The position numbers were made by a program, and so were the translations under genes. Positions 1 to 64,000 of a DNA stretch of 64,000 nucleotides are shown here, piece by piece (position 1 is the first letter of the stretch; each line of letters opens with the position of its first letter). The notes beneath the pieces are model-generated. The model had not been told where the DNA came from and did no database searches. It saw only the letters and a list, made by a program, of their open reading frames with translations. This stretch comes from Pseudomonadota bacterium (GTDB taxonomy: Bacteria; Pseudomonadota; Gammaproteobacteria; Burkholderiales; Burkholderiaceae_C). The DNA lies in the NCBI GenBank assembly GCA_020161145.1, contig JAIUPQ010000002.1:248001-312000 (forward strand). Direction: 5' to 3'.

Positions 1-94
1 CCACCGATTTCAGCCAGGCGACCACAGCGCCATGTGGGCGTTGCTTCCTAAGCTCGGAGACCACATTCGTGTCAAGCAGGTAGGTGCGGGTCAA
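1..94 (-). CDS. VapC-type PIN-domain toxin, N-terminal part (continues past window start)
   Basis: The first 31 codons read (TTG)-TRTYLLDTNVVSELRK, the classic N-terminus of PIN-domain ribonucleases, in which the Asp of LLDTN is a catalytic metal ligand. The TTG start overlaps the TGA stop of the upstream antitoxin gene, so the pair is translationally coupled. VapC toxins cleave RNA, often initiator tRNA or rRNA, and are neutralised by the upstream antitoxin. The rest of the gene lies outside the window, so completeness cannot be judged. The family call is firm from the motif; the RNA target is unknown. Confidence 0.8.
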   Translation of the reverse strand, partial: MTRTYLLDTNVVSELRKQRPHGAVVAWLKSV

Positions 95-348
95 CGCAGG
101 GGCTCCGCACGGCGGCGCTTCGCTTGTCCTCGCGCAGGCAGGATCATGTCGGCCCGCGCTTCATCAGAAAGCAGCAACTGCTTCAGCGTAGGGCGCGCAG
201 CCGCCTGCAGGCGGCGCCACTCTTGCACGGGCACCAGCACGGCGGCTTCAGCGCCACGTCTGGTCACCATCTGCGGGCCTTCGACCAGGCACGCGTCCAG
301 GAACTCACTGAACCGTGCTTTCGCATCCTGAACGGGCCAGCTCTGCAT
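91..348 (-). CDS. Phd/YefM-family antitoxin of a VapBC module
   Basis: An 85-residue protein beginning MQSWPVQDAKARFSE, with MVTRRGAEAAVLVPVQEW further on. This is the standard Phd/YefM fold signature: an N-terminal DNA-binding half and a C-terminal toxin-binding tail rich in Arg and Lys. I prefer the ATG at 348 over an in-frame ATG at 372. GGAA lies six bases upstream of 348, and the longer start would fall inside the candidate operator at 364-381. The gene overlaps the toxin gene by 4 nt. It presumably represses its own operon and neutralises the toxin. Confidence 0.85.
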   Translation of the reverse strand: MQSWPVQDAKARFSEFLDACLVEGPQMVTRRGAEAAVLVPVQEWRRLQAAARPTLKQLLLSDEARADMILPARGQAKRRRAEPLR

Positions 349-363
349 GGCAATTCCAATCAA

Positions 364-381
364 ACTAGTCATCTAACTAGT
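364..381. promoter_or_regulatory. Candidate autoregulatory operator of the toxin-antitoxin operon
   Basis: Two copies of the self-complementary hexamer ACTAGT (364-369 and 376-381) are separated by six bases, just upstream of the antitoxin start at 348. Phd/YefM antitoxins bind paired short palindromes over their own promoters, so this fits an operator. Binding itself is inferred. Confidence 0.55.
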
Positions 382-452
382 CTGACATGATGGGCGGTGC
401 GTGTCAAACCACCCTTGGGCTTTGGCGCCGGTGAACGCTGCGTAGCCCGGCC

Positions 453-1898
453 TCAATGCACCGTACACACCATGCACGGATCGAACGAGCGCACGATGTG
501 CTGCACCGCGACGTGCTGCGCGTCGCCCTCGCCGATGGGGGCGCCGACCAGCGCGGCTTCCAGTGGGCCGGGCGAGCCGGCCGCGTCGCGGGGTGAGAAG
601 TTCCAACTGGTAGGCGCAATGATCTGGTAGTTGGCGATGCGCCCACCCTCGATGCGCACCCAGTGGCCCAGGCTGCCGCGCGCGGCTTCGGTCAGGCCCG
701 CGCCCAGGGCCTCGCTGCGCGGTGTGGCGGGCACGGCGAACGGCGCCTGCGGGTCGATGGCGCGCAGCCACTCTTGCATCAGCGGCAGCAGCCGGGCGAT
801 CTCCACCAGCCGGCCCAGCACGCGCGTCAACACGGTGCTGCCTACGCCGCCGCCGGGCTGGGCACCGGCCAATGCGCGCAGCGGGGCGTGGCCGTCGGTG
901 AGCTGACGCGCCAGCGCGCCCACCTCCACGGTGCGGCCAGCCAGCCGGGGTGCTTTGCACCAGGTGTAGGCGCCGGGCTTGTCTGGCGCGGGCAGGGTCT
1001 GGCCGTGCAGCGGGTGCAGCGGGGCGTCTCCGTCCAGCCAGGCGTGGTGGGTGTCTTCGGTGAGGGTGGCCAGGTCGGGCGCGCCCAGCGCCTGGCCGTC
1101 CCAGAGGCCGCCGCCAAAGGCCTGCTGCGGCGCGGCCCAGGCCATGGCGCGGTCGGCGCCGGGGCCCAGGGTGTGCAGGGCCAGATCGGCGGCAATTTCT
1201 TGCCACAGCGCCATGTCGCTGCCGGGGCCGGGCTGCAGCGCGGCGGCGGCGGCCAGCGGCGCGCCGAAGGTGGTGGTCTCCAAAAAAGCCTGCATCTCGG
1301 CCAGCCGTGCCAGCAGCCGCAGCCGCTCGCTGCCCGAGAGGGCGCGGGCGCTGCCGCCGGGGGTGACGCTGCCGGTGTGGGGCCATTTGCCGCCCAGCGT
1401 GCCCATGAGTTCCAGCCAGCGCGCGCGGGCGGCGGCGGCGGCGCGGCTGTGGGCGCCAGGCGCGGGGCCGGCCAGTGCGCCAAAGCGGCGCAGGGCCTCG
1501 GCATGCCAGGGCCGGCCGCTGTAGCAGGGCCGCGCAAAGTCGGGCATGAAGAACAGGTAGAAGTGCGTCAGGTGGTCGGCCAGGTTTTCGCAGCCGGCCA
1601 GCAGGCGCTGCATCAGCAGGCCGTTGGGCGGCGGCGTGACATGCCAGGCGGCGGCCAGTGCGCGCGCGGCGGCCAGTGACTGCGCCACCGAGCAGATGCC
1701 GCAGATGCGCGGCACGATGGTCAGTGCGTCCAGCGGGTCGCGCCCGCGCAGCATGGCCTCGAAGCCGCGGAACATGGGGGCGTTGACGCGGGCCTCGGCG
1801 ACGCGGCCGTCGGCCACGTCCAGCCGCACTTCGAGGTCGCCCTCCACACGGTTGAACGGGCCGACGACGAGCCGGGTGCGGGCCGGCGGTGGGGTCAT
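453..1898 (-). CDS. hoxC: Regulatory (H2-sensing) [NiFe]-hydrogenase large subunit
   Basis: A 481-residue large subunit of the HoxC/HupV class. The N-terminal nickel-site motif RICGICS is at residues 64-70 (Cys66, Cys69) and the C-terminal motif DPCMVCTVH at 473-481 (Cys475, Cys478). The protein ends exactly at that His. Catalytic hydrogenases carry a C-terminal extension removed by a maturation protease; H2-sensing hydrogenases lack it, so the ending supports a sensor role. The ATG at 1898 overlaps the hoxB stop (ATGA). With HoxB it would form a cytoplasmic H2 sensor feeding the regulator HoxA encoded upstream. Maturation would need hyp genes, which are not in the window. Confidence 0.93.
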   Translation of the reverse strand: MTPPPARTRLVVGPFNRVEGDLEVRLDVADGRVAEARVNAPMFRGFEAMLRGRDPLDALTIVPRICGICSVAQSLAAARALAAAWHVTPPPNGLLMQRLLAGCENLADHLTHFYLFFMPDFARPCYSGRPWHAEALRRFGALAGPAPGAHSRAAAAARARWLELMGTLGGKWPHTGSVTPGGSARALSGSERLRLLARLAEMQAFLETTTFGAPLAAAAALQPGPGSDMALWQEIAADLALHTLGPGADRAMAWAAPQQAFGGGLWDGQALGAPDLATLTEDTHHAWLDGDAPLHPLHGQTLPAPDKPGAYTWCKAPRLAGRTVEVGALARQLTDGHAPLRALAGAQPGGGVGSTVLTRVLGRLVEIARLLPLMQEWLRAIDPQAPFAVPATPRSEALGAGLTEAARGSLGHWVRIEGGRIANYQIIAPTSWNFSPRDAAGSPGPLEAALVGAPIGEGDAQHVAVQHIVRSFDPCMVCTVH

Positions 1899-2893
1899 TT
1901 CTTCAGGCCTGTGCGGCGGATGGCCGGTGCCACCACGGGCGTGTGGTGCGAGGCGTTTTCCTTGACCCGGCGCGGCGTGGCGCTTTTGGACAGCGAGGCC
2001 AGCGCGACGAACCAGGCCTTGGGCATGTCGGTGGGCAGGCCGATGGGAATGCCGGCGATCTTGGGCGTGGCGTGGTAGGGGTGGCCCGGGTCTTGAAAAC
2101 CGGGCTCGGTGCAACTGATGCAGGCGTAGCCGCCCCGGGTGCAACTGCCTTCGCCGTTCCACAGCCGGGTGTTGCAGTCGGCGTGGGCCTGGGTGCCTTT
2201 GCAGCCCATGTGCTCCATCATGCAGCCCAGGTCGGATGGCTTTTCGGCGCTGGCCTTGAACTCGTAGAACTCGTTGCGGGTGCAGCCGTGGTGCACCAGT
2301 TGGTCGGCGTAGAAGCGGGGCCGGCCCAGCGCGTCCAGGTCATCGGCGGTCAGTACACCCTGGGCCAGTGCGGTCAGCGTCTCCAGCACCCAGTCGGGGT
2401 GGGTGGGGCAGCCGGCCACGTTGACCACCGGCAGGCCGCTCGGGTCGCGAAAGCCGGTGCCCAGCAGGCCACCGGGTTCGGCGTTCTCGTACTGCAGGCC
2501 GCAGGCGTCGGCGGGGTTGGCGCCGGTGGCCGAGAAACCGCCCCAGGCGGCGCAACTGCCCACGGCGACGACGTGGCGCGCGCGCGGCGCCAGCCGCTCG
2601 ATCCAGGTCATCATGGGCGTGCCGGTGCCAGCCAGCAGGTGGAAGCGGCCACTGCGCTGCGGCCCGCGCAGCACGGCGCCTTCCAGGCACAAGATGTCGA
2701 GGGGCGCGCGGCCGGCGGCCAGGTCTTCCAGCAGCGCGACGACTTCGCCTTGCCCGGCCTCGGACAGCGAGGGGTGCCACAGCCAGGTGAGGCCGCTGGC
2801 GGCCACGCGGGCCGGGAAGTCGGGCGTGTCGGCGCACAGCAGCGACATGCTGCAGCCGCCGCAGCCGCCTGATTGCAGCCAAAGAACGTTCAT
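1895..2893 (-). CDS. hoxB: Regulatory [NiFe]-hydrogenase small subunit
   Basis: A 332-residue small subunit of the HoxB/HupU class. Iron-sulfur cluster ligands are visible in QSGGCGGCS (residues 7-15), GSCAAWGG, VAGCPTHP, HHGCTRNE and the Cys-rich segment from LGCMMEHMGC to YACISCTEPG. There is no Tat signal peptide, as expected for a cytoplasmic sensor rather than an exported uptake hydrogenase. A tail of about 45 residues follows the last cluster region; in studied H2 sensors this tail is used for oligomerisation and contact with the kinase. Translation starts at the ATG at 2893, and the Shine-Dalgarno GGAGGG lies within the 66-bp element at 2890-2955. Confidence 0.93.
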   Translation of the reverse strand: MNVLWLQSGGCGGCSMSLLCADTPDFPARVAASGLTWLWHPSLSEAGQGEVVALLEDLAAGRAPLDILCLEGAVLRGPQRSGRFHLLAGTGTPMMTWIERLAPRARHVVAVGSCAAWGGFSATGANPADACGLQYENAEPGGLLGTGFRDPSGLPVVNVAGCPTHPDWVLETLTALAQGVLTADDLDALGRPRFYADQLVHHGCTRNEFYEFKASAEKPSDLGCMMEHMGCKGTQAHADCNTRLWNGEGSCTRGGYACISCTEPGFQDPGHPYHATPKIAGIPIGLPTDMPKAWFVALASLSKSATPRRVKENASHHTPVVAPAIRRTGLKK

Positions 2894-2955
2894 TGGACTA
2901 CCCTCCGCACTGCGTGCTGCGGGATTCGCACTTGGGAGCGGCCCGGCGTACTCAT
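2890..2955 (-). repeat. 66-bp dispersed element with a 21-codon coupled ORF, copy 1 (upstream of hoxB)
   Basis: On the minus strand this segment opens with an ATG overlapping the hoxA stop (CCATGA). It reads 21 codons ([13 protein letters not shown] followed by HAVRRVVQ) and ends in a TGA overlapping the hoxB start (CAATGA). It contains the Shine-Dalgarno GGAGGG for hoxB. A second copy at 54667-54732 has the same length and the same arrangement and differs at six positions. Of those, four change the amino acid and two are silent, so there is no sign of selection on the peptide. The segment may be a coupling leader, a structured RNA element or both. Function is unknown to me. Confidence 0.75.
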
Positions 2956-4394
2956 GGCGCCACCTCCAGCCGCTGCAGCTTGGCGCGCAGGCCCACGCGC
3001 GAGAGGCCCAGCTCCTGCGCGGCCTGGGTCTTGTTCCAGCGGTGGCGCAGCAGCGCTTCCTTGAGGATCATGGCCTCGACGGCATCAAGCCGCTCTTGCA
3101 GTGTGCCGCGCGCGGGCAGCGTGCGCTCCAGCGCGCTGGCCTGCAGCGCAGCGCCGGTCTGGCCCCGGGTGACGGTGGCTGAGAACAGCTCGGGGCCAAT
3201 GGTCAGTCCGTCGGCCAGCACCACGGCGCGGCGCAATTCGTTGCGCAACTCGCGCACGTTGCCGGGCCAGCCGTAGGCGTGCAGCGCGGCCAGCGCGGCC
3301 GGCGTGAAGCGCGGTGCGGGCCGGCCGTGCTCGTTGGCCAGTGCGGCCAGCAGGTGCTCGGCAATGGGCGTCAAATCGCCCAGCCGCTCGCGCAGCGGCG
3401 GCAGCGTCAAGGTGAACTCGGCCAGGCGGTAGTAGAGGTCTTCGCGAAAACGGCCGGCCTGCACCTCGGCGGCCAGGTCGCGGTGGGTGGCGCACAGCAC
3501 GCGCACGTCCACCGGCACGGCGCGGGTGGCGCCCACGGGGCGCACCTCGCGCTCTTGCAGCACGCGCAGCAGCTTGACCTGGAAGTGCGGCGAGGTCTCG
3601 CCGATTTCGTCCAGGAACACGGTGCCGCCGTGGGCGCGCTGAAACAGGCCCACGTGGTCGTCCACCGCGCCGGTAAAGGCGCCCCGGCGGTGGCCGAACA
3701 GCTCGCTTTCAAGCAGGGTGTCGGCCAGCGCCGCGCAGTTCTCGACGACGAACGGCCCGCTGATGCGCGGGCTGGCGTAGTGCATGGCGCGGGCCAGCAG
3801 CTCTTTGCCGGTGCCCGAGGCGCCCAGCAGCAGCACCGAGACGTTGTGCACGGCCACGCGCGCGGCCACCTCGCACAGCGCATCCAGCGGGCTGCCCGGT
3901 GCGCGGCGGATCTGCTCGAAGGCGTAGGCGGCGCTGGCCTGGGCCACCGCGCCGGCGTGGCGCTGGTGCAGCACGGCCGGTGCGGCGCGCAGATCCAGCT
4001 CCAGCCGCGAGATGCCGTGTTGCAGCGCGCGCGCCTGCACGGCCTCGCGCACCACGCTCAGCAGGTGGTCGGGCATCCAGGGCTTGAGCAGGTACTGGTA
4101 GAGGCCGGCCTCGTTGATGCCGGCGATGATGTCTTCGCTGTCGGTGTAGCCCGAGACGATGATGCGCACACAGTCGGGCCAGCGCTCGCGCACTTCTTTG
4201 AGAAAGACGATGCCGCTGGTGCCGGGCATGCGCTGGTCGCACAGGATGACGCTGACGTCGGCGGCCTGCAGGTGGGCGCGGGCGGTGGGCAGGTCGGTGG
4301 CGGTGCGCACCTCGAAGTCGTCATCCAGCGTGCGCCGGATGGCATCCAGGGAATGCGGCTCGTCGTCGAGCACAAGGATGGTCTCGCGCGGCAT
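2952..4394 (-). CDS. hoxA: NtrC-family response regulator of the hydrogenase system
   Basis: A 480-residue sigma-54 activator. The receiver domain (1-120) has the acidic pair Asp10/Asp11, phospho-acceptor Asp53 (LCDQRMPG) and Lys104. The AAA+ domain has Walker A GASGTGKE at 191-198 and the sigma-54 contact loop GAFTGA at 238-243. The C-terminus is a Fis-type helix-turn-helix ([20 protein letters not shown]). Identification as HoxA/HupR rests on domain order plus direct linkage to hoxB and hoxC. In studied systems HoxA activates hydrogenase operons and is controlled by HoxBC through the kinase HoxJ. Neither a hoxJ-like gene nor hydrogenase structural genes are present here. The start is 59 bp from the divergent cbpA. 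Confidence 0.88.
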
Positions 4395-4453
4395 GGGCAG
4401 AATCGTAGCATCGGCTAATCTCTCGTCCTATTCCCATTTGCCCAGGCTGCCCC

Positions 4454-5431
4454 ATGCAGTTCCAAGACTATTACGCCATCCTTGGTGTGCCCAAGGACGC
4501 CAGCGCGGATGCCATCAAGAAGGCCTACCGCAAGCTGGCACGCCAATACCACCCGGATGTCAGCCAGGCGCCCGATGCGTCGGCGCGCATGGCCGAGATC
4601 AACGAGGCCAACGACGTGCTCGGCGATGCCGAGAAGCGCGCCGCCTACGACGCCGTGGGTGCCCAGGCCTGGGCCCAGGGCGCGCGCAGCCAGGACGACG
4701 TGCGGCCACCACCGGGCTGGAACAGCGGCTTTGAGTTCACCGGCGCACCGGGCGACGAGCGGGCCGGTGACCACAGCGCGTTTTTTGAAGAGCTGTTCGG
4801 CCGCGCGGCCCGCGCCCAGCGGGGCAGCGGGCGCAGTGGGGGTGGCGGTGGCGGCGCCATGCGCGGTAGCGACCACCATGCGCGCATCGAGATCGACCTG
4901 GCCGATGCCTACAGCGGCGCCGAGCGCGCCATCACGCTGCGCGGCGCGCATCTGGATGCGCAGGGGCAGGTGGTGGGCGACGAGCGCACGCTGCAAGTGA
5001 AGATTCCGGCCGGTGTGCGCGACGGGCAGATGATCCGGCTGGCGGGGCAGGGCAGCCCGGGTTTGGGCGGCGGCCCGGCGGGCGACCTGCTGCTGGAGGT
5101 GCAACTGCGCAGCGACGCGCGCTGGCGTGCCGAAGGGGCCGACGTGATCCAGCGCCTCTTTGCCAGCCCCTGGGAGCTGGCCCTGGGCGCCGAGGTGACG
5201 GTGACCACACCCGGTGGCAGCACCTTGACCGTGACCATCCCGGCCGGCTCCAACGTCGGGCGCAAGCTGCGGCTCAAGGGGCGGGGGCTGCCAGCGCCAT
5301 CGGCCAGTTCGGTGGCGGGGGACCTGTACCTGGAGTTGGCAGCGGCCATCCCCAGCCCGGTGACCGACACGCAGCGCACGGCGTGGCGCACGCTGGCCGA
5401 TGCCTACCCTGGTTTCAATCCGCGCGCTTGA
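4454..5431 (+). CDS. cbpA: DnaJ-like co-chaperone CbpA
   Basis: A 325-residue class B J-protein. The N-terminal J domain starts MQFQDYYAILGVPKDAS and has the DnaK-stimulating HPD triad at residues 33-35. A Gly-rich linker follows (about 110-135), then two DnaJ C-terminal substrate-binding domains. The zinc-finger module of DnaJ itself is missing, which separates CbpA from DnaJ. It would deliver clients to DnaK and may bind curved DNA. The immediate downstream gene encodes its modulator CbpM, the usual pairing. Its promoter shares the 59-bp gap with the divergent hoxA. Confidence 0.92.
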   Translation: MQFQDYYAILGVPKDASADAIKKAYRKLARQYHPDVSQAPDASARMAEINEANDVLGDAEKRAAYDAVGAQAWAQGARSQDDVRPPPGWNSGFEFTGAPGDERAGDHSAFFEELFGRAARAQRGSGRSGGGGGGAMRGSDHHARIEIDLADAYSGAERAITLRGAHLDAQGQVVGDERTLQVKIPAGVRDGQMIRLAGQGSPGLGGGPAGDLLLEVQLRSDARWRAEGADVIQRLFASPWELALGAEVTVTTPGGSTLTVTIPAGSNVGRKLRLKGRGLPAPSASSVAGDLYLELAAAIPSPVTDTQRTAWRTLADAYPGFNPRA

Positions 5432-5442
5432 GGAGCATGACG

Positions 5443-5730
5443 ATGAGCGACATTCATGTGGATCTGATCGAGGCGCTGTCGGTGCAGCAACTGGCCCAGG
5501 GCAGCGGCATGTCGCCCGAATGGGTGCTGACGCGCATCGAAGCTGGCCTGATCGAGGGCGAGGCCGATGGCGCGAGCTGGCGTTTTGCCAGCGCCACACT
5601 GGTGCGCGCGCGGCGCATGGCGCATCTGGAGCGGTGCTTTGACGCCGACCCCCAACTGGCCGCGCTGACCACCGACCTGATTGAAGAGGTGACGCGCCTG
5701 CGGGCGCAGGTGCGCATGCTGGCTGGGTAA
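5443..5730 (+). CDS. cbpM: Chaperone modulator CbpM
   Basis: A 95-residue protein of the MerR-like CbpM family, encoded right after cbpA. CbpM binds the J domain of CbpA and blocks its stimulation of DnaK. The sequence shows the family pattern of an N-terminal helix-turn-helix-like half (LSVQQLAQGSGMSPEWVLTR) and a C-terminal helical half (DLIEEVTRLRAQVRML). The ATG at 5443 is chosen because AGGAG at 5431-5435 lies seven bases upstream; an in-frame ATG at 5437 would be only one base from it. The cbpA stop overlaps the ribosome binding site. Confidence 0.85.
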   Translation: MSDIHVDLIEALSVQQLAQGSGMSPEWVLTRIEAGLIEGEADGASWRFASATLVRARRMAHLERCFDADPQLAALTTDLIEEVTRLRAQVRMLAG

Positions 5731-5751
5731 GGTCTTTGGCGCCCAGACGCA

Positions 5752-5780
5752 ACAAAGCCCGCTGCTCGAGCGGGCTTTGT
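5752..5780. terminator. Bidirectional intrinsic terminator between cbpM and rpmG
   Basis: A perfect 12-bp stem, ACAAAGCCCGCT (5752-5763) paired with AGCGGGCTTTGT (5769-5780), encloses a 5-base loop. A-rich and T-rich ends flank it. It lies between convergent genes and can serve both strands. Confidence 0.85.
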
Positions 5781-5811
5781 GGTTTGTGGCCAAGGGCCTC
5801 GGCTCAGTGGA

Positions 5812-5982
5812 TCACTTGAGCTTGATTTCCTTGTACAGCACGTGCTTGCGCGCTTTGGGGTCGAACTTCATGAATTCCAGCTTCTGGGGCGTGGTCTTCT
5901 TGTTCTTGGCCGTGGTGTAGAAGTGGCCGGTGCCCGCGGTGGACTCCAGCTTGATTTTCTCGCGGCCGCCTTTGCTTGCCAT
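5812..5982 (-). CDS. rpmG: 50S ribosomal protein L33
   Basis: A 56-residue reading frame translating to [20 protein letters not shown], then [20 protein letters not shown] and the ending [16 protein letters not shown]. This is the standard proteobacterial L33 sequence and length, and the version lacks the zinc-binding Cys pairs. It follows rpmB on the same strand with a 26-bp gap, the usual order in proteobacteria. GGAG precedes the ATG at 5982. The gene is expected to be co-transcribed with rpmB from the promoter at 6333-6362 and to end at the hairpin at 5752-5780. Confidence 0.97.
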
Positions 5983-6008
5983 GGTGGTTCTCCTTGCTCA
6001 GTACCGGG

Positions 6009-6242
6009 TCAGAGTTGGCCTTTGGCGCGCAGATCGGCCACGATCTGGTCGATGCCGACCTTGTCGATCAGGCGCAGCGCGGCGTTGGTGATGCGCAGGC
6101 GCACCCAGCGGTTCTCGCTCTCGACCCAGAAGCGGCGGTACTGCAGGTTAGGCAGAAACCGACGCTTGGTTTTGTTGTTGGCGTGGGAAACACGGTTCCC
6201 GACCATCGGGCCTTTGCCCGTGACTTGACAGACGCGTGCCAT
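6009..6242 (-). CDS. rpmB: 50S ribosomal protein L28
   Basis: A 77-residue protein starting [20 protein letters not shown], typical of L28, with the [19 protein letters not shown] core. The reading frame could extend to an ATG at 6314, but the family length and the conserved MARVCQ start put the true start at 6242. It is the first gene of the rpmB-rpmG operon, downstream of a good sigma-70-type promoter at 6333-6362. Confidence 0.97.
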
Positions 6243-6332
6243 GTGGCTGCTCCGAATGTTCTGGTGCGCTGTTTGATGGCGCTTGACAAAAAAGGCCAAG
6301 CTGGCACGCGCCAAGCTTCGGCAAAGACTGCG

Positions 6333-7399
<1,067 letters not shown>

Positions 7400-7465
7400 C
7401 TAAAAAGCCTCGGGAGCAGTTGGCCTGCGGTGTTTTGCATCGGTCCGATAGGAGAAAGCCACGCC

Positions 7466-8137
7466 ATGTCGATGTTGACCAACCTCGATCTGATTCGCCG
7501 GGTGCCGCTGTTTTCGCTGCTCACCACTGAACAAGCCCAAGCCATTGCCGATGGCGTCGTCAAGCGCCGCTTCAGGCGTGGCGAGCTGGTGGTGGAGCAG
7601 GGCAAGAAAAGCAATGCCCTCTACATCCTGCTCAGCGGCCGCGCCCGCGTGCTGACGGCCGACAGCCGGGGCCGCGAGGTCATCCTGGCCGTGCTGGAGG
7701 CGGGCGACTACGTGGGCGAGATGAGCCTCATCGACAACCAGCCCCACTCGGCCACGGTGCGCTGCGAGGTGCAGTCCGACATGCTGATCCTGGGCCGGGC
7801 CGAGTTTGCGCGCTGCCTGCCCGAGAACTCCAGCCTCTCCTACGCCATCATGCGCGGCCTGGTGGCGCGGCTGCGCAGCGCCGACCGCCAGATCGAGTCG
7901 CTGGCGCTGCTGGACGTCTACGGCCGCGTGGCGCGGGCCTTGCTGGACATGGCCGAAGAGGTCGATGGCCAGCAGGTGGTGCGCGGCAAGGTCTCGCGGC
8001 AAGACATGGCCAAAGTCGTCGGCGCCTCGCGCGAGATGGTCAGCCGGGTGATGAAAGACCTCGAAGAGCGCGGCGTCATCGAGACGCTGGACACCGGCTC
8101 GGTGCTGCTCAAGGAGCGGCTGGCCGCCACCGAGTGA
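7466..8137 (+). CDS. Crp/Fnr-family transcriptional regulator
   Basis: A 223-residue protein. The N-terminal cyclic-nucleotide-binding beta barrel covers about residues 10-125 (RRGELVVEQGKKSNALYILL and AGDYVGEMSLID), followed by a dimerisation helix and a C-terminal winged helix-turn-helix (SRQDMAKVVGASREMVSRVM). The N-terminal Cys cluster of Fnr is absent, so it is not an oxygen-sensing Fnr. GGAGAAAG lies a few bases upstream of the ATG. The PGEMS-like loop suggests cAMP or another nucleotide as ligand, but the key phosphate-binding residues cannot be assigned confidently. Its regulon is not visible from the context. Confidence 0.88.
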   Translation: MSMLTNLDLIRRVPLFSLLTTEQAQAIADGVVKRRFRRGELVVEQGKKSNALYILLSGRARVLTADSRGREVILAVLEAGDYVGEMSLIDNQPHSATVRCEVQSDMLILGRAEFARCLPENSSLSYAIMRGLVARLRSADRQIESLALLDVYGRVARALLDMAEEVDGQQVVRGKVSRQDMAKVVGASREMVSRVMKDLEERGVIETLDTGSVLLKERLAATE

Positions 8138-8138
8138 T

Positions 8139-8423
8139 GTGAGCGGGTGGGCCGGCGGTTGGGCCAGGCCTTTGCGGCGACGGTGGCCCATTCAGCGGAT
8201 GCGGGATTGCCATCAAGCGATCCTGACCTTGGTGCGCTTGTGCCAGGCCACGTTGCCTGAAGTGTTGGGGCTGATCGAGCGTGAACAGCTCCATGGGTTG
8301 GGCTGCGGGGTGGTGGACGTGATGCTGTTGGCGCCCACTCGCCTGACGGCAGGCGCAAGGCTGTGGACGCCGGGCAAGCGGCTGGCGGCGCTGGCTCAGC
8401 GCTTTGGCGTGAGCCATCGGTAG
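8139..8423 (+). pseudogene. Remnant of a PIN-domain (VapC-type) toxin gene, C-terminal half
   Basis: From about 8260 the frame reads [20 protein letters not shown], then [31 protein letters not shown]. That matches the last third of PIN-domain toxins, including the acidic residue in VDxxLLA and the LWTxDKRL segment. The N-terminal half with the LLDTN-type motif is missing, and the residues before about 8240 do not resemble the family. No antitoxin lies next to it. It is most simply a decayed toxin gene left between the Crp-type gene and ftsK. Nothing else is recognisable in the 354-bp gap. Confidence 0.6.
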
Positions 8424-8491
8424 AGGCGGTGCGTGGCCGGACTCGCGGCCAGCAGAGACAATCCCCGCGTGACTCCTATCGCCGCTCGCCC

Positions 8492-10834
8492 ATGAAACCT
8501 GCCGCCGCCGCGCTGGCCGGCTCTGCCGACCAGCCCATCCGCATCAGCCTGGCCAACCAGTTGCGCCTGACCCTCAGCGGCGCGCTGTGGCTGGCCTTCA
8601 CGCTGGTGCTGGCCACTTACCACGCGGGTGACCCCGGGTTTTCGACCACCGGCACGGGCGAGCCGGTGCGCAATCTGTTGGGCGCCACCGGCGCCTGGCT
8701 GGCCGACGTGGCGTTGGTGCTGCTGGGCTATTCGGTCTGGTGGCTGGTGGCGGTGGGCCTGCAGCGCTGGCTGCGCATGCTGGCCGGCGCGCTGCGCGGC
8801 GAGGCGCCGGCGCCGCACCGCCGGCCGCGCTGGCAACTGCTGCTGGGCTTGGCACTGTTGCTGGCGGCCAGTTGCGCGCTGGAATGGACGCGCGTCTACG
8901 GCGCCGAGGCGCGGCTGCCCGGCCATGCCGGTGGCGTGCTGGGCTATGTGCTGGGGCCGCCGTCGCAGGCGCTGCTGGGCTTCACCGGCTCGGGCGTGCT
9001 GTGGATTGCGCTGCTGGTGGTGGCCTTGCCGCTGACGTTCGACTTCTCCTGGCTGCGCTGGGCCGACGCGCTGGGCGCCTGGGTGGAGGGCTGGCGCGCC
9101 CACCACGCGCATGAGCGCGAACTGGCCGAAGACCAGCGCCTGGGTGAGCTGGCGCGCAGCGAGCGCGGCCTGCCCAAGCGGCGGGTGGAGCCCAGCGAGT
9201 CGCCGCCGCCCTGGCCTGAGGACGAGCCCGAGGCCGACCTGCTGCCGCCGCTGGCGCACCTGCCCATCGTCATCGAATCGCCGCCGCCCGAGGCGCCGCC
9301 GTCGGCTCGCGTGGCCGCCGAGCGGCAGGCGCCGCTGTTCACCGAGCTGGCCACCAGCCGCCTGCCGCAGGTGGACTTGCTGGACAAGCCCCCGGCGCGC
9401 ACCGAGACGGTCTCGCCCGAATCGCTGGAGATGACCAGCCGCCTGATCGAGAAAAAGCTGGCCGACTTCGGTGTGCAGGTGCGCGTGGTGGCGGCGCAGC
9501 CGGGGCCGGTGATCACCCGCTACGAGATCGAGCCGGCCACTGGCGTCAAGGGCTCGCAGGTGGTCAACCTGGCCAAAGACCTGGCGCGCTCGCTGTCGCT
9601 GGTGTCCATCCGCGTGGTGGAGACCATTCCAGGCAAGAACCTGATGGCGCTGGAGTTGCCCAACGCCAAGCGCCAGACCATCCGCCTGTCGGAAATCCTG
9701 GGCTCCGAGGTCTACAACGCCGCGCCCTCCATGCTGACGCTGGCACTGGGCAAGGACATCGTGGGCCTGCCCGTGGTGGCGGATCTGGCCAAGATGCCGC
9801 ACTGCCTGGTGGCCGGCACCACCGGCGCGGGCAAATCGGTGGGCATCAACGGCATGATCCTCAGCCTGCTGTACAAGGCCGAGGCCAGCGACGTGCGGCT
9901 GATCCTGATCGACCCCAAGATGCTGGAGATGAGCGTCTACGAAGGCATCCAGCACCTGCTGTGCCCGGTGGTCACCGACATGAAGCAGGCCGGCAATGCG
10001 CTGTCGTGGTGCGTGGCCGAGATGGAGCGGCGCTACAAGCTGATGAGCAAGCAGGGCGTGCGCAACCTGGCCGGCTACAACAAGAAGCTTGCCGACGCCA
10101 AGGCGCGCGGCGAGTCCATCCCCAACCCCTTCAGCCTCACGCCCGAGGCGCCCGAGCCGCTGGAGAAACTGCCACACATCGTCATCGTCATCGACGAGTT
10201 GGCCGACCTGATGATGGTGGTGGGCAAGAAGATCGAGGAGCTGATCGCCCGCCTGGCGCAAAAGGCGCGCGCGTCGGGTATCCATCTGGTGCTGGCCACC
10301 CAGCGGCCCAGCGTGGACGTGATCACCGGCCTGATCAAGGCCAACATCCCCACGCGCATCAGCTTCCAGGTCAGCAGCAAGATCGACAGCCGCACCATCC
10401 TCGACCAGATGGGCGCCGAGGCGCTGCTGGGCATGGGCGACATGCTCTACCTGCCCTCGGGCACCGGCCTGCCGGTGCGCGTGCACGGCGCCTTCGTCAG
10501 CGACGACGAGGTGCACCGCGTGGTGCAGGTGCTCAAGGAGCAGGGCGAGCCCAACTACATCGAGGGCATTCTGGAAGGCGGCACGCTGGACGGCGAGGGC
10601 GGCGACGCGGTACTGGGCGGCGAGGGCGGCGGCGAGGCCGACCCCATGTACGACCAGGCCGTGGCCATCGTGCTGCAACACCGCAAGGCCAGCATCTCGC
10701 TGGTGCAGCGCCACCTGCGCATTGGTTACAACCGCGCCGCGCGCCTGCTGGAACAAATGGAGCAATCCGGACTCGTATCCGCCATGAACAGCAACGGCAG
10801 CCGCGACCTGATCGTGCCCAAACGAGAGGAATGA
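8492..10834 (+). CDS. ftsK: DNA translocase FtsK
   Basis: A 780-residue FtsK/SpoIIIE protein that anchors at the division septum and pumps chromosome ends apart, activating XerCD recombination at dif. Several membrane helices lie in residues 25-190. A variable linker follows, then the RecA-like motor with Walker A GTTGAGKS at 442-449 and Walker B-type [13 protein letters not shown]. The C-terminal gamma winged helix is [20 protein letters not shown] onward and recognises KOPS sequences. The ATG at 8492 is chosen because [11 protein letters not shown] leads directly into the membrane region. The stop overlaps the start region of lolA, as in many proteobacteria. Confidence 0.95.
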
Positions 10835-10839
10835 TGACC

Positions 10840-11457
10840 ATGCATCGCAAAGCCCTGTGGGCGGCGCTCGCGCTGACCCTGGCCACACCGCTGGCGCTGG
10901 CCCAGGATGCCGTGAGCCAGTTGCGCGCCTTCGCCCAGGCCAGCAAGGCTGGCGAGGCCCGCTTCACCCAGACCGTGACCTCGCCAGACGGCAAGCGGGT
11001 CAAAACCTCCAGCGGCACCTTTGCCTTCGAGCGCCCGGGCCGCTTCCGCTTCGACTACACCAAGCCCTACCCACAGACCATCGTCTGCGACGGCAAGGAG
11101 TTGTGGTTCCACGACCCCGACCTCAACCAGGTGACGGTGCGCGCCGCCGGCGACGCGCTGGGCAGCACGCCCGCCGCCATCCTGCTGGGCGCGAATCTGG
11201 ACCAGACCTTCACCCTCAAAAGCCTGCCCGACGCCGACGGCCAACGCTGGGCCGAGGCCGTGCCCAAACAGGCCGACGGCCAGGTGCGGCAGATCAAGGT
11301 GGGCTTCAAGGGCGAGCAGATCGCCACCCTCGAATTGGCCGACGCCTTCGGCCAGCGCTCGGTGCTGGTGCTGGAGGGCTACAAGGCCCAGCCCGGCCTG
11401 CCTGCCGGCGCTTTCACGTTCACGCCGCCCAAGGGGGCGGATGTGACGCGGCAGTGA
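10840..11457 (+). CDS. lolA: Outer-membrane lipoprotein carrier LolA
   Basis: A 205-residue periplasmic chaperone that carries lipoproteins from LolCDE to the outer-membrane receptor. A signal peptide with cleavage after LATPLALA is clear, and the mature part has the LolA pattern (GEARFTQTV, SSGTFAFERPGRFRFDYTKP, IVCDGKELWFHDPDLNQVTV). Three in-frame ATGs lie at 10831, 10834 and 10840. The last has the best spacing (nine bases) from the GAGAGGA ribosome binding site. Placement directly after ftsK is the common proteobacterial order. A terminator hairpin follows at 11480. Confidence 0.93.
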   Translation: MHRKALWAALALTLATPLALAQDAVSQLRAFAQASKAGEARFTQTVTSPDGKRVKTSSGTFAFERPGRFRFDYTKPYPQTIVCDGKELWFHDPDLNQVTVRAAGDALGSTPAAILLGANLDQTFTLKSLPDADGQRWAEAVPKQADGQVRQIKVGFKGEQIATLELADAFGQRSVLVLEGYKAQPGLPAGAFTFTPPKGADVTRQ

Positions 11458-11479
11458 ATGGGAGTAGATAGAAACGGAA

Positions 11480-11505
11480 ACAGCCGCCCGCAGGCGGCTG
11501 TCATC
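11480..11505. terminator. Intrinsic terminator between lolA and cheW
   Basis: ACAGCCGCC (11480-11488) pairs perfectly with GGCGGCTGT (11493-11501) around a 4-base loop, with A's on one side and CATCTTT on the other. It lies between convergent genes and probably stops transcription from both. Confidence 0.75.
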
Positions 11506-11521
11506 TTTGGGGGTGCCGCGC

Positions 11522-12046
11522 TCAGTGCAGCATCTGGCTCTCCATCAACCCCATATCCGGCGCCGACATCATCTGCTCGATGTCCAGCAGGATCAGCATC
11601 CGCTCGCCCTCGCCCTGGCCTATGGTGCCCAGGCCGGTGATGCAGCTGGCGTCGATGGCGCCGCTGAAGTCGGGGGCGGGCTTGATCTGGGATGCGCCCA
11701 ACTCCATCACGTCGCTGACCGAGTCCACCACCATGCCCACGGTGCGGCCGGCCACGTTGAGGATGATGACCACCGTAAAGGTGTCGTAGCTGACGTCGGC
11801 CAGATCGAAGCGCAGCCGCATGTCCACGATGGGCACGATGACGCCCCGCAGGTTGACCACACCCTTGATGAAATGGGGGGCGTTGGCGATGCGGGTGGGG
11901 GCTTCGTAGCCGCGGATTTCCTGCACTTTCAGGATGTCGATGCCGTACTCCTCGGCCCCGAGCTTGAACGACAGGTATTCGCGGGCGGCTTGGGACGAGG
12001 CATGGGCTGCAGGCGCGGCTTCGGTGGCAGAGGACACGGCGGTCAT
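11522..12046 (-). CDS. cheW: CheW-type chemotaxis coupling protein
   Basis: A 174-residue protein made almost entirely of one CheW domain: EYLSFKLGAEEYGIDILKVQ, the NLRGVIVPIVDMR core and MVVDSVSDVMEL. CheW links chemoreceptors to the kinase CheA. The gene is isolated here; no cheA, receptor or flagellar gene is in the window. It could therefore serve the main chemotaxis array or an alternative CheA pathway. The first 20 residues are a low-complexity Ala/Ser/Thr leader that is variable in the family. The start at 12046 is 92 bp from the divergent rarA. Confidence 0.9.
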   Translation of the reverse strand: MTAVSSATEAAPAAHASSQAAREYLSFKLGAEEYGIDILKVQEIRGYEAPTRIANAPHFIKGVVNLRGVIVPIVDMRLRFDLADVSYDTFTVVIILNVAGRTVGMVVDSVSDVMELGASQIKPAPDFSGAIDASCITGLGTIGQGEGERMLILLDIEQMMSAPDMGLMESQMLH

Positions 12047-12138
12047 GGGAAGAGCTCCAATTAGGGGGCGTGATGGCGATCAGTGTGGCGTGGCTGTGGG
12101 GGCGCAATGCCCGGAAAAGCGCGGAAAATCGCCGGGTC

Positions 12139-13488
12139 ATGCCGCCTCAGCAAGAAGCCCTGTTCGACGATTCGCCGCAACCCATCGGGGCGGCCGCGCC
12201 GCCATCGGCGGGTGCGCCGCTGGCGGAGCGGTTGCGGCCGCGCACGCTGGACGAGGTCATCGGTCAGGCGCACCTGCTGGGCCCCGGGCAGCCACTGCGG
12301 GTGGCGTTCGAGCAGCGGCGGCCGCACTCCATGATCCTCTGGGGCCCGCCGGGCGTGGGCAAGACCACGCTGGCGCGCATCCTGGCCGGTACGGCGGGGG
12401 CGCAGCTCATCGTGCTGTCGGCCGTGCTGGCGGGGGTCAAAGACATCCGCGAGGCCGTGGAGCAGGCGCAGGCCGCACAGCGCACGGGGCGGCGCACCAT
12501 CGTTTTTGTTGACGAGGTGCACCGCTTCAACAAGGCGCAGCAGGACGCGTTTTTGCCGCATGTGGAGTCGGGCCTGTTCACCTTCATCGGGGCCACCACC
12601 GAGAACCCGTCGTTCGAGGTCAACTCGGCGCTGCTGTCGCGGGCCACGGTGCACGTGCTGGAGGCCCTGGGCGAGGCGGATCTGCTGCGTCTGGTGGCCC
12701 GGGCGCAGGCCGAGCTGGCCGCGCCGCCGCTGACCGCCGAGGCGGCTCAGCAACTGGCCGCCTACGCCGACGGCGACGCGCGCCGGCTGCTCAACGCCTA
12801 TGAAAACCTGGTGGCCCAGGTCGGGGCGGTGGATCAGATCGACGCGGCCGCGCTCAAGCGCGCGCTGGGCGCGCAACTGCGCCGCTATGACAAGGGCGGC
12901 GATGCCTTCTACGACACCATTTCGGCGCTGCACAAATCGGTGCGCGGCTCCGACCCCGATGCCGCGCTCTACTGGCTGGCCCGCATGCTGGATGGCGGGG
13001 CCGATGCCCGCTACATCGCGCGGCGGCTGATCCGCATGGCCAGCGAGGACATCGGCAATGCCGACCCACGGGCGCTGCAGATTGCGCTGGACGCCGCTGC
13101 CACCTACGAGCGCCTGGGCTCGCCCGAGGGCGAGCTCACGCTGGCCCAGGCCACGGTCTACCTGGCGGTGGCGCCCAAGTCCAACGCCGTCTATGTGGCC
13201 TGGAAGCGCGCGCAGGCGCTGGTGGCCCAGCATGGCAGCCAGCCGGTGCCCAAGCATTTGCGCAACGCGCCCACCCGCTTGATGAAGGCGTTGGGCCATG
13301 GCGATGGCTACCGCTATGCGCACGACGAGCCCGATGCGTTTGCGGCCGGCGAGACCTATTTCCCCGACGGCCTCGCGCCGCCGCCGCTCTACGAGCCGGT
13401 GCCGCGCGGGCTGGAGTTGCGCATCGGCGAGAAGCTGGCCGCCCTGCGCGCGACTGCCACAGGCGCCCCGGACGGCGCATCCGGGTAA
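12139..13488 (+). CDS. rarA: Replication-associated recombination protein A (MgsA-type AAA+ ATPase)
   Basis: A 449-residue AAA+ ATPase related to clamp-loader subunits, acting at stalled replication forks. Walker A GPPGVGKTT is at about residues 69-77 and Walker B-like IVFVDEVHRFNKAQQDAFLP follows. The C-terminal MgsA tetramerisation region includes YDTISALHKSVRGSDPDAAL and MASEDIGNADPRAL. The N-terminus PLAERLRPRTLDEVIGQAHL is the family hallmark. The ATG at 12139 is preferred over one at 12070, because the extra 23 residues do not resemble the family. Confidence 0.94.
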   Translation: MPPQQEALFDDSPQPIGAAAPPSAGAPLAERLRPRTLDEVIGQAHLLGPGQPLRVAFEQRRPHSMILWGPPGVGKTTLARILAGTAGAQLIVLSAVLAGVKDIREAVEQAQAAQRTGRRTIVFVDEVHRFNKAQQDAFLPHVESGLFTFIGATTENPSFEVNSALLSRATVHVLEALGEADLLRLVARAQAELAAPPLTAEAAQQLAAYADGDARRLLNAYENLVAQVGAVDQIDAAALKRALGAQLRRYDKGGDAFYDTISALHKSVRGSDPDAALYWLARMLDGGADARYIARRLIRMASEDIGNADPRALQIALDAAATYERLGSPEGELTLAQATVYLAVAPKSNAVYVAWKRAQALVAQHGSQPVPKHLRNAPTRLMKALGHGDGYRYAHDEPDAFAAGETYFPDGLAPPPLYEPVPRGLELRIGEKLAALRATATGAPDGASG

Positions 13489-13537
13489 TCCCAGGGGGGG
13501 TGTTGCGCAAAGCGGCACAGGCCTTGCGTTAACGTGA

Positions 13538-13549
13538 GGGCCTAGGCCC
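13538..13549. promoter_or_regulatory. 12-bp perfect palindrome upstream of livH
   Basis: GGGCCTAGGCCC lies 43 bp upstream of the livH start. Its position fits an operator, but palindromes built from GC-rich hexamers arise often at this base composition, so the call is weak. Confidence 0.3.
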
Positions 13550-13591
13550 AATGTGGCGCCCGGTCAACACCAGAAGTCAAGGAAAACCGCC

Positions 13592-14521
13592 ATGGACATA
13601 TTTGTGCAACAGATCATCAACGGTCTGGTGCTGGGCAGCATGTATGCGCTGGTGGCCTTGGGCTACACCATGGTGTACGGCATCATCAGCCTGATCAACT
13701 TCGCCCACGGCGAGGTCCTGATGGTGGGGGCCATGGTGTCGTGGACGGTGGTCATGGCGCTGCAAGGCACGGGCTGGCCCGGCTGGTTGCTGCTCATCAT
13801 CTCGCTGGTGGTGGCCATCGTCGTGTGCTCGGTGCTCAACTACGCCATCGAGAAGATCGCCTACCGGCCGCTGCGCAAGGCGCCGCGGCTGGCGCCGCTG
13901 ATCACCGCCATGGGCATGAGCCTGCTGCTGCAGACGCTGGCCATGATCATCTGGAAGCCCAACCCCAAGCCCTATCCGCCGCTGCTGCCCACCGAGGTCT
14001 TCCACCTCTGGGAAAACGGGCCGGTCATCACGGTGGTGCAGATCGTCATCCTGGTCAGCACGGTGGTGTTGCTGAGTGCGCTGCTGTGGCTGGTCAACCG
14101 CACCAAACTGGGCCGTGCCATGCGCGCCACGGCCGAGAACCCGTCCGTGGCCAGCCTGATGGGGGTCAAGCCCGACTTCGTCATTTCGGCCACCTTCGTC
14201 ATCGGTGCCACGCTGGCCGCCGTGGCCGGCGTGATGTGGGCGCTGAACTACGGCACGCTGCAACACACCATGGGCTTCGTGCCCGGCCTCAAGGCCTTTA
14301 CGGCGGCCGTGTTTGGCGGCATCGGCAACCTCACCGGCGCCATGGTGGGCGGCGTGCTGCTGGGCCTCATCGAAGCCCTGGGTGCCGGCTACCTGGGCGA
14401 CCTCACGGGCGGCGTGTTCGGCAGTCAGTACGTGGAGATTTTTGCCTTCCTGGTGTTGATCCTGGTGCTCACGCTGCGGCCCTCGGGGCTGATGGGCGAG
14501 CGCGTGGCGGATCGGGCGTAA
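13592..14521 (+). CDS. livH: Branched-chain amino acid ABC transporter permease LivH
   Basis: A 309-residue inner-membrane permease of the LivH family with about eight hydrophobic helices. The N-terminus IINGLVLGSMYALVALGYTM and the segment FGGIGNLTGAMVGGVLLGL are family signatures. It pairs with LivM to form the membrane channel of a high-affinity ABC importer for Leu/Ile/Val or related amino acids and amides. An AAGGAAAACC ribosome binding site precedes the ATG. It is the first gene of livH-livM-livG-livF, with 10 bp to livM. No periplasmic binding protein gene is adjacent, so substrate specificity is open. Confidence 0.93.
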   Translation: MDIFVQQIINGLVLGSMYALVALGYTMVYGIISLINFAHGEVLMVGAMVSWTVVMALQGTGWPGWLLLIISLVVAIVVCSVLNYAIEKIAYRPLRKAPRLAPLITAMGMSLLLQTLAMIIWKPNPKPYPPLLPTEVFHLWENGPVITVVQIVILVSTVVLLSALLWLVNRTKLGRAMRATAENPSVASLMGVKPDFVISATFVIGATLAAVAGVMWALNYGTLQHTMGFVPGLKAFTAAVFGGIGNLTGAMVGGVLLGLIEALGAGYLGDLTGGVFGSQYVEIFAFLVLILVLTLRPSGLMGERVADRA

Positions 14522-14531
14522 GGAGCACACC

Positions 14532-15638
14532 ATGATGCAGATGAGTCAAACGCAGAAGATCGTTCTCTTCCTGTTGGCCGCCCTCGCGCTGATGGCGCTG
14601 CCGCTGTTCATCGGCCAGTTTGGCCAGGGCTGGGTGCGCATCCTGGCCATTGCCCTGCTGTACGTGCTGCTGGCGCTGGGCCTCAATATCGTGGTGGGCT
14701 ATGCCGGCCTGCTCGACCTGGGCTATGTGGCGTTCTACGCGCTGGGTGCCTACATGTTCGCGCTGCTGGCCTCGCCGCACCTGACGGACAACTTCCCGTC
14801 CATCAAGGCAGCCTTCCCCAACGGGTTGCACATGCCGTTCTACGTCATCATTCCGCTGGCCGCCGTGCTGGCGGGGGTGCTGGGCATGTTGCTGGGGGCG
14901 CCCACGCTCAAGCTGCGCGGTGACTACCTGGCCATCGTGACGCTGGGTTTTGGCGAAATCATCCGGGTCTTCATGAACAACCTGGAGTACCCGATCAACA
15001 TCACCAACGGCCCGCGCGGCATCGGCCAGATCGACTCCATCGAGGTGTTCGGCTTCGATCTGGGCAAAAGCCACGAGCTGTTTGGCATGACCATGACGCC
15101 GGTGATCCAGCACTACTACCTCTTCCTGGCGCTGGTGGTGCTGTCGGTCATCATCTCGTCGCGGCTGGCCGACTCGCGCGTGGGCCGCGCCTGGATGGCC
15201 ATCCGTGAGGATGAAATCGCCGCCAAGGCCATGGGCGTCAACACCCGCAACCTCAAGCTGGCCGCCTTCGGCATGGGCGCCACCTTCGGCGGCATCTCGG
15301 GCGCCATGTTCGCCTCGTTCCAGAACTTCGTCTCGCCCGAGTCGTTCACGCTGATGGAGTCCGTGATGATCGTGGCCATGGTGGTGCTGGGGGGCATTGG
15401 CCACATCCCTGGCGTCATCCTGGGTGCGCTGCTGCTGGCCGCGCTGCCCGAGGTGTTGCGTTACGTGGCCGGGCCGCTGCAAGAGGCCACCGGCGGGCGG
15501 CTCGATGCCGCCATCCTGCGCCAGTTGCTGGTGGCGCTGGCCATGATCTCCATCATGCTGCTGCGTCCGCGTGGCCTGTGGCCGGCGCCCGAGCATGGCA
15601 AGGCGGCCCCCAAGGTCGATGCCAAAGCAGCCGCTTGA
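14532..15638 (+). CDS. livM: Branched-chain amino acid ABC transporter permease LivM
   Basis: A 368-residue permease with about ten membrane helices. Characteristic LivM segments are ALGLNIVVGYAGLLDLGYVA, GAPTLKLRGDYLAIVTLGFG and ITNGPRGIG. The cytoplasmic loop SRVGRAWMAIREDEIAAKAM is the conserved contact with the ATPases. An Ala/Lys-rich C-terminal tail follows the last helix. It forms a heterodimer with LivH. The ATG at 14532 has AAGGAGCACACC just upstream. The livG start follows 11 bp after the stop. Confidence 0.93.
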   Translation: MMQMSQTQKIVLFLLAALALMALPLFIGQFGQGWVRILAIALLYVLLALGLNIVVGYAGLLDLGYVAFYALGAYMFALLASPHLTDNFPSIKAAFPNGLHMPFYVIIPLAAVLAGVLGMLLGAPTLKLRGDYLAIVTLGFGEIIRVFMNNLEYPINITNGPRGIGQIDSIEVFGFDLGKSHELFGMTMTPVIQHYYLFLALVVLSVIISSRLADSRVGRAWMAIREDEIAAKAMGVNTRNLKLAAFGMGATFGGISGAMFASFQNFVSPESFTLMESVMIVAMVVLGGIGHIPGVILGALLLAALPEVLRYVAGPLQEATGGRLDAAILRQLLVALAMISIMLLRPRGLWPAPEHGKAAPKVDAKAAA

Positions 15639-15649
15639 AGGGAATCGTC

Positions 15650-16420
15650 ATGAGCGACAACGTACTCAAAGTCCAGGGCGTCTCCAAGCGCTTTGGCGGC
15701 CTGCAAGCCCTGTCGGACGTGGGCATCACCATCAAGGCCGGCCAGGTCTATGGCCTGATCGGCCCCAACGGCGCCGGCAAGACCACCTTCTTCAACGTGC
15801 TGACGGGCCTGTACACGCCCGACGGCGGCACCTTTGAGCTGGGCGGTGCGCCCTACACACCGCAGGCGGTGCACCAGGTGGCGCGCGCCGGCATTGCGCG
15901 CACCTTCCAGAACATCCGCCTCTTTCCGGAGATGACGGCGCTGGAGAACGTCATGGTGGGCCGCCACGTGCGCACCCACTCGGGCATTCTGGGTGCCATC
16001 TTCCGCACCCCCGGCTTCAAGGCCGAGGAAGCCGCCATCCGCGCGCGGGCGCAGGAGCTGCTGGAATACGTGGGCATTGCCGAGTACGCGCCCACCCGCG
16101 CGCGCACCCTGTCGTACGGTGACCAGCGCCGGCTGGAGATTGCCCGCGCGCTGGCCACCGACCCCAAGCTGATTGCGCTGGATGAGCCCGCTGCCGGCAT
16201 GAACGCCACCGAGAAGGTGGTGCTGCGTGAGCTGATCGACCGCATCCGCAAGGATGGCCGCACCATCCTCCTCATCGAGCACGACGTCAAACTGGTCATG
16301 GGCTTGTGCGACCGTGTCAGCGTGCTCGACTACGGCAAGCAGATTGCCGAGGGCACGCCCGCCGAAGTTCAGCGCGACGAGCGCGTCATCGAAGCCTATC
16401 TGGGAGCCCACCACGCATGA
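15650..16420 (+). CDS. livG: Branched-chain amino acid ABC transporter ATP-binding protein LivG
   Basis: A 256-residue ABC ATPase. Walker A GPNGAGKTT is at residues 38-46, the ABC signature is LSYGDQRRLEIARAL, Walker B is KLIALDEPAAGMN, and the switch His is in LLIEHDVKLVMG. GAGKTTFFNVLTGLY and the NIRLFPEMTALENVMVG stretch are typical of LivG. It pairs with LivF on the cytoplasmic face of LivHM. The ATG at 15650 has GAAGGGAATC upstream; an earlier in-frame start would lie within livM. Its stop overlaps the livF start (ATGA). Confidence 0.95.
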   Translation: MSDNVLKVQGVSKRFGGLQALSDVGITIKAGQVYGLIGPNGAGKTTFFNVLTGLYTPDGGTFELGGAPYTPQAVHQVARAGIARTFQNIRLFPEMTALENVMVGRHVRTHSGILGAIFRTPGFKAEEAAIRARAQELLEYVGIAEYAPTRARTLSYGDQRRLEIARALATDPKLIALDEPAAGMNATEKVVLRELIDRIRKDGRTILLIEHDVKLVMGLCDRVSVLDYGKQIAEGTPAEVQRDERVIEAYLGAHHA

Positions 16421-17139
16421 GCACCGCAGCCCCCACCCTGCTCAAAGTCTCCAACCTCAAAGTGGCTTACGGCGGCATCCAGGCCGTCAAAGGCGTCAGC
16501 TTCGATGTGCACCAGGGCGAACTCGTCAGCCTCATCGGCGCCAACGGCGCCGGCAAGACCACCACGCTCAAGGCCGTCACCGGCCTGCAGCCCGTGGCAG
16601 CAGGCGACGTCGAATACCTGGGCAAGTCCATCAAAGGCCAGGGCCCCTGGGATCTGGCACGCCAGGGCCTGGTGATGATTCCCGAAGGGCGTGGCACCTT
16701 CACCCGCATGACCATCGTCGAAAACCTGCAGATGGGCGCCTACACCCGCGAGGACGATGAAATCGAAGCCGACATCGACATGGTCTTCGGCATCTTTCCG
16801 CGCCTCAAGGAGCGGGCCCAGCAACTGGCCGGCACCATGTCGGGCGGTGAGCAGCAGATGCTGGCCATGGGCCGCGCGCTGATGGCCCGTCCCAAGGTGT
16901 TGCTGCTGGACGAGCCCTCCATGGGCTTGTCGCCCATCATGGTCGACAAGATCTTCGAGGTGGTGCATACCATCCACAAGCAGGGCGTGACCATGCTGCT
17001 GGTGGAGCAAAACGCCAGCCGCGCACTGGAGCTGGCCAATCGGGGCTATGTGATGGACTCGGGCGAGGTCACCATGAGCGGCGAGGCCAAGGCCTTGCTG
17101 GCCGACCCCAAGGTGCGCGCCGCCTACCTGGGCGAATGA
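16417..17139 (+). CDS. livF: Branched-chain amino acid ABC transporter ATP-binding protein LivF
   Basis: A 240-residue ABC ATPase with Walker A GANGAGKTT at 41-49, signature MSGGEQQMLAMGRALM, Walker B VLLLDEPSMGLSP and MLLVEQNASRALELANRGYV. IPEGRGTFTRMTIVENLQMG is diagnostic of LivF. Translation is coupled to livG by a 4-nt overlap. The stop in turn overlaps the start of the PhoX-like gene, so that gene is probably part of the same transcript. Confidence 0.95.
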   Translation: MSTAAPTLLKVSNLKVAYGGIQAVKGVSFDVHQGELVSLIGANGAGKTTTLKAVTGLQPVAAGDVEYLGKSIKGQGPWDLARQGLVMIPEGRGTFTRMTIVENLQMGAYTREDDEIEADIDMVFGIFPRLKERAQQLAGTMSGGEQQMLAMGRALMARPKVLLLDEPSMGLSPIMVDKIFEVVHTIHKQGVTMLLVEQNASRALELANRGYVMDSGEVTMSGEAKALLADPKVRAAYLGE

Positions 17140-19106
17140 GGCCCCTGCCGGGCCGCGCCATGCCGGCCGTCAGCGCCTCGCGCCGCACCCTGGTCAAAGG
17201 CGCGGTTGCGCTGCCGCTGCTGCCCCTGTCCTCGGCGCTGGCTGCGGCCAGCCCCGGCGAGGCCGCGCCCGCCGGCACGCTGACCGCCGTGGCCTTCGTC
17301 GGCATGGCCGCTCCCACGCTGGCCAACCCGGCGGCCATGGCCACCACCACCGTGGGCTCGCAACTGCTGGCGCGCTACAGCGACGGCAGCGAGCGGCGCT
17401 GGCAGCTGGGCTACGAAACCTTGTGCCTCACCGGCGACCTCGTGCCCGACGGTGCCGGCGGCACGGTGGTCGTGGGCGGCCAGGTGGACAGCCGGGGTCG
17501 TCCCATCATGGACACCTCGGTGCCCGAGCGGCCGCGCCAGTTCTATTCCAACTGCCCCGACGGCTCCTCGCTGCTCACGCTGGCCGATGCCCGGGTGCCG
17601 GGCGTCAAAGGCCACACGGTGTTTGCCGTGGTGCAGTTCGAATACACCTCGCGCGCGCAAGACGAGGTCACCGACCTGTACGGCCACCTGCCATCCCCCA
17701 TGGCCGTGCTGACGCTGGACCAGAACCCTGACACCGGCCAGCTCAAGCTGGTGCAGTACCACAACGTGGACACCCGCAGCGTGCACGGCCTGTGGATGAC
17801 GTGCGGCGCCAGCCTCTCGCCGTGGAACACCCACCTGTCGTCCGAGGAGTACGAACCCGACGCCTTTGACGCGCGCGAGGGCAGCCGCCTGGCCGCCTAC
17901 AGCCGCAACGTCTTTGGCGACGCCGCCGTGGCCAACCCCTACCACTACGGCCACCTGCCGGAGGTCACCGTGCTGCCCGACGGCAGCGGCCGCATCCGCA
18001 AGCACTACTGCACCGGACGCACCTCCAAGGAACTGGTGCAGGTCATGCCCGACGAGCGCACCGTGCTGATGGGCGACGACTGGACGCATGGCGGCGCCTT
18101 CATGTTCATCGCCGATGCTCCGCGCGACCTCTCGGCGGGCACCTTGTACGCCGCCCAGTGGCTGCAGACCAGTGGCGAGGGCCCCGGCCGGGCCGCGCTG
18201 CGCTGGATTCGGCTGGGCCATGCCCGCAGCGCCGCCATCGAGGCGCTGATCGACGGCGGCATCCGGCCCACCGACATCATGGACGTGCGCACCGCCGACC
18301 CGCAGGATGCGCGCTTCACCCAAATCCACTACGCCGGCCAGCCCCAGTGGGTGCGGCTCAAGCCCGGCATGGCGCAGGCTGCGGCCTTTCTGGAAACCCA
18401 CCGCTACGCCGCCCTGGTGGGCGCCAGCCTGGGCTTTACCAAGTGGGAAGGCACCACGGTCAACGCGGCCGACAAACTGGCCTACCTGGCCATGTCGCGC
18501 ATCGAGTCCAGCATGCTCGACGGCAGTGCCGGCATCCAGGTGCAAGGGCCGTACTCGGGCGCCGTCTACCAGCAGCGGCTGCGCGGTGGTCAGCGCGACA
18601 CCACGGGCAAGCGCATCGCCAGCGAATGGGTGCCGGTGGACATGGCGGCCGTCTCCGAGCTGGTGGCCCACGACCTGGGTGCCACCGCCGAGCGACCTTA
18701 CCCCAAGAAGGCGGCGCAGGATGCGCTGGGCAACTTCGCCCACCCCGATCGCATCGCCTCGCCCGACAACCTCAAGTTCGACCCCGTGCTGCGCACCCTC
18801 TTCATCGGCGAAGACAGCAACACCCACGTCAACAACTTCCTGTGGGCCTTCCACGTCGATACCCGCCAACTCACGCGGCTGCTGTCGTGCCCCGTGGGCG
18901 CCGAATCCACCGGCCTGCATGCCGTCAGCCACGTCAATGGCTGGACGTACGTCATGAGCCACTTCCAGCATGCCGGCGACTGGGCCAGCCCGCTGCACGA
19001 CAAGGTCAGGGCCCAGGTCGAGCCGTTGATCCGCGCCAACTACAAAAACCGGTTCGGGGCCAGCATCGGGTATCTGACGGGCGTGCGCACCACCGTCCGC
19101 ACGTGA
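17136..19106 (+). CDS. PhoX-family (DUF839) Tat-exported protein, probable phosphatase
   Basis: A 656-residue protein with a twin-arginine signal (SRRTLVKG, Arg16-Arg17) followed by a hydrophobic stretch. It would be exported folded to the periplasm. The mature part matches the PhoX/DUF839 family: CGASLSPWNTHLSSEEYEP, GEDSNTHVNNFLWAFHVDT and SCPVGAESTGLH resemble the loops that hold the Ca/Fe cofactor of PhoX alkaline phosphatases. Activity on phosphate esters is known for only part of the family. The first ATG overlaps the livF stop; an alternative ATG at 17160 would still keep the Tat motif. Coupling to a liv transporter is unusual and its meaning is unclear. Confidence 0.8.
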   Translation: MRPLPGRAMPAVSASRRTLVKGAVALPLLPLSSALAAASPGEAAPAGTLTAVAFVGMAAPTLANPAAMATTTVGSQLLARYSDGSERRWQLGYETLCLTGDLVPDGAGGTVVVGGQVDSRGRPIMDTSVPERPRQFYSNCPDGSSLLTLADARVPGVKGHTVFAVVQFEYTSRAQDEVTDLYGHLPSPMAVLTLDQNPDTGQLKLVQYHNVDTRSVHGLWMTCGASLSPWNTHLSSEEYEPDAFDAREGSRLAAYSRNVFGDAAVANPYHYGHLPEVTVLPDGSGRIRKHYCTGRTSKELVQVMPDERTVLMGDDWTHGGAFMFIADAPRDLSAGTLYAAQWLQTSGEGPGRAALRWIRLGHARSAAIEALIDGGIRPTDIMDVRTADPQDARFTQIHYAGQPQWVRLKPGMAQAAAFLETHRYAALVGASLGFTKWEGTTVNAADKLAYLAMSRIESSMLDGSAGIQVQGPYSGAVYQQRLRGGQRDTTGKRIASEWVPVDMAAVSELVAHDLGATAERPYPKKAAQDALGNFAHPDRIASPDNLKFDPVLRTLFIGEDSNTHVNNFLWAFHVDTRQLTRLLSCPVGAESTGLHAVSHVNGWTYVMSHFQHAGDWASPLHDKVRAQVEPLIRANYKNRFGASIGYLTGVRTTVRT

Positions 19107-19197
19107 CGCAGGTCGCGCATCCCTTGTTCGGGGGTGTAACGTGGCTGAGGGCTTGGGGCATCATGCCCGTTGCCCCACAGCGTTACCCTGAACCCTC

Positions 19198-22100
19198 ATG
19201 TCTGCCCATTCGCCGCACTCACTGTCCACGGATGCCGACCGGCTGGCGCGCGGTCCCGAGCCCGCTGCGGCCTTTGCGCCGCTGACCCAGGCCCTGGCGC
19301 AACAGGTTGCCTTGCAACCCACGGCGCTGGCCGTGGCCGATGCCCAGGGCGGCGCACTGACCTATGCCCAGCTCGACGCCGCCTCTGCGGCCGTGGCGCG
19401 GCGCCTCATCGCCCTGGGCACGGTGGCCGACGACCGCGTCGCCATCTGCGCCGAGCGCGGGCTGGACATGGTGGTGGCACTCTGGGGCGTGCTGCGCGCG
19501 GGCGCCGCCTATGTGCCGGTGGATCCCACCTACCCGCCCGAGCGCATTGCCCACATGCTGGCCGACAGCCGGCCCAAGGCCGTGCTCACCGCGCGCCAGG
19601 CACCGGTGCTGCCGGCCCACGGCGCGGCGCAATGGGCTGTGGACGCCCTGGCACTGGCCGCCGCGCCCGCCGACGCCACGCCGCTGCCCGAGCCGGCGGC
19701 GGGCGATCTGGCCTACGTCATCTACACCTCCGGCTCCACCGGCCTGCCCAAGGGCGCCGCCATCACCCACGGCGGCCTGGCCAATATGCTGGCCTGGTAT
19801 GGCGAGGACTACGGCATGGACGCCACCGAGCGCGCGCTGGTGGTCACCTCGTTCAGCTTCGACCTGACGCAGAAGAACCTGCTGGCGCCGCTGATGCACG
19901 GCGGCCAGGTGCATCTGGCGCCGGTGCAGTTCGACCCTGCGGCCATCGCGCGGCAGATCGCAGCGGCCGGCATCACCTTGCTCAACCTCACGCCCAGCTT
20001 CTTCGGCGCCATCGTGGACTCGGCCCTGCCTGTGGCGCTGGCCTCGCTGCGCCGCGTCTTCCTGGGCGGCGAGCCCATTCTGGTGGCGCGTTTTGCCACG
20101 CTGGAGGCCGCCTGCCCGCAGCTGCAAGTCATCAACAGCTACGGCCCCACCGAATGCACCGACGTGGTGGCCACCTACACGCTGACGCGGCCCTGGCAAG
20201 CCTATGCCCAGTCCTCGCCGCCCATAGGCCGGCCCATCCGCCACACCCAGCTCTATGTGCTGGACGCGGCCGGTGCGCCGCTGCCCCCCGGCGCCGTGGG
20301 CGAGATCTGGGTGGGCGGCGCAGGGGTCTCACGCGGCTACCTGGACCGGCCCGAACTCACCGCCGAGCGTTTCGTGCCCGACCGCCTGGGCGGCGTGCCC
20401 GGGGCGCGCCTCTACGGCACGGGCGATCAGGGCCGCTGGCGCGACGACGGCCAACTGGACTACCTGGGGCGCAACGACTTCCAGGTCAAGATTCGCGGCT
20501 TTCGCATCGAGCTGGGCGAGGTCGAGGCCGCCTTGCAGGCCTTGCCCGGCGTGCGCGAGGCCGCCGTCATGGCCTTGCCCGGGCCCGATGGCGACAAGCG
20601 CCTGGTCGGCTACGTCTCGCCGCAGGCCGGTGCGGCGCTGGAGGCCGGTGCCCTGCGCGCGGGCCTGACCACGCGGCTGGCCGAGCACATGGTGCCGGCT
20701 GCCATCGTGGTGATGGCGGCCATGCCGCTGACGCCCAGCGGCAAGATCGACCGCAAAGCCCTGCCCAGCCCGGCCCGCGAGCGCCCGCCGCTGGCCACGG
20801 CGTTTGCCGCGCCGGTGGGCAAACTGGAGGCCGCCATCGCGGCGGCGTTTGCGCAGGTGCTGGACCTGGACGCCGTGGGCCGCGACGACAACTTCTTCGA
20901 CCTGGGCGGCAGCTCGCTGGCCGTGGTGCGCGCGGCCACGCTGCTGGCGCCGCAACTGGGCCGCCCCGTCAGCGTGCCCAGTGTGTTTGCCCACGCCACG
21001 CCGCGCGCGCTGGCTGCCGCGCTGGAAGGGCGCACGGTGGCGCGGCAGGCCCGCGCGGTCGAAGGAGGGCAGGCCGTGCCCATCGCCATCCTGGCCTGCA
21101 GCGGGCGCTTCCCGGGCGCGGTGGACGTGGACGCCTTCTGGCGCCAGTTGCTCGAAGGCCGCGACGGCATCACCGACTTCACCGCCGAGACACTGGATGC
21201 GGCCATCCCCGCCGCCGTGCGCGACGACGCGGCCTACATCCGGGCGCGCGGCATCCTGGCGGACATCGACCAATTCGAGCCGGCCTTCTTCGGCATGTCG
21301 CTGCGTGAGGCCCAGATCACCGATCCGCAGCACCGGGTGTTTCTGGAGATCGCCTGGGAATGCCTGGAGCGTGCCGGCTATGCGCCCGACGCCGCACCCG
21401 GTGTGGTGGGTGTCTATGCCGGCGTGCACGAGCCCACCTACCTGCATCGGCATCTGGCGCTGCGGCCTCAGGCGCTGGCGCGGGCCGGCGAGCTGGCCGT
21501 GCTGCTGGCCAACGACAAAGACTATGCGCCGCTGCGCGTGGCCCACAAATTCGGCCTGCGGGGGCCTGCGCTCTCCATCACCACCGCCTGCTCCACCTCG
21601 CTGGTGGCCATGGTGCAGGCCATCGACCACCTGCGGCTGGGGCGCTGTGACATGGCGCTGGCCGGCGGCGTGGCCATCACCGTGCCCGACCACAGTGGCT
21701 ACCTCTACCAGGAGGGCGCCATGCTGTCCGAGGACGGCCGCACCCGCACCTTCGATGCCCGCGGCAGCGGCACCGCCTTCAACGACGGCGCCGCCTGCGT
21801 GCTGATGAAGCGCCTGCCCGATGCGCTGGCCGATGGCGACACCGTGCTGGCCGTGATTCGCGGCGCGGCCGTCAACAACGACGGTGGCGGCAAGGCCAGC
21901 TTCACCGCGCCCAGCGTGGATGGCCAGGCGGCCGTCATCGAGGCGGCGCTGCGCGATGCGGGGGTGAATGCGCGCGACATCAGCTACGTCGAAGCCCATG
22001 GCACCGCCACCCCGTTGGGCGATCCGGTGGAGGTGGAGGCACTGACCCGCGCCTACCGCCAGCACACGGCCGACGTGGGCTGGTGCCGCATCGGCTCGGC

Positions 22101-23793
22101 CAAGAGCAACATCGGCCACACCGTCACGGCGGCCGGCGCGGCTGGCGTCATCAAGACGGCGCTGGCGTTGCAGCACGAGGTGTTGCCGGCCAGCATCCAC
22201 TTCGAGACCCCCAACCCCAAGATCGATTTCGCCGCCAGCCCCTTCATCGTCAACGCCTGTCAGACGCCGTGGCCGCGAGCGGCCGAGCCTCGCCTCGCTG
22301 GCGTCAGCAGCTTTGGCGTGGGCGGCACCAATGCCCACGTCGTCCTGCAGGAGGCGCCGCTGCGCCAGCCCTCACCGCCGGCCCAGGGCTTGCAGTTGCT
22401 GCTGCTCAGCGCCCGCAGCGCGGCGGCGCTGGCCCGGCAGGCCGCCCAGCTGGCCGACGCGCTGGCGCGTGAGCCCGCTCTCAACCTGGCCGACGTCGCC
22501 CACACGCTGGCCGTGGGTCGCAGCCGCTTCACCCACCGGCTGGCCGTGGCCTGCGCCACACCCGATGAGGCCGTGGCCGCGCTGCGCACGGCCGGCCACC
22601 CTGCGCGCGTGCAAGGGCAGGTGGCGGCGGCCTTGCCCGACCAGGTGTGGCTCTTCACCGGCCAGGGCGCGCAATACCCCGGCATGGGCCTGGCGCTGGC
22701 GCAGGCCGACCCAGCGTTTGCCACCGCCTTCGATGAGGCGCTGGCGGCCATGCAGCCGAACCTGCCGTTCGATCTGCGCGCCCGCCTGGCCGACGCCGAC
22801 CCCATGGCCTTGACCGACACGGCCGTCACCCAGCCCGCCACCTTCTGCCTGCAGGTGGCGCTGGCGGCGGCCTGGCGCGCCCGCGGCGCCGAGCCGGTGG
22901 CCTTGATCGGCCACAGCGTGGGCGAGTTCGCCGCCGCCGTGGTGGCTGGCGTGCTCACGCTGGGCGATGCAGCCCGGCTGGTGGCGCGGCGCGGCGCGCT
23001 GATGCAGGCGCAGCCGCCGGGTCGCATGCTGTCGGTGCGCGCACCGGCCGAGACCATCGCCGCCAGGCTGCCGGACGGCGTCAGCCTGGCGGCCGACAAC
23101 GGCCCGCAGGCCTGCGTGGTCGCCGGCCCCGAGACGCTGCTGGCGCCGCTGGCCGCGCAGTGGGAAGCCGAAGGCCTGGCCGTGCGCCTGCTGGCCACCT
23201 CGCACGCCTTCCACTCCGCCATGATGGCGCCGGCCGTGGCGCCGTTCGAGGCTGAGGTGGCGGCCGTGCCCCGCCAGGCGCCGCAGATCCCCATCGCCTC
23301 CACGCTGACCGGCACCTGGCTGACCGATGCCGAGGCCACCGATGCCCACTACTGGGCGCGCCACCTGCGTGAGCCGGTGCGATTCCGCCCCGCGTTGGCC
23401 GAGGCGCTGGCGCGCCACCCCGGCGCGGCGCTGCTGGAGATCGGCCCGCGCGCCACGCTGCTGGGCCTGGCCCGCCAGCAGGGCGGCAGAGGCGTGGCCA
23501 GCCTGGAAAGCGCCCCCGGGCGCGAAGCCGCCGCCATGGCGCTGGCCCAGGGCGGCCTGTGGGCGTTGGGCATTGAGCTGCCCGCACCGGTGGCCACGCC
23601 GGCACAGGGTCGCCAGCGCGTGACCCTGCCCACCTACCCGTTCGAGCGCCAGCGCTGCTGGGTCGATGAACCGGCGGCGGTGCTGGGCGGCGCGGCCGAG
23701 CCGGCGGCCAACCCGGTGCGCGATCTGGTGCAGCAGCAGCTGGCGCTGATGCAACAGCAACTGGCGGTGATTCAGCAGCGGCGGAGGGCGTAA
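19198..23793 (+). CDS. Hybrid NRPS-PKS synthase: adenylation, peptidyl carrier, ketosynthase, acyltransferase
   Basis: A 1531-residue multidomain enzyme. The adenylation domain (about 25-530) has IYTSGSTGLPKGA, NSYGPTECT, YGTGDQGRW, FQVKIRGFRIELGEVE and PLTPSGKIDRKALP. The carrier domain has DLGGSS with phosphopantetheine site Ser572. The ketosynthase (about 625-1045) has Cys798 in TTACSTSLVA, plus VEAHGTATPLGDP and KSNIGHT. The acyltransferase has Ser1240 in GHSVGE and HAFH at 1336-1339, a malonyl-CoA signature. Pocket positions in the adenylation domain, aligned by eye, read D-L-K-N-F-G-S-D-V; I do not assign a substrate. The C-terminus VQQQLALMQQQLAVIQQ looks like the linker that normally precedes an acyl carrier, but none follows. 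No reductase, thioesterase or phosphopantetheinyl transferase is nearby. It begins 91 bp after the PhoX-like gene. Confidence 0.92.
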   Translation: MSAHSPHSLSTDADRLARGPEPAAAFAPLTQALAQQVALQPTALAVADAQGGALTYAQLDAASAAVARRLIALGTVADDRVAICAERGLDMVVALWGVLRAGAAYVPVDPTYPPERIAHMLADSRPKAVLTARQAPVLPAHGAAQWAVDALALAAAPADATPLPEPAAGDLAYVIYTSGSTGLPKGAAITHGGLANMLAWYGEDYGMDATERALVVTSFSFDLTQKNLLAPLMHGGQVHLAPVQFDPAAIARQIAAAGITLLNLTPSFFGAIVDSALPVALASLRRVFLGGEPILVARFATLEAACPQLQVINSYGPTECTDVVATYTLTRPWQAYAQSSPPIGRPIRHTQLYVLDAAGAPLPPGAVGEIWVGGAGVSRGYLDRPELTAERFVPDRLGGVPGARLYGTGDQGRWRDDGQLDYLGRNDFQVKIRGFRIELGEVEAALQALPGVREAAVMALPGPDGDKRLVGYVSPQAGAALEAGALRAGLTTRLAEHMVPAAIVVMAAMPLTPSGKIDRKALPSPARERPPLATAFAAPVGKLEAAIAAAFAQVLDLDAVGRDDNFFDLGGSSLAVVRAATLLAPQLGRPVSVPSVFAHATPRALAAALEGRTVARQARAVEGGQAVPIAILACSGRFPGAVDVDAFWRQLLEGRDGITDFTAETLDAAIPAAVRDDAAYIRARGILADIDQFEPAFFGMSLREAQITDPQHRVFLEIAWECLERAGYAPDAAPGVVGVYAGVHEPTYLHRHLALRPQALARAGELAVLLANDKDYAPLRVAHKFGLRGPALSITTACSTSLVAMVQAIDHLRLGRCDMALAGGVAITVPDHSGYLYQEGAMLSEDGRTRTFDARGSGTAFNDGAACVLMKRLPDALADGDTVLAVIRGAAVNNDGGGKASFTAPSVDGQAAVIEAALRDAGVNARDISYVEAHGTATPLGDPVEVEALTRAYRQHTADVGWCRIGSAKSNIGHTVTAAGAAGVIKTALALQHEVLPASIHFETPNPKIDFAASPFIVNACQTPWPRAAEPRLAGVSSFGVGGTNAHVVLQEAPLRQPSPPAQGLQLLLLSARSAAALARQAAQLADALAREPALNLADVAHTLAVGRSRFTHRLAVACATPDEAVAALRTAGHPARVQGQVAAALPDQVWLFTGQGAQYPGMGLALAQADPAFATAFDEALAAMQPNLPFDLRARLADADPMALTDTAVTQPATFCLQVALAAAWRARGAEPVALIGHSVGEFAAAVVAGVLTLGDAARLVARRGALMQAQPPGRMLSVRAPAETIAARLPDGVSLAADNGPQACVVAGPETLLAPLAAQWEAEGLAVRLLATSHAFHSAMMAPAVAPFEAEVAAVPRQAPQIPIASTLTGTWLTDAEATDAHYWARHLREPVRFRPALAEALARHPGAALLEIGPRATLLGLARQQGGRGVASLESAPGREAAAMALAQGGLWALGIELPAPVATPAQGRQRVTLPTYPFERQRCWVDEPAAVLGGAAEPAANPVRDLVQQQLALMQQQLAVIQQRRRA

Positions 23794-23814
23794 GACCTTG
23801 GCGTGCGCCGGGCC

Positions 23815-25014
23815 TCACATCCCCCGCGCGCACGCCGCCGCGCTGGCCCAGGCCCACTGGAAGTTGTAGCCACCCAGCCAGCCGGTCACGTCCACCACCT
23901 CGCCGATGAAGTAGAGGCCGGGCTGCGTCTTGGCCTCCAGGGTCTGGCTGGACAGCGCCCGCGTGTCCACGCCGCCCACGGTGACCTCGGCCTTCTTGTA
24001 GCCCTCGGTGCCGGTGGGCGTCAGCGGCCAGCGCGCCAGCCCCTCGGCCAGCCGGGCCAGCGCCTTGTCGCTGGCCTCGTTGATGGGGCGCTGCCAGTCT
24101 GGGCTTTGCGCCGCCCAGGCGTCGGCCAGGCGGGCGGGCAGCAACGTGGCCAGTTCGTTGGCGATGCGCTTTTTGGAGCCGGCCTTGCCGGCGGCCAGGA
24201 AGGCCGCCACATCAGTCTGCGGGGCCAGGTTGGTGTCGATGGGCGTGCCGGGTTGCCAGTAGCTGGAGATTTGCAGCACGGCCGGGCCTGAGAGGCCGCG
24301 GTGGGTGAACAGCAGGTCTTCGTCGAAGGCCATGCGCGCGGCCTTGGCGCCAGTGGCGATGCGCACCGGCAGCGCGAGGCCAGCCAGGCCCGCATACGGC
24401 GCCCAGCCCGCGCCGTCAAAGGTCAGCGGCACCAGGCCCGGCCGCGTGGGCACCAGCGGCAGGCCGAACTGCGCCGCCAGCCGGTGGCCGAAGTCGGTGG
24501 CGCCGATCTTGGGGATGGACAGGCCCCCGGTGGCCACCACCAGGCGCGGCGCCTGCACGGTGCCGCGCGCGGTGGCCAGCTCGTAGCGGCCATCGCGCCA
24601 CTGCACCTGCTGCACCGCGCAGGGCTGCCAATGGGTGACGCCGCCGGCTGCACACTCGGCCAGCAGCATGCGGATCAAGTCCTCGGCGCTGCGATCGGCA
24701 AAGAGCTGGCCTTTGTGTTTTTCGTGGAAGGAGATGCCGTGGCGCCGCACCAGGGCGATGAAGTCATCGGGGGTGTAGCGCGACAGCGCCGAGCGGCAGA
24801 ACGCGGGGTTGGCGCCCAGGAAATGCTTGTGCGGCGCGCGTGGGTCCAGGTCGCGGTTGGTGAAGTTGCAGCGCCCGCCGCCCGAGATGCGGATCTTCTC
24901 GGCCACGCGCTCGGCGTGGTCGATGAGCAGCACCGAAAGGCCGCGCTGGCCGGCCTGGGCGGCGCAAAACAGGCCAGCGGCACCGGCGCCGATGACGATG
25001 GCATCAAACATCAT
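23815..25014 (-). CDS. BaiN/YhiN-family FAD-dependent oxidoreductase
   Basis: A 399-residue HI0933-like flavoprotein. The N-terminal FAD-binding motif is DAIVIGAGAAGLFCA, the family segment ISGGGRCNFTN follows, and the C-terminus has LYFIGEVVDVTGWLGGYNFQ. Family members are found widely in bacteria; one from gut clostridia acts in bile-acid dehydroxylation, but the role in proteobacteria is not established. ATGs at 25011, 25014 and 25023 are all possible; none has a strong ribosome binding site. The gene is convergent with the NRPS-PKS (21-bp gap) and divergent from ppk1 (48 bp). Confidence 0.88.
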   Translation of the reverse strand: MMFDAIVIGAGAAGLFCAAQAGQRGLSVLLIDHAERVAEKIRISGGGRCNFTNRDLDPRAPHKHFLGANPAFCRSALSRYTPDDFIALVRRHGISFHEKHKGQLFADRSAEDLIRMLLAECAAGGVTHWQPCAVQQVQWRDGRYELATARGTVQAPRLVVATGGLSIPKIGATDFGHRLAAQFGLPLVPTRPGLVPLTFDGAGWAPYAGLAGLALPVRIATGAKAARMAFDEDLLFTHRGLSGPAVLQISSYWQPGTPIDTNLAPQTDVAAFLAAGKAGSKKRIANELATLLPARLADAWAAQSPDWQRPINEASDKALARLAEGLARWPLTPTGTEGYKKAEVTVGGVDTRALSSQTLEAKTQPGLYFIGEVVDVTGWLGGYNFQWAWASAAACARGM

Positions 25015-25062
25015 GGCGGGCATTGTCACAGCCGCGTCATCTGGGCTTTCTAGAATTTGCCG

Positions 25063-27168
25063 ATGAGCCAGCCGTCCCCCGAACCGGTGCCCGCGCGCCG
25101 AACCGTGTTGCTCAACCGCGAGCAGTCCATCCTGGAGTTCAACCGGCGCGTGCTGGCCCAGGCGCGCCGCGCCGACGTGCCGCTGCTGGAGCGGCTGCGC
25201 TACGTGACCATCGTCTCGTCCAACCTCGATGAGTTCTTCGAGGTGCGCTTTGCCGACGTGCTTGAGCGTGTGCGCCTGGCGCCAGCGGCGCAAAAGCGCC
25301 GCTGGCAGGCCGAGGTCGATGCGCTGTCGGCCCAGGCCCATGCGCTGATCGCCCAGCAATACGCCTTGCTCAACGACGACCTCATGCCGGCGCTGGCGGC
25401 GCATGGCATCGAGGTGCGCCATCACGACGCACGCAACGCCGAGCAGCGTGCCTGGGTGGCGCAGTACTTCCAGCGTGAGGTCCGGCCGCTGCTGCTGCCG
25501 GTGGGGCTGGATCCGTCGCACCCGTTTCCCCAGGTGGCCAACAAGTCGCTGCATTTCATCGTGCGGCTGGGCGGGCGCGATGCGTTCGGGCGCGCGTCCA
25601 GCACCGCCATCGTGCGGGTGCCACGCGCGCTGCCGCGCGTGATCAAGATGCCGGCCCACGTGGCCGGCAAGGGCCGCCAGACGCTGGTGCTGCTGACCAG
25701 CGTGATCCGCGCCCACCTGGAGGAGCTGTTCCCCGGGCGCACGGTGGAGTCGTTCTCGCAGTTCCGCCTGACGCGCGACTCCGATCTGGATGTGGACGAG
25801 GGCGACATCACCAACCTGCGCCACGCGCTGCGCCGGGGCCTGACCACGCGCCACTACGGCCAGGCCATCCGCATGGAGGTGGTGCACACCTGCCCGCCCG
25901 AGCTGGCCGAGGTGCTGCTGACGCAGTTCAACCTGCCGGCCGATGCGCTGTTCCGCGTCAACGGGCCGGTCAACCTGGTGCGCTTTGGCGAGCTGATCGA
26001 CCTGATTGCCGACGTACCCGGCCAGCAGCTGCGCTTTGCGCCGCATGTGCCGCAATGGCCCGAGCAGCGCATGCCGCGCGGGCGCTCCATCTTCGAGACG
26101 CTGCGCGAGCGCGACGTGCTGCTGCACCACCCGTTCGAGAGCTTCGATCCGGTGGTGGCGTTTTTGCGCGAGGCCGTGCACGACCCCGACGTGCTGGCCA
26201 TCCGCCAGACCATTTACCGCACCGGGGTCAAGTCCGAGCTGATGGACTTGCTGATCGAGGCCGCGCGCCGGGGCAAGGACGTGACGGTGGTGGTGGAGCT
26301 CAAGGCCCGCTTCGACGAAGAGGCCAACATCAACTGGGCCGAGCGGCTGGAGGCCGTGGGCGTGCAGGTGGTCTACGGCATCGTGGGCCTGAAGACCCAC
26401 GCCAAGCTGCTGCTGGTGACGCGGCGCGAGCGCAGCACCAGCGGCGCCACACGGCTGCGCCGCTATGCCCACCTGTCCACCGGCAACTACAACCCCAAGA
26501 CGGCGCGGCTCTACACCGACGTGGGCTACCTCACCGCCGACCCCGGCCTGACGGCCGATGCCGACGGCGTGTTTTTGCAGATTGCCAGCCTGACCCGCGT
26601 GGCGCCGCCGCGCCACCTGCTGACGGCGCCCTTTGTGCTGCACCGGCGGCTGCTGCGCCACATTGCCCAGGTGGCCGAGGCGGCGCGCCAGGGCCGCCCG
26701 GCGCGCATCGTGGCCAAGTTCAACGCGCTGACCGACGAGCCGCTGATCGAGGCGCTGGTGGCCGCCTCGCGCGCAGGCGCCAGCATCGACCTCGTCGTGC
26801 GCGGCGCCTGCATGCTGGCGCCGGGCGTGCCGGGGGTCAGCGAGCGCATCCGCATCCGCTCGGTCATCGGCCGCTTTCTGGAGCACACCCGGGTGATGTA
26901 TTTCCGCTGGGGCGAGGCCCCCGAGGATGAGGCGCTCTACCTCTCCAGCGCCGACTGGATGAACCGCAACATGGCCGGTCGCATCGAGCTGGCCTGGCCT
27001 ATCCGCGACGCGGCGCTGCGCCAACGCGTGATCGACGAATGCCTGGTGCCCTATCTGCACGACACGCTGGATGCCTGGGCGCTGCGCCCGGACGGCAACT
27101 ACGAGAGCCTGGCCCAGCCGGGCGGGGTCAGCGCGCAGCAGGCGCTGATGCAGCGCTACTCAGGCTAG
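25063..27168 (+). CDS. ppk1: Polyphosphate kinase 1
   Basis: A 701-residue PPK1 that polymerises ATP gamma-phosphate into polyphosphate. The four-domain order is visible: the N-terminal domain begins LLNREQSILEFNRRVLAQA, a head domain follows, then two phospholipase D-like catalytic domains. The phosphorylated His is His470 in RYAHLSTGNYN, and KTHAKLLL follows the family pattern. Other conserved segments are RQTIYRTG and SSADWMNRNM. The ATG at 25063 is used; an in-frame TTG lies two codons upstream. Its 3' end overlaps the convergent downstream gene by 41 bp. Confidence 0.95.
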   Translation: MSQPSPEPVPARRTVLLNREQSILEFNRRVLAQARRADVPLLERLRYVTIVSSNLDEFFEVRFADVLERVRLAPAAQKRRWQAEVDALSAQAHALIAQQYALLNDDLMPALAAHGIEVRHHDARNAEQRAWVAQYFQREVRPLLLPVGLDPSHPFPQVANKSLHFIVRLGGRDAFGRASSTAIVRVPRALPRVIKMPAHVAGKGRQTLVLLTSVIRAHLEELFPGRTVESFSQFRLTRDSDLDVDEGDITNLRHALRRGLTTRHYGQAIRMEVVHTCPPELAEVLLTQFNLPADALFRVNGPVNLVRFGELIDLIADVPGQQLRFAPHVPQWPEQRMPRGRSIFETLRERDVLLHHPFESFDPVVAFLREAVHDPDVLAIRQTIYRTGVKSELMDLLIEAARRGKDVTVVVELKARFDEEANINWAERLEAVGVQVVYGIVGLKTHAKLLLVTRRERSTSGATRLRRYAHLSTGNYNPKTARLYTDVGYLTADPGLTADADGVFLQIASLTRVAPPRHLLTAPFVLHRRLLRHIAQVAEAARQGRPARIVAKFNALTDEPLIEALVAASRAGASIDLVVRGACMLAPGVPGVSERIRIRSVIGRFLEHTRVMYFRWGEAPEDEALYLSSADWMNRNMAGRIELAWPIRDAALRQRVIDECLVPYLHDTLDAWALRPDGNYESLAQPGGVSAQQALMQRYSG

Positions 27169-28198
27169 CCCAGAGCGGATCCAGTTCGGCCGCGCCGATG
27201 GGGGCCAGATTCAGGTCGGGCCAGCGCGTCTGCAAGGCCTGCACCAGGGCCTGCGCCCACAGCGCATTGGCGGCCGTGCCGAAGTGGCGGTCGCCCAGCA
27301 GCAGGTGGTTGGGGGCATCGCCAATCTCGGGCTTGAGGGTGAGCGGCCCCAGTTGCAGGGTGCGGTAGGTGGGCAAGCCCTGGTCGCTCTGGCCCACCCA
27401 GTGGCGGGCAAACCAGGCGCGGTTGTCAAAGTACAGCCTGCGCGTCGGGTCCTGGGCCTCCAGCAGTTTCAGGTGCCGGTCGAACGGCGCCAGTGCCTGC
27501 TCGATGTGGGCAATGCCCGAATCGGTGCGCCACTGCGTGCGGTTCAAGGGGTCGTGGGCGTCGTTGAGCGGCCCCACCAGCACCAGCCGCAGGCTGGGCT
27601 GAGCCCGCTGCAACAGTGCCACGGCGCGGGTGTGCGCCGACTGGCACAGGCTGATGTGGTCTTCCACCGCGCGGGCACGAGGGTTGTTGGCGGCGGCTTC
27701 CAGCCACAGGGGGTTGTTGAGGGCAATGCCGCCGATGCGCATCACCACCAGCCCGTTTTCCCAACGGGCGGGATGGGTCTCGATCAGGTCGCGCAGGTAG
27801 GCGGCCTGCTCCAGCAGGTGGTCACAACCCTGGCCTGAGATGGCAAAGTTGTACTGGAAGTCCATCTTGCGCGGCGTGCGGGGGTTCTGGCCCAGCCAGG
27901 TCAGGGCGCGGTGTCGCCAGCCCGATTGGCCCCATGCATCCCAGGCGCCCACGTCCAGCTGGGCGCCCCGCCAGCGCGCCAGCAATTCGGCCCACTGCCA
28001 GGATGTTGCGCGCCACTTGCCGCCCCGCTCCTCATTGCCCTGGGCAAACGTGATGGTGTCCTGGTAGGACTGGCTGTCGGAGTCGCCCAGCACCGCCAGC
28101 GGCACACGCGCACCAGACGGTGCATCAGGGCCTGCAGAACCATCGCCGACCAAGGTCAGCGTGAGCGCCGTTGCGCACAAACGGCATACCGTATTCAT
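27128..28198 (-). CDS. Probable exported SGNH/GDSL-like hydrolase, function unknown
   Basis: A 356-residue protein with an N-terminal hydrophobic stretch that may be a signal peptide (CATALTLTLVGDGSAG). AVLGDSDSQSYQDTI near residue 37 resembles block I of SGNH hydrolases (GDS with Ser). GGIALNNPLW could be the block III region, with an Asn; the C-terminal LLGDRHFG could hold the His. The assignment is tentative because the blocks are degenerate. It is convergent with ppk1, sharing 41 bp of 3' end, and divergent from the metalloprotease gene across about 205 bp. No operon partner is visible. Confidence 0.55.
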   Translation of the reverse strand: MNTVCRLCATALTLTLVGDGSAGPDAPSGARVPLAVLGDSDSQSYQDTITFAQGNEERGGKWRATSWQWAELLARWRGAQLDVGAWDAWGQSGWRHRALTWLGQNPRTPRKMDFQYNFAISGQGCDHLLEQAAYLRDLIETHPARWENGLVVMRIGGIALNNPLWLEAAANNPRARAVEDHISLCQSAHTRAVALLQRAQPSLRLVLVGPLNDAHDPLNRTQWRTDSGIAHIEQALAPFDRHLKLLEAQDPTRRLYFDNRAWFARHWVGQSDQGLPTYRTLQLGPLTLKPEIGDAPNHLLLGDRHFGTAANALWAQALVQALQTRWPDLNLAPIGAAELDPLWASLSSAASAPAAR

Positions 28199-28298
28199 GC
28201 CTTCAGCGTAACGAACTCAGGCGGCACTTTCCATGCCACATATGGGGGACTTTTCTTACCAACTGAGATACCCAGCCCCCGCGCGAAGCCCCTTGGGC

Positions 28299-28324
28299 GA
28301 CCGTGGGTTTTGACCATGGGTTTT
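28299..28324. repeat. Tandem 13-bp direct repeat upstream of the metalloprotease gene
   Basis: GACCGTGGGTTTT (28299-28311) is followed directly by GACCATGGGTTTT (28312-28324), with one mismatch. The pair lies about 80 bp upstream of the start at 28404, within the divergent intergenic region. A regulator-binding role is possible but unproven. Confidence 0.5.
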
Positions 28325-28403
28325 TCCCGAAGGGTGAATTCCTTATGGCGCGCCGCAGGCAGCTGTGTCCACAATCGTGGCCCTTTTTTGGAGGAGACAG
28401 TCC

Positions 28404-29810
28404 ATGAACACCATTCACCGTTTTTCAGTCGTTGCCACGGCCGGGTTCGCCTTGTTGGCAAGTGCCGCCATGGCGGCACCCCGGCCCGCCATGCCCGAGC
28501 TGAATCTGGGCGAGCGCGGGGCCAGCGGCGAGCGCGCCATTGTGCTGCTGGGTGACAACCTGGCCGCCGTGGCCGCCCATCACGGGATCGCCCCTGAAGT
28601 GCTGATGCAGCGGCTGCGCTCCGACACGGCGCTGCGGCTGGATCAGAGCGGCCGCCTGTACTTTGCCGACGACCACCTGCCGCCGGCCCTGACACCCGAA
28701 ACGGTGCGCCCGGCCAGCGTCGCGCAGGCCCCGTTGGCCGACACGTTCTTGCTGCACAGCCGCCCGGGTGCCCAGCGCACCATCTACCTGGACTTCAACG
28801 GTGCCGTGATCAGCGGCACGGCCTGGAACGGCGGCGGCGGCCCCATCAACGCCCAGCCTTTTGATGCCGACGGCAACGCGGCGGTGTTCTCCAATGCCGA
28901 GCTGACCACCATCCAGGCCATCTGGCAGCGCGTGGCCGAGGACTACGCGCCGTTCGACGTGGATGTGACCACCGAACAGCCGCCCGCTGGGGCGCTGACG
29001 CGGGACAACCTGGCCGACACCGTTTTTGGCACCACCGTGGTCATCACCCACAACGCGGGGGTTTATGCCTGCTCGTGCGGTGGCGTGGCCTATCTGAGCG
29101 CGTTCGACAACGTGGGCGACTACTACAAACCGGCGCTGGTGTTCTGGAACATGCTGTCCAGCGACGAGAAGTACGTGGCCGAGGCCATCTCGCACGAGGC
29201 GGGCCACAACCTGAACCTGTACCACGACGGCGACGCCACCAGCGGCTACTACACCGGCCACGGCAGCGGCGCCACCGGCTGGGCGCCCATCATGGGCGTG
29301 GGCTATTACCAGTCGCTGGTGCAGTGGAGCAAGGGCGAGTACAGCGGCGCCAACAACACCGAGGACGACTTCGTCGTCATGCAAAACACCGGAGCCCCGC
29401 TGCGGGCCGACGACCACGGCAACACCCAGGGCACCGCCACGGCCATGACCCAGACCGGCACGGGCCTGACGCGCAAGGTCAAGGTCAGCGGCGTGGTGAG
29501 CACCGATGCCGACGTGGACATGTTCTCGTTCAACGCCGGGGCGGGCACAGCCACGATCAAGATCAAGCTCGATGCCCTCTCGCCCAACCTGGACGCGCAA
29601 CTCATCCTGCGCGATGCCGGCGGCAACCAGTTGGCCAGCTCCCAACCCAAGAAGTCGCTGGGGGGCAAGGTCTCGGTCTCGTTGCCGGCGGCGGGCACCT
29701 ACTACATCAGCGTCGAAGGCGTGGGCAAACCCCCGGTGCTGGGCACGGGCTACAGCGGTTATGGCAGCCTGGGGCAGTACACCTTGTCGGGGACGGTGCA
29801 GGCGCCGTGA
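28404..29810 (+). CDS. Secreted zinc metalloprotease with C-terminal pre-peptidase (PPC) domain
   Basis: A 468-residue exported protein. A Sec signal peptide ends in LLASAAMAA. The zinc site HEAGHNLNLYH spans residues 264-274, with three His ligands and catalytic Glu265 (HExxHxxxxxH). MGVGYY downstream fits a metzincin-like Met-turn. The last 110 residues (DVDMFSFNAGAGTATIKIKL to the end) are a bacterial PPC beta-sandwich domain, often removed or used in secretion. GGAGGAG precedes the ATG at 28404. It is probably a monocistronic gene; hairpins of the element at 29811 follow at once. The substrate is unknown. Confidence 0.85.
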   Translation: MNTIHRFSVVATAGFALLASAAMAAPRPAMPELNLGERGASGERAIVLLGDNLAAVAAHHGIAPEVLMQRLRSDTALRLDQSGRLYFADDHLPPALTPETVRPASVAQAPLADTFLLHSRPGAQRTIYLDFNGAVISGTAWNGGGGPINAQPFDADGNAAVFSNAELTTIQAIWQRVAEDYAPFDVDVTTEQPPAGALTRDNLADTVFGTTVVITHNAGVYACSCGGVAYLSAFDNVGDYYKPALVFWNMLSSDEKYVAEAISHEAGHNLNLYHDGDATSGYYTGHGSGATGWAPIMGVGYYQSLVQWSKGEYSGANNTEDDFVVMQNTGAPLRADDHGNTQGTATAMTQTGTGLTRKVKVSGVVSTDADVDMFSFNAGAGTATIKIKLDALSPNLDAQLILRDAGGNQLASSQPKKSLGGKVSVSLPAAGTYYISVEGVGKPPVLGTGYSGYGSLGQYTLSGTVQAP

Positions 29811-29987
29811 TGTAGCCCCCACGCTCCGTGCCGGTCGCTGCCGCAGGGCTTGCAGGCCCTGCGGCGTTCCCCGGCCACCCATCAGCGCGCAGTGCGCTGA
29901 TGGGTGCGCAGGCTCACCCCCCCCGAGGGGGGCTTAGGCAGTGGACCGGCCAAGCCGGATCCACGCCGAGAGCGGGGTTGGCGTCGG
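29811..29987 (+). repeat. Post-stop dispersed element, copy 1 (long form), with hairpins
   Basis: The element begins directly after the metalloprotease stop with GCCCCCACGCTCC and CCGGTCGCTGCC. It ends with the hairpin arm pair ACCGGC/GCCGG and a GGGTTGGCG tail, features shared with 49300-49403 (minus) and 53029-53130. This copy carries about 80 extra bases holding two hairpins: CGCAGGGC with GCCCTGCG, and a 13-bp stem CACCCATCAGCGC with GCGCTGATGGGTG. A CCCCCC/GGGGGG hairpin follows. It lies between convergent genes and probably acts as a terminator. Confidence 0.75.
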
Positions 29988-30022
29988 AGCCATGCGAGGT
30001 GGGCAATCCAATGGGGCGGCGT

Positions 30023-31180
30023 TCAGGATGGGTTTTCTGAGCGCCGCTCCACCCCCATGCACGTGGCCAGTACCGGCACACTGCGCACCAGCCGCCAGAT
30101 GAGCAGGCTGCCCAGCAGCGTGGTGGCCACCAGGGTCAGCGCCTCCAGGGCCAGTGGCCAATGCAGGGGTGCCAGCAGGTGGCCGGCGACCACGGTGAGG
30201 GTCTGGTGGGCGATGTAGCAGGGGAAGACCGCCTCGGTCAGCGCCCGGCGCCAGGGCCCGTCGCGGTGGGCCAGATGCAGGCGGGCATAGCCCAGCAAGG
30301 CCACCACCGGCAGCCATTGCCGTGCGGCCGTGTTGGCGCGCAGCAGCGCGAGCAGCGGCTCGGGCACGGGCATGTCGCCGGGGTAGGCCCATTGCGCGGC
30401 CCATGACACCAACTGGGCCACGAGTGCCAGGCCCAGCGCCCAGCGCCGCCAGCGCACGGCGGCGGCCCAGGCGCCGTGGCGATCGTCCGCATGACCGAAC
30501 AGCGCCAGGCCCAGCACGAACAGCGTGGCATACAGCAGGTGGGCGTAGCCGTCGTGCAGCAGGTCGTGGGTGATGGGCAGGTGCGGCATGACCGTGATGC
30601 GCAGCACGGCCAGCAGCAGCCAGGGCAGCCACAGCAGCCGCGCGCCGCGGCTCAGCCCGGCCCAGATGGGGCTTTGCCGCCAGCGGGCGCCCAACGCCAG
30701 TGCGGCCAGCGTGTACAGCCACAGATAGGGCAGAAACCACAGGTGGTTCCAGGTGGGCAGGGTCAGGCAGTCGTCGCCCCGGCAGAAGCCGCCGTAGCCC
30801 TGGACGTAGAGCCGCATGAACGCACCGTAGTCGCCGCCCCAGCCCAGTTTCTCCACCACCTCCAGATACGGCTGCGGCGGCACCACCACCGCCATGCCGA
30901 AGAGCAGCGGCAGCATCAGGCGCCGGGTGCGCCCGGCGGCCAGGCGCCAGCCGGGTGGCCCCATCAACCCGGTGGCGGCGCCTGAGATCAGGAACAGCAA
31001 GCCCATGCGCCAGGGGCTGATGGCCGCCATCACCCATTCCAGCGCCGGCACCAGGCGGGGCGATTTGACGTGCCACTCCCAAGGCACGTAGAACATGCCG
31101 CAGTGGTAGAGGATGAGCAAGGCGAAGGCGCCGATGCGCAGCCAGTCGAGTTCGGTCAGGCGGGGTGAGGGTTGTGGCAT
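30023..31180 (-). CDS. Acyltransferase 3 family membrane protein (OpgC-like)
   Basis: A 385-residue protein with about ten hydrophobic helices. The N-terminus LTELDWLRIGAFALLILYH, the GLLFLISGAATG loop, NHLWFLPYLWLY and FPCYIAHQTLTVVAGH near the C-terminus match the acyltransferase 3 family. These enzymes transfer acyl groups such as succinyl or acetyl to periplasmic or surface glycans. OpgC-type succinylation is one possibility; the acceptor is unknown. The gene is divergent from the LytTR regulator gene at 31294. The 113-bp gap carries repeats that look like a LytTR binding site, so regulation by that neighbour is likely. Confidence 0.85.
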   Translation of the reverse strand: MPQPSPRLTELDWLRIGAFALLILYHCGMFYVPWEWHVKSPRLVPALEWVMAAISPWRMGLLFLISGAATGLMGPPGWRLAAGRTRRLMLPLLFGMAVVVPPQPYLEVVEKLGWGGDYGAFMRLYVQGYGGFCRGDDCLTLPTWNHLWFLPYLWLYTLAALALGARWRQSPIWAGLSRGARLLWLPWLLLAVLRITVMPHLPITHDLLHDGYAHLLYATLFVLGLALFGHADDRHGAWAAAVRWRRWALGLALVAQLVSWAAQWAYPGDMPVPEPLLALLRANTAARQWLPVVALLGYARLHLAHRDGPWRRALTEAVFPCYIAHQTLTVVAGHLLAPLHWPLALEALTLVATTLLGSLLIWRLVRSVPVLATCMGVERRSENPS

Positions 31181-31223
31181 GGGGCGGCAGCTTGCCCGTC
31201 CGCTGGCCCGGCCCGGGGGGAAT

Positions 31224-31259
31224 GTGACGAGCTGCCCCCTGGCGGTGACCAGCCGCCCC
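31224..31259. promoter_or_regulatory. Candidate LytTR binding site: two 15-bp direct repeats with 21-bp period
   Basis: GTGACGAGCTGCCCC (31224-31238) and GTGACCAGCCGCCCC (31245-31259) match at 13 of 15 positions. Their starts are 21 bp apart, two helical turns. Known LytTR-domain regulators bind direct repeats with this periodicity. The pair lies between a LytTR gene and the divergent acyltransferase gene. Confidence 0.65.
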
Positions 31260-31293
31260 GCGCCAGGGACGGTGGCTGCCTACACTGCCCGCC

Positions 31294-32151
31294 ATGCCTC
31301 AGGACTTGTTGCAACGCTACCTGCGCCACCGCCGTTTTTTTGAGCCCCTGATCTGGGTGGCTTTGCTGACGCTGCTGGCGGTGCTGAACACGGCCGCCGT
31401 CTGGCAGGAGCAGCGCCGCGCGGGCAGCGGCGTGCCACTGTGGGAGCTGGTCACCTGGGAGGGCAGCAGCCACCTGGCCTGGCTGGCGCTGCTGCCGCTG
31501 ATGCTGGCGGTGTTGGCGCGCTGGCCGCTGTACTGGGGTGTGTGGCGCCGGCACCTGCCCATTCACGCACTGGCGGCGGTGGGCGTGAGCCTGGCGCACA
31601 CCGTGCTGATGGTGGCGCTGCGCAAGGTCGTCTACGCCGCCCAGGGCGCGCACTACGACTTCGGCGACTGGCCGCGCGAGCTGCTGTATGAAGGGCTCAA
31701 GGACGTGCGCAGCTATGCCTTCATCGTCACGCTGGCGCTGGCCTACCGCCTGCTGCTGTGGCGGCTGCAGGGCGAGGCGCGGGTGCTGGGCGCGCCGGAC
31801 GAGGCCGACGAGGCCCCCGCACCGCAGCCGCCGCAGCGCCTGCTGGTGCGCAAGCTGGGCAAGGAGTTTCTGATTGGCGTGGACGAGATCGAATGGGTGC
31901 AGGCCATGGGCAATTACGTCAACCTGCACCGGCGCGGCCACGCCTACCCGCTGCGCGCCACGCTGACGGCCACGGCCGCTCAGTTGGGCGACGCCTTCGT
32001 GCGCGTGCACCGCAGCCATCTGGTGCGGTTGGCGCTGATCGAAGCCATTGAGCCTACTGAGGCGGGCGACGCCCTGCTGCGGCTGCAAGGCGGCGCCAGC
32101 GTGCCGTGCAGCCGCAGCCACCTGGAGGGGCTGCGGGCGCGGTGGCGGTGA
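31294..32151 (+). CDS. Membrane-anchored LytTR-family transcriptional regulator
   Basis: A 285-residue protein. The N-terminal half has four probable membrane helices (FFEPLIWVALLTLLAVLN and following). A Pro/Glu/Asp-rich linker (about 165-185) leads to a C-terminal LytTR DNA-binding domain (about 187-284): FLIGVDEIEWVQAMGNYVNL, then FVRVHRSHLVRLALIEAIEP. There is no receiver domain, so it would sense a membrane or lipid signal directly rather than being phosphorylated. It probably controls itself and the divergent acyltransferase through the direct repeats at 31224-31259. Confidence 0.85.
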   Translation: MPQDLLQRYLRHRRFFEPLIWVALLTLLAVLNTAAVWQEQRRAGSGVPLWELVTWEGSSHLAWLALLPLMLAVLARWPLYWGVWRRHLPIHALAAVGVSLAHTVLMVALRKVVYAAQGAHYDFGDWPRELLYEGLKDVRSYAFIVTLALAYRLLLWRLQGEARVLGAPDEADEAPAPQPPQRLLVRKLGKEFLIGVDEIEWVQAMGNYVNLHRRGHAYPLRATLTATAAQLGDAFVRVHRSHLVRLALIEAIEPTEAGDALLRLQGGASVPCSRSHLEGLRARWR

Positions 32152-32172
32152 GGTGCGGCAGGGTGCCCGGGC

Positions 32173-35100
32173 TCAATGCCCCACGCACCTGGTGTGGGCT
32201 TCGCCCTCGATGTCCACCGGCGCGTTTGCGCCGTCGCCCTCAAAGAAGAACGCGGCCCTTGCCTTCTTGCGCGGCGCCACCTCGTCCATGCCCGGCAGCG
32301 CGTAGAGGCGGCCGTTCTGCATCACGTGGCCGATGCGGTCGCTCTGGCGGATGTCGGCCAGCACGTCGCCCTGGATGACGACCAGATCGGCCAGCTTGCC
32401 GACGTCCAGCGAGCCCAGGTCATGCGCCAGCCCGAACTGGCGGGCGGGGTTGATGGTGGCGGTCTGCAGCGCTTCGAGTGGGCTCATGCCGCCGGCCACG
32501 AAGGTCCACAGCTCCCAGTGCGCGGCCAGCCCTTCGCGCTGGCCATGGGCGCCGATGTTGGCCTTGACGCCGGCCTGCGCCAGCTCGTGGGCGGTGCGGG
32601 CCACGGTGAGGACGTTGAAGTCTTCCTCGGGCGCCGTTTCGCGCCGCACGGCGCGGCTTTGCAGGATGCCGCGCGGCACGTAGCGGGCCAGCAGCGGGTG
32701 GCGCCAGACGTCGGTGCGGGCGTACCAGTAATGCTCGCCATCCAGCCCGCCGTAGGCCACGCCCAGCGTGGGCGTGTAGCCGGTGGCCGCCTGGCCCCAC
32801 AGCTGCTTGACGTCGTCGTACACCTGCGCCACCGGCAGCGAGTGCTCAATGCTGGTGTGGCCGTCGATGAGCATGGACATGTTCATCTGGAACAGCGAGC
32901 CGCCCTCAGGCACCACCATCATGCCGGTCTGGCGCGCGGCTTCCAGAATCATCTGGCGCTGGTCGCGGCGCGGCTGGTTGTAGCTTTTGACGCTGATGGC
33001 GCCGGCGGCCTTCATGCGCTTGAGGTGCATCAGCGCGTCGTCCAGCGTGTCGATCTGGGTATGCAGGTCGCCTTGGGCGCCGTAGAGGATGGCGCCGGTG
33101 GAATAGATGCGCGGGCCGGTGACCAGGCCCGCGCGCTGCATCTCGGCATGGGTGAAGATGTCGCCGGTGCGGTTGGAGGGGTCGTGCAGCGTGGTGACGC
33201 CGAAGGCCAGCGAGGCGTAGTCCACCCAGCTGCGCTGCGGCACCATTTGCGCCTCGGCCATGGCGCCGTGCCAGTGGGCGTCGATGAAGCCGGGCACGAT
33301 GGTGGCACCCTTCAGCTCGATGGTGGTGGCGCCGGCCGGCACCGGGGTGCTGGCACGCGGGCCGATGGCGGTGATGCGGGCGCCGTGGACGATGACGGTG
33401 CCGTCGTCGATGACTTCATCGTCGTGCTCGCCGCGCAGCGTCACCAGCCGCGCGCCCACCAGCGCGATGGGGGCGCCCTGCGGAGCATCCGTGGCCTGCC
33501 TGAAGCCGATGGCCTGGCGGGTGGCGGCGGCGTCTGCGGCCAGCGGCGTGGTCACCAGCACGTCGCCCTGCATGTGGTGCAGCCGCTGGCTGTCACCGCT
33601 CCAGTGCAGGGATTGGCCAGCGTCGCTGGCCAGTGTGCGCACGGGCAGGGCGTCCATGGTGGGGGACAGCGCCACTGGCTTGCCGGTCTGCGGCAGCGGC
33701 ACCACGTGGGCTTTGAAGCCTTCGACGAAGCCCAGCCAGCGGCCATCGGGCGAGAGGGCGAACTCGGTGGCGCCCTGGCTGGTGGCGACCACCGTCTGCA
33801 CGCGGTCGGCCAGGCGCAGTCGCACCAGGCTGCGCTCGGTGTCCACCTCGTCTTTGTGGCGATAGCGGGTGAAGTAGAGGGCGTCGCTGCCAGCGCCCCA
33901 CTGGGGCGCCTCACCATCGGGGGTCAGCCGCTGCGGCGGGCTGCGGCCGTCCACCGGCGCCACGTAGAGGCCGGCATCCTGGCCGCCCCAGGGCGCGGTC
34001 AGGCGCCCGCCCCGCACCTTGGTGTAGGCCACCCAGCGGCCGTCGGGCGAGAGGCGCGGTGCGGTGTAGGTGCCCGCCGTGGGGGTGAGCACGGTCTCCT
34101 TGCCGCTGGCCAGGTCGCGCAGGCGGATGCGGCCCAACTCTTCGTCGTGCCAGCTGGCGTAGACCAGTTGCCGGCCATCGCGCGAGAAGCTGGGGTAGTA
34201 GGCGAAGGCGCCCGCCGCCGTGGCGATGCGCTGGGGCTGGCTGGCGGGCGCGCCGCCCAGTTCGCGCAGGTAGAGCGAGCCCAGCGCGCCATAGACCACG
34301 CGCCGGCCGTCCGGCGCCACCTCGGCCCAGCGCAACTGCTTGACGTCGAAGGTGTCGGCCGCCACGTCGGTGGCGCCGGGCGCGCGCACCGGCTGGCGCA
34401 GCTCGCGTGTGTCGCTCACGTGAAAAGGAATGGCGCTGGCGCTGCCCTTGGTCACGTCCACCCGCCACAGTTGGCCACGCGCCCAGATCACCACCTCGCG
34501 CGAGTCGGGCAACCAGGCAAAGCCGGGGTAGACGCCGTGCACCGACCAGGCCTCCTGCATGTCGCGCTCAAGCGGCCCCCAGACGGCGCGCTCGCGGCCG
34601 CTGGCCAGGTCTTTGACGAACAAGGTGCTGACGCCATCCACGCGGCGCACGAAGGCCAACTGCTTGCCATCGGGTGCGGGCTGCGGCCGAATGGCACCGC
34701 CGGCGCCGGTGAGGTAGGGCTCGACGCTGCCGTCGTCCAGGCTCTGGCGGTAGAGGCGGAAGATCTCGGCGCGGCTGTTCTTGTTGTATTCGAAATCGGT
34801 GCCCGGCGTCGCGTCCTGCGACCAGTACAGCCAGCGGCCATCGGGCGAGAGTGCGGGCTCGCCCCGGTCTTTCTGCCAGTTGGCCTTTTCATTGAGCTGC
34901 ACGCCGGTGTTGGCGCTGCCTCCGCCCAGGTGGTAGAGCCAGATCTCGCCCGAACCCAGCGAGCGCGTGCCTACGAAGTGTTTGCGTGCGGCGATGTACT
35001 GCCCGCCGGGGTGCCAGACGGGGTTGCCCAGCAGGCGGGTCTTCTCTTGCGTGACGGCACGCGCGCCCGAGCCGTCCACGTTCATCACCCAGACGTTGTC

Positions 35101-35418
35101 GCCGCCGCCGGCATCGCTGATGAAGGCGATCTGCTTGCCGTCGGGCGAGAAGCGCGGCTGCATCTCCCAGGCCATGCTGTGCGTCAGCGCCTTGGCCTCG
35201 CCGCCGGCCAGGGGCAGCAGGTAGAGATCGCCCAGCAGGTCGAACACCAGGGTGCGGCCGTCGGGGCTGACGTCCACCGCCATCCAGGTGCCGGTTCGGG
35301 TGTCGATCCGCGCCTCGGCCTTGGGGCCCGGGGGGCTGTTGACGCTCCAGACGGAGGCGGGCTGCGCGGCGGCGGCGCAGGTGGAGAGCAAAGCAAGGCA
35401 GAGGAGGGCGTGGCGCAT
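32173..35418 (-). CDS. Exported amidohydrolase with N-terminal TolB-like beta-propeller
   Basis: A 1081-residue protein. A signal peptide (MRHALLCLALLSTCAAAA) is followed by at least eight PD40/WD40-like blades with repeated motifs such as FSPDGKQIAFI and LSPDGRWVAYT (about 40-660). The C-terminal amidohydrolase domain (about 670-1050) has GFIDAHWHG with the first two metal-binding His residues, and later HTSIEHS and GAHGQREGLAAHWE. This fusion is a recognised family of periplasmic hydrolases, some annotated as prolidases or imidazolonepropionase-like. The substrate is unknown. The start at 35418 follows the signal peptide; upstream extension has no support. It is divergent from lgt. Confidence 0.88.
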   Translation of the reverse strand: MRHALLCLALLSTCAAAAQPASVWSVNSPPGPKAEARIDTRTGTWMAVDVSPDGRTLVFDLLGDLYLLPLAGGEAKALTHSMAWEMQPRFSPDGKQIAFISDAGGGDNVWVMNVDGSGARAVTQEKTRLLGNPVWHPGGQYIAARKHFVGTRSLGSGEIWLYHLGGGSANTGVQLNEKANWQKDRGEPALSPDGRWLYWSQDATPGTDFEYNKNSRAEIFRLYRQSLDDGSVEPYLTGAGGAIRPQPAPDGKQLAFVRRVDGVSTLFVKDLASGRERAVWGPLERDMQEAWSVHGVYPGFAWLPDSREVVIWARGQLWRVDVTKGSASAIPFHVSDTRELRQPVRAPGATDVAADTFDVKQLRWAEVAPDGRRVVYGALGSLYLRELGGAPASQPQRIATAAGAFAYYPSFSRDGRQLVYASWHDEELGRIRLRDLASGKETVLTPTAGTYTAPRLSPDGRWVAYTKVRGGRLTAPWGGQDAGLYVAPVDGRSPPQRLTPDGEAPQWGAGSDALYFTRYRHKDEVDTERSLVRLRLADRVQTVVATSQGATEFALSPDGRWLGFVEGFKAHVVPLPQTGKPVALSPTMDALPVRTLASDAGQSLHWSGDSQRLHHMQGDVLVTTPLAADAAATRQAIGFRQATDAPQGAPIALVGARLVTLRGEHDDEVIDDGTVIVHGARITAIGPRASTPVPAGATTIELKGATIVPGFIDAHWHGAMAEAQMVPQRSWVDYASLAFGVTTLHDPSNRTGDIFTHAEMQRAGLVTGPRIYSTGAILYGAQGDLHTQIDTLDDALMHLKRMKAAGAISVKSYNQPRRDQRQMILEAARQTGMMVVPEGGSLFQMNMSMLIDGHTSIEHSLPVAQVYDDVKQLWGQAATGYTPTLGVAYGGLDGEHYWYARTDVWRHPLLARYVPRGILQSRAVRRETAPEEDFNVLTVARTAHELAQAGVKANIGAHGQREGLAAHWELWTFVAGGMSPLEALQTATINPARQFGLAHDLGSLDVGKLADLVVIQGDVLADIRQSDRIGHVMQNGRLYALPGMDEVAPRKKARAAFFFEGDGANAPVDIEGEAHTRCVGH

Positions 35419-35453
35419 GGTGGAAACGGCTGTCGTGCAAGCCGCGCAGCATA

Positions 35454-35481
35454 GGTCATATGCCCATTCTGGGTATGGACC
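35454..35481. promoter_or_regulatory. Imperfect inverted repeat between divergent genes (amidohydrolase and lgt)
   Basis: GGTCATATGCCCA and TGGGTATGGACC face each other around three bases, with a bulge and two mismatches. It is centred in the 90-bp divergent gap and could be an operator. Evidence is limited to symmetry and position. Confidence 0.3.
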
Positions 35482-35508
35482 GGGAAGCCCACACGTATCA
35501 TGCCGGCC

Positions 35509-36330
35509 ATGCTGACCCACCCGCAATTCAACCCCATCGCACTGGACTTGCATGGCATCGGTCTGCCGGTGCAGATCCACTGGTATGGCATCACCTACCT
35601 GGTGGCGTTTGCACTCTTTGTCTGGCTGGGTCGGTTGCGGGTGCGCCAACCCTGGAATGCGGCAGCGGGCTGGCGCACGCAGGATGTGGAAGACCTGCTG
35701 TTCTATGGCGTGCTGGGCGTCATCGTCGGCGGGCGGCTGGGCTATGTGCTGTTTTACAAGCCGGTGTATTACGCGGCGCACCCGCTGGAGATCTTTGCGG
35801 TCTGGCAGGGTGGCATGGCGTTTCACGGTGGCCTGATTGGCGTCATCGTGGCGTTGGCGCTGTTTGCGCGCCGCCGCCAGCGGCCGTTCTGGGCCGTGAC
35901 CGACCTCATTGCACCCTGCGTGCCGCTGGGGCTGGCCAGCGGGCGCATCGGCAACTTCATCAACGGCGAGTTGTGGGGCCGCGCCGCCGACCCTGCACTG
36001 CCCTGGGCCATGGTGTTTCCGCAGGCCGGTGACGGCGTGCCGCGCCACCCGTCGCAGCTCTACCAGTTCGCGCTGGAAGGGCTGCTGCTGTTCGTGTTGA
36101 TGTGGTTGTATGCGCGCAAGCCGCGCGCCACGGGGCAGATTTCGGGCGCCTTTCTGTTCGGCTACGGCGTGCTGCGGTTCGTGGCCGAGTACTTTCGCGA
36201 ACCCGATGCGTTTTTGGGCCTGCAGGCGCTGGGCCTCTCGCGCGGGCAGTGGCTGTGTGTGCCCATGATCGTGGCCGGCGGTGCCGTCTGGCTGTGGGCC
36301 ACGCGGCGCCAGGGCAGGGCAGCGGCATGA
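35509..36330 (+). CDS. lgt: Prolipoprotein diacylglyceryl transferase
   Basis: A 273-residue inner-membrane enzyme with seven helices that transfers diacylglycerol from phosphatidylglycerol to the lipobox Cys of prolipoproteins, the first step of lipoprotein maturation. The signature [14 protein letters not shown] is intact, and [11 protein letters not shown] holds an essential His. [13 protein letters not shown] and [13 protein letters not shown] are also conserved. The ATG at 35509 ([12 protein letters not shown]) is preferred over 35500 because family members start with M-L-x-H-P-Q. Its stop overlaps the dnaQ start (ATGA). Confidence 0.95.
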
Positions 36331-37043
36331 GGCAGGTTTTTCTCGACACCGAAACCACGGGCCTGTCGCCCGAGAGCGGCGACCGCATCGTCGAGATCGG
36401 CTGCGTGGAGATGGTGGACCGACGCCTGTCGGGCGAGCGGCGGCACTTCTATCTGAACCCCGAGCGCCGCAACAGTGAAGGCGCCTTCGCCGTACACGGC
36501 CTGTCGGACGAGTTCCTGGCCGACCAGCCGCTGTTTGCCGCCGTGGCCGACGACCTGCTGGCGTTTGTGGACGGCGCCGAGCTCATCATCCACAACGCCG
36601 CCTTCGACGTGGGCTTCCTGAACGCCGAGTTGCGCCGCGTCGGCAAGCCGGCCATCGCCCAGGTGGCGGCGCGCATCACCGACTCGCTGGCCCTGGCCCG
36701 CGAGCAATACCCCGGCAAGGCCAACTCGCTGGACGCGCTGTGCAAGCGGCTGGAGGTGGACAACACCCACCGCACGCTGCACGGCGCCTTGCTGGACGCC
36801 GGCCTGCTGGCCGAGGTCTACATCCGCATGACGCGCGGCCAGCATGCGCTGGTCATCGAGGCCGAAGGCGATGCGGTGGCAACACCGGGGCTGGAAGCCG
36901 AGATGCACAGCGTGGATCTGGCGGCGCTGAACCTGTTGGTGCTGGCGCCCACGGCCGACGAGTGGGCCGCTCACGCGGCCGTGCTGGCCGATCTCGACAA
37001 GGAAAGCGGCGGCAAGCTGTTGTGGCCAAAAGCTGTGGCATAA
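36327..37043 (+). CDS. dnaQ: DNA polymerase III epsilon subunit (3'-5' proofreading exonuclease)
   Basis: A 238-residue DEDDh exonuclease. Exo I is FLDTETTG (Asp7, Glu9), Exo II is in [14 protein letters not shown], and Exo III is HGALLDA with the general-base His. A C-terminal tail (about 185-238) fits the region that binds the polymerase alpha subunit. The gene overlaps lgt by 4 nt. The tRNA-Val gene follows 24 bp after the stop, and a CATAAT -10-like box overlaps the dnaQ stop. Confidence 0.94.
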
Positions 37044-37067
37044 TCGCAGGCTTTCCCGGACACACCC

Positions 37068-37142
37068 GGGCGGTTAGCTCAGCGGTAGAGCACTGCCTTC
37101 ACACGGCAGGGGTCGCAGGTTCGAACCCTGCACCGCCCACCA
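37068..37142 (+). tRNA. tRNA-Val (anticodon CAC)
   Basis: A 75-nt cloverleaf. The acceptor stem GGGCGGT/ACCGCCC is perfect, the D arm carries TTAGCTCAGCGGTAGAG, and the anticodon stem CTGCC/GGCAG encloses loop TTCACAC, giving anticodon CAC (Val, codon GUG). The T arm holds GGTTCGAACCC. The 3' CCA is encoded (37140-37142). An extended -10-like TGGCATAAT ends at 37044, and a terminator follows at 37159, so it may be transcribed alone as well as with dnaQ. Confidence 0.97.
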
Positions 37143-37158
37143 CATGTGTTCAAGACTT

Positions 37159-37186
37159 GCGGCCCTTCGGGGCCGCTTTGTTTTTT
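37159..37186 (+). terminator. Intrinsic terminator after tRNA-Val
   Basis: GCGGCCC (37159-37165) pairs with GGGCCGC (37170-37176) around TTCG, followed by TTTGTTTTTT. This is a canonical rho-independent terminator on the plus strand. Confidence 0.9.
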
Positions 37187-37210
37187 GGCATCAACTTGGG
37201 GCGGCGCGGC

Positions 37211-38050
37211 TCAATCGCGCGGCTTGAAACCCAATATCATCTCCTGCGGGATGCTGCCGCTGGGGTTGCGCGGCAGCTTACCCGTGCGGTCGATGGCTTG
37301 CAGGACTGCGTCGTCCCAGGCCTTGTTGCCGCTGCTCTTGACGATGCGGCGGCTGACGATGTCGCCGGTGAGCGTAACGCGCACCTCGACGTCGGTCTGG
37401 GGGTTGCCGCTGATGAGGTCGCCAAAGCGGATGTTGGGCTTGACCGCAGCCACCACCAGCGCGCCGTAGCCGCGCAGGGTGGCGCCGGTGTTGCGCGCAG
37501 CCTGGCCGCTACCGGCCTCGCCGCTGCCGCTGCCCAGTTGGGCCTGCATGCGGCGCAGTTGCTCGTCGCGCGCCTGTTGGGCGGCGCGGTCGGCAGCGGC
37601 CTTGTCGCGGCTGGCCTTGTCTTTCTCTTTCTTCTGCCGCTCGCGCTCGGCCTGCTCTTTGGCGGCCTTGTCGCGCTCGGCTTTGTCGCGCTCGGCCTTG
37701 GCCTGGCGGGCTTGCTGCAACTCCCTGGCTTTGGCTTGTTCGCGAGCGATCTGGGCTTCCCGCTCGGCAGCGCGATCGGGCTCGGGCGCAGGCGGTGGTG
37801 GGGCGGGGCGGGGCGGTTGCGGTGCGGGCTGCGGCGCTGGTTGGGGTGCGGGCGCAGGTGCGGCACCTGCAATCTGCGGCACCGCCGACCACAGCTCGGC
37901 ATTCAGCACGCCGGCTTCGGTGGCGGCGGTGTGCCAGCGGGTGCCCAGGGCCAGCGCGCCGATCAGCAGCGCGTGGGCGGTCAGCGAGACGCCCAGCCCC
38001 AGGCCGGTGCGGTCTTCGCTTTGCGGCTGGTGGTAGCGGGTTGGCTTCAC
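37211..38050 (-). CDS. tolA: Cell-envelope integrity protein TolA
   Basis: A 279-residue inner-membrane protein of the Tol-Pal system. An N-terminal helix (GVSLTAHALLIGALALG) is followed by a Pro-rich stretch (about 65-92) and a long charged helix of Lys/Glu/Ala/Asp/Arg repeats (about 93-165). The C-terminal domain has PNIRFGDLISGNPQTDVEVR and AWDDAVLQAIDRTGKLPRN, like TolA/TonB C-terminal domains. It spans the periplasm and transmits TolQR energy to outer-membrane constriction at division. Its start overlaps the tolR stop by 4 nt. tolB and pal, which often follow, are not here. Confidence 0.9.
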   Translation of the reverse strand: MKPTRYHQPQSEDRTGLGLGVSLTAHALLIGALALGTRWHTAATEAGVLNAELWSAVPQIAGAAPAPAPQPAPQPAPQPPRPAPPPPAPEPDRAAEREAQIAREQAKARELQQARQAKAERDKAERDKAAKEQAERERQKKEKDKASRDKAAADRAAQQARDEQLRRMQAQLGSGSGEAGSGQAARNTGATLRGYGALVVAAVKPNIRFGDLISGNPQTDVEVRVTLTGDIVSRRIVKSSGNKAWDDAVLQAIDRTGKLPRNPSGSIPQEMILGFKPRD

Positions 38051-38469
38051 TGGCCTTGTTTGACGGTCAGGCCCACGCGTTGCACACCGGCCCGCTGCAA
38101 GGTGTCCATGATGCGCACCACCTCCTCATAGCGCACCTGGCGGTCGGCCGAGATGATGACGGGGGTGTCGGCGCTGCCGGCCTGGGCGGCCAGCACGGCG
38201 CGGGCCAGTTGCGGCCGGTCGATGGGCCGGGCCTCTTCGCGGTCCAGCTTGAGCAGCAGGCGCGACTGGGCGTCGAGCGAGACTTCAATGACGTGCGCGG
38301 GCCTCACTTTGGCCTTGCCCACCGACGGCACGTCGACGACGCCCACGGTGATGAGGGGCGCGCTGACCATGAAGATGATGAGCAGCACCAGCATGACGTC
38401 GATGAACGGCACCATGTTGATTTCGTTCATGGCGCGGCGACGGCTGCCGCGGTGGGCGACGGCGGGCAT
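38047..38469 (-). CDS. tolR: Tol-Pal system proton-channel subunit TolR
   Basis: A 140-residue ExbD/TolR protein. A short cytoplasmic N-terminus leads into one membrane helix with the proton-carrying Asp ([20 protein letters not shown]), followed by a periplasmic domain with [20 protein letters not shown]. It works with TolQ as the proton-driven motor for TolA. It lies 3 bp after tolQ and overlaps tolA. Confidence 0.93.
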
Positions 38470-38472
38470 GGC

Positions 38473-39156
38473 TCAGGCGCCGGCCACGCCGCTGGCGTTG
38501 CGCTGCAAGATGTTGGAGAACTCGTCGGAGAAGGTTTCCATCTGCACGGCGACGCGGTCGATGTCGCGCGCGAAGCGGTTGTAGGCGATGACGGCCGGGA
38601 TGGCGGCGAAGAGGCCGATGGCGGTGGCCACCAGCGCCTCGGCAATGCCGGGCGCCACGGTGGCCAGCGTGACCTGCTCGACGCTGGCCAGGCCGACAAA
38701 GGCGTGCATGATGCCCCAGACGGTGCCGAACAAGCCCACATAGGGGCTGACCGAGCCCACCGAGGCGAGGAAGCCCAGGCTGCCTTCGATGGTGTCGAGT
38801 TCGCGCTGGAGGCTGGCGCGCATGGCGCGGCGGGCGCCGTCGAGCTGGCTGGCGGCGTCGAGCTGGCGCTCGCGCAACTTGAGGAACTCCCGCATGCCGC
38901 TGGCGAAAAGCCGCTCCAGCGGGCCGGCTTCGGTGCTGCGGCTGGCACTCTGGTACAGCTCGGTGAGTTGGCGGCCTGACCAGAAGGACTCTTCGAAGGC
39001 GTCGTTGCGCAAGCGGATGCGACGCAGGCCGACCAGTTTGGCAAAGATCAATGACCACGACGCCAGCGACACCAGCAGCAGCAGTGCGATGACCAATTGC
39101 ACGACCCAGGAGGCGTGCAGCACGAGTTGGATGATGGAGAGGTCTTGGGCGTTCAT
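38473..39156 (-). CDS. tolQ: Tol-Pal system motor subunit TolQ
   Basis: A 227-residue MotA/TolQ/ExbB-family membrane protein with three helices. [20 protein letters not shown] and [20 protein letters not shown] are the conserved helices forming the proton path with TolR. The gene overlaps ybgC by 4 nt. The order ybgC-tolQ-tolR-tolA identifies it as TolQ rather than ExbB. Confidence 0.94.
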
Positions 39157-39533
39157 GGCAGCTCAATGGGGATGCGCTTCGGGCGCATCGTCTGGCGGTC
39201 GACGCAGGCAATGCGAACCTCGGCCTCGGCCAGCAGGTCGTCGCCGCGCCAGGCGCGTTGGATCAGGCTCAGGCTGGCGCGTTCCGCCGCATGTTCGGTA
39301 TGGCGCGCCACGGTGATGCGCAGCAGGTCGTCCAGCCGCGCGGGCTTGAGATAGCGGGTGCGTGTTTCGGTGACGACGAACAGCACGGGCAGCGCCTGCT
39401 GCTGCACGCCGGCTGCACGCAGCCACTCGGTGCGGGCGCGTTCAAAGTAGCGCAGGTAGTTGGCGTAGAACACGATGCCGCCGGCATCGGTGTCCTCCCA
39501 GTAGACGCGCAGCGGCCAGCTGAATTCAGCCAT
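39153..39533 (-). CDS. ybgC: Tol-Pal-associated acyl-CoA thioesterase
   Basis: A 126-residue hotdog-fold thioesterase of the YbgC/4-hydroxybenzoyl-CoA class. The family motif [20 protein letters not shown] holds the catalytic Asp. It hydrolyses short-chain acyl-CoA or acts in phospholipid metabolism and is nearly always the first gene of the tol cluster. It overlaps nusB by 8 nt and tolQ by 4 nt, suggesting one transcript running from the rib/nusB genes into tol. Confidence 0.92.
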
Positions 39534-39984
39534 GCCGGGCGGCGACCTCGGCGGGACGCAGGTCGGCTGCGGCCTTGTCCAGCACGCCGTTGACGTACTT
39601 GTGGCCGTCGGTGCCGCCGAAGCGTTTGGCCAGTTCCACCGCTTCGTTGATGGCCACGCGGTAGGGAATGTCGATGCACTGGCGCAGCTCGAAGGTGCCT
39701 ATCAGCAGCACGCCATGCTCGACCGGCGAGAGCGCTGAGGTGGCCCGGTCGACGTGGCGTGCCAGCAGGGCGTCCAGTTCGGCCGCGGCCTCGATGCAGC
39801 CGCGCAGCAGGGCGTCGTAATGGGCGCTGTCGCAGCGAGCGAATTCGTCCTGCTCACGGATGTGGGCGTCGATGGCGGCCACGTCGGCGCCCCCCACCAG
39901 CCACTCATACAACCCTTGCAGCGCCAGTTCGCGGGCGCGGCGGCGCGGCGAGGAGGTGGCCTTCTTTTTGACCGCCTCGGTCAC
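39526..39984 (-). CDS. nusB: Transcription antitermination factor NusB
   Basis: A 152-residue all-helical protein that binds boxA RNA with NusE (S10) for rRNA antitermination. [18 protein letters not shown] at the N-terminus and [20 protein letters not shown], then [20 protein letters not shown], are the family signatures. It overlaps ribH by 4 nt, the ribH-nusB arrangement common in proteobacteria. Confidence 0.95.
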
Positions 39985-40445
39985 AGCAGGTCGTCCAGCA
40001 AGTTGGCCATCTCCACGGCCACGCGGGCGGCTTCCTTGCCCTTGTCGGCCGCGCGCTCCCAGGCCTGGGCCTGGGATTCCACGGTGAGGATGGCGTTGGC
40101 GATGGGCACCACGTACTCCAGCGCCACTTGCGACAGGCCGGTGCCGCTTTGCATGGCCACCAGCTCAAAGTGGAAGGTTTCGCCACGAATCACGCAGCCC
40201 AGGGCCACCAGCGCGTCGAAGTTCTCGCTGTCGGCCATGGCCTTGAGCGCCACCGGAATCTCCAGCGCGCCGGGCACGGTGACTTGCGTGATCTGCTTGT
40301 CTTCCACACCCATGGCGGCCAGTTCGGCCAGGCAGGCGTCGGCCATGGCTGAGGTGATTTCGTCGTTGAAGCGGGCGCGCACGATGCCGATGTCCAGCCC
40401 TGCGCCCTCCAGTGTGCCGGTCTGGCCTTTGTTGGCGTGTTGCAT
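39981..40445 (-). CDS. ribH: 6,7-dimethyl-8-ribityllumazine synthase
   Basis: A 154-residue lumazine synthase, the penultimate step of riboflavin synthesis. It condenses the ribB product with 5-amino-6-ribitylaminouracil. Conserved segments are [36 protein letters not shown] with the active-site His, and NAILTVE. The ATG at 40445 is supported by GGAGAACCCC upstream; an extension to 40499 would run into the ribB stop. It sits 22 bp after ribB and overlaps nusB. Confidence 0.95.
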
Positions 40446-40467
40446 GAGGGGTTCTCCAGGTAAAGGT

Positions 40468-41559
40468 TCAGGGCAGGGATTGGAAACCAGTGACCTCAAG
40501 ACCGTAGCCGGCCATGCTGGGCATGGGCCGATTCGTGCCCAGCAGCGTCATGCGGCCCACGCCCAGCGCGCGCAGGATTTGCGCGCCCAGGCCATAGGTA
40601 CGCAGCGGGCGGGTGGTCTGGGCATGGGTCGGGTCTGGGGCCAGGCGCTGGGCAAAGGCGTCGGGCGTTTCCAGGCCGCAGTTGAGCAATACGGCCACGC
40701 CGCGGCCATGTTGCTGCAGCGCGGCCAGTGCGCGCGGCAGCGGCCAGGTGTGGGCGCCATCACCCTCGGTCAACAGCGCGTCCCATGCGGACAGTGGCTC
40801 GTGCACGCGCACCAGCACCTCGTCGTCGGCCTGCCAGTTGCCCACGGTCAATGCGAGGTGGGCGCCGCCAAACCGATCGCGGAACACATGGGCATCAAAC
40901 GTGCCCTGTGCGGTGGCCAGCGTGCGCGTCTGCGCGCGCTGCACCAGCGTTTCGTGGCGGCTGCGGTGGGTGATGAGGTCGGCGATGGTGCCGATCTTCA
41001 AGCCGTGCTCGGCCGCAAAGCGCTCCAGGTCGGGCAGGCGCGCCATGGTGCCGTCGTCGTTCATGATCTCGCAGATCACGGCGGCCGGCGTCATGCCGGC
41101 CATGGCGGCCAGATCGCAGCCGGCCTCGGTATGGCCAGCGCGCATCAGCACACCGCCATCCTGGGCTTGCAGCGGAAAGATGTGGCCGGGTTGCACCAGA
41201 TCGCTGGGCAGCGCATCGCGAGCCACGGCCGCCTGCACGGTGCGGGCGCGATCGGCGGCCGAGATGCCGGTGGTGACGCCGGTGGCCGCTTCGATGCTGA
41301 CTGTGAAGGCCGTGCCCAGGGCCGTGCCGTTGCGCACCGCCATGGGCGGCAGCTGCAGGCGCTCGCAGCGCTCGCGGGTGAGTGTCAGGCAAATCAGGCC
41401 GCGCGCATGGCGCGCCATGAAGTTGATGGCGGCCGGCGAGACGCAATCGGCCGCCAGCACCAGATCGCCTTCGTTTTCGCGATCGGCCTCGTCCACGAGG
41501 ATGACCATACGACCAGCCGCCAGCTCGGCCACCAGCTCGGGAACAGGGGAGATGGGCAT
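40468..41559 (-). CDS. ribB: 3,4-dihydroxy-2-butanone-4-phosphate synthase with degenerate GTP cyclohydrolase II domain
   Basis: A 363-residue protein. The N-terminal RibB domain (about 1-200) is intact: [26 protein letters not shown] and [15 protein letters not shown]. The C-terminal half aligns with RibA ([15 protein letters not shown] to the end) but lacks the zinc Cys triad: where RibA has the GDxxxSxxCDCG segment, this protein reads [15 protein letters not shown]. The RNIG-type catalytic region is also lost. It should therefore supply only the butanone phosphate, and a separate RibA must exist elsewhere. Such ribBX forms are known in proteobacteria. ATGs at 41559 and 41568 are both possible. 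I see no FMN riboswitch upstream. Confidence 0.9.
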
Positions 41560-41759
41560 GGCGTGCATTGTAGGCGGGCGTCGCTGGCAGGCCCGTTGTG
41601 AAGGCTCGGCCAGCATCGATTAGCACAGTTTTGAATCGGGCCATACCCGCATAAAACGGCTGTAAGGTCAGCGTTATAGTCGCGCCCTACTGCGCCGGCC
41701 CTGGGCTTGCGCATGGCGTAACTGACAGCGGCTTCTTTGGGGCTGCTGGGAGATGTTGA

Positions 41760-42443
41760 GTGGATTTCGCAGAAGCACAAGTCAAGTCGTCAAGGAGCAT
41801 GGTGGGCTTGGGCGCCGTCGTGGTGATCCATGTCATCCTGGGCTGGGCACTGGCCAGCGGCTTGGCGCGCAAAGTGGTCGAGGTGATCAAAGAGCCCATC
41901 GAGACCAAGATCATCGAGGAGGTGCAGCCACCGCCGCCACCCCCTCCGCCCGAGAACCTGCCGCCGCCGCCGCCCAAGGCCCTGCCGCCGCCGCCGGTCT
42001 ATGTGCCGCCGCCGGAGATTGCGGTGGCCAATCCGCCGCCCGCGCCCACGATCACCACCACCCAGGAGGTGCCGCCGCCGCGGCCGCCGGGGCCCGTGGT
42101 GCCGACGGCCAAGCCGGCGCCGCCAGCGCCGGCCGCACCGCGCGGCATGAAGCCCGCCATCGCGGACGTTCGGGCCTGCTCGCCGACCAGCGAGGACTAC
42201 CCGGCAGCGGCGCGCCGTGCAGAGGCCACGGGCATCACCAAGATTCGCTTTACCGTGGATGCAAAAGGTGCGTTGGCCAAGGCCGAAGTGCAGCGCTCTT
42301 CGGGCTCCAGCCGCGAGCACAAGCAGCTTGATCGGATTGCCATGAGCAAGCTCAGCGACTGCCGGTTCACGCCGGGCACGGATGCCGAGGGGCGTCCTGT
42401 CGGTGGCACGTTCGAGGTCGAATATGTCTGGAAGATCGACTGA
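41760..42443 (+). CDS. tonB: TonB-family energy transducer
   Basis: A 227-residue protein. An N-terminal membrane anchor (MVGLGAVVVIHVILGWALAS) is followed by a very Pro-rich periplasmic spacer (runs of PPPPP, about 57-128) and a C-terminal TonB domain (YPAAARRAEATGITKIRFTV and CRFTPGTDAEGRPVGGTFEV). It transmits proton-motive force from ExbBD to outer-membrane receptors. The start is GTG at 41760 with GGGAGA five bases upstream. It heads the cluster tonB-exbB-exbD-exbD. No TonB-dependent receptor is in the window. Confidence 0.9.
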   Translation: MDFAEAQVKSSRSMVGLGAVVVIHVILGWALASGLARKVVEVIKEPIETKIIEEVQPPPPPPPPENLPPPPPKALPPPPVYVPPPEIAVANPPPAPTITTTQEVPPPRPPGPVVPTAKPAPPAPAAPRGMKPAIADVRACSPTSEDYPAAARRAEATGITKIRFTVDAKGALAKAEVQRSSGSSREHKQLDRIAMSKLSDCRFTPGTDAEGRPVGGTFEVEYVWKID

Positions 42444-42531
42444 ACGCGCCACTGGCGTCATTCACCCATTTTTTGAACTCTGCGTCCGTCGATTACAAGG
42501 TGACGGGCATCGCATTACCCCTGGAGGCACC

Positions 42532-43383
42532 ATGTCCTTTCTGAAGACCCTTCGATCCCCCGCAATGGCCCTGATGCTCGCCCTGGGCGCGCTGACGGCG
42601 GCCCCGACCCTGGCCCAGGAAGCCTCCGCTCCCGCTTCCGCTGCGGCCGACATGGCGCCTGCTTCTGCACCTGATATGGCTGCGGCGCCTGCCGATGCCA
42701 TGGTGTCCAACGTGCAGCATGAGGAAGTTGAGAACCCCTACGGCCTCAAGGCCATGTGGGAGCAGGGCGATCTGGTGGCCAAGGCCACGCTGGTCATCAT
42801 GATCATCATGTCGGTGGGCTCCTGGTACATCACCTTCGTCAAGTGGTGGGAGCAGCAAAAGATGCTGAAGTCCGCCAAAGAGGCGCGTGACAATTTCTGG
42901 AACGCCGGCACCGTGCGCAAAGGCGCCGAGGCACTGCGTGAAGACAGCGCCTTCCGCTACATCGCCGAACAAGGTCTCAAGGCTTCCGAGCACCATGAGG
43001 GCACGCTGCTGGAAAACATCGACCTGCACACCTGGATCGGCATGAGCGTGCAGCGCGCGGTCGACCTGATCAACGGCCGTCTGCAAGGCGGCCTGGCCTG
43101 GCTGGCCACGGTGGGCTCCACCGCCCCGTTCGTGGGTCTGTTCGGTACCGTGTGGGGCATTCTGCACGCCCTGACCTCCATCGGTATCTCGGGCCAGGCG
43201 TCCATCGACAAGGTGGCCGGCCCCGTGGGTGAGGCGCTGATCATGACCGCCATCGGTCTGGCCGTCGCCGTGCCGGCGGTGATGGGCTACAACTGGCTGG
43301 TGCGTCGCAACAAGGTCGTCATGGACGGCGTGCGCCACTTTGCCGGCGATGTGCACAACGTGCTGCTGGCAGGCAAGCGCTGA
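42532..43383 (+). CDS. exbB: ExbB-type proton channel protein
   Basis: A 283-residue MotA/TolQ/ExbB protein with an N-terminal signal-like helix and Ala/Pro-rich periplasmic leader (about 28-60), an extension typical of the long ExbB type. Three membrane helices follow, with [20 protein letters not shown] and GEALIMTAIGLAVAVPAVMG. TGGAGGCACC precedes the ATG at 42532. It energises TonB together with the two downstream ExbD proteins. Confidence 0.92.
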   Translation: MSFLKTLRSPAMALMLALGALTAAPTLAQEASAPASAAADMAPASAPDMAAAPADAMVSNVQHEEVENPYGLKAMWEQGDLVAKATLVIMIIMSVGSWYITFVKWWEQQKMLKSAKEARDNFWNAGTVRKGAEALREDSAFRYIAEQGLKASEHHEGTLLENIDLHTWIGMSVQRAVDLINGRLQGGLAWLATVGSTAPFVGLFGTVWGILHALTSIGISGQASIDKVAGPVGEALIMTAIGLAVAVPAVMGYNWLVRRNKVVMDGVRHFAGDVHNVLLAGKR

Positions 43384-43447
43384 ATCCCGCATCGAGGGCG
43401 GTGCTGCGGCGCCGCCCCGTTGAGCTTGTGAGTGAGAGGAAATTGCG

Positions 43448-43882
43448 ATGGGGATGAACGTAGGCTCACCCGACGACGGTGACGATACCCCGATGAACTC
43501 GTCCATCAACACCACGCCTCTGGTGGACGTGATGCTGGTGCTGCTCATCATCTTTCTGATCACCGTGCCGGTGGTCACGCAGTCGGTCAAGCTGTCGCTG
43601 CCCAAGGAAATCAACGTTCCGACGCAGACCAAGCCCGAGAATGTGCTGCTCGCCGTGACCAAGGATGGTGACATCTACTGGGGTACCAAGCGGTTTTCGG
43701 ACCGCGATGAGTTTCTGGCAGAGCTCAAGGAGGTGGCCGTACTCGACCCGCAGCCCGAGGTGCACATCCGGGGTGACGAGACCGCGCGCTACGAGTCCAT
43801 CGGCCGGTTGATCGTGTTGATCCAGCGCGCTGGCATCGCCAAGGTCGGCTTCATCACCGAGCCGCCGGCTCGTGGTGGCTAA
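43448..43882 (+). CDS. exbD: ExbD-type biopolymer transport protein, first copy
   Basis: A 144-residue single-pass membrane protein. The helix [20 protein letters not shown] contains the proton-binding Asp. The periplasmic domain has DPQPEVHIRGDETARYESIG. GAGAGGAAATTGCG precedes the ATG. It lies 65 bp after exbB and 18 bp before a second exbD. Paired ExbD proteins occur in several TonB systems, notably in xanthomonads, where both are needed for some uptake functions. Confidence 0.92.
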   Translation: MGMNVGSPDDGDDTPMNSSINTTPLVDVMLVLLIIFLITVPVVTQSVKLSLPKEINVPTQTKPENVLLAVTKDGDIYWGTKRFSDRDEFLAELKEVAVLDPQPEVHIRGDETARYESIGRLIVLIQRAGIAKVGFITEPPARGG

Positions 43883-43900
43883 TCAGGAAGGAGCCGAACC

Positions 43901-44323
43901 ATGGCTATGAGTGTAGGAACCGGCAGCGACGACGACGTGATGGTGGACATGAACACCACACCGCTGATCGACGTGATGCTGGTGCTGTTGGTGATGCTGA
44001 TCATCACCATTCCGGTGCAGACGCACGCCGTCAAGATGAACATGCCGGTGAATTCGCAGAGCGCGCCACCACCGGTGCCGCCTGAGATCATCAGCGTGGA
44101 TGTGGACTTTGACGGCACGATCACCTGGAATGGTGAGCCGTTGGTCAACCGCAATGATCTGCAGACCCGTTTGTTGAACGTGGCCCAGGTGCCCGATCAG
44201 CCCGAGGTGCATTTGCGCCCGAACAAGCTGGTCGAGTACAAGTACGTGGCCATGGTGCTGGCGGAAGCCCAGCGCCTGGGCGTGACCAAGATCGGTATCG
44301 TCGGCAACGAACAGTTCCTGTGA
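43901..44323 (+). CDS. exbD2: ExbD-type biopolymer transport protein, second copy
   Basis: A 140-residue paralogue of the upstream ExbD. The Asp-bearing helix is [20 protein letters not shown]. The periplasmic part differs (PPPVPPEIISVDVDFDGTIT and DQPEVHLRPNKLVEYKYVAM), so the two probably play distinct roles in a heteromeric channel. AGGAAGGAGCC precedes the ATG. A strong terminator at 44360 follows. Confidence 0.9.
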   Translation: MAMSVGTGSDDDVMVDMNTTPLIDVMLVLLVMLIITIPVQTHAVKMNMPVNSQSAPPPVPPEIISVDVDFDGTITWNGEPLVNRNDLQTRLLNVAQVPDQPEVHLRPNKLVEYKYVAMVLAEAQRLGVTKIGIVGNEQFL

Positions 44324-44359
44324 ACTGATCGGAACTGCGGTTCAGTGAACCATTTCGAG

Positions 44360-44394
44360 AAGGGGGTGCGCCGGTGTCGGCCAACCCCCTTTTT
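44360..44394 (+). terminator. Intrinsic terminator after the second exbD
   Basis: AAGGGGGT (44360-44367) pairs with ACCCCCTT around an inner GCCG/CGGC hairpin, followed by TTTTT. It separates the tonB cluster from the TPR-protein gene, which starts about 20 bp later. Confidence 0.85.
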
Positions 44395-44412
44395 GCGTCA
44401 AGACTAGGAGTG

Positions 44413-45648
44413 ATGCGCAACATGACCAAGTACAAGCTCAACCTTCGCCCCCTGGCCGTGGGGCTGCTCGCGGCCACGCTGGCCGTCGGTGCAGCCGCGC
44501 AGGCCTTGCGTCCCGAGGTGGGCAAACCGCTGCAGCAGGCCAGTGACCTGCTGCGCAGCGGCAAGGCCAAGGATGCCCAGGCCAAGGTGCGCGAGGCCGA
44601 AGCGGTGGCCAACAAGACCCCGCAAGAGCAGTTGATGATCAACAAGATGAAGGCCGCCGCGGCCCAGCGTGCTGGCGACAACGCCAGTGCCGTGGCCGCG
44701 CTCGAGGCCTTGTTCAACTCAGGCCGACAAAGCGGTGCCGAGCAGGCCCAGACGGCCGAATCGCTGGCCTTCACCTACTCGCAAATGCGCGATCTGGGCA
44801 AGGCCAATCAGTGGGCGCAACGCGCCCAGGCGGCCGGTGCCAACAGCGCGCAATTCAAACAATTGCAGGCTTATCTGCAGGGCCAGTCGGGTGACTACAC
44901 GGCCATTGCGCGCGATGCGGCCGCTGCGGTGGCCGACGCCGAAAAGGCTGGCCAGCGCCCGGCCGAGGCCGATCTGCTGCGCCTGGCCGACGCCTATCAG
45001 CGCACCAAGAACCAGGCCGGCTACCTGTCCGCGGTGGAAAAGCTGCTGACCCACTATCCCAAGAAGGAGTACTGGGCGGCCGTGTTGGGACGCCTGCCCA
45101 GCAAGGCGGGTTTTGCCGCCCGTTACCAGGTGGACGTGCTGCGCCTGAAGTTCGCCACCGACAACCTGACCACGGCCGATGAGTACATGGAGTTGACCCA
45201 GCTTGCGCTGCAAGCGGGCTATGTCCAGGAAGCCAAGACGGTGGTGGACAAAGGCTTTGCCTCGGGCGTGCTGGGCACCGGGCCCCAGGCCGCGCGCCAC
45301 CAGCGGCTGCGCGACATGGTGGGCCGTCAGGTGCCTCAGGCGGTCAATGCGCTGGCCCGGCAACGCGACGAGGTCACCAAGGCGGGCGACGAAGAAGGCA
45401 TGGTCCGCGTGGGCGCCGCCATGGCGGCCTCGGGTCAGGTGGATGAGGGCATCAAGCTGATCGATGCCGCGCTGGATCGTCCGAAGCAGCTGCGCTCACC
45501 CGAAGATGCCCAGCTGCGTCTGGGCCTGGCCCAGTTGCAGAAGAGCAGCCTGCGCGCCACCGCCGTGCAGACCTTGCGCAGCGTGCGCGGCACCGATGGC
45601 GTGGCCGACATCGCCAAACTGTGGGTCATCCGCGCCGGTCAGCGCTGA
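44413..45648 (+). CDS. Exported tetratricopeptide-repeat protein of unknown function
   Basis: A protein of about 411 residues. A signal peptide (LAVGLLAATLAVGAAAQA) precedes helical repeats: LQQASDLLRSGKAKDAQAKV, AGDNASAVAALEALFNSG and AEADLLRLADAYQRTKNQAG are TPR-like helix pairs. It is likely a periplasmic scaffold. The downstream half (about 250-411) has further repeats and ends in LRATAVQTLRSVRG. TAGGAG lies just before the ATG at 44413; the ATG at 44422 has better spacing, and the choice hardly alters the signal peptide. It follows the tonB-exbBD terminator and precedes a metallo-hydrolase gene by 5 bp. A link to TonB-dependent uptake is possible but inferred from position. Confidence 0.75.
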   Translation: MRNMTKYKLNLRPLAVGLLAATLAVGAAAQALRPEVGKPLQQASDLLRSGKAKDAQAKVREAEAVANKTPQEQLMINKMKAAAAQRAGDNASAVAALEALFNSGRQSGAEQAQTAESLAFTYSQMRDLGKANQWAQRAQAAGANSAQFKQLQAYLQGQSGDYTAIARDAAAAVADAEKAGQRPAEADLLRLADAYQRTKNQAGYLSAVEKLLTHYPKKEYWAAVLGRLPSKAGFAARYQVDVLRLKFATDNLTTADEYMELTQLALQAGYVQEAKTVVDKGFASGVLGTGPQAARHQRLRDMVGRQVPQAVNALARQRDEVTKAGDEEGMVRVGAAMAASGQVDEGIKLIDAALDRPKQLRSPEDAQLRLGLAQLQKSSLRATAVQTLRSVRGTDGVADIAKLWVIRAGQR

Positions 45649-45653
45649 GCGGC

Positions 45654-46598
45654 ATGTTGCCGGCCCACACCGACGACCTGGGCGATGGCGTCTACGCCAT
45701 CGACACCGGGTTTCAGCGCCCGCGCTTCGATGCGGCCTACCTCGTCGTCGATGGCGGCAAGGCGGCCTTCATCGACAGCGGCACCAACCACTCGGTGCCG
45801 CGCCTGCTGGAGGCGCTGGCGGGTGTGGGTCTGGCTGCGGATGCCGTGCAATGGGTCATTCCCACCCATGTGCATCTGGATCACGCGGGCGGCGTGGGCG
45901 AGTTGATGGCTCGCTTGCCGACCGCCCAGGTGCTGGCTCACCCGCGTGGCGCCCGCCACATCGTGGATCCGCGTGCGCTCTATGAAGGCGCGCTGGCCGT
46001 CTATGGCCAGGCCGAGATGGATCGCTCTTACGGCCGGCTGCTGCCGGTGCCCGCCGAGCGGGTGCTGTCCAGCCATGACGAGCAGGTCATCCACGTGGGC
46101 CAACGCCCGTTGCGCCTGATCGACTCTCCCGGTCATGCGCGGCACCACCACGCCATCTGGGACGAGCGTTCGCGTGGCTGGTTCACCGGCGACACCTTTG
46201 GCCTCTCGTATCGCGAACACGACGTGGAGGGCCGGCCCTGGATCTTCCCCACCACCACGCCCGTGCAGTTCGACCCTGAGGCCATGCGTGCCTCCGTGGC
46301 GCGCATGCTTGCGGCCCAGCCCGCTTGCGTCTACCTCACTCACTACAGCCGTGTGCGCAACGTGCCGCAACTGGCCACGCAGTTGCTGAACCTGCTTGAT
46401 CAGGTGGTGGCCATTGGCGAGCAGTTGCGCCATGCGCCGCAACGCCACGCGGCGCTCAGGCAGGCGCTCACCACGCTCTACGTGGACAGCCTGCATGCAC
46501 ATGGCAGCCCCTACTCGGCGGCTGAAATTGCCGCGCAACTCGAAGTGGACATTGAGCTCAACGCCCAGGGCATGGGTGTGTGGCTGGGCGCAGCCTGA
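45654..46598 (+). CDS. Metallo-beta-lactamase-fold hydrolase, function unknown
   Basis: A 314-residue MBL-fold protein. The metal motif THVHLDHAGG (HxHxDH) is at about residues 76-85, DSPGHARHHHAIWD provides a further His, and GWFTGDTFGLSYRE has the bridging Asp. LTHYSRV provides the last His. This resembles glyoxalase II-like hydrolases, but an extra C-terminal helical region (about 235-314) is outside that family. The substrate is unknown. The ATG at 45654 is 5 bp after the TPR gene, so they are probably co-transcribed. The 3' end overlaps the convergent ribD by 41 bp. Confidence 0.85.
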   Translation: MLPAHTDDLGDGVYAIDTGFQRPRFDAAYLVVDGGKAAFIDSGTNHSVPRLLEALAGVGLAADAVQWVIPTHVHLDHAGGVGELMARLPTAQVLAHPRGARHIVDPRALYEGALAVYGQAEMDRSYGRLLPVPAERVLSSHDEQVIHVGQRPLRLIDSPGHARHHHAIWDERSRGWFTGDTFGLSYREHDVEGRPWIFPTTTPVQFDPEAMRASVARMLAAQPACVYLTHYSRVRNVPQLATQLLNLLDQVVAIGEQLRHAPQRHAALRQALTTLYVDSLHAHGSPYSAAEIAAQLEVDIELNAQGMGVWLGAA

Positions 46599-47679
46599 GC
46601 CGCAAATCGTCGCCCACGGGCAAGGCCTCGACCAGCGTGAAGCGCGGTGCAGCGGCCAAGCGGTGCAGCTCGGGCAGCGCAGCCCAAGGCAGGCCCGGCC
46701 CCAGCAGCACGGGGGCGATGTAGGCCAACCATTCGTCCACCCAGCCGCCTTCAAACAAGGCGGCGTTGAGCCGGGCGCCGGCCTCCACGTGCAACTCGTT
46801 GACACCGCGCTGCGCCAGCGCGTGCAGCAGCGCGCCCAAGTCAACCCGGCCTGCCTCCCCTGGCAGGGGAAGCACCTCGGCACAGGCGTGACTGCCTGGC
46901 TGCGCCGTGACCAACAACACCGGATCGGGTGCGGCGAACAGGCGCGCCGTGGTGGGGGTTTGCAGACGCGCATCCACCACCACTCGCAGCGGCTGGCGGG
47001 CCGTAGGCACCTCGCGCACCGTGAGCTGGGCGTCATCGGCCAGCAGCGTGCCGATGCCTGTCATCACCGCGCCCGCACGGCGGCGCCAGAGGTGGCCATC
47101 GCGGCGTGCGGCGGAGCCGGTGATCCATTGGCTGGCGCCACCGGGCAGCGCCGTGCGGCCATCCAGCGACGCCGCCACCTTGACCCGCACCCAGGGCCGG
47201 CCGCGCGTCATGCGGCTGACGAAGCCAATATTCAGTTCATGCGCCGCCTGCGCCACGTCGGGCGGCCCGTCCACCACCTCAATGCCGGCAGCCACCAGCC
47301 GGGCTCGCCCCTGGCCGTTCACCAGCGGATTGGGGTCGGCCATGGCCATCACCACGCGGGCCACGCCGGCCGCCGCCAGGGCATCGGCGCACGGCGGCGT
47401 GCGGCCCTGGTGGGCACAAGGCTCCAGCGTCACATGCACCGTGGCGCCGCGCACGTCATGGCCTTGCGCCGCCGCATCGCGCAGTGCCATCACCTCGGCA
47501 TGCGGGCCCCCTGCGGCCTGGGTGTGGCCGCGGCCCAGCACGCGGCCATCGGCGGCGGTGATGACGCAGCCCACTCGCGGGTTGGGCTCCGAGAGCCCCA
47601 CGGCCAGCTCGGCCAGTGCCAGTGCCTCGTGCAAAGGGGTGCGGTCAGGCGGGTTCTGGGTCCAGGTCGTGTGGGGCAT
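46558..47679 (-). CDS. ribD: Bifunctional riboflavin deaminase/reductase RibD
   Basis: A 373-residue enzyme for two successive riboflavin steps. The N-terminal deaminase domain has zinc ligands in GGPHAEVMAL and LEPCAHQGRTPPCADAL. The C-terminal reductase domain has PWVRVKVAASLDGRTALPGG and LHVEAGARLNAALFEGGWVD. The ATG at 47679 begins MPHTTWTQNPPD; upstream sequence in frame is unlike the family. It is separate from the ribB-ribH cluster at 39981-41559. I see no FMN riboswitch upstream. Confidence 0.94.
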   Translation of the reverse strand: MPHTTWTQNPPDRTPLHEALALAELAVGLSEPNPRVGCVITAADGRVLGRGHTQAAGGPHAEVMALRDAAAQGHDVRGATVHVTLEPCAHQGRTPPCADALAAAGVARVVMAMADPNPLVNGQGRARLVAAGIEVVDGPPDVAQAAHELNIGFVSRMTRGRPWVRVKVAASLDGRTALPGGASQWITGSAARRDGHLWRRRAGAVMTGIGTLLADDAQLTVREVPTARQPLRVVVDARLQTPTTARLFAAPDPVLLVTAQPGSHACAEVLPLPGEAGRVDLGALLHALAQRGVNELHVEAGARLNAALFEGGWVDEWLAYIAPVLLGPGLPWAALPELHRLAAAPRFTLVEALPVGDDLRLRLRPATHPCPGR

Positions 47680-47742
47680 GGTCTGGGCCGGCGCCGGTGA
47701 GCAGCCGACCAATGGTTTCGGCGGCAGTGTAGGCCGGGCATG

Positions 47743-47766
47743 AAAAAGCCCGTGCTGGGCACGGGC
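47743..47766 (-). terminator. Intrinsic terminator downstream of the 83-residue protein gene
   Basis: On the minus strand GCCCGTGC pairs with GCACGGGC around three bases and is followed by TTTTTC. It ends the small gene at 47795-48046 and lies upstream of ribD. Confidence 0.85.
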
Positions 47767-47794
47767 GTCTGAGGGCAGAGATTGAGGGAGGGTG

Positions 47795-48046
47795 TTACTT
47801 CTTGTCCTTGTCGCCGCCGTTCTTGGCATCGAATGCCATGCCCTTCTGGACCTGTTCGATGGCGTGGTCAACCGCCTTGATGGCGTTGACGCGGTGGCCA
47901 CCTTTGTCATCGCTGGCCTGATTCAACGCGGCCTTGGCTTCTTTCAGCTTGGCCAGGGCGGCTTCCATATGGGGCTGGGCGGCCGCGGCCAGGGTCGAAA
48001 CGCTCAGTGCGGCAGTCAGGGCCAACGCTTGCAGGATGCGAGTCAT
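47795..48046 (-). CDS. Small exported helical protein of unknown function
   Basis: An 83-residue protein. A signal peptide (LALTAALSVSTLAAAAQ) is followed by a short helical domain: MEAALAKLKEAKAALNQA, then DDKGGHRVNAIKAVDHAIEQ. The DKGGHR motif between two helices is, from memory, conserved in a group of small proteobacterial exported proteins without assigned function. The start at 48046 is set by GAGGAG nine bases upstream. It lies 69 bp after the larger membrane protein gene on the same strand and ends in a terminator. Confidence 0.65.
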   Translation of the reverse strand: MTRILQALALTAALSVSTLAAAAQPHMEAALAKLKEAKAALNQASDDKGGHRVNAIKAVDHAIEQVQKGMAFDAKNGGDKDKK

Positions 48047-48115
48047 GGAGCAATCTCCTCGGAGTAGTAGAGACACGTGGCCAACTGCCACCGCCGCTCA
48101 ACGCGCTGTGGGCGG

Positions 48116-49273
48116 CTAGGGATGACCCAGTTGACGCTGGGCCTCCTCCACGTCGCGCGTGAGTTCGGCCAGATACCGTGAGCGCTCCTCACTCGCCCAC
48201 TCGGTGTCGGCAAAGGCGGACAGCGGGTAGCTGCCGCTCGCATGCACCGGGCCGGCCAGACGCGGCAGCAGCACGCGGTCGGGCGAGCGGTTCTCGTGCA
48301 GCAGGAAGGCGTCCACATCGCGCAGGCGCAGCGGCAGCGCGGGCTGCGTGTCGCGCACCAGCTTGCCAAACAGCGTCAGCCCGATCACCTGCCGGCCAGC
48401 AGGCAGCATGTCGTTGAAAGTGAGCAGCGCGAACGGTTTGCCCTGGGCGTCGTCCACCCGCCCCGTGGCCACGTAGCGGCCGGCCTGGTTCACCTGAACG
48501 GGCAACTCGAAACGCAGCGACCCCGCCACCAGGCGGTCGCGCACAGGCCCGGCCCAGGTGGCCGGCGACAGCGGGCTGTAGACGATGTCGAAATAGGTGT
48601 AGCCGGCCTGCCCTTCGCTTTGCAGACCCACCTCCACGCGGATGCCCATGGGCTCCTGCCCCGCAAAGCCCTGGCTGGCCGGATGCAGGCGCAGCGTCTG
48701 GGTGTGACCGGCCGCATCGGCCACCGCCGCCAGCGCCACCTGCATGGTGCCGGGCATGGCGGGCTCCACATGGGCCAGTGCCTGCGTGATGACCAGCGGG
48801 CGCGGCTGGCCGTCGGCACCTACGACGGCCAGCGTGAACGTCACGTCCTCATCGCCCTGGACGAACACCCGCTGCTGCACGCTGCGCAGCACCAGCCCCG
48901 CACCATCGCCGCCCCCCGGCAGACGCAGCGGCTGCTGCTGCACGATGGGCCGGTTGGGGTGCATCTGATCAGGCTGCTCGGCGGCCGGGCGGCTGCTGTG
49001 CGGGTAGCGCGTGGTCTCGCGGTAGGTGGCCAGCGCCGCCTGACTGCGCGCCAGCCGCTGCGCCCACAGTGCCTGCCGCTCGGCTTCGGCGCCGCTGGCC
49101 GCCACACGCAACCCTTTGGCTGGCGATACCGAAGAGGCCGCGGTTGGGGTGGCGAGCGCAACCGGTTGCACCGCCTCCACAGGCCCAGCCACCACCTCGT
49201 CGCCGCGCCCCATCAGCCACACCGCCAGCGCCACCAACAGCAGGCCGCCACCCATCAGCCCCCATCTGCTCAT
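48116..49273 (-). CDS. Membrane-anchored periplasmic protein of unknown function
   Basis: A 385-residue protein. One N-terminal membrane helix (LMGGGLLLVALAVWLMG) is followed by a Pro/Ala-rich linker and a periplasmic domain with beta-sandwich-like stretches: VFVQGDEDVTFTLAVVGADG, FELPVQVNQAGRYVATGRVD and LLTFNDMLPAGRQVIGLTLF. The C-terminus has a predicted helix rich in Glu and Arg. I do not recognise a family. The gene lies 130 bp downstream of the secreted protein gene at 49404-50297 on the same strand, separated by a dispersed element. A functional pairing of the two is a guess. The start at 49273 places the membrane helix near residue 15; an ATG at 49351 would lie inside the repeat. Confidence 0.6.
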   Translation of the reverse strand: MSRWGLMGGGLLLVALAVWLMGRGDEVVAGPVEAVQPVALATPTAASSVSPAKGLRVAASGAEAERQALWAQRLARSQAALATYRETTRYPHSSRPAAEQPDQMHPNRPIVQQQPLRLPGGGDGAGLVLRSVQQRVFVQGDEDVTFTLAVVGADGQPRPLVITQALAHVEPAMPGTMQVALAAVADAAGHTQTLRLHPASQGFAGQEPMGIRVEVGLQSEGQAGYTYFDIVYSPLSPATWAGPVRDRLVAGSLRFELPVQVNQAGRYVATGRVDDAQGKPFALLTFNDMLPAGRQVIGLTLFGKLVRDTQPALPLRLRDVDAFLLHENRSPDRVLLPRLAGPVHASGSYPLSAFADTEWASEERSRYLAELTRDVEEAQRQLGHP

Positions 49274-49299
49274 GTCACGTCTCCGCCACAGCCTGCGCA

Positions 49300-49403
49300 C
49301 CACACCACCGCCCACCCAGCCGTCGGCGCGGAGCCGGCTTCGCCGGTCCACTGCCGAAGCCCCCTTGGGAGGTGGCGACCGGGAGGGAGCCTGGGGGCCT
49401 CAT
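49300..49403 (-). repeat. Post-stop dispersed element, copy 2
   Basis: Read on the minus strand it follows directly on the stop of the gene at 49404-50297. It has GAGGCCCCCAGGCTCCC, CCGGTCGCC, CCCAAGGGGGC, GTGGACCGGCGAAGCCGG, CTCCGCGCCG and a GGCGGTGGTG tail. The order matches 53029-53130 closely and 29811-29987 with a gap. Two hairpins are possible: C-run with G-run, and CCGGC/GCCGG around GAA. It fills most of the gap to the next gene on this strand. Confidence 0.75.
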
Positions 49404-50297
49404 TCACTTTGCATTGGCCACCATATCTGCCCGCACCCGCGACACCACGCCGGCCCAGTTGCCGGCGGTGTAGTGGTTGTAGGCCTCGTTGTCGTCACGC
49501 CAGACCACCGTGTGGTTGGTCCACTTGGCGCGGCCGCCCTCGGTCTTGGCGGTGCCCAGCGTCAAGTCGTTGCACCACCAGTCGCCGGGGTTGCAATAGG
49601 CTGCGCCCGACGTGCCGGCCACGGCGCCGGCCGAGTGGTAGGCCACCGCCTCATCGTCCTGCCCTGGCAGCACGAAGGAATACATGGTGCCGGCCGAGCC
49701 GGCATACATGTTGAACAGCACGCCGCGTGTGTCGTTGTGGTTGTACAGCGCCCGCGCCGTGGTGGTCTTGAGGTCGGACACCAGCGGCTCGCTCAGCGCC
49801 CAGTCACCCTGGTTGGCCAGCTCCGAGCCGCCGCCGGCACCTGCTGCGATGTCCACCCACTTGATGTTCCAGCCCGTCTGCGTGCTGCCGTCGACCGCGC
49901 CGCATTCGCCGTTGGCGTTGGGCTGGGCATTGCGTTTGGTGCGCGGGGTGCCGCCGTACATGGCCAGTGCGTAGCCGATCATCATGTCGCCCGCGCTGTG
50001 GGCCGCCACATAGCACCAGTTGCTGCCGGTGCAATAGCAATCCAGCGCATCGCGCACGCGGAAGTTCTGGTTGGCGATGCGGTTGTAGCCGTCCCAGTTG
50101 ACCGACTTCTTGTTCACCCCGGCTGCCGTGCCGGCCGGGCCCCAGTAGGTGAAATCGGCATGGTTGCCAGGCTGACCGCCACCGGTGCGGCCATTGATCC
50201 AGAGGCTGTAATTGGTGGCTTGTGCGGCACCCACCACGGCCGCCACGGCGACGGCGGTCAGGACGAGGGCAGGGCGCAGCGAGAACGAGAAATGCAT
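49404..50297 (-). CDS. Secreted protein with a possible AHSAGD nucleophile elbow, function unknown
   Basis: A 297-residue exported protein. A signal peptide (VLTAVAVAAVVGAAQA) is followed by NYSLWINGRTGGGQPGNHAD. YVAAHSAGDMMIGYALAMYG has the Ser in an x-H-S-x-G context like the nucleophile elbow of alpha/beta hydrolases. Several Cys residues (CYCTGSNWC and CNPGDWWC) suggest disulfides. A lipase- or esterase-like activity is plausible but not shown. The ATG at 50297 has CAGGAGG upstream. It is followed on the same strand, after the dispersed element, by a membrane-anchored protein gene. Confidence 0.6.
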   Translation of the reverse strand: MHFSFSLRPALVLTAVAVAAVVGAAQATNYSLWINGRTGGGQPGNHADFTYWGPAGTAAGVNKKSVNWDGYNRIANQNFRVRDALDCYCTGSNWCYVAAHSAGDMMIGYALAMYGGTPRTKRNAQPNANGECGAVDGSTQTGWNIKWVDIAAGAGGGSELANQGDWALSEPLVSDLKTTTARALYNHNDTRGVLFNMYAGSAGTMYSFVLPGQDDEAVAYHSAGAVAGTSGAAYCNPGDWWCNDLTLGTAKTEGGRAKWTNHTVVWRDDNEAYNHYTAGNWAGVVSRVRADMVANAK

Positions 50298-50406
50298 GGA
50301 GGCCTCCTGGGGCCGGTTGCGACGGTGGCGCGACTTTGGCAGCCGCGCCGCGCCGGGCAAACCGGATAAACCCCAAGAAGACCTGTTTTGTTCACCTATG
50401 GTTTCT

Positions 50407-50486
50407 CAAGAAAACGCCGGGCCGCCCCAAGTTTTCTTGACCCCCTCGGGGGGCCTGACGCGCAGCGGCAGGTTTGGGGGTGCTCA
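50407..50486. repeat. Tandem dispersed element, unit 1
   Basis: About 80 bp. A 9-bp inverted repeat, CAAGAAAAC (50407-50415) with GTTTTCTTG (50431-50439), encloses GCCGGGCCGCCCCAA. A CCCCC/GGGGG hairpin follows, and the unit ends GGGGGTGCTCA. It is followed at once by unit 2. Confidence 0.8.
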
Positions 50487-50567
50487 CAAGAAAACGCCGG
50501 GCCGTCCCAAGTTTTCTTGTCCCCCGCGGGGGGCGGGCTGGGCACAGCCCGGCCCTGGGGGTGCTCA
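50487..50567. repeat. Tandem dispersed element, unit 2, abutting a gene's stop codon
   Basis: It has the same arms as unit 1 (50487-50495 and 50511-50519), CCCCCGCGGGGGG, an additional GGGCTG/CAGCCC hairpin, and the same GGGGGTGCTCA end. On the minus strand the stop codon of the SYLF gene falls in this last segment, so the element begins exactly at the end of that gene. Confidence 0.8.
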
Positions 50568-51152
50568 CATCTCGATCTTGGTGAACTTGGCGCCCGACAT
50601 CGACACGCCAGCCTCCAGCCCGGCATTGGTCAGCACATAGCCCACCACCGCCTGGCTGGCCGTGTTGGTGTCACCGCCCAGGTTGGCGCCGGCGCTGGCC
50701 ACGCTGACCGAGGCGTTGGCCCCGGCCGTCCAGCCGTTGCTCTCGCGGAACTCGTGCAGCGCTTCGCGGGCATTGAACACATAGACCATGGCGCGCGACT
50801 GGGCGCCGGCCTGGAAGCCCAGCGACAACGAGCTGACGCGGTAATAACCGGCATCGGCGCCGCGCTCACGCAAGATGCAGCGGCCGCCTTCCACGCCCAC
50901 GCCCAGCGAGCCACCCACCACCGCCGGGCAGATCAGCACCCCGGGTGCACGGGCAATCATCTCGCGCGAGGTGGGCGCCGCCTCGAACAAGCGGGTCAGC
51001 GTCGAGTCGGCCTGCAGAATCAAGGCCGCCTTGGCCGCCATGGGCGAGCCCTTGTCGGTTGCGTTCGTGGTGGTGCAGCCCGCCAACGCCATTGCTGCGG
51101 CGGCGGCCAGGCTCAGGGTCAACGTGGGTACATGCAATGCCTTTAGCGACAT
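50565..51152 (-). CDS. SYLF (YSC84-type) domain lipoprotein
   Basis: A 195-residue protein with a lipoprotein signal (AMALAGC; acylated Cys at about residue 25). The mature protein is a SYLF/YSC84 lipid-binding domain: GVLICPAVVGGSLGVGVEGG, YYRVSSLSLGFQAGAQSRAM and ANLGGDTNTASQAVVGYVLT. SYLF proteins bind phosphoinositides in eukaryotes; the bacterial role is uncertain but envelope-linked. The minus-strand stop lies within a tandem dispersed element. The start is 109 bp from the divergent dusC. Confidence 0.85.
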   Translation of the reverse strand: MSLKALHVPTLTLSLAAAAAMALAGCTTTNATDKGSPMAAKAALILQADSTLTRLFEAAPTSREMIARAPGVLICPAVVGGSLGVGVEGGRCILRERGADAGYYRVSSLSLGFQAGAQSRAMVYVFNAREALHEFRESNGWTAGANASVSVASAGANLGGDTNTASQAVVGYVLTNAGLEAGVSMSGAKFTKIEM

Positions 51153-51261
51153 GATGGGCTCTCCTCAATTAAGCCAAACACAGGCGGCGGATGCCGCAGG
51201 CCCATTATGCGCACGCAGCTTGGCCGCAGATGCAACCGAATTCGGCGATGATGCCCGCCCT

Positions 51262-52224
51262 ATGACGCTGCTGCTTGCGCCCATGGAGGGCTTGCTCGAC
51301 CACCGCCTGCGCGACGTGCTGACGCGGGTGGGCGGCATCGACCGCTGCGTCAGCGAGTTCATCCGCGTCACCGACACCGTGCTGCCGGCGCGCGCCTTCC
51401 TGCGCGTGGTGCCCGAGCTGGCCAGCGGCGGGCGCACCGCAGCCGGTGTGCCGGTGCGGGTGCAGTTGCTGGGCTCAGACCCCACGCTGCTGGCGCTCAA
51501 CGCCGCGCGTGCGGCGCAGTTGGGTTCGCCCGGCGTGGACTTGAATTTCGGCTGCCCGGCCAAAGTGGTCAACCGCCATGGCGGCGGGGCCGCGCTGCTG
51601 GCCGAGCCCGAACTGCTCTACCGCATCACCGCCGCCGTGCGCGCCGCCGTGCCGGCGGGCGTGCCCGTCTCGGCCAAGATGCGCCTGGGCGTGGCCGACG
51701 ATGCCCAGGCGCTGGATTGCGCCCGCGCGCTGGTGGCCGGCGGCGCCGAGGAGCTGGTGGTGCATGCCCGCACCAAGGCGCAGGGCTACCGCCCGCCCGC
51801 CTACTGGGCGCGCGTGGCCGACGTGGCTGCCGCCGTGCCCGTGCCCGTGGTGGCCAATGGCGAAATCTGGCAGGTGGCCGACGCGCAGCGCTGCCGGGCT
51901 GAATCGGGCTGCCACGCGCTGATGCTGGGGCGTGGCATGGTGGCCGACCCGGGCCTGGCGCTGGCGCTGGTGGCCGGAGCCGACCGGCCTGCCGAAGCGC
52001 CAGCCCGCAGCCCCGGCCTGCCCTGGGCCGCACTGCCACCGCTGCTGGCCCGCTACGCCGAACTGGTGCGCGCTGGCGTGGCGCCGCGCCACCAGGCGGG
52101 GCGGCTCAAGCAGTGGCTGCACTACCTGCGCCGCGCCCATCCTGAGGCCCAGGCGCTCTACCAGCGCCTGCGCACCGAGAACGACCCGCAGCGGCTGGCG
52201 GCCGCATTGCTGGCCAGCGGCTAA
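51262..52224 (+). CDS. dusC: tRNA-dihydrouridine(16) synthase
   Basis: A 320-residue FMN-dependent enzyme that reduces uridine in tRNA. MTLLLAPMEGLLDHRLRDVL at the start, the active-site region LNFGCPAKVVNRHGGGAALL with the catalytic Cys, VVHARTKAQGYRPP and VVANGEIW all match DusC specifically rather than DusA or DusB. The C-terminal RLKQWLHYLRRAHPEA is the recognition domain. The ATG at 51262 gives the usual N-terminus; upstream codons in frame belong to the opposite-strand SYLF gene region. Confidence 0.9.
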   Translation: MTLLLAPMEGLLDHRLRDVLTRVGGIDRCVSEFIRVTDTVLPARAFLRVVPELASGGRTAAGVPVRVQLLGSDPTLLALNAARAAQLGSPGVDLNFGCPAKVVNRHGGGAALLAEPELLYRITAAVRAAVPAGVPVSAKMRLGVADDAQALDCARALVAGGAEELVVHARTKAQGYRPPAYWARVADVAAAVPVPVVANGEIWQVADAQRCRAESGCHALMLGRGMVADPGLALALVAGADRPAEAPARSPGLPWAALPPLLARYAELVRAGVAPRHQAGRLKQWLHYLRRAHPEAQALYQRLRTENDPQRLAAALLASG

Positions 52225-52272
52225 AATCGCCCGCTTCGATGAACCGGCTTTGCCGCGCCTTCTACAACCGAC

Positions 52273-53028
52273 ATGGCCGACCCCCGACCGACCGGCGCCC
52301 CAGGTGGCGCCGGTGCGCTGTTTGAGCTGAAATCCACCTCGCTGGCCGCGCTGGCCCTGCACCTCAAAAGTGGCGATCTGGCGGCGCTGGCCGCTGGCCT
52401 GGACGCGCGCTTTGGTGCCACACCCGGCCTCTTCGTGGCCGAGCCGCTGTGCCTGGACCTGACCGCGCTGCGCGAGGCCGAGACCGCACCCGAATGGGCC
52501 GACCTGCTGCCCCTGCTGCGCCGCTGGGGCTTCAACCCCGTGGCGGCGCGTGGCGGCAACCCGGCCCAGATGGCGGCTGCGCTGGCTGCCGGGCTGGCCG
52601 AGGCGGCCGAGGCCACGATGCCGGCCCCCGCGCCCGCCGCGCCACCGCCACCCGAAACCCCCACACCCGCTGCAGTGCCGCAGCCCGCCGTGCCGCCCTC
52701 GGCGCTGGTCATCGACAAGCCACTGCGCTCGGGCCAGCAGGTCTATGCGCGGGGCCGCGATGCGGTGGTGCTCAGCGTGGTCAGCCACGGCGCCGAAGTC
52801 ATCGCCGACGGCCACATCCACGTCTACGGCCCACTGCGTGGCCGCGCGCTGGCCGGCGCCCAGGGCGATACCTCAGCCCGCATCTTTGCCGCCGCCATGG
52901 AGCCGCAGCTCGTCTCCATTGCCGGCACCTGGCGTACCTTCGAAGCGGGCCTGCCCGAGGGCGTGGCCGGCAGGCCGGCCCAGGTGCGGCTGGTGGATGA
53001 CAGGCTGGTCTTCGAGCCGATGAAATGA
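52273..53028 (+). CDS. minC: Septum site-determining protein MinC
   Basis: A 251-residue FtsZ-polymerisation inhibitor. The N-terminal domain (LFELKSTSLAALALHLKSGD) is followed by an Ala/Pro linker (about 115-145) and the C-terminal beta-helix that binds MinD: GQQVYARGRDAVVLSVVSHG, then HIHVYGPLRGRALAGAQGDT. It prevents division near the poles. It is separated from minD by 147 bp, longer than usual, because a dispersed element (53029-53130) occupies the gap. Confidence 0.94.
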   Translation: MADPRPTGAPGGAGALFELKSTSLAALALHLKSGDLAALAAGLDARFGATPGLFVAEPLCLDLTALREAETAPEWADLLPLLRRWGFNPVAARGGNPAQMAAALAAGLAEAAEATMPAPAPAAPPPPETPTPAAVPQPAVPPSALVIDKPLRSGQQVYARGRDAVVLSVVSHGAEVIADGHIHVYGPLRGRALAGAQGDTSARIFAAAMEPQLVSIAGTWRTFEAGLPEGVAGRPAQVRLVDDRLVFEPMK

Positions 53029-53130
53029 GGCCCCCACGCTCCCTGCCGGTCGCTGCCCCCAAGGGGGCGCTCGGCTGCGGACCGGCGAAGCCGGATCCGC
53101 GCCGGTACTGGGTTGGCGGTGGTGCGATGC
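53029..53130 (+). repeat. Post-stop dispersed element, copy 3, between minC and minD
   Basis: It starts immediately after the minC stop with GGCCCCCACGCTCC, then CCGGTCGCTGCC, CCCCCAAGGGGGC, CGGACCGGCGAAGCCGG, ATCCGCGCC and a GGGTTGGCGGTGGTGCG tail. It matches 49300-49403 nearly along its whole length. The C-run/G-run hairpin could attenuate transcription into minD. Confidence 0.8.
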
Positions 53131-53175
53131 GTTGGGGTACTGCCGTATGACGTTTAACCAAAAGGAATTCTTACT

Positions 53176-53991
53176 GTGACCAAAATCGTCGTCGTCACCT
53201 CCGGCAAAGGGGGCGTGGGCAAGACCACGACCAGTGCGGCATTCGCCTCGGGCCTGGCGCTGCGCGGGCACAAGACCGCGGTCATCGACTTCGACGTGGG
53301 CCTGCGCAACCTCGACCTCATCATGGGCTGCGAGCGCCGGGTGGTCTACGACCTGGTCAACGTCATCCACGGCGAGGCCAAGCTCACCCAGGCCCTCATC
53401 AAGGACAAGCAGAGCGACAACCTCAGCATCCTGGCTGCCTCGCAAACCCGCGACAAGGACGCGCTGACCCAGGACGGCGTCGAGCGCGTGCTGGACGAGC
53501 TCAAGGAAATGGGCTTTGACTACATCGTCTGCGACTCGCCCGCCGGCATCGAGACGGGTGCGCTGATGGCCATGCACTACGCCGACGAGGCGCTGATCGT
53601 CACCAACCCCGAGGTCTCGTCGGTGCGCGATTCCGACCGCATCCTGGGCATGCTGTCGTCCAAGACCAAGCGCGCCATCGAAGGCGCCGAGCCCATCAAA
53701 GAGCACCTGCTCATCACCCGCTACAACCCCAGCCGGGTCGAGGGCGGGCAGATGCTGTCGCTGGACGACATCCAGGAAATCCTGCGCACGCCGTTGATCG
53801 GCGTCATCCCCGAGAGCGAAAGCGTGCTCGACGCCTCCAACCAGGGCCTGCCCGCCGTGCACCTCAAGGGCACCGACGTGGCCGAGGCCTATCTGGACGT
53901 GGTCGATCGCTTCCTGGGCGAAGAGCGCCCGCTGCGCTTCACCGAGGCCGAGAAGCCGGGCTTCTTCAAGCGCCTCTTCGGTGGGAGGTAA
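53176..53991 (+). CDS. minD: Septum site-determining ATPase MinD
   Basis: A 271-residue ParA/MinD ATPase. The deviant Walker [17 protein letters not shown] is at residues 9-24, switch regions are [18 protein letters not shown] and [14 protein letters not shown], and the C-terminal amphipathic membrane-targeting helix is GFFKRLFGG. It oscillates with MinE and recruits MinC. The start is a GTG with AAAGGAATTC upstream. minE follows 5 bp after the stop. Confidence 0.97.
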
Positions 53992-53996
53992 GCCCC

Positions 53997-54260
53997 ATGT
54001 CGCTGCTGTCTTTTCTGCTGGGCGAGAAAAAGAAAACCGCCAGCGTCGCCAAAGAGCGGCTGCAGATCATCCTGGCCCACGAGCGCGCCGGCCTGGGCGC
54101 CAGCGCGCCGGACTACCTGCCCGCGCTGCAGCGCGAGCTGGTGGCGGTGATCTCCAAATACGTCAAGATCTCGCCCAACGACATCAAGGTCAACCTGGAG
54201 CGCCAGGACGACCTCGAAGTGCTGGAAGTCAAGATCGAGCTGCCTGAGGGGCGTGCATGA
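53997..54260 (+). CDS. minE: Cell division topological specificity factor MinE
   Basis: An 87-residue MinE. The N-terminal [20 protein letters not shown] forms the membrane and MinD-binding part, followed by [10 protein letters not shown] and the dimerisation domain ([20 protein letters not shown]). It stimulates MinD ATPase and confines MinCD to the poles. Its stop overlaps the start of the next gene by 4 nt, so the MliC-like gene is probably translated from the same transcript. Confidence 0.96.
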
Positions 54261-54670
54261 AGGGTGGGGCGGCCATCGCGCCGGCGCTGATGGCGCTGGC
54301 CTCGGCCGCCAGCGGGCAGGCCGTGCCGCCGCGAGCGGCATCGGCCGCCACGGCGCCCCAAGGCCCGCCACCCGTGGTGGCCCAGCGCCACCACTACGTC
54401 TGCGACGGCGGCGAGCGCGTACAGACCGACGTCTACCTGACCGAGGCCGGCCCCAGCTTCATCGTGCTGCATTACAAAGGCCACCGCTACGGCCTGGCTC
54501 AGGCCGTGTCCGCCAGCGGCGCCCGCTACGTGGGCCTGGTGGGCACCAACCCCGAGGTGGGGCTGGAATGGTGGGGCAAGGGCAACACGGCCATGCTGGC
54601 CGAAGTCAACCGCCAGGACATCGACGACAGCCGCCGCCTGCTCGACTGCAAGGCCGCCCCGCCGCCATGA
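54257..54670 (+). CDS. MliC-like C-type lysozyme inhibitor domain protein
   Basis: A 137-residue protein. The N-terminal hydrophobic stretch with small residues ([16 protein letters not shown]) could be a signal peptide; there is no lipobox Cys. The domain matches Mli[34 protein letters not shown] and [16 protein letters not shown], including the conserved Ser of SASGARY and the Lys of WGKG that insert into the lysozyme active site, plus a Cys pair for a disulfide. It probably protects peptidoglycan from host or competitor lysozyme. It overlaps minE by 4 nt and the 66-bp element by 4 nt. Confidence 0.8.
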
Positions 54671-54732
54671 GCGCGCCGGGCCGTTCCCAAGCGCGAATCC
54701 CGCAGCACACAGTGCGGAGGGTAGTCCGATGA
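54667..54732 (+). repeat. 66-bp dispersed element with a 21-codon coupled ORF, copy 2 (upstream of the phosphatase gene)
   Basis: Its ATG overlaps the stop of the MliC-like gene (CCATGA). It encodes 21 codons ([13 protein letters not shown] followed by HTVRRVVR) and its TGA overlaps the phosphatase start (CGATGA). It provides GGAGGG for that gene. It matches 2890-2955 (minus) at 60 of 66 positions with identical length and boundaries. CCGCA/TGCGG and GCAC/GTGC pairings just before the Shine-Dalgarno suggest alternative hairpins. Function is unknown to me. Confidence 0.75.
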
Positions 54733-55214
54733 ACCCGCGTCCGCAGCGCGTGCTGATGGTCTGCATGGGCAACATCTGCCGCAGCCCCACCGCCCATGGC
54801 GTGCTGGCGCACCAGGTGGCCCAGGCCGGCCTGCAGGCCCATGTCGAAGTGGACTCCGCCGGCACCCACGGCTACCACGTGGGCGAGCCGCCCGATCCGC
54901 GCAGCCAGGCCCATGCCGCACGGCGCGGCTACGACCTCAGCGCCCAGCGCGCCAGGCGCCTGACGGTGCAGGACTTCAGCGACTTCGACCTCGTGCTGGT
55001 GATGGACGCCGCCAACGAAACCGCCGCCGCCGCACTGTGCCCGCCCGATCAGCGCCACAAATTGCGCCGGCTGACCGACTACGCCACCCGCCACCGCGCC
55101 ACCGAGGTGCCCGACCCCTATTACGGCGGCGACGCCGGCTTCGAGCGCGTGCTCGATCTGGTCGAAGACGCCTGCACCGGCGTGTTGAACGACGTCAGGC
55201 CCTCGGCCAGATAG
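54729..55214 (+). CDS. Low-molecular-weight protein-tyrosine-phosphatase
   Basis: A 161-residue LMW-PTP/arsenate reductase fold protein. The P-loop CMGNICRSPTA holds catalytic Cys12 and Arg18, and the general acid Asp is in VPDPYYGGDAGFE. DSAGTHGYHVGEPPDPRSQA is also conserved. The DPYYGG acid loop favours the phosphatase rather than arsenate reductase. Substrates are unknown; the gene is not next to exopolysaccharide genes. Its ribosome binding site comes from the 66-bp element. The last 94 bp overlap the convergent LysR gene. Confidence 0.9.
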   Translation: MNPRPQRVLMVCMGNICRSPTAHGVLAHQVAQAGLQAHVEVDSAGTHGYHVGEPPDPRSQAHAARRGYDLSAQRARRLTVQDFSDFDLVLVMDAANETAAAALCPPDQRHKLRRLTDYATRHRATEVPDPYYGGDAGFERVLDLVEDACTGVLNDVRPSAR

Positions 55215-56080
55215 TCCAGCAGCGCCCGCACCGACGAGGCCAGGCCGCGCCGCGAGGCAAACACCGCGTGCACCAGATCGGTGGGCAGCGACCAGTCCGG
55301 CAGCAGCGGCGCCAGCCGCCCCGCCGCCAACGCATCGGCAGCCAGTGGCCAGGGCAGTTGCACCGCACCCAGACCCGCCTCGGCGGCACCCGCCAGCAGA
55401 TGCAGGTCGCCACTGGCCAGGCGCGGCGTGTGCACATAAGGCGTGCGCTCGCCATCGGGGCTGACCAGCGGCCAGGTGGCCTGGCCGGTGGGTGTCACCG
55501 GCCCCAATGTGGGCCAGCGCGAGAACTGCTGCGGGTGATGCGGCTCGCCCAGCTCGGCCATCAACGCCGGGCTGGCAAACAGGCCTTGGCGCACCTCACA
55601 CAGCGCCCGCATGGCCAGACTGCTGTCCGACAGCGGCAGCGGCCGCGCGCGCAGCGCCAGATCCACGCCTTCCGCCACCAGATCCACCGGCCGGTTCAGT
55701 GGCAGCACGTGCAGCCGCACCAGCGGATGCCGCGCCGCAAACGTGACCAGCAGCGGCCCCACCTGGGCGCGCAGCAAGTCGATGGGGCAGGCCACGCGCA
55801 ACTGGCCGCAGGGCTCGGCCTGGGCGCTGGCCACCACCGCCTCGGCCGCCTCGGCCTCCTCGCGCATGGCCTTGGCGTGGGTGTAGAAGGCCTGGCCCAC
55901 CTCGGTCACCGTGAGCTGGCGCGTCGAGCGCTGCAGCAGCCGCGTGGCCAGCCGCGCCTCCAGCGCCGCCACCCGCCGCGACAGCTTGGACTTGGACTCG
56001 CCCAGCGCCCGCGCGGCGGCCGAAAACCCGCCGTGCTCGACCACGGCGGCAAAGTAGAGCAGGTCGTTGAGATCGTGCAT
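55121..56080 (-). CDS. LysR-family transcriptional regulator
   Basis: A 319-residue LysR protein. The N-terminal winged helix-turn-helix is DLLYFAAVVEHGGFSAAARA, then GESKSKLSRRVAALEARL. The effector domain starts near residue 90 (GQLRVACPIDLLRAQVGPLL). The subgroup with LRVACPxD is often linked to redox or aromatic-compound genes. Its start is 41 bp from the divergent PaaI-type thioesterase, the usual LysR-target layout, so it probably controls that gene. Its 3' end overlaps the phosphatase gene by 94 bp, unusually long. Confidence 0.9.
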   Translation of the reverse strand: MHDLNDLLYFAAVVEHGGFSAAARALGESKSKLSRRVAALEARLATRLLQRSTRQLTVTEVGQAFYTHAKAMREEAEAAEAVVASAQAEPCGQLRVACPIDLLRAQVGPLLVTFAARHPLVRLHVLPLNRPVDLVAEGVDLALRARPLPLSDSSLAMRALCEVRQGLFASPALMAELGEPHHPQQFSRWPTLGPVTPTGQATWPLVSPDGERTPYVHTPRLASGDLHLLAGAAEAGLGAVQLPWPLAADALAAGRLAPLLPDWSLPTDLVHAVFASRRGLASSVRALLDYLAEGLTSFNTPVQASSTRSSTRSKPASPP

Positions 56081-56120
56081 GGCGCCGATGGTAGGGTGTA
56101 TGCCCATGCCAGGAGCCACC

Positions 56121-56546
56121 ATGCCCCCACTTGCCGACCGCATCCGCGCCAGCTTCGAGGCCCAGGCCCTGATGCACACCCTGGGCGCCAGCCTGGAGCG
56201 GGTCGAGCCGGGCGAGGTGCACATCGCATTGCCGCACAGCGCGCGCATTGCACAGCAGCAAGGTTTCGTCCATGCCGGCGCCCTCACCAGCATCGCCGAC
56301 AGCGCCTGCGGCTATGCCGCGCTCACCCGCATGCCGCCGGGCAGCGAAGTGGTCTCGGCCGAGTTCAAGATCAACCTGCTGCGCCCCGCCATCGGCCAGC
56401 GCTTTCTGGCCATCGGCAAGGTAGTGAGCAGCGGCCGCACCCTCACCGTCTGCACGGGCGAGGTGCACGCTCATGCGGCAGACGGCACGCACAAGCTGGT
56501 GGCACTGATGCAGGCCACCATGGTGCGGGTGGAGGCGGTGGGGTGA
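56121..56546 (+). CDS. PaaI-type hotdog thioesterase
   Basis: A 141-residue acyl-CoA thioesterase-like protein. GFVHAGALTSIADSACGYAA contains the Asp/His region typical of PaaI, and EVVSAEFKINLLRPAIGQRF follows the fold. AGGAG lies five bases before the ATG at 56121. It is divergent from a LysR gene and likely regulated by it. The substrate is unknown; phenylacetyl-CoA-type or general acyl-CoA clearance are options. Confidence 0.85.
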   Translation: MPPLADRIRASFEAQALMHTLGASLERVEPGEVHIALPHSARIAQQQGFVHAGALTSIADSACGYAALTRMPPGSEVVSAEFKINLLRPAIGQRFLAIGKVVSSGRTLTVCTGEVHAHAADGTHKLVALMQATMVRVEAVG

Positions 56547-56649
56547 GACCGGGCGACATGCTGACCCATTTCTGCTCTGTTGGAGTAGACGCCTTTTTTG
56601 CGGCACGAGGCAGGCCCTATCTCTGCGCATCGATAGATTGGACTCAACG

Positions 56650-57021
56650 ATGAAGCTGAAGTCGGCATGGCTTGTGACCTGGGAATGGATCGGCGATCAC
56701 GCTGTCGTAAAAGAAGAGGAAAAAGTGGTGGCGCTGGTGAACTACCGCCGAGGGGGCGAGTATGTGAAGGACGTCGTGGAGCACCTGTACATCGCTAAAA
56801 CCTCGTCGCCTGTCGAGAAGGCAACATACGCTCGAAATCCGAACGCCAATCCGTATCGTGCTCAATTCGATACGCGCAACGGGATACCCTGGCAAGGCCG
56901 CATTCATTGCGGCCATAACCCTTGGTTGTACGCGCGTCTGGTCAGCAACGTTCGCACAGTGAACACTGCGGAGGGAGAGGTTCTGCGTTGGGACGAGCGG
57001 TCTTTACCGGTGCCCCATTGA
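56650..57021 (+). CDS. Small protein of unknown function, possible accessory gene
   Basis: A 123-residue soluble protein: MKLKSAWLVTWEWIGDHAVV, then VVALVNYRRGGEYVKDVVEH and NPNANPYRAQFDTRNG. CGHNPWLYARLVSNVRTV precedes an acidic end. Repeated Trp, Asn-Pro and HCGHNP motifs give a distinctive but unfamiliar profile. I recall similar unnamed proteins in diverse bacteria but no function. Codon use is visibly less GC-rich than in its neighbours (gaa, aaa, cgt, tat frequent), which suggests transfer. It is 12 bp from the next gene. The ATG at 56650 is chosen over a TTG at 56638. Confidence 0.6.
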   Translation: MKLKSAWLVTWEWIGDHAVVKEEEKVVALVNYRRGGEYVKDVVEHLYIAKTSSPVEKATYARNPNANPYRAQFDTRNGIPWQGRIHCGHNPWLYARLVSNVRTVNTAEGEVLRWDERSLPVPH

Positions 57022-57033
57022 GGACCTTTCCCT

Positions 57034-57498
57034 ATGAAGGAAGTGGGCACATACAACGGTGTGGCTGAAGATATCTCTCCTAAGCTCGTCACCGTGGAGT
57101 GCCTTGTGACCCCCCAAAAAGATCTCATCGACGCCGACAACCAGTGGATCAACACCTGGCTGGGCAAAGGCTATGTGCACGCCTGGTTTTCATGGATCGA
57201 GTGGATCACGCTGACCGTGGCCATTCTGTCGGTCTGCCGCCGGCTCTGGCCCGACATGCACCGCTGGCCGGACTGGTACGCCTGGCCCGTGCTGGCCGTG
57301 GGCGCGCTGTCCAGCGTGCTGGTGTTCCTGTCGGGCATCAAAGGCTTTTCCACCTATCTGGTGGACACCACCGGCGCGCGGCGCTGGCCCAAATGGTTGC
57401 AATGGGTGTTGGTGGGCCTGCTGTCGGTGACCGTGCCCGTCTCGCTGGCCGTTACGCTCATCCCCATTGCCCTGGGCATCATGGCCGGCGGCGGGTGA
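57034..57498 (+). CDS. Membrane protein of unknown function, paired with the preceding gene
   Basis: A 154-residue protein. The soluble N-terminus (about 1-45, YNGVAEDISPKLVTVECLVT) is encoded by relatively AT-rich codons like the upstream gene. Three hydrophobic helices then follow (ITLTVAILSVC, WPVLAVGALSSVLVFLSGIK, WVLVGLLSVTVPVSLAVTLI) in GC-rich host-like codons. The composition change near 57130 could mark a junction. No family is recognised. Together with the 56650 gene it forms a compact two-gene unit with a soluble and a membrane partner. Confidence 0.6.
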   Translation: MKEVGTYNGVAEDISPKLVTVECLVTPQKDLIDADNQWINTWLGKGYVHAWFSWIEWITLTVAILSVCRRLWPDMHRWPDWYAWPVLAVGALSSVLVFLSGIKGFSTYLVDTTGARRWPKWLQWVLVGLLSVTVPVSLAVTLIPIALGIMAGGG

Positions 57499-57552
57499 GG
57501 GCCGCCCAAGGCGGGTTATCGTAGATTCACCCCAACCTCCACCTCACACGCC

Positions 57553-58680
57553 ATGAAATCCCTGGGTCAACGCGCCAGCGGCCTGCGTCTTGAGCGCATG
57601 CAAGCCTCGCCGCTGTGGAGCGGCAGCGGTTTTCGCAACGGCTACCCGGTGCGGCCCGATCTGCGCCAGGGCGCCATGCCGCCCATGGGCGAGATCCTCT
57701 GCCCGCGCGGCCGCCAGTTGCCGGCCGGCCCGCTGCCGGCCATGAGCCCGCTGGCCGACTGGCTGCGCCCGCCCGCCACGGGCCTGCGCGCCACCTGGCT
57801 GGGGCATTCCACGGTGCTGGTGGAGATCGGCGGCCTGCGCGTGCTGACCGATCCCGTCTGGGGTCCGCGCGCCTCGCCCACGCGGCTGGCCGGGCCGCGC
57901 CGCTTTCAGCCGGTGCCGCTGACGGTGCGCGAGCTGCCGCCCATCGACGTGGTGCTGATCTCGCACGACCACTACGACCACCTGGACTACCCCACCATCC
58001 GCGAGCTGGTGCGCCACCAGCCGCAGGCCCAGTACGTCACCACGCTGGGCGTGGGCGCCCACCTTGAGGCCTGGGGCGTGCCGCCCGCGCGCATTGCCGA
58101 GCTGGACTGGTGGCAGGCCTGGCAGGCGCCGGGCGCCGAGCTGGCCATTCACGCCGCACCGTCGCAGCACTTCTCGGGCCGCGCCCTCAAAGACCGCAAC
58201 GGCACGCTGTGGGCCTCGTTTGCGCTCGTCGGCGCCCACCACCGCGTGTTCTTCAGCGGCGACACCGGGCTGACCGACGCCTACGCGCTGATCCGCGAGC
58301 GGCTGGGCCCGTTCGATCTGGTGATGCTGGAAGTGGGCGCCTTCCACCCGGCCTGGGGCGACATCCACCTGGGCCCGGCCCACGCGCTGGAGGCGCATGC
58401 GCTGCTGGGCGGCGGCCTGCTGCTGCCCGTGCACTGGGGCACCTTCTGCCTGGCCGTGCACGACTGGGACGAGCCGGTGGAGACCTTGCTGCGTCTGGCC
58501 CCGCAGCACGGCGCCCCACTGGTGCTGCCGCGCCTGGGCCAGACCGTGGAGCCGCCGCAGGTGCGCGAGCAAGGCCGCCCGCCCGAGCCATGGTGGCGGG
58601 CGGTGCAGGGCAGCGGGGTGCTGCCGCCCGAGCCTGAGATGGCGCCGCTGCCCAAGAGCGTGCAGTGGCCGCTGGATTGA
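57553..58680 (+). CDS. Metallo-beta-lactamase-fold hydrolase (UlaG/NAPE-PLD-like)
   Basis: A 375-residue protein. ATWLGHSTVLVEIGGLRVLT, then ISHDHYDHLDYPT (HxHxDH), PSQHFSGR, FFSGDTGLTD and LLPVHWGTFCL place it in the UlaG/NAPE-PLD branch of the MBL fold. Relatives act on phosphodiesters or lactones, so a membrane phospholipid or signalling substrate is possible. An N-terminal extension (1-75) precedes the domain. It is followed 44 bp later by the YidD-like gene. Confidence 0.88.
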   Translation: MKSLGQRASGLRLERMQASPLWSGSGFRNGYPVRPDLRQGAMPPMGEILCPRGRQLPAGPLPAMSPLADWLRPPATGLRATWLGHSTVLVEIGGLRVLTDPVWGPRASPTRLAGPRRFQPVPLTVRELPPIDVVLISHDHYDHLDYPTIRELVRHQPQAQYVTTLGVGAHLEAWGVPPARIAELDWWQAWQAPGAELAIHAAPSQHFSGRALKDRNGTLWASFALVGAHHRVFFSGDTGLTDAYALIRERLGPFDLVMLEVGAFHPAWGDIHLGPAHALEAHALLGGGLLLPVHWGTFCLAVHDWDEPVETLLRLAPQHGAPLVLPRLGQTVEPPQVREQGRPPEPWWRAVQGSGVLPPEPEMAPLPKSVQWPLD

Positions 58681-58724
58681 GGGGCAGGGCGCTCAACCGT
58701 TGCCGCTCTCTCCATTCACACCCC

Positions 58725-59129
58725 ATGCGCACCATTGCTCTACCGGCCATCCAGTTCTACAAACGCCGCATCTCGCCGCACAAGGGTTTTTGCTGCGCGT
58801 ACCGCGTCCATCTTGGGCGCAGCAGTTGTTCCACCCTCGGCTACAGAGCTATTCGCCGATACGGCGTGTGCATCGGGCTGGTGGTGCTCAGGCGCAGGTT
58901 GACGCTCTGCGGAATCACCCATGGTCGGTTTCGGGGCATGCACCCATCTGACCAGCGTGGCAGTGCGCCATGCGATCTGCCGTGCGACCTGAACTGCGTG
59001 CCGGACACCTGGGGAGACGACTGCCATCGCGCCAGCGACTGCCTCAATTGCTGCTCTTGTGACTGGCCTTCGCGCGACAAGCGCAGCGACAGGCACAAGG
59101 GCGTCTACATCCCGCCAGCCCGCCGATGA
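58725..59129 (+). CDS. YidD-like membrane protein insertion factor with Cys-rich C-terminus
   Basis: A 134-residue protein. The N-terminal half matches the YidD family: AIQFYKRRISPHKGFCCAYR, SSCSTLGYRAIRRYGVCIG and LRRRLTLCG. The C-terminal half is unusual, with eight Cys residues in DLPCDLNCVP, DDCHRASDCLNCCSCDW and the preceding APC. That suggests metal binding or disulfides rather than the usual short basic tail. Such Cys-tailed YidD relatives exist in some proteobacteria. It stands away from yidC/rpmH, where canonical yidD sits. Composition is less GC-rich than the flanking genes. Confidence 0.75.
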   Translation: MRTIALPAIQFYKRRISPHKGFCCAYRVHLGRSSCSTLGYRAIRRYGVCIGLVVLRRRLTLCGITHGRFRGMHPSDQRGSAPCDLPCDLNCVPDTWGDDCHRASDCLNCCSCDWPSRDKRSDRHKGVYIPPARR

Positions 59130-59272
59130 CGGCGGCCCGGCTGCGTCCCATCGTCCCACCCCTTGCAACAATCCATCCCATCCGCCCCGGCTAGTGCGCG
59201 GGGGGCATCGCCTTCATCATTGAGCCCATGGAACACGGTGCAGATCGCATCCGTGCAGACAAGGAGCGAGAT

Positions 59273-60139
59273 ATGAAACAGATCGTCCACGTTGCCCCCG
59301 CCCCCGGCCGCCACTGGGTGGGTGATGGGTTTCCCGTGCACGGCATGTTTGGCTACGGTCAGGGCGCGGACACGCGCAGCCCGTTTCTGATGATGGACTA
59401 TGCGGCACCGACCGAGTTCCCAGCCAACCCCGGGCAGCATCGGCGCGGCGTGGGCTCGCACCCGCACCGTGGGTTCGAGACCGTGACCATCGTCTACGAC
59501 GGTGAGGTCGAACACCGCGACTCCACCGGTGCGGGCGGCGTGATCGGCCGTGGCGACGTGCAATGGATGACCGCCGGCGGCGGCATCCTGCACGACGAGT
59601 TCCACTCCGAGGCCTACAGCAAGGCCGGTGGTCCGTTCGAGATGGTGCAGTTGTGGGTCAACCTGCCCGCCAAGGACAAGATGACGCCGGCGCACTACCA
59701 GGCGCTGACCGATCAGGCCATTCCGGCCGTGCCGCTGGCGGACGAGGCGGGCACGCTGCGCGTGATCGCGGGCACCTTCGAGGGCTTTGAAGGCCCGGCC
59801 GAGACCTACACGCCGATGGAGGTCTGGGACGTGAAGGTGAACGCCGGCAAGCAGGTCACGTTGCCGCTGACGGATGGCTGGACCACGCTGCTGCTGGTGC
59901 AGCACGGCACGGTGCAGGTCAATGGCGACGCCATCGTGCGCGAGGCCCAACTCGTCACGCTGGACCGCAAGGGCGAGAGCCTGACGCTGGAGGCCAATGC
60001 CGATGCCCGCGTGTTGCTGTTGTCGGGTGAGCCCATCGACGAGCCGGTGGTGGGGTATGGCCCGTTCGTGATGAACACCGAGCAGCAGATCCGCGAGGCC
60101 ATCACGGACTTCAACACCGGCAAGTTCGGCCGGATGTGA
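59273..60139 (+). CDS. Pirin-family protein, first copy
   Basis: A 288-residue bicupin. The metal ligands are in SHPHRGFETVT and ILHDEFHSE (His, His, His, Glu). GDVQWMTAGGGILHDE and VGYGPFVMNTEQQI are pirin hallmarks. Pirins act as quercetinases, redox sensors or metabolic regulators. The ATG at 59273 follows AAGGAGCGAG; upstream in-frame codons (from 59228) lack family similarity. It heads a same-strand cluster running to the window end. Confidence 0.9.
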   Translation: MKQIVHVAPAPGRHWVGDGFPVHGMFGYGQGADTRSPFLMMDYAAPTEFPANPGQHRRGVGSHPHRGFETVTIVYDGEVEHRDSTGAGGVIGRGDVQWMTAGGGILHDEFHSEAYSKAGGPFEMVQLWVNLPAKDKMTPAHYQALTDQAIPAVPLADEAGTLRVIAGTFEGFEGPAETYTPMEVWDVKVNAGKQVTLPLTDGWTTLLLVQHGTVQVNGDAIVREAQLVTLDRKGESLTLEANADARVLLLSGEPIDEPVVGYGPFVMNTEQQIREAITDFNTGKFGRM

Positions 60140-60148
60140 CCCGCCCCC

Positions 60149-60213
60149 GAGGCGCCAGGTGGCGCCTCGTCGCCTGAGGCGCGGCGCGCGGCACGGCTTC
60201 GTGCGCGCGCCGC
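60149..60213 (+). other. Two strong hairpins between the pirin genes
   Basis: GAGGCGCC (60149-60156) pairs with GGCGCCTC (60161-60168). A second stem of about 14 bp with one bulge pairs 60181-60195 with 60200-60213 around GCTT. No T-run follows. They could slow transcription, stabilise the upstream mRNA or mark a processing site. The next gene's ribosome binding site (TTGGAGGAC) lies just after. Confidence 0.6.
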
Positions 60214-60240
60214 CAGGCGGCTGATTGGAGGACAAGACCC

Positions 60241-61074
60241 ATGGAATCCAGACGCATTGCCCGCATCGACGGGCTGACCACGCTGCACGAGGACGCGATC
60301 CGCCTTGGTCGCGCGGCCATCATGCCCGGCCAATGGGCGCGGCATGACCCTTTTCTCTCGATGATGAACGACCGCTTCGGGCGCGGCGCCTTCGGCCCGC
60401 ATCCGCACCGGGGCTTTGAGACGCTGACCTATGTGATCTCGGGCCGGCTGCGCCATGAAGACAACCAGGGTGGCGGCGGCACGCTGGGCCCGGGTGACGC
60501 GCAGTGGATGACCGCCGGCCGCGGCGTGGTGCACAACGAGTTGCCCGAGGGCGACGCGCCGGTGCACGTGCTGCAGCTGTGGATCAACCTGCCGCAGGCG
60601 CGCAAGCTGGCGCCGTTCCGCTACCAGGACTTGCGCGGCGCGGCCATGCCGGTGCGGCGCGAGCCCGGTGCCGAGGTGCGCGTCTTTGCCGGCGCGTCTG
60701 GCGGCGTGCAGGGCCCGGCGCAGACCCATACGCCCCTGACCATGCTGGACATCCGCATGGCGGCGGGTGCGCGGCTGACACAGGTGCTGCCGGGCGGTCA
60801 CAACGGTTTTGTCTACGTGCTCCAGGGCGCGGGCCGCTTCGGCGCCGATGCGCAAGCGGGCCGGCAAGACCAGACGCTGTGGCTGGACCGGCTGCCCAAC
60901 GCGGGCGACACCCGGTTGGCCATCGAGGCCACCGAGCCACTGCACCTGCTGCTGTTTGCCGGCGCGCCGCTGCAAGAGCCGGTGGTGGCGTATGGTCCGT
61001 TCGTCATGAACACCGAGGCCGACATTGCCCAGGCCATTGCCGACTACCAGCGCGGCGAGTTTGCCCCGGCCTGA
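60241..61074 (+). CDS. Pirin-family protein, second copy
   Basis: A 277-residue pirin related to, but clearly diverged from, the upstream one. Metal ligands are in GPHPHRGFETLTYVI and GRGVVHNELPEG. GDAQWMTAGRG and VVAYGPFVMNTEADIAQAIA are conserved. Two adjacent pirins suggest diversification rather than recent duplication. GGAGGAC lies upstream of the ATG. Confidence 0.9.
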   Translation: MESRRIARIDGLTTLHEDAIRLGRAAIMPGQWARHDPFLSMMNDRFGRGAFGPHPHRGFETLTYVISGRLRHEDNQGGGGTLGPGDAQWMTAGRGVVHNELPEGDAPVHVLQLWINLPQARKLAPFRYQDLRGAAMPVRREPGAEVRVFAGASGGVQGPAQTHTPLTMLDIRMAAGARLTQVLPGGHNGFVYVLQGAGRFGADAQAGRQDQTLWLDRLPNAGDTRLAIEATEPLHLLLFAGAPLQEPVVAYGPFVMNTEADIAQAIADYQRGEFAPA

Positions 61075-61148
61075 CGGCCGGCTCTATGTAGTCCCACGGC
61101 AAGGCCTTTGGCCACGCCACCTTTGATGCCCTGAAGGAGACCTGCACC

Positions 61149-61781
61149 ATGACCCGCTTTGCTTCCGTTTTTGCCGCCGCCGTCCTTGGCGCCGCCCTGC
61201 TGACCGCCCCGGCCGCGCAGGCCGCCGAGGTGGCCTACACCCTGGAGCCCAACCACACCCAGGTGGACTTCCGCTGGGTGCACATGGGCATGTCCACGCC
61301 CGCCGCCAGCTTCGACAAGGTGGACGGCACGCTGCTGTGGGATGCGCAAGACGTCTCCAAATCGTCGGTCAAGGTCAGCCTGCCGCTGACCGGGGTGCAC
61401 ACCCGCGTGCCGGCGCTGGACGAGCACTTCAAATCGGCCGACTTTTTCGACATGGCCAAGTACCCCAGCGTGACGTTCGCCAGCACCCGGGTCGAGCCGC
61501 AAGGCCTGGGCAACATCTACCGCATCTACGGCAATCTCACGGTGCGCGGTGTCACCAAAGAGGTGGTGCTGGACACCCGCCTGAACGGCGCGGGCACCCA
61601 CCCCATGTTCAAGGCCCCGATGCTGGGCTTTGATGCGCGCACCACCATCAAGCGCTCCGACTTCGGTATGGGCGCGCTGGTGCCCATGGTCAGCGACCAG
61701 ATCGAGATTCGCATCACCACCGAGGCGGTGGAGGCCCAGGGCCTCAAGCGCGCCCTGGCCGAGATGGCCAAGGCCAAGTAA
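61149..61781 (+). CDS. YceI-family periplasmic protein
   Basis: A 210-residue protein. A signal peptide (SVFAAAVLGAALLTAPAAQA) is followed by the YceI lipocalin-like barrel: YTLEPNHTQVDFRWVHMGMS, DEHFKSADFFDMAKYPSVTF and KRSDFGMGALVPMVSDQIEI. YceI proteins bind isoprenoid quinone-like lipids and are induced by stress or alkaline pH. AAGGAGACC precedes the ATG. It fits the redox theme of the cluster. Confidence 0.92.
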   Translation: MTRFASVFAAAVLGAALLTAPAAQAAEVAYTLEPNHTQVDFRWVHMGMSTPAASFDKVDGTLLWDAQDVSKSSVKVSLPLTGVHTRVPALDEHFKSADFFDMAKYPSVTFASTRVEPQGLGNIYRIYGNLTVRGVTKEVVLDTRLNGAGTHPMFKAPMLGFDARTTIKRSDFGMGALVPMVSDQIEIRITTEAVEAQGLKRALAEMAKAK

Positions 61782-61847
61782 GCGCACCCCCATGAACCCA
61801 CCTCTGCAGGGCGCGTCCCGCGCCCTGCATCACTTCAGGAGACCAAT

Positions 61848-62489
61848 ATGGCCAGCGAGCCCATCCGAGACCCCAGGCAAGACGATTTGCTGACTCCGCA
61901 GAACGCTGCCCTCATCGTCATCGACTACCAGCCCGTGCAGGTGAACTCCATCGCCTCGATGGACCGCCAGCTGCTGGTCAACCACATCGTCGGCACCGCC
62001 AAGGCGGCCTTGGCCTATGGCCTGCCCATCGTGCACTCCACGGTCAACGTCAAGACCGGCCTGAACAAGCCGCCCATCCCGCAGCTGCGCAAGGTGCTGG
62101 ACAAATTCCCCACCTACGACCGCACCACCATCAACTCCTGGGAGGACGTGGAGTTCCGCAAGGCCGTGGAGGCCACCGGCCGCAAGAAACTCATCATGAC
62201 CGCCTTGTGGACCGAAGCCTGCCTGACCTTCCCGGCGCTGGACGCCATCAAGGCCGGCTATGAGGTCTATGTGGTGGCCGATGCCGTGGGCGGCACCTCG
62301 GTGGTGGCCCACGAGATGGCGCTGCGCCGCATCGAGCAGGCCGGCGGCAAGATGATCAGCGTGCCGCAGCTGTTTTGCGAGCTGCAGCGCGACTGGCAGC
62401 GCAAGGACACCGTGCCCGCCTTCATGAACCTGTTCATTGAAACCGGTGGCACGGCCGGCATCCAGTTCGCCGCCGACCGCGCCGAGTAA
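61848..62489 (+). CDS. Isochorismatase-family hydrolase (YcaC-like)
   Basis: A 213-residue cysteine hydrolase. Catalytic Asp26 is in LIVIDYQPVQV and nucleophile Cys125 in TALWTEACLTFPALDA. A Lys between them is probably in GRKKLIM. The family acts on amides, carbamates or peroxide-related substrates; YcaC-type members have no firmly assigned substrate. CAGGAGACC precedes the ATG. It lies in the pirin to hemerythrin cluster, 66 bp after yceI. Confidence 0.88.
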   Translation: MASEPIRDPRQDDLLTPQNAALIVIDYQPVQVNSIASMDRQLLVNHIVGTAKAALAYGLPIVHSTVNVKTGLNKPPIPQLRKVLDKFPTYDRTTINSWEDVEFRKAVEATGRKKLIMTALWTEACLTFPALDAIKAGYEVYVVADAVGGTSVVAHEMALRRIEQAGGKMISVPQLFCELQRDWQRKDTVPAFMNLFIETGGTAGIQFAADRAE

Positions 62490-62551
62490 ACGCCCGGGCC
62501 GGGGCCACGGTCTCGGCCGCTTCCACTTCAAAAGAACCGACAAGGATCACC

Positions 62552-63130
62552 ATGAGCCGAAAACTCAAGATTGCCGTCATCATCGGCAGCACCCGCGACG
62601 CCCGCTTCGGCCCCCGAGCCGCCGAATGGTTGATGGGGGTGGTCGGCCAGCGCGACGACATCGACGCCGAGCTGGTCGATCTCAAGGCCTTCGATCTGCC
62701 CTTTTTCAACGAGAAAGCCTCCAGCCTCTGGATGCCCAGCGAAGACCCGCGTGCCGTGGCGTGGCAACAGAAGATTGCCGAGTTCGACGGCTACGTCGTG
62801 GTCACCGCCGAGTACAACCGCTCGGTCACCGGTTCGCTGAAAAATGCGTTCGACCAGGCCTACACCGAATGGGGCCGCAAGCCCATCGGTTTTCTGGGCT
62901 ATGGTGGGGTGGGCGCGGCCCGTGCCATCGAGCATGCCCGGCTGATTGCGGTGGAGCTGCAAATGGTGCCCGTGCGCTCGGCTGTCCACCTTGGCGGGGC
63001 GGATTTCTTCAACGTGGTGATGAAAGGTGAGCCCATGGCCAGCGTCGAGGCCACCTTGCTGCCCGCCACCAAAGACATGCTGGACCAGGTCGTCTGGTGG
63101 GGCAACGCCACCCGCAACGCCAGGGGCTGA
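62552..63130 (+). CDS. NAD(P)H-dependent FMN reductase family protein
   Basis: A 192-residue flavodoxin-like reductase. The FMN phosphate loop is IIGSTRDARFGPRAAEW, the VVTAEYNRSVTGSLKNAFDQ segment is the family signature, and FLGYGGVGAARAIEHARLIA follows. Such enzymes reduce quinones, chromate or azo compounds with FMN. The ATG at 62552 has AAGGATCACC upstream. It is followed after 19 bp by doxX. Confidence 0.9.
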   Translation: MSRKLKIAVIIGSTRDARFGPRAAEWLMGVVGQRDDIDAELVDLKAFDLPFFNEKASSLWMPSEDPRAVAWQQKIAEFDGYVVVTAEYNRSVTGSLKNAFDQAYTEWGRKPIGFLGYGGVGAARAIEHARLIAVELQMVPVRSAVHLGGADFFNVVMKGEPMASVEATLLPATKDMLDQVVWWGNATRNARG

Positions 63131-63149
63131 CACCCGAGGAGAGGCCGTG

Positions 63150-63659
63150 ATGGACGCATTCCCGCAAGGCGACGCCGGGCCGCCCCAAGATGCCCTGACC
63201 CCCTCGGGGCGCGGGCCGAGCGCAGACCGGCCCGGGGGGTTCTCGGGGTGGGTGGGCCGCATGGCCCGCGCGCGCTGGGTCTATCCGGTACTGGCCACGC
63301 TGCTGACCTACATCTTCTGGTGGAGCAGCCTGACCAAGATTGTGGGCTTCGAGGCCGCCACGGCCGAGATGGCGCAGTTCGGCCTCAACCCGCCGGCCGC
63401 GTTTGCGGCGTTGACCATTGCCGTGCAACTGCTGGGCGCGGTGCTGGTGATCTGCGGCGGGCGCCTGGTCTGGCTGGGCGCGGGCATGCTCATCGTGATG
63501 ACGCTGGGCACCGTGCCCGTGGCACACCGCTATTGGCAGATGACCGGCATCCAGGCCATCCTGGAGCAGGCCATCGTGCAAGAGCACTTCTCGGTCATCG
63601 GCGGCCTGCTGCTGGCCGTGGTGGCGGCCGAGCTGCGCCGAAAGGCGAAGGACACATGA
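63150..63659 (+). CDS. DoxX-family membrane protein with repeat-derived N-terminus
   Basis: A 169-residue protein with four membrane helices: RWVYPVLATLLTYIFWWSS, AAFAALTIAVQLLGAVLVIC, LGAGMLIVMTLGTVPVAH and HFSVIGGLLLAVVAA. DoxX-like proteins act in thiosulfate-quinone or thiol redox metabolism at the membrane. The first 28 residues (GDAGPPQDALTPSGRG and neighbours) are encoded by a copy of the dispersed element at 63165-63244, so the N-terminus is probably a recent addition. A later start, MARARWVYPVL near 63260, would skip it. Its stop overlaps the next start. Confidence 0.82.
   Translation: MDAFPQGDAGPPQDALTPSGRGPSADRPGGFSGWVGRMARARWVYPVLATLLTYIFWWSSLTKIVGFEAATAEMAQFGLNPPAAFAALTIAVQLLGAVLVICGGRLVWLGAGMLIVMTLGTVPVAHRYWQMTGIQAILEQAIVQEHFSVIGGLLLAVVAAELRRKAKDT
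63165..63244 (+). repeat. Dispersed element unit 3, inside the doxX coding start
   Basis: CAAGGCGACGCCGGGCC and GCCCCAAG (63165-63189), then CCTGACCCCCTCGGGG and a GGGCCG/CGGCCC pair, align with 50407-50486. ACGCCGGGCCGCCCCAAG at 63172-63189 is identical to 50414-50431. The outer arms are partly changed, with six Watson-Crick pairs and one G-U of nine kept. Confidence 0.7.
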
Positions 63660-64000
63660 TGGAGACCACCCTGAACACCCCCCGCCTCGATCCCTCCTGG
63701 CTGGGCCCATTGGCCCGGGTGCCGCGCAGCGGCTGGGGCGCGCTGACCAGCGAGCTGGCCCGCACCTGGCTGGCCATGCACGAGAGCCTGCGCCATGGCC
63801 AGCGCGAGCTGGAACGGCTGGGCCAGCGCTGGCAGGCGCGGCAGATCGACTGGATGGGTTTTCGCCGCGAGGCGCTGCCGCTGCTGACGGCCCACCTGGG
63901 CCATCTGCACGGCCACCACCGGCTGGAAGACCAGCATTACTTCCCGGCGCTGCGGCGGGCCGACCCCAACCTGGCGCGGGGGTTCGATCTGCTGGCGGCC
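63656..64000 (+). CDS. Hemerythrin-like protein, N-terminal part (continues past window end)
   Basis: The 115 visible codons begin MMETTLNTPRLDPSWLG. They include LGHLHGHHRLEDQHYFPALR, whose HxxxE/D-type spacing fits the first half of a hemerythrin di-iron four-helix bundle. Such proteins bind O2 or NO or sense redox state. Its ATG overlaps the doxX stop (ATGA), so it is co-translated. Completeness cannot be judged, because no stop is reached. Confidence 0.7.
   Translation, partial: MMETTLNTPRLDPSWLGPLARVPRSGWGALTSELARTWLAMHESLRHGQRELERLGQRWQARQIDWMGFRREALPLLTAHLGHLHGHHRLEDQHYFPALRRADPNLARGFDLLAA

Follow-up and report, generated by a model that had tools for sequence, protein, structure and literature searches.

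A short repeat between the stop and start codons of adjacent genes in Burkholderiales: a candidate mobile element with a leader reading frame

The IS200/IS605 and REP/RAYT groups contain small hairpin elements that have a target tetranucleotide at one side, and MIRU repeats, which have lengths of 53 and 77 bp, use DTGA as their target. The acronym stands for mycobacterial interspersed repetitive units and reportedly goes back to Supply et al. (1997, Mol Microbiol 26:991). According to a 2025 review, MIRUs appear to be mobile and insert at start codons, with an internal ORF coupled to the gene at a -4 spacing that is likely to limit the effect on expression (PMC12548453). Closer in taxonomy is the Beta-proteobacterial repeat element (BRE; Hot et al. 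2011), a GC-rich sequence of 75-91 bp from Bordetella, Polaromonas, Delftia, Acidovorax and others, which is sometimes found in tandem and some copies of which overlap ORF ends by a few bases; mobility was suspected and no function was assigned, and the passages on it mention no stop-start target, leader ORF or coupling (PMC3110155).

The element described here resembles MIRUs in being a short repeat dispersed over many unrelated loci and in containing an internal ORF whose start and stop overlap the flanking stop and start at -4 spacing, on both sides in 127 of 175 arrays. It belongs to another bacterial group, however, and the likeness is one of kind, established by description and not by sequence. 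Two covarying hairpins, a binding site in most units and an asymmetry suggesting insertion 3' of the target are seen in the present element, and MIRUs may have some of these too. The main unit of 66 nt falls outside the 75-91 bp given for BRE, whereas an 81-nt sister form fits that length; the two repeats, again compared by description and not by sequence, may be related. None of six 13-14 base words of the element was found in print, and no paper tying such Burkholderiales repeats to stop-start insertion was encountered in a literature search whose scope left most subscription journals outside. The original prediction is largely right, and the element is an abundant variant, in another bacterial group, of a kind already known from MIRUs, with a structural and frame signature and a likely target rule.

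The two copies in the window

The element is present twice in the window, by which the whole 64-kb stretch analysed is meant, and its parts and neighbours are as follows.

2890..2955, minus strand: element copy 1, 66 nt from left DTGA to right RTGA; 21-codon leader ORF and its stop, between hoxA and hoxB
54667..54732, plus strand: element copy 2; 21-codon leader ORF and its stop, between an MliC-domain gene and a tyrosine phosphatase gene
2952..2955, minus strand: left ATGA of copy 1, serving as stop codon for hoxA and start codon for the leader; taken as the ancestral target overlap on the basis of relatives without the element
2890..2893, minus strand: right ATGA of copy 1, where the leader ends and hoxB begins; taken as element-borne on the basis of left and right base usage
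54667..54670, plus strand: left ATGA of copy 2, where the MliC-domain gene ends and the leader begins
54729..54732, plus strand: right ATGA of copy 2, serving as stop codon for the leader and start codon for the phosphatase gene
2902..2906, minus strand: GGAGG of copy 1, likely ribosome binding site, 8 nt 5' of the hoxB start
54716..54720, plus strand: GGAGG of copy 2, likely ribosome binding site, 8 nt 5' of the phosphatase start
54671..54694, plus strand: predicted hairpin 1 of copy 2, element positions 5-28 (stem 5-8/25-28, inner stem 12-14/20-22), from covariation
54699..54721, plus strand: predicted hairpin 2 of copy 2, element positions 33-55, GGAGG in the 3' arm, from covariation
2928..2951, minus strand: predicted hairpin 1 of copy 1, from covariation
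2901..2923, minus strand: predicted hairpin 2 of copy 1, from covariation
2952..4394, minus strand: gene upstream of copy 1, NtrC-type sigma-54 response regulator (hoxA)
1895..2893, minus strand: gene downstream of copy 1, NiFe hydrogenase small subunit (hoxB)
54257..54670, plus strand: gene upstream of copy 2, MliC-domain protein
54729..55214, plus strand: gene downstream of copy 2, low-molecular-weight tyrosine phosphatase

Direct comparison bears out the original prediction that the copies agree at 60 of 66 positions and that four of the six differences (element positions 6, 7, 18, 26, 43 and 62) alter the peptide. In both copies the ATG does lie over the upstream stop and the TGA over the downstream start, and the flanking genes are unrelated, as had been claimed: similarity ends at the ends of the element and the domain content on either side differs. 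Two of the peptide-changing differences, at positions 7 and 26, are A/U in copy 1 and G/C in copy 2 and amount to a single compensatory change from an A-U to a G-C pair in hairpin 1, and the difference at position 6 keeps the pairing of that hairpin (U-G vs C-G). No Pfam match was returned for the two leader peptides of the window.

Spread of the element and its position between genes

The genome that contains the window (13 contigs, 3.5 Mb) gave 17 BLAST matches, with E from 1.7e-28 to 6e-11, so that the resemblance of the first pair goes beyond chance. These matches form 15 sites, three of them tandem, and a covariance model yields 23 for this genome, weak towards the end of the list. Within the genus, matches occur in 6 of 16 genomes, this one counted. 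A pattern scan of genome contigs recovered 59 stretches, in records titled Rubrivivax, Ideonella, Aquabacterium, Inhella and Aquincola and in metagenome bins titled Burkholderiales or just Proteobacteria. With the covariance model at E <=0.001, scoring about 26 candidates at most in each genome, matches were obtained in 112 of 141 genera and in 146 of the 200 genomes of the family, some of them weak; the best E lay below 1e-6 in roughly 100 of the 146 (a count by eye) and at 1e-6 or weaker in about 45, part of which may be chance. Among 185 genomes drawn from the class, 11 were matched, namely two from the family and nine outsiders with one match each (E 2.8e-11 in G344, 1.4e-6 in G246, 6.6e-5 in G380 and 4e-4 to 1e-3 in six others), and inspection by eye of the loci in G344, G246 and G380 revealed no stop-start layout. 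At the model sensitivity used, the element looks confined to the family. The type A element had no match among phages and plasmids at E 1e-3. Tandem arrays in the element family contain up to six units, and in four of them (L038, L051, L070 and L077) a 63-nt step would join the units into a single in-frame leader, which in L038 would span up to six of them.

The loci that were read comprise 80 stretches (tandem copies merged) among the matches listed, together with 29 new loci; they were taken best match first, with a resulting bias to well-kept copies, and L011 and L014 were passed over because they duplicate the arrays at L009 and L007. Merging left 183 distinct arrays, from which eight close to contig ends were left out, giving 175 usable arrays in which seven without DTGA ends were kept; coding frames were deduced from GC content by codon position, with no annotation used. 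An exact upstream stop at the left DTGA and an exact downstream start at the right DTGA were found together in 127 of the 175, compared with 78 of 2942 control RTGA sites, and a check of stop-start placement that had been proposed for related genomes has therefore shown positions that are not mostly random. The other 48 miss at least one of the two junction criteria or a DTGA end: 20 have the downstream start alone, 14 the upstream stop alone, seven neither, and seven are without DTGA at an end. The downstream criterion is weak, being passed by 1480 of 2942 controls, whereas the upstream criterion is strong: the upstream stop by itself is present in 141 of 168 arrays with DTGA at both ends and in 178 of 2942 controls. 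Both codons fit at 10 of the 15 sites of the window genome, and copies at two or more of its sites (at least L004 and L015) are intergenic. In the depositors' annotation of both matched plasmid records (Diaphorobacter pDCB2 and Variovorax VAI-C), the two ends of the element coincide with the end of one CDS and the start of the following one.

Both a unit length of 66 nt, from left to right tetranucleotide, and a start-to-start offset of 62 nt are found in 156 of 206 units. Copies off exact junctions (L004, L015, L057 and L089) have an in-frame stop, an altered left end or a shortened unit. Such changes in these four, few cases as they are, are as one would expect if constraint acts on junction copies alone.

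Five occupied gene pairs of the window genome could be compared with genus relatives that keep both genes (murE/murF 13, DUF934/cysH 12, addB/addA 3, pstC/pstA 13, hoxA/hoxB 8), the gene names being putative, from domain content. By profile, 48 of these 49 relatives are without the element, and the sole exception, murE/murF of G015, carries another subtype than the window genome. At pstC/pstA, inspection by eye shows that the two genes overlap by ATGA or GTGA in all 13 relatives. One further junction is filled in G121, is a bare ATGA overlap in G222 and in G224 holds what is, by eye, an 81-nt form. The closest filled and empty junctions compared are at 70-78% protein identity, and so at a distance above the range of near-identical genomes. 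At hoxB, 4 of 12 relatives had no hoxA found upstream; mliC/ptp, sapC/plsY and aldh/lemA gave no empty sites, the upstream gene not adjoining the downstream gene in the relatives fetched. Taken at the level of sequence, the element appears to insert at a pre-existing start codon.

A different idea, that the element travels with genes as a gene cassette, was prompted by one site (L013/L107), where a YhcG-type nuclease gene lies upstream of the element between ftsW and murG. It was dropped as a general rule, since at five other sites of the window genome relatives hold the same gene pair adjoining and element-free. At the locus in question (L107:11280-12365, contig 3 of the window genome) the YhcG/DUF1016-type nuclease gene is situated between ftsW and murG and is followed by the element; the murG loci of 14 relatives contained no element and several read as a direct ftsW-murG overlap.

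Ends, frame and structure of the unit

The two ends of the arrays differ in base usage. The left tetranucleotide is ATGA, GTGA or TTGA in 156, 13 and 3 of 172 arrays, and natural -4 overlaps without the element begin with A, G or T in 57, 12 and 2 of 71, so that A is slightly commoner at the left end (p 0.03); at the right end the first base is A, G or T in 63, 105 and 4 of the 172. In tandem arrays the commonest series of first bases is A-G-G (14 of 39), and a unit therefore seems to bring its own right end. This usage points to the left DTGA as the target and to the right RTGA as part of the element. A C stands 5' of the left end in 148 of 172 arrays vs 46 of 71 natural overlaps, and GC stands 3' of the right end in 102 of 172 vs 13 of 71; the excess of both suggests a preference for the target C-DTGA-GC. 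A simple target-site duplication is disfavoured by the different first-base make-up of left and right ends, although later selection on the start codon could also act.

The frame step between leader and downstream gene is restricted at junctions. A step of 2 mod 3 corresponds to the -4 overlap, a step of 0 places the leader in frame with the downstream gene, and with a step of 1 the leader runs out of frame into the gene. For the main subtype at full junctions the step is 2 in 126 units, 0 in 22 and 1 in none (0/148), compared with 43, 8 and 7 in units elsewhere (7/58; Fisher p 1e-4). The main offsets of the various subtypes, 59, 62, 65 and 77 nt, are all 2 mod 3. GGAGG is present no more than 16 nt from the right start in 140 of 206 units, and none of the seven binding-site motifs searched occurs in 21 of the 206.

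The two-hairpin structure was drawn by eye from an alignment of 79 of the listed copies (A1) and then counted on 88 new copies (A2). The second set consists of new 66-nt copies alone, other lengths being excluded, and was fetched with a model built from A1 and the structure, which rewards pairing; it is therefore partly dependent on the first, and relatedness may inflate the covariation counts in general. The covariation score is 0.149 in A1 (shuffle mean 0.080) and 0.146 in A2 (0.064), values reached by 0 of 500 shuffles in either set. Pairs changed on both sides number five in A1, a count reached by 119 of 500 shuffles, and seven in A2, reached by 5 of 500. Slid versions of the structure show much less pairing and a lower score in both sets; slides on A1 give up to seven pairs changed on both sides vs the five observed, the other measures being highest for the structure as drawn. 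The drawn pair 37-51 is unsupported in A2, where it is unpaired in 51 of 88 copies. RNAalifold on A1 gave a weak structure of its own, and an Rfam search of eight loci with E up to 1 produced two weak matches below the gathering score, neither on the element. RNA stability was rejected as evidence, as the folding energies are close to those of shuffles: five of six copies fold no better than shuffles, and one folds better than most (equalled by 12 of 200).

Sister subtypes with offsets of 77 and 65 nt have the left module in common with the main type and show the stop-start layout in L032:1501-1581, L322, L318:1491-1559, L319 and L360, the forms at L032 and L322 being 81 nt long. Queries with these forms matched 97 (offset 77) and 89 (offset 65) of 150 family genomes, with many matches covering the left part alone, and the subtypes encode differing peptides. 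The form of about 81 nt fits the junction pattern less well: an exact upstream stop is found in 7 of 18 arrays, with a frame step of 2 in five and of 1 in two (one of them tandem), and in 8 of 10 arrays without an upstream stop the left ATG is in frame with the following sequence. For the 65-offset form, an upstream stop is present in 24 of 26 arrays and the steps 2, 0 and 1 occur in 19, 3 and 1 of 23, the last being tandem. Across the sister forms a step of 1 is thus seen in three arrays, of which two are tandem, where the total step is not a fair measure, and the third is the single-copy array L385 of the 81-nt form. The 65-offset copy at L318 is carried by plasmid pDCB2 of Diaphorobacter sp. 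JS3051, typed as conjugative IncP, which is a possible vehicle between species.

Proposed insertion and rival explanations

The repeat, its position, the element-free relatives, the differing subtypes at the same junction, the covariation, the frame bias and the left/right asymmetry are probably best explained by a mobile element that inserts 3' of a DTGA stop-start overlap and is tolerated since ribosomes pass its leader ORF by reinitiation. The moving unit would comprise about 58 nt and a 3' RTGA, and would enter directly 3' of a DTGA in which the stop of one gene overlaps the start of its neighbour. After insertion, the left DTGA (the old overlap) would end the upstream gene and open the 21-codon leader, and the RTGA of the element would end the leader and start the downstream gene 8 nt past the GGAGG of the element. 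The native binding site would then serve the leader start and that of the element the gene, so that an operon would be traversed by two termination-reinitiation steps rather than one and insertion would do little harm. Hairpin 2 has the GGAGG in its 3' arm, and a ribosome on the leader could open it. The proposal of a mobile translation-coupling cassette is supported by the placement at junctions, the unrelated flanks and the empty relatives; from sequence we infer the translation of the leader, reinitiation and the coupling it would bring, mobility as a process, and the polarity of insertion.

An element of the REP or IS200/IS605 kind, with hairpins solely for single-strand transposition by a Y1 transposase and a stop-start fit arising as a by-product of an RTGA target, would likewise have a target at one end and bring its own tetranucleotide at the other, with a covarying hairpin close to either end. 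This reading is unlikely. No Y1_Tnp match exists in the window genome, and Y1_Tnp is not associated with the number of element matches, occurring in 15 of 24 genomes with at least 20 matches and in 15 of 20 without a model match, although some genomes of the latter group do match sister forms. Nine of the 24 high-count genomes have no Y1_Tnp, and no element was present in 10 fetched loci around Y1 genes. An RTGA target alone also leaves the missing step of 1 mod 3 unexplained, though later selection could account for it.

It is a little harder still to believe that the copies are recruited regulatory or translation-boosting cassettes, kept since their leader and binding site raise or adjust the output of the downstream gene. 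Most units do supply a binding site (GGAGG in 140/206), and in one report short nonsense ORFs with an internal binding site adjoining the stop raise translation in E. coli (PMC13255528). These bicistronic-design boosters, like the present element, place a short ORF with such a site upstream of a gene; they are synthetic, whereas the element is natural and dispersed. The occupied pairs have no common function (two Mur ligases, two phosphate-type permeases, DUF934 and PAPS reductase, a PD-(D/E)XK nuclease and UvrD helicase, two branched-chain amino acid permeases, hydrogenase genes), genus relatives are without the element at 48 of 49 orthologous junctions, and a tuned regulator has no need of tandem arrays of up to six units. 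To call the element a cassette should not imply that a regulator was recruited, given that the occupied gene pairs inspected are functionally unrelated and mostly empty in relatives.

That a conserved micropeptide gene (MSxPGRSQxRIPQ...) has spread as a coding unit is highly improbable. Of 156 main-length units, 153 have an uninterrupted leader frame and three have internal stops in it, but another forward frame has no stops in the same 156, so that openness of the leader is no evidence for its translation. Diversity at codon positions 1, 2 and 3 of 152 distinct 66-nt units is 0.134, 0.218 and 0.196, without the third-position excess expected of a conserved peptide, and the peptide therefore seems not to be the thing kept; peptides also differ between subtypes, and those of the window are without a Pfam match. 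The proposed comparison of codon-level with RNA conservation has thus favoured the RNA: the hairpins covary and codon position reveals no conserved peptide. The original prediction of selection on RNA or coupling rather than on peptide fits both results. Segmental duplication, named at the outset as an alternative, or chance similarity, for which nothing speaks beyond the single pair first seen, can be dismissed in view of the unrelated flanks, the 17 matches in one genome and the element-free relatives (48 of 49 junctions).

Returning to the mobile element tolerated through reinitiation, a broader reading may be offered tentatively, with rather less than even confidence: that it represents another lineage of 'operon-silent' mobile elements, the second, very widespread and apparently of independent origin, whose members insert 3' of a DTGA overlap without simple target duplication, whose frame, binding site, hairpins and drifting peptide make insertion nearly neutral, and whose subtypes keep one coupling rule. 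Within such a lineage, in-frame leaders (offsets 60 and 63) would be a second tolerated form.

A mobile element that targets a common operon coupling signal and preserves translation would illustrate how short repeats manage to multiply where genomes are dense, and would provide many natural pairs of filled and empty junctions for testing translational coupling. Annotators of these genomes should be wary of gaps of 20 codons and of N-terminal extensions, either of which may be an inserted element. The element may also account for the function-less BRE repeats in Bordetella and Comamonadaceae, and it is suggested that the MIRU strategy has perhaps arisen more than once.
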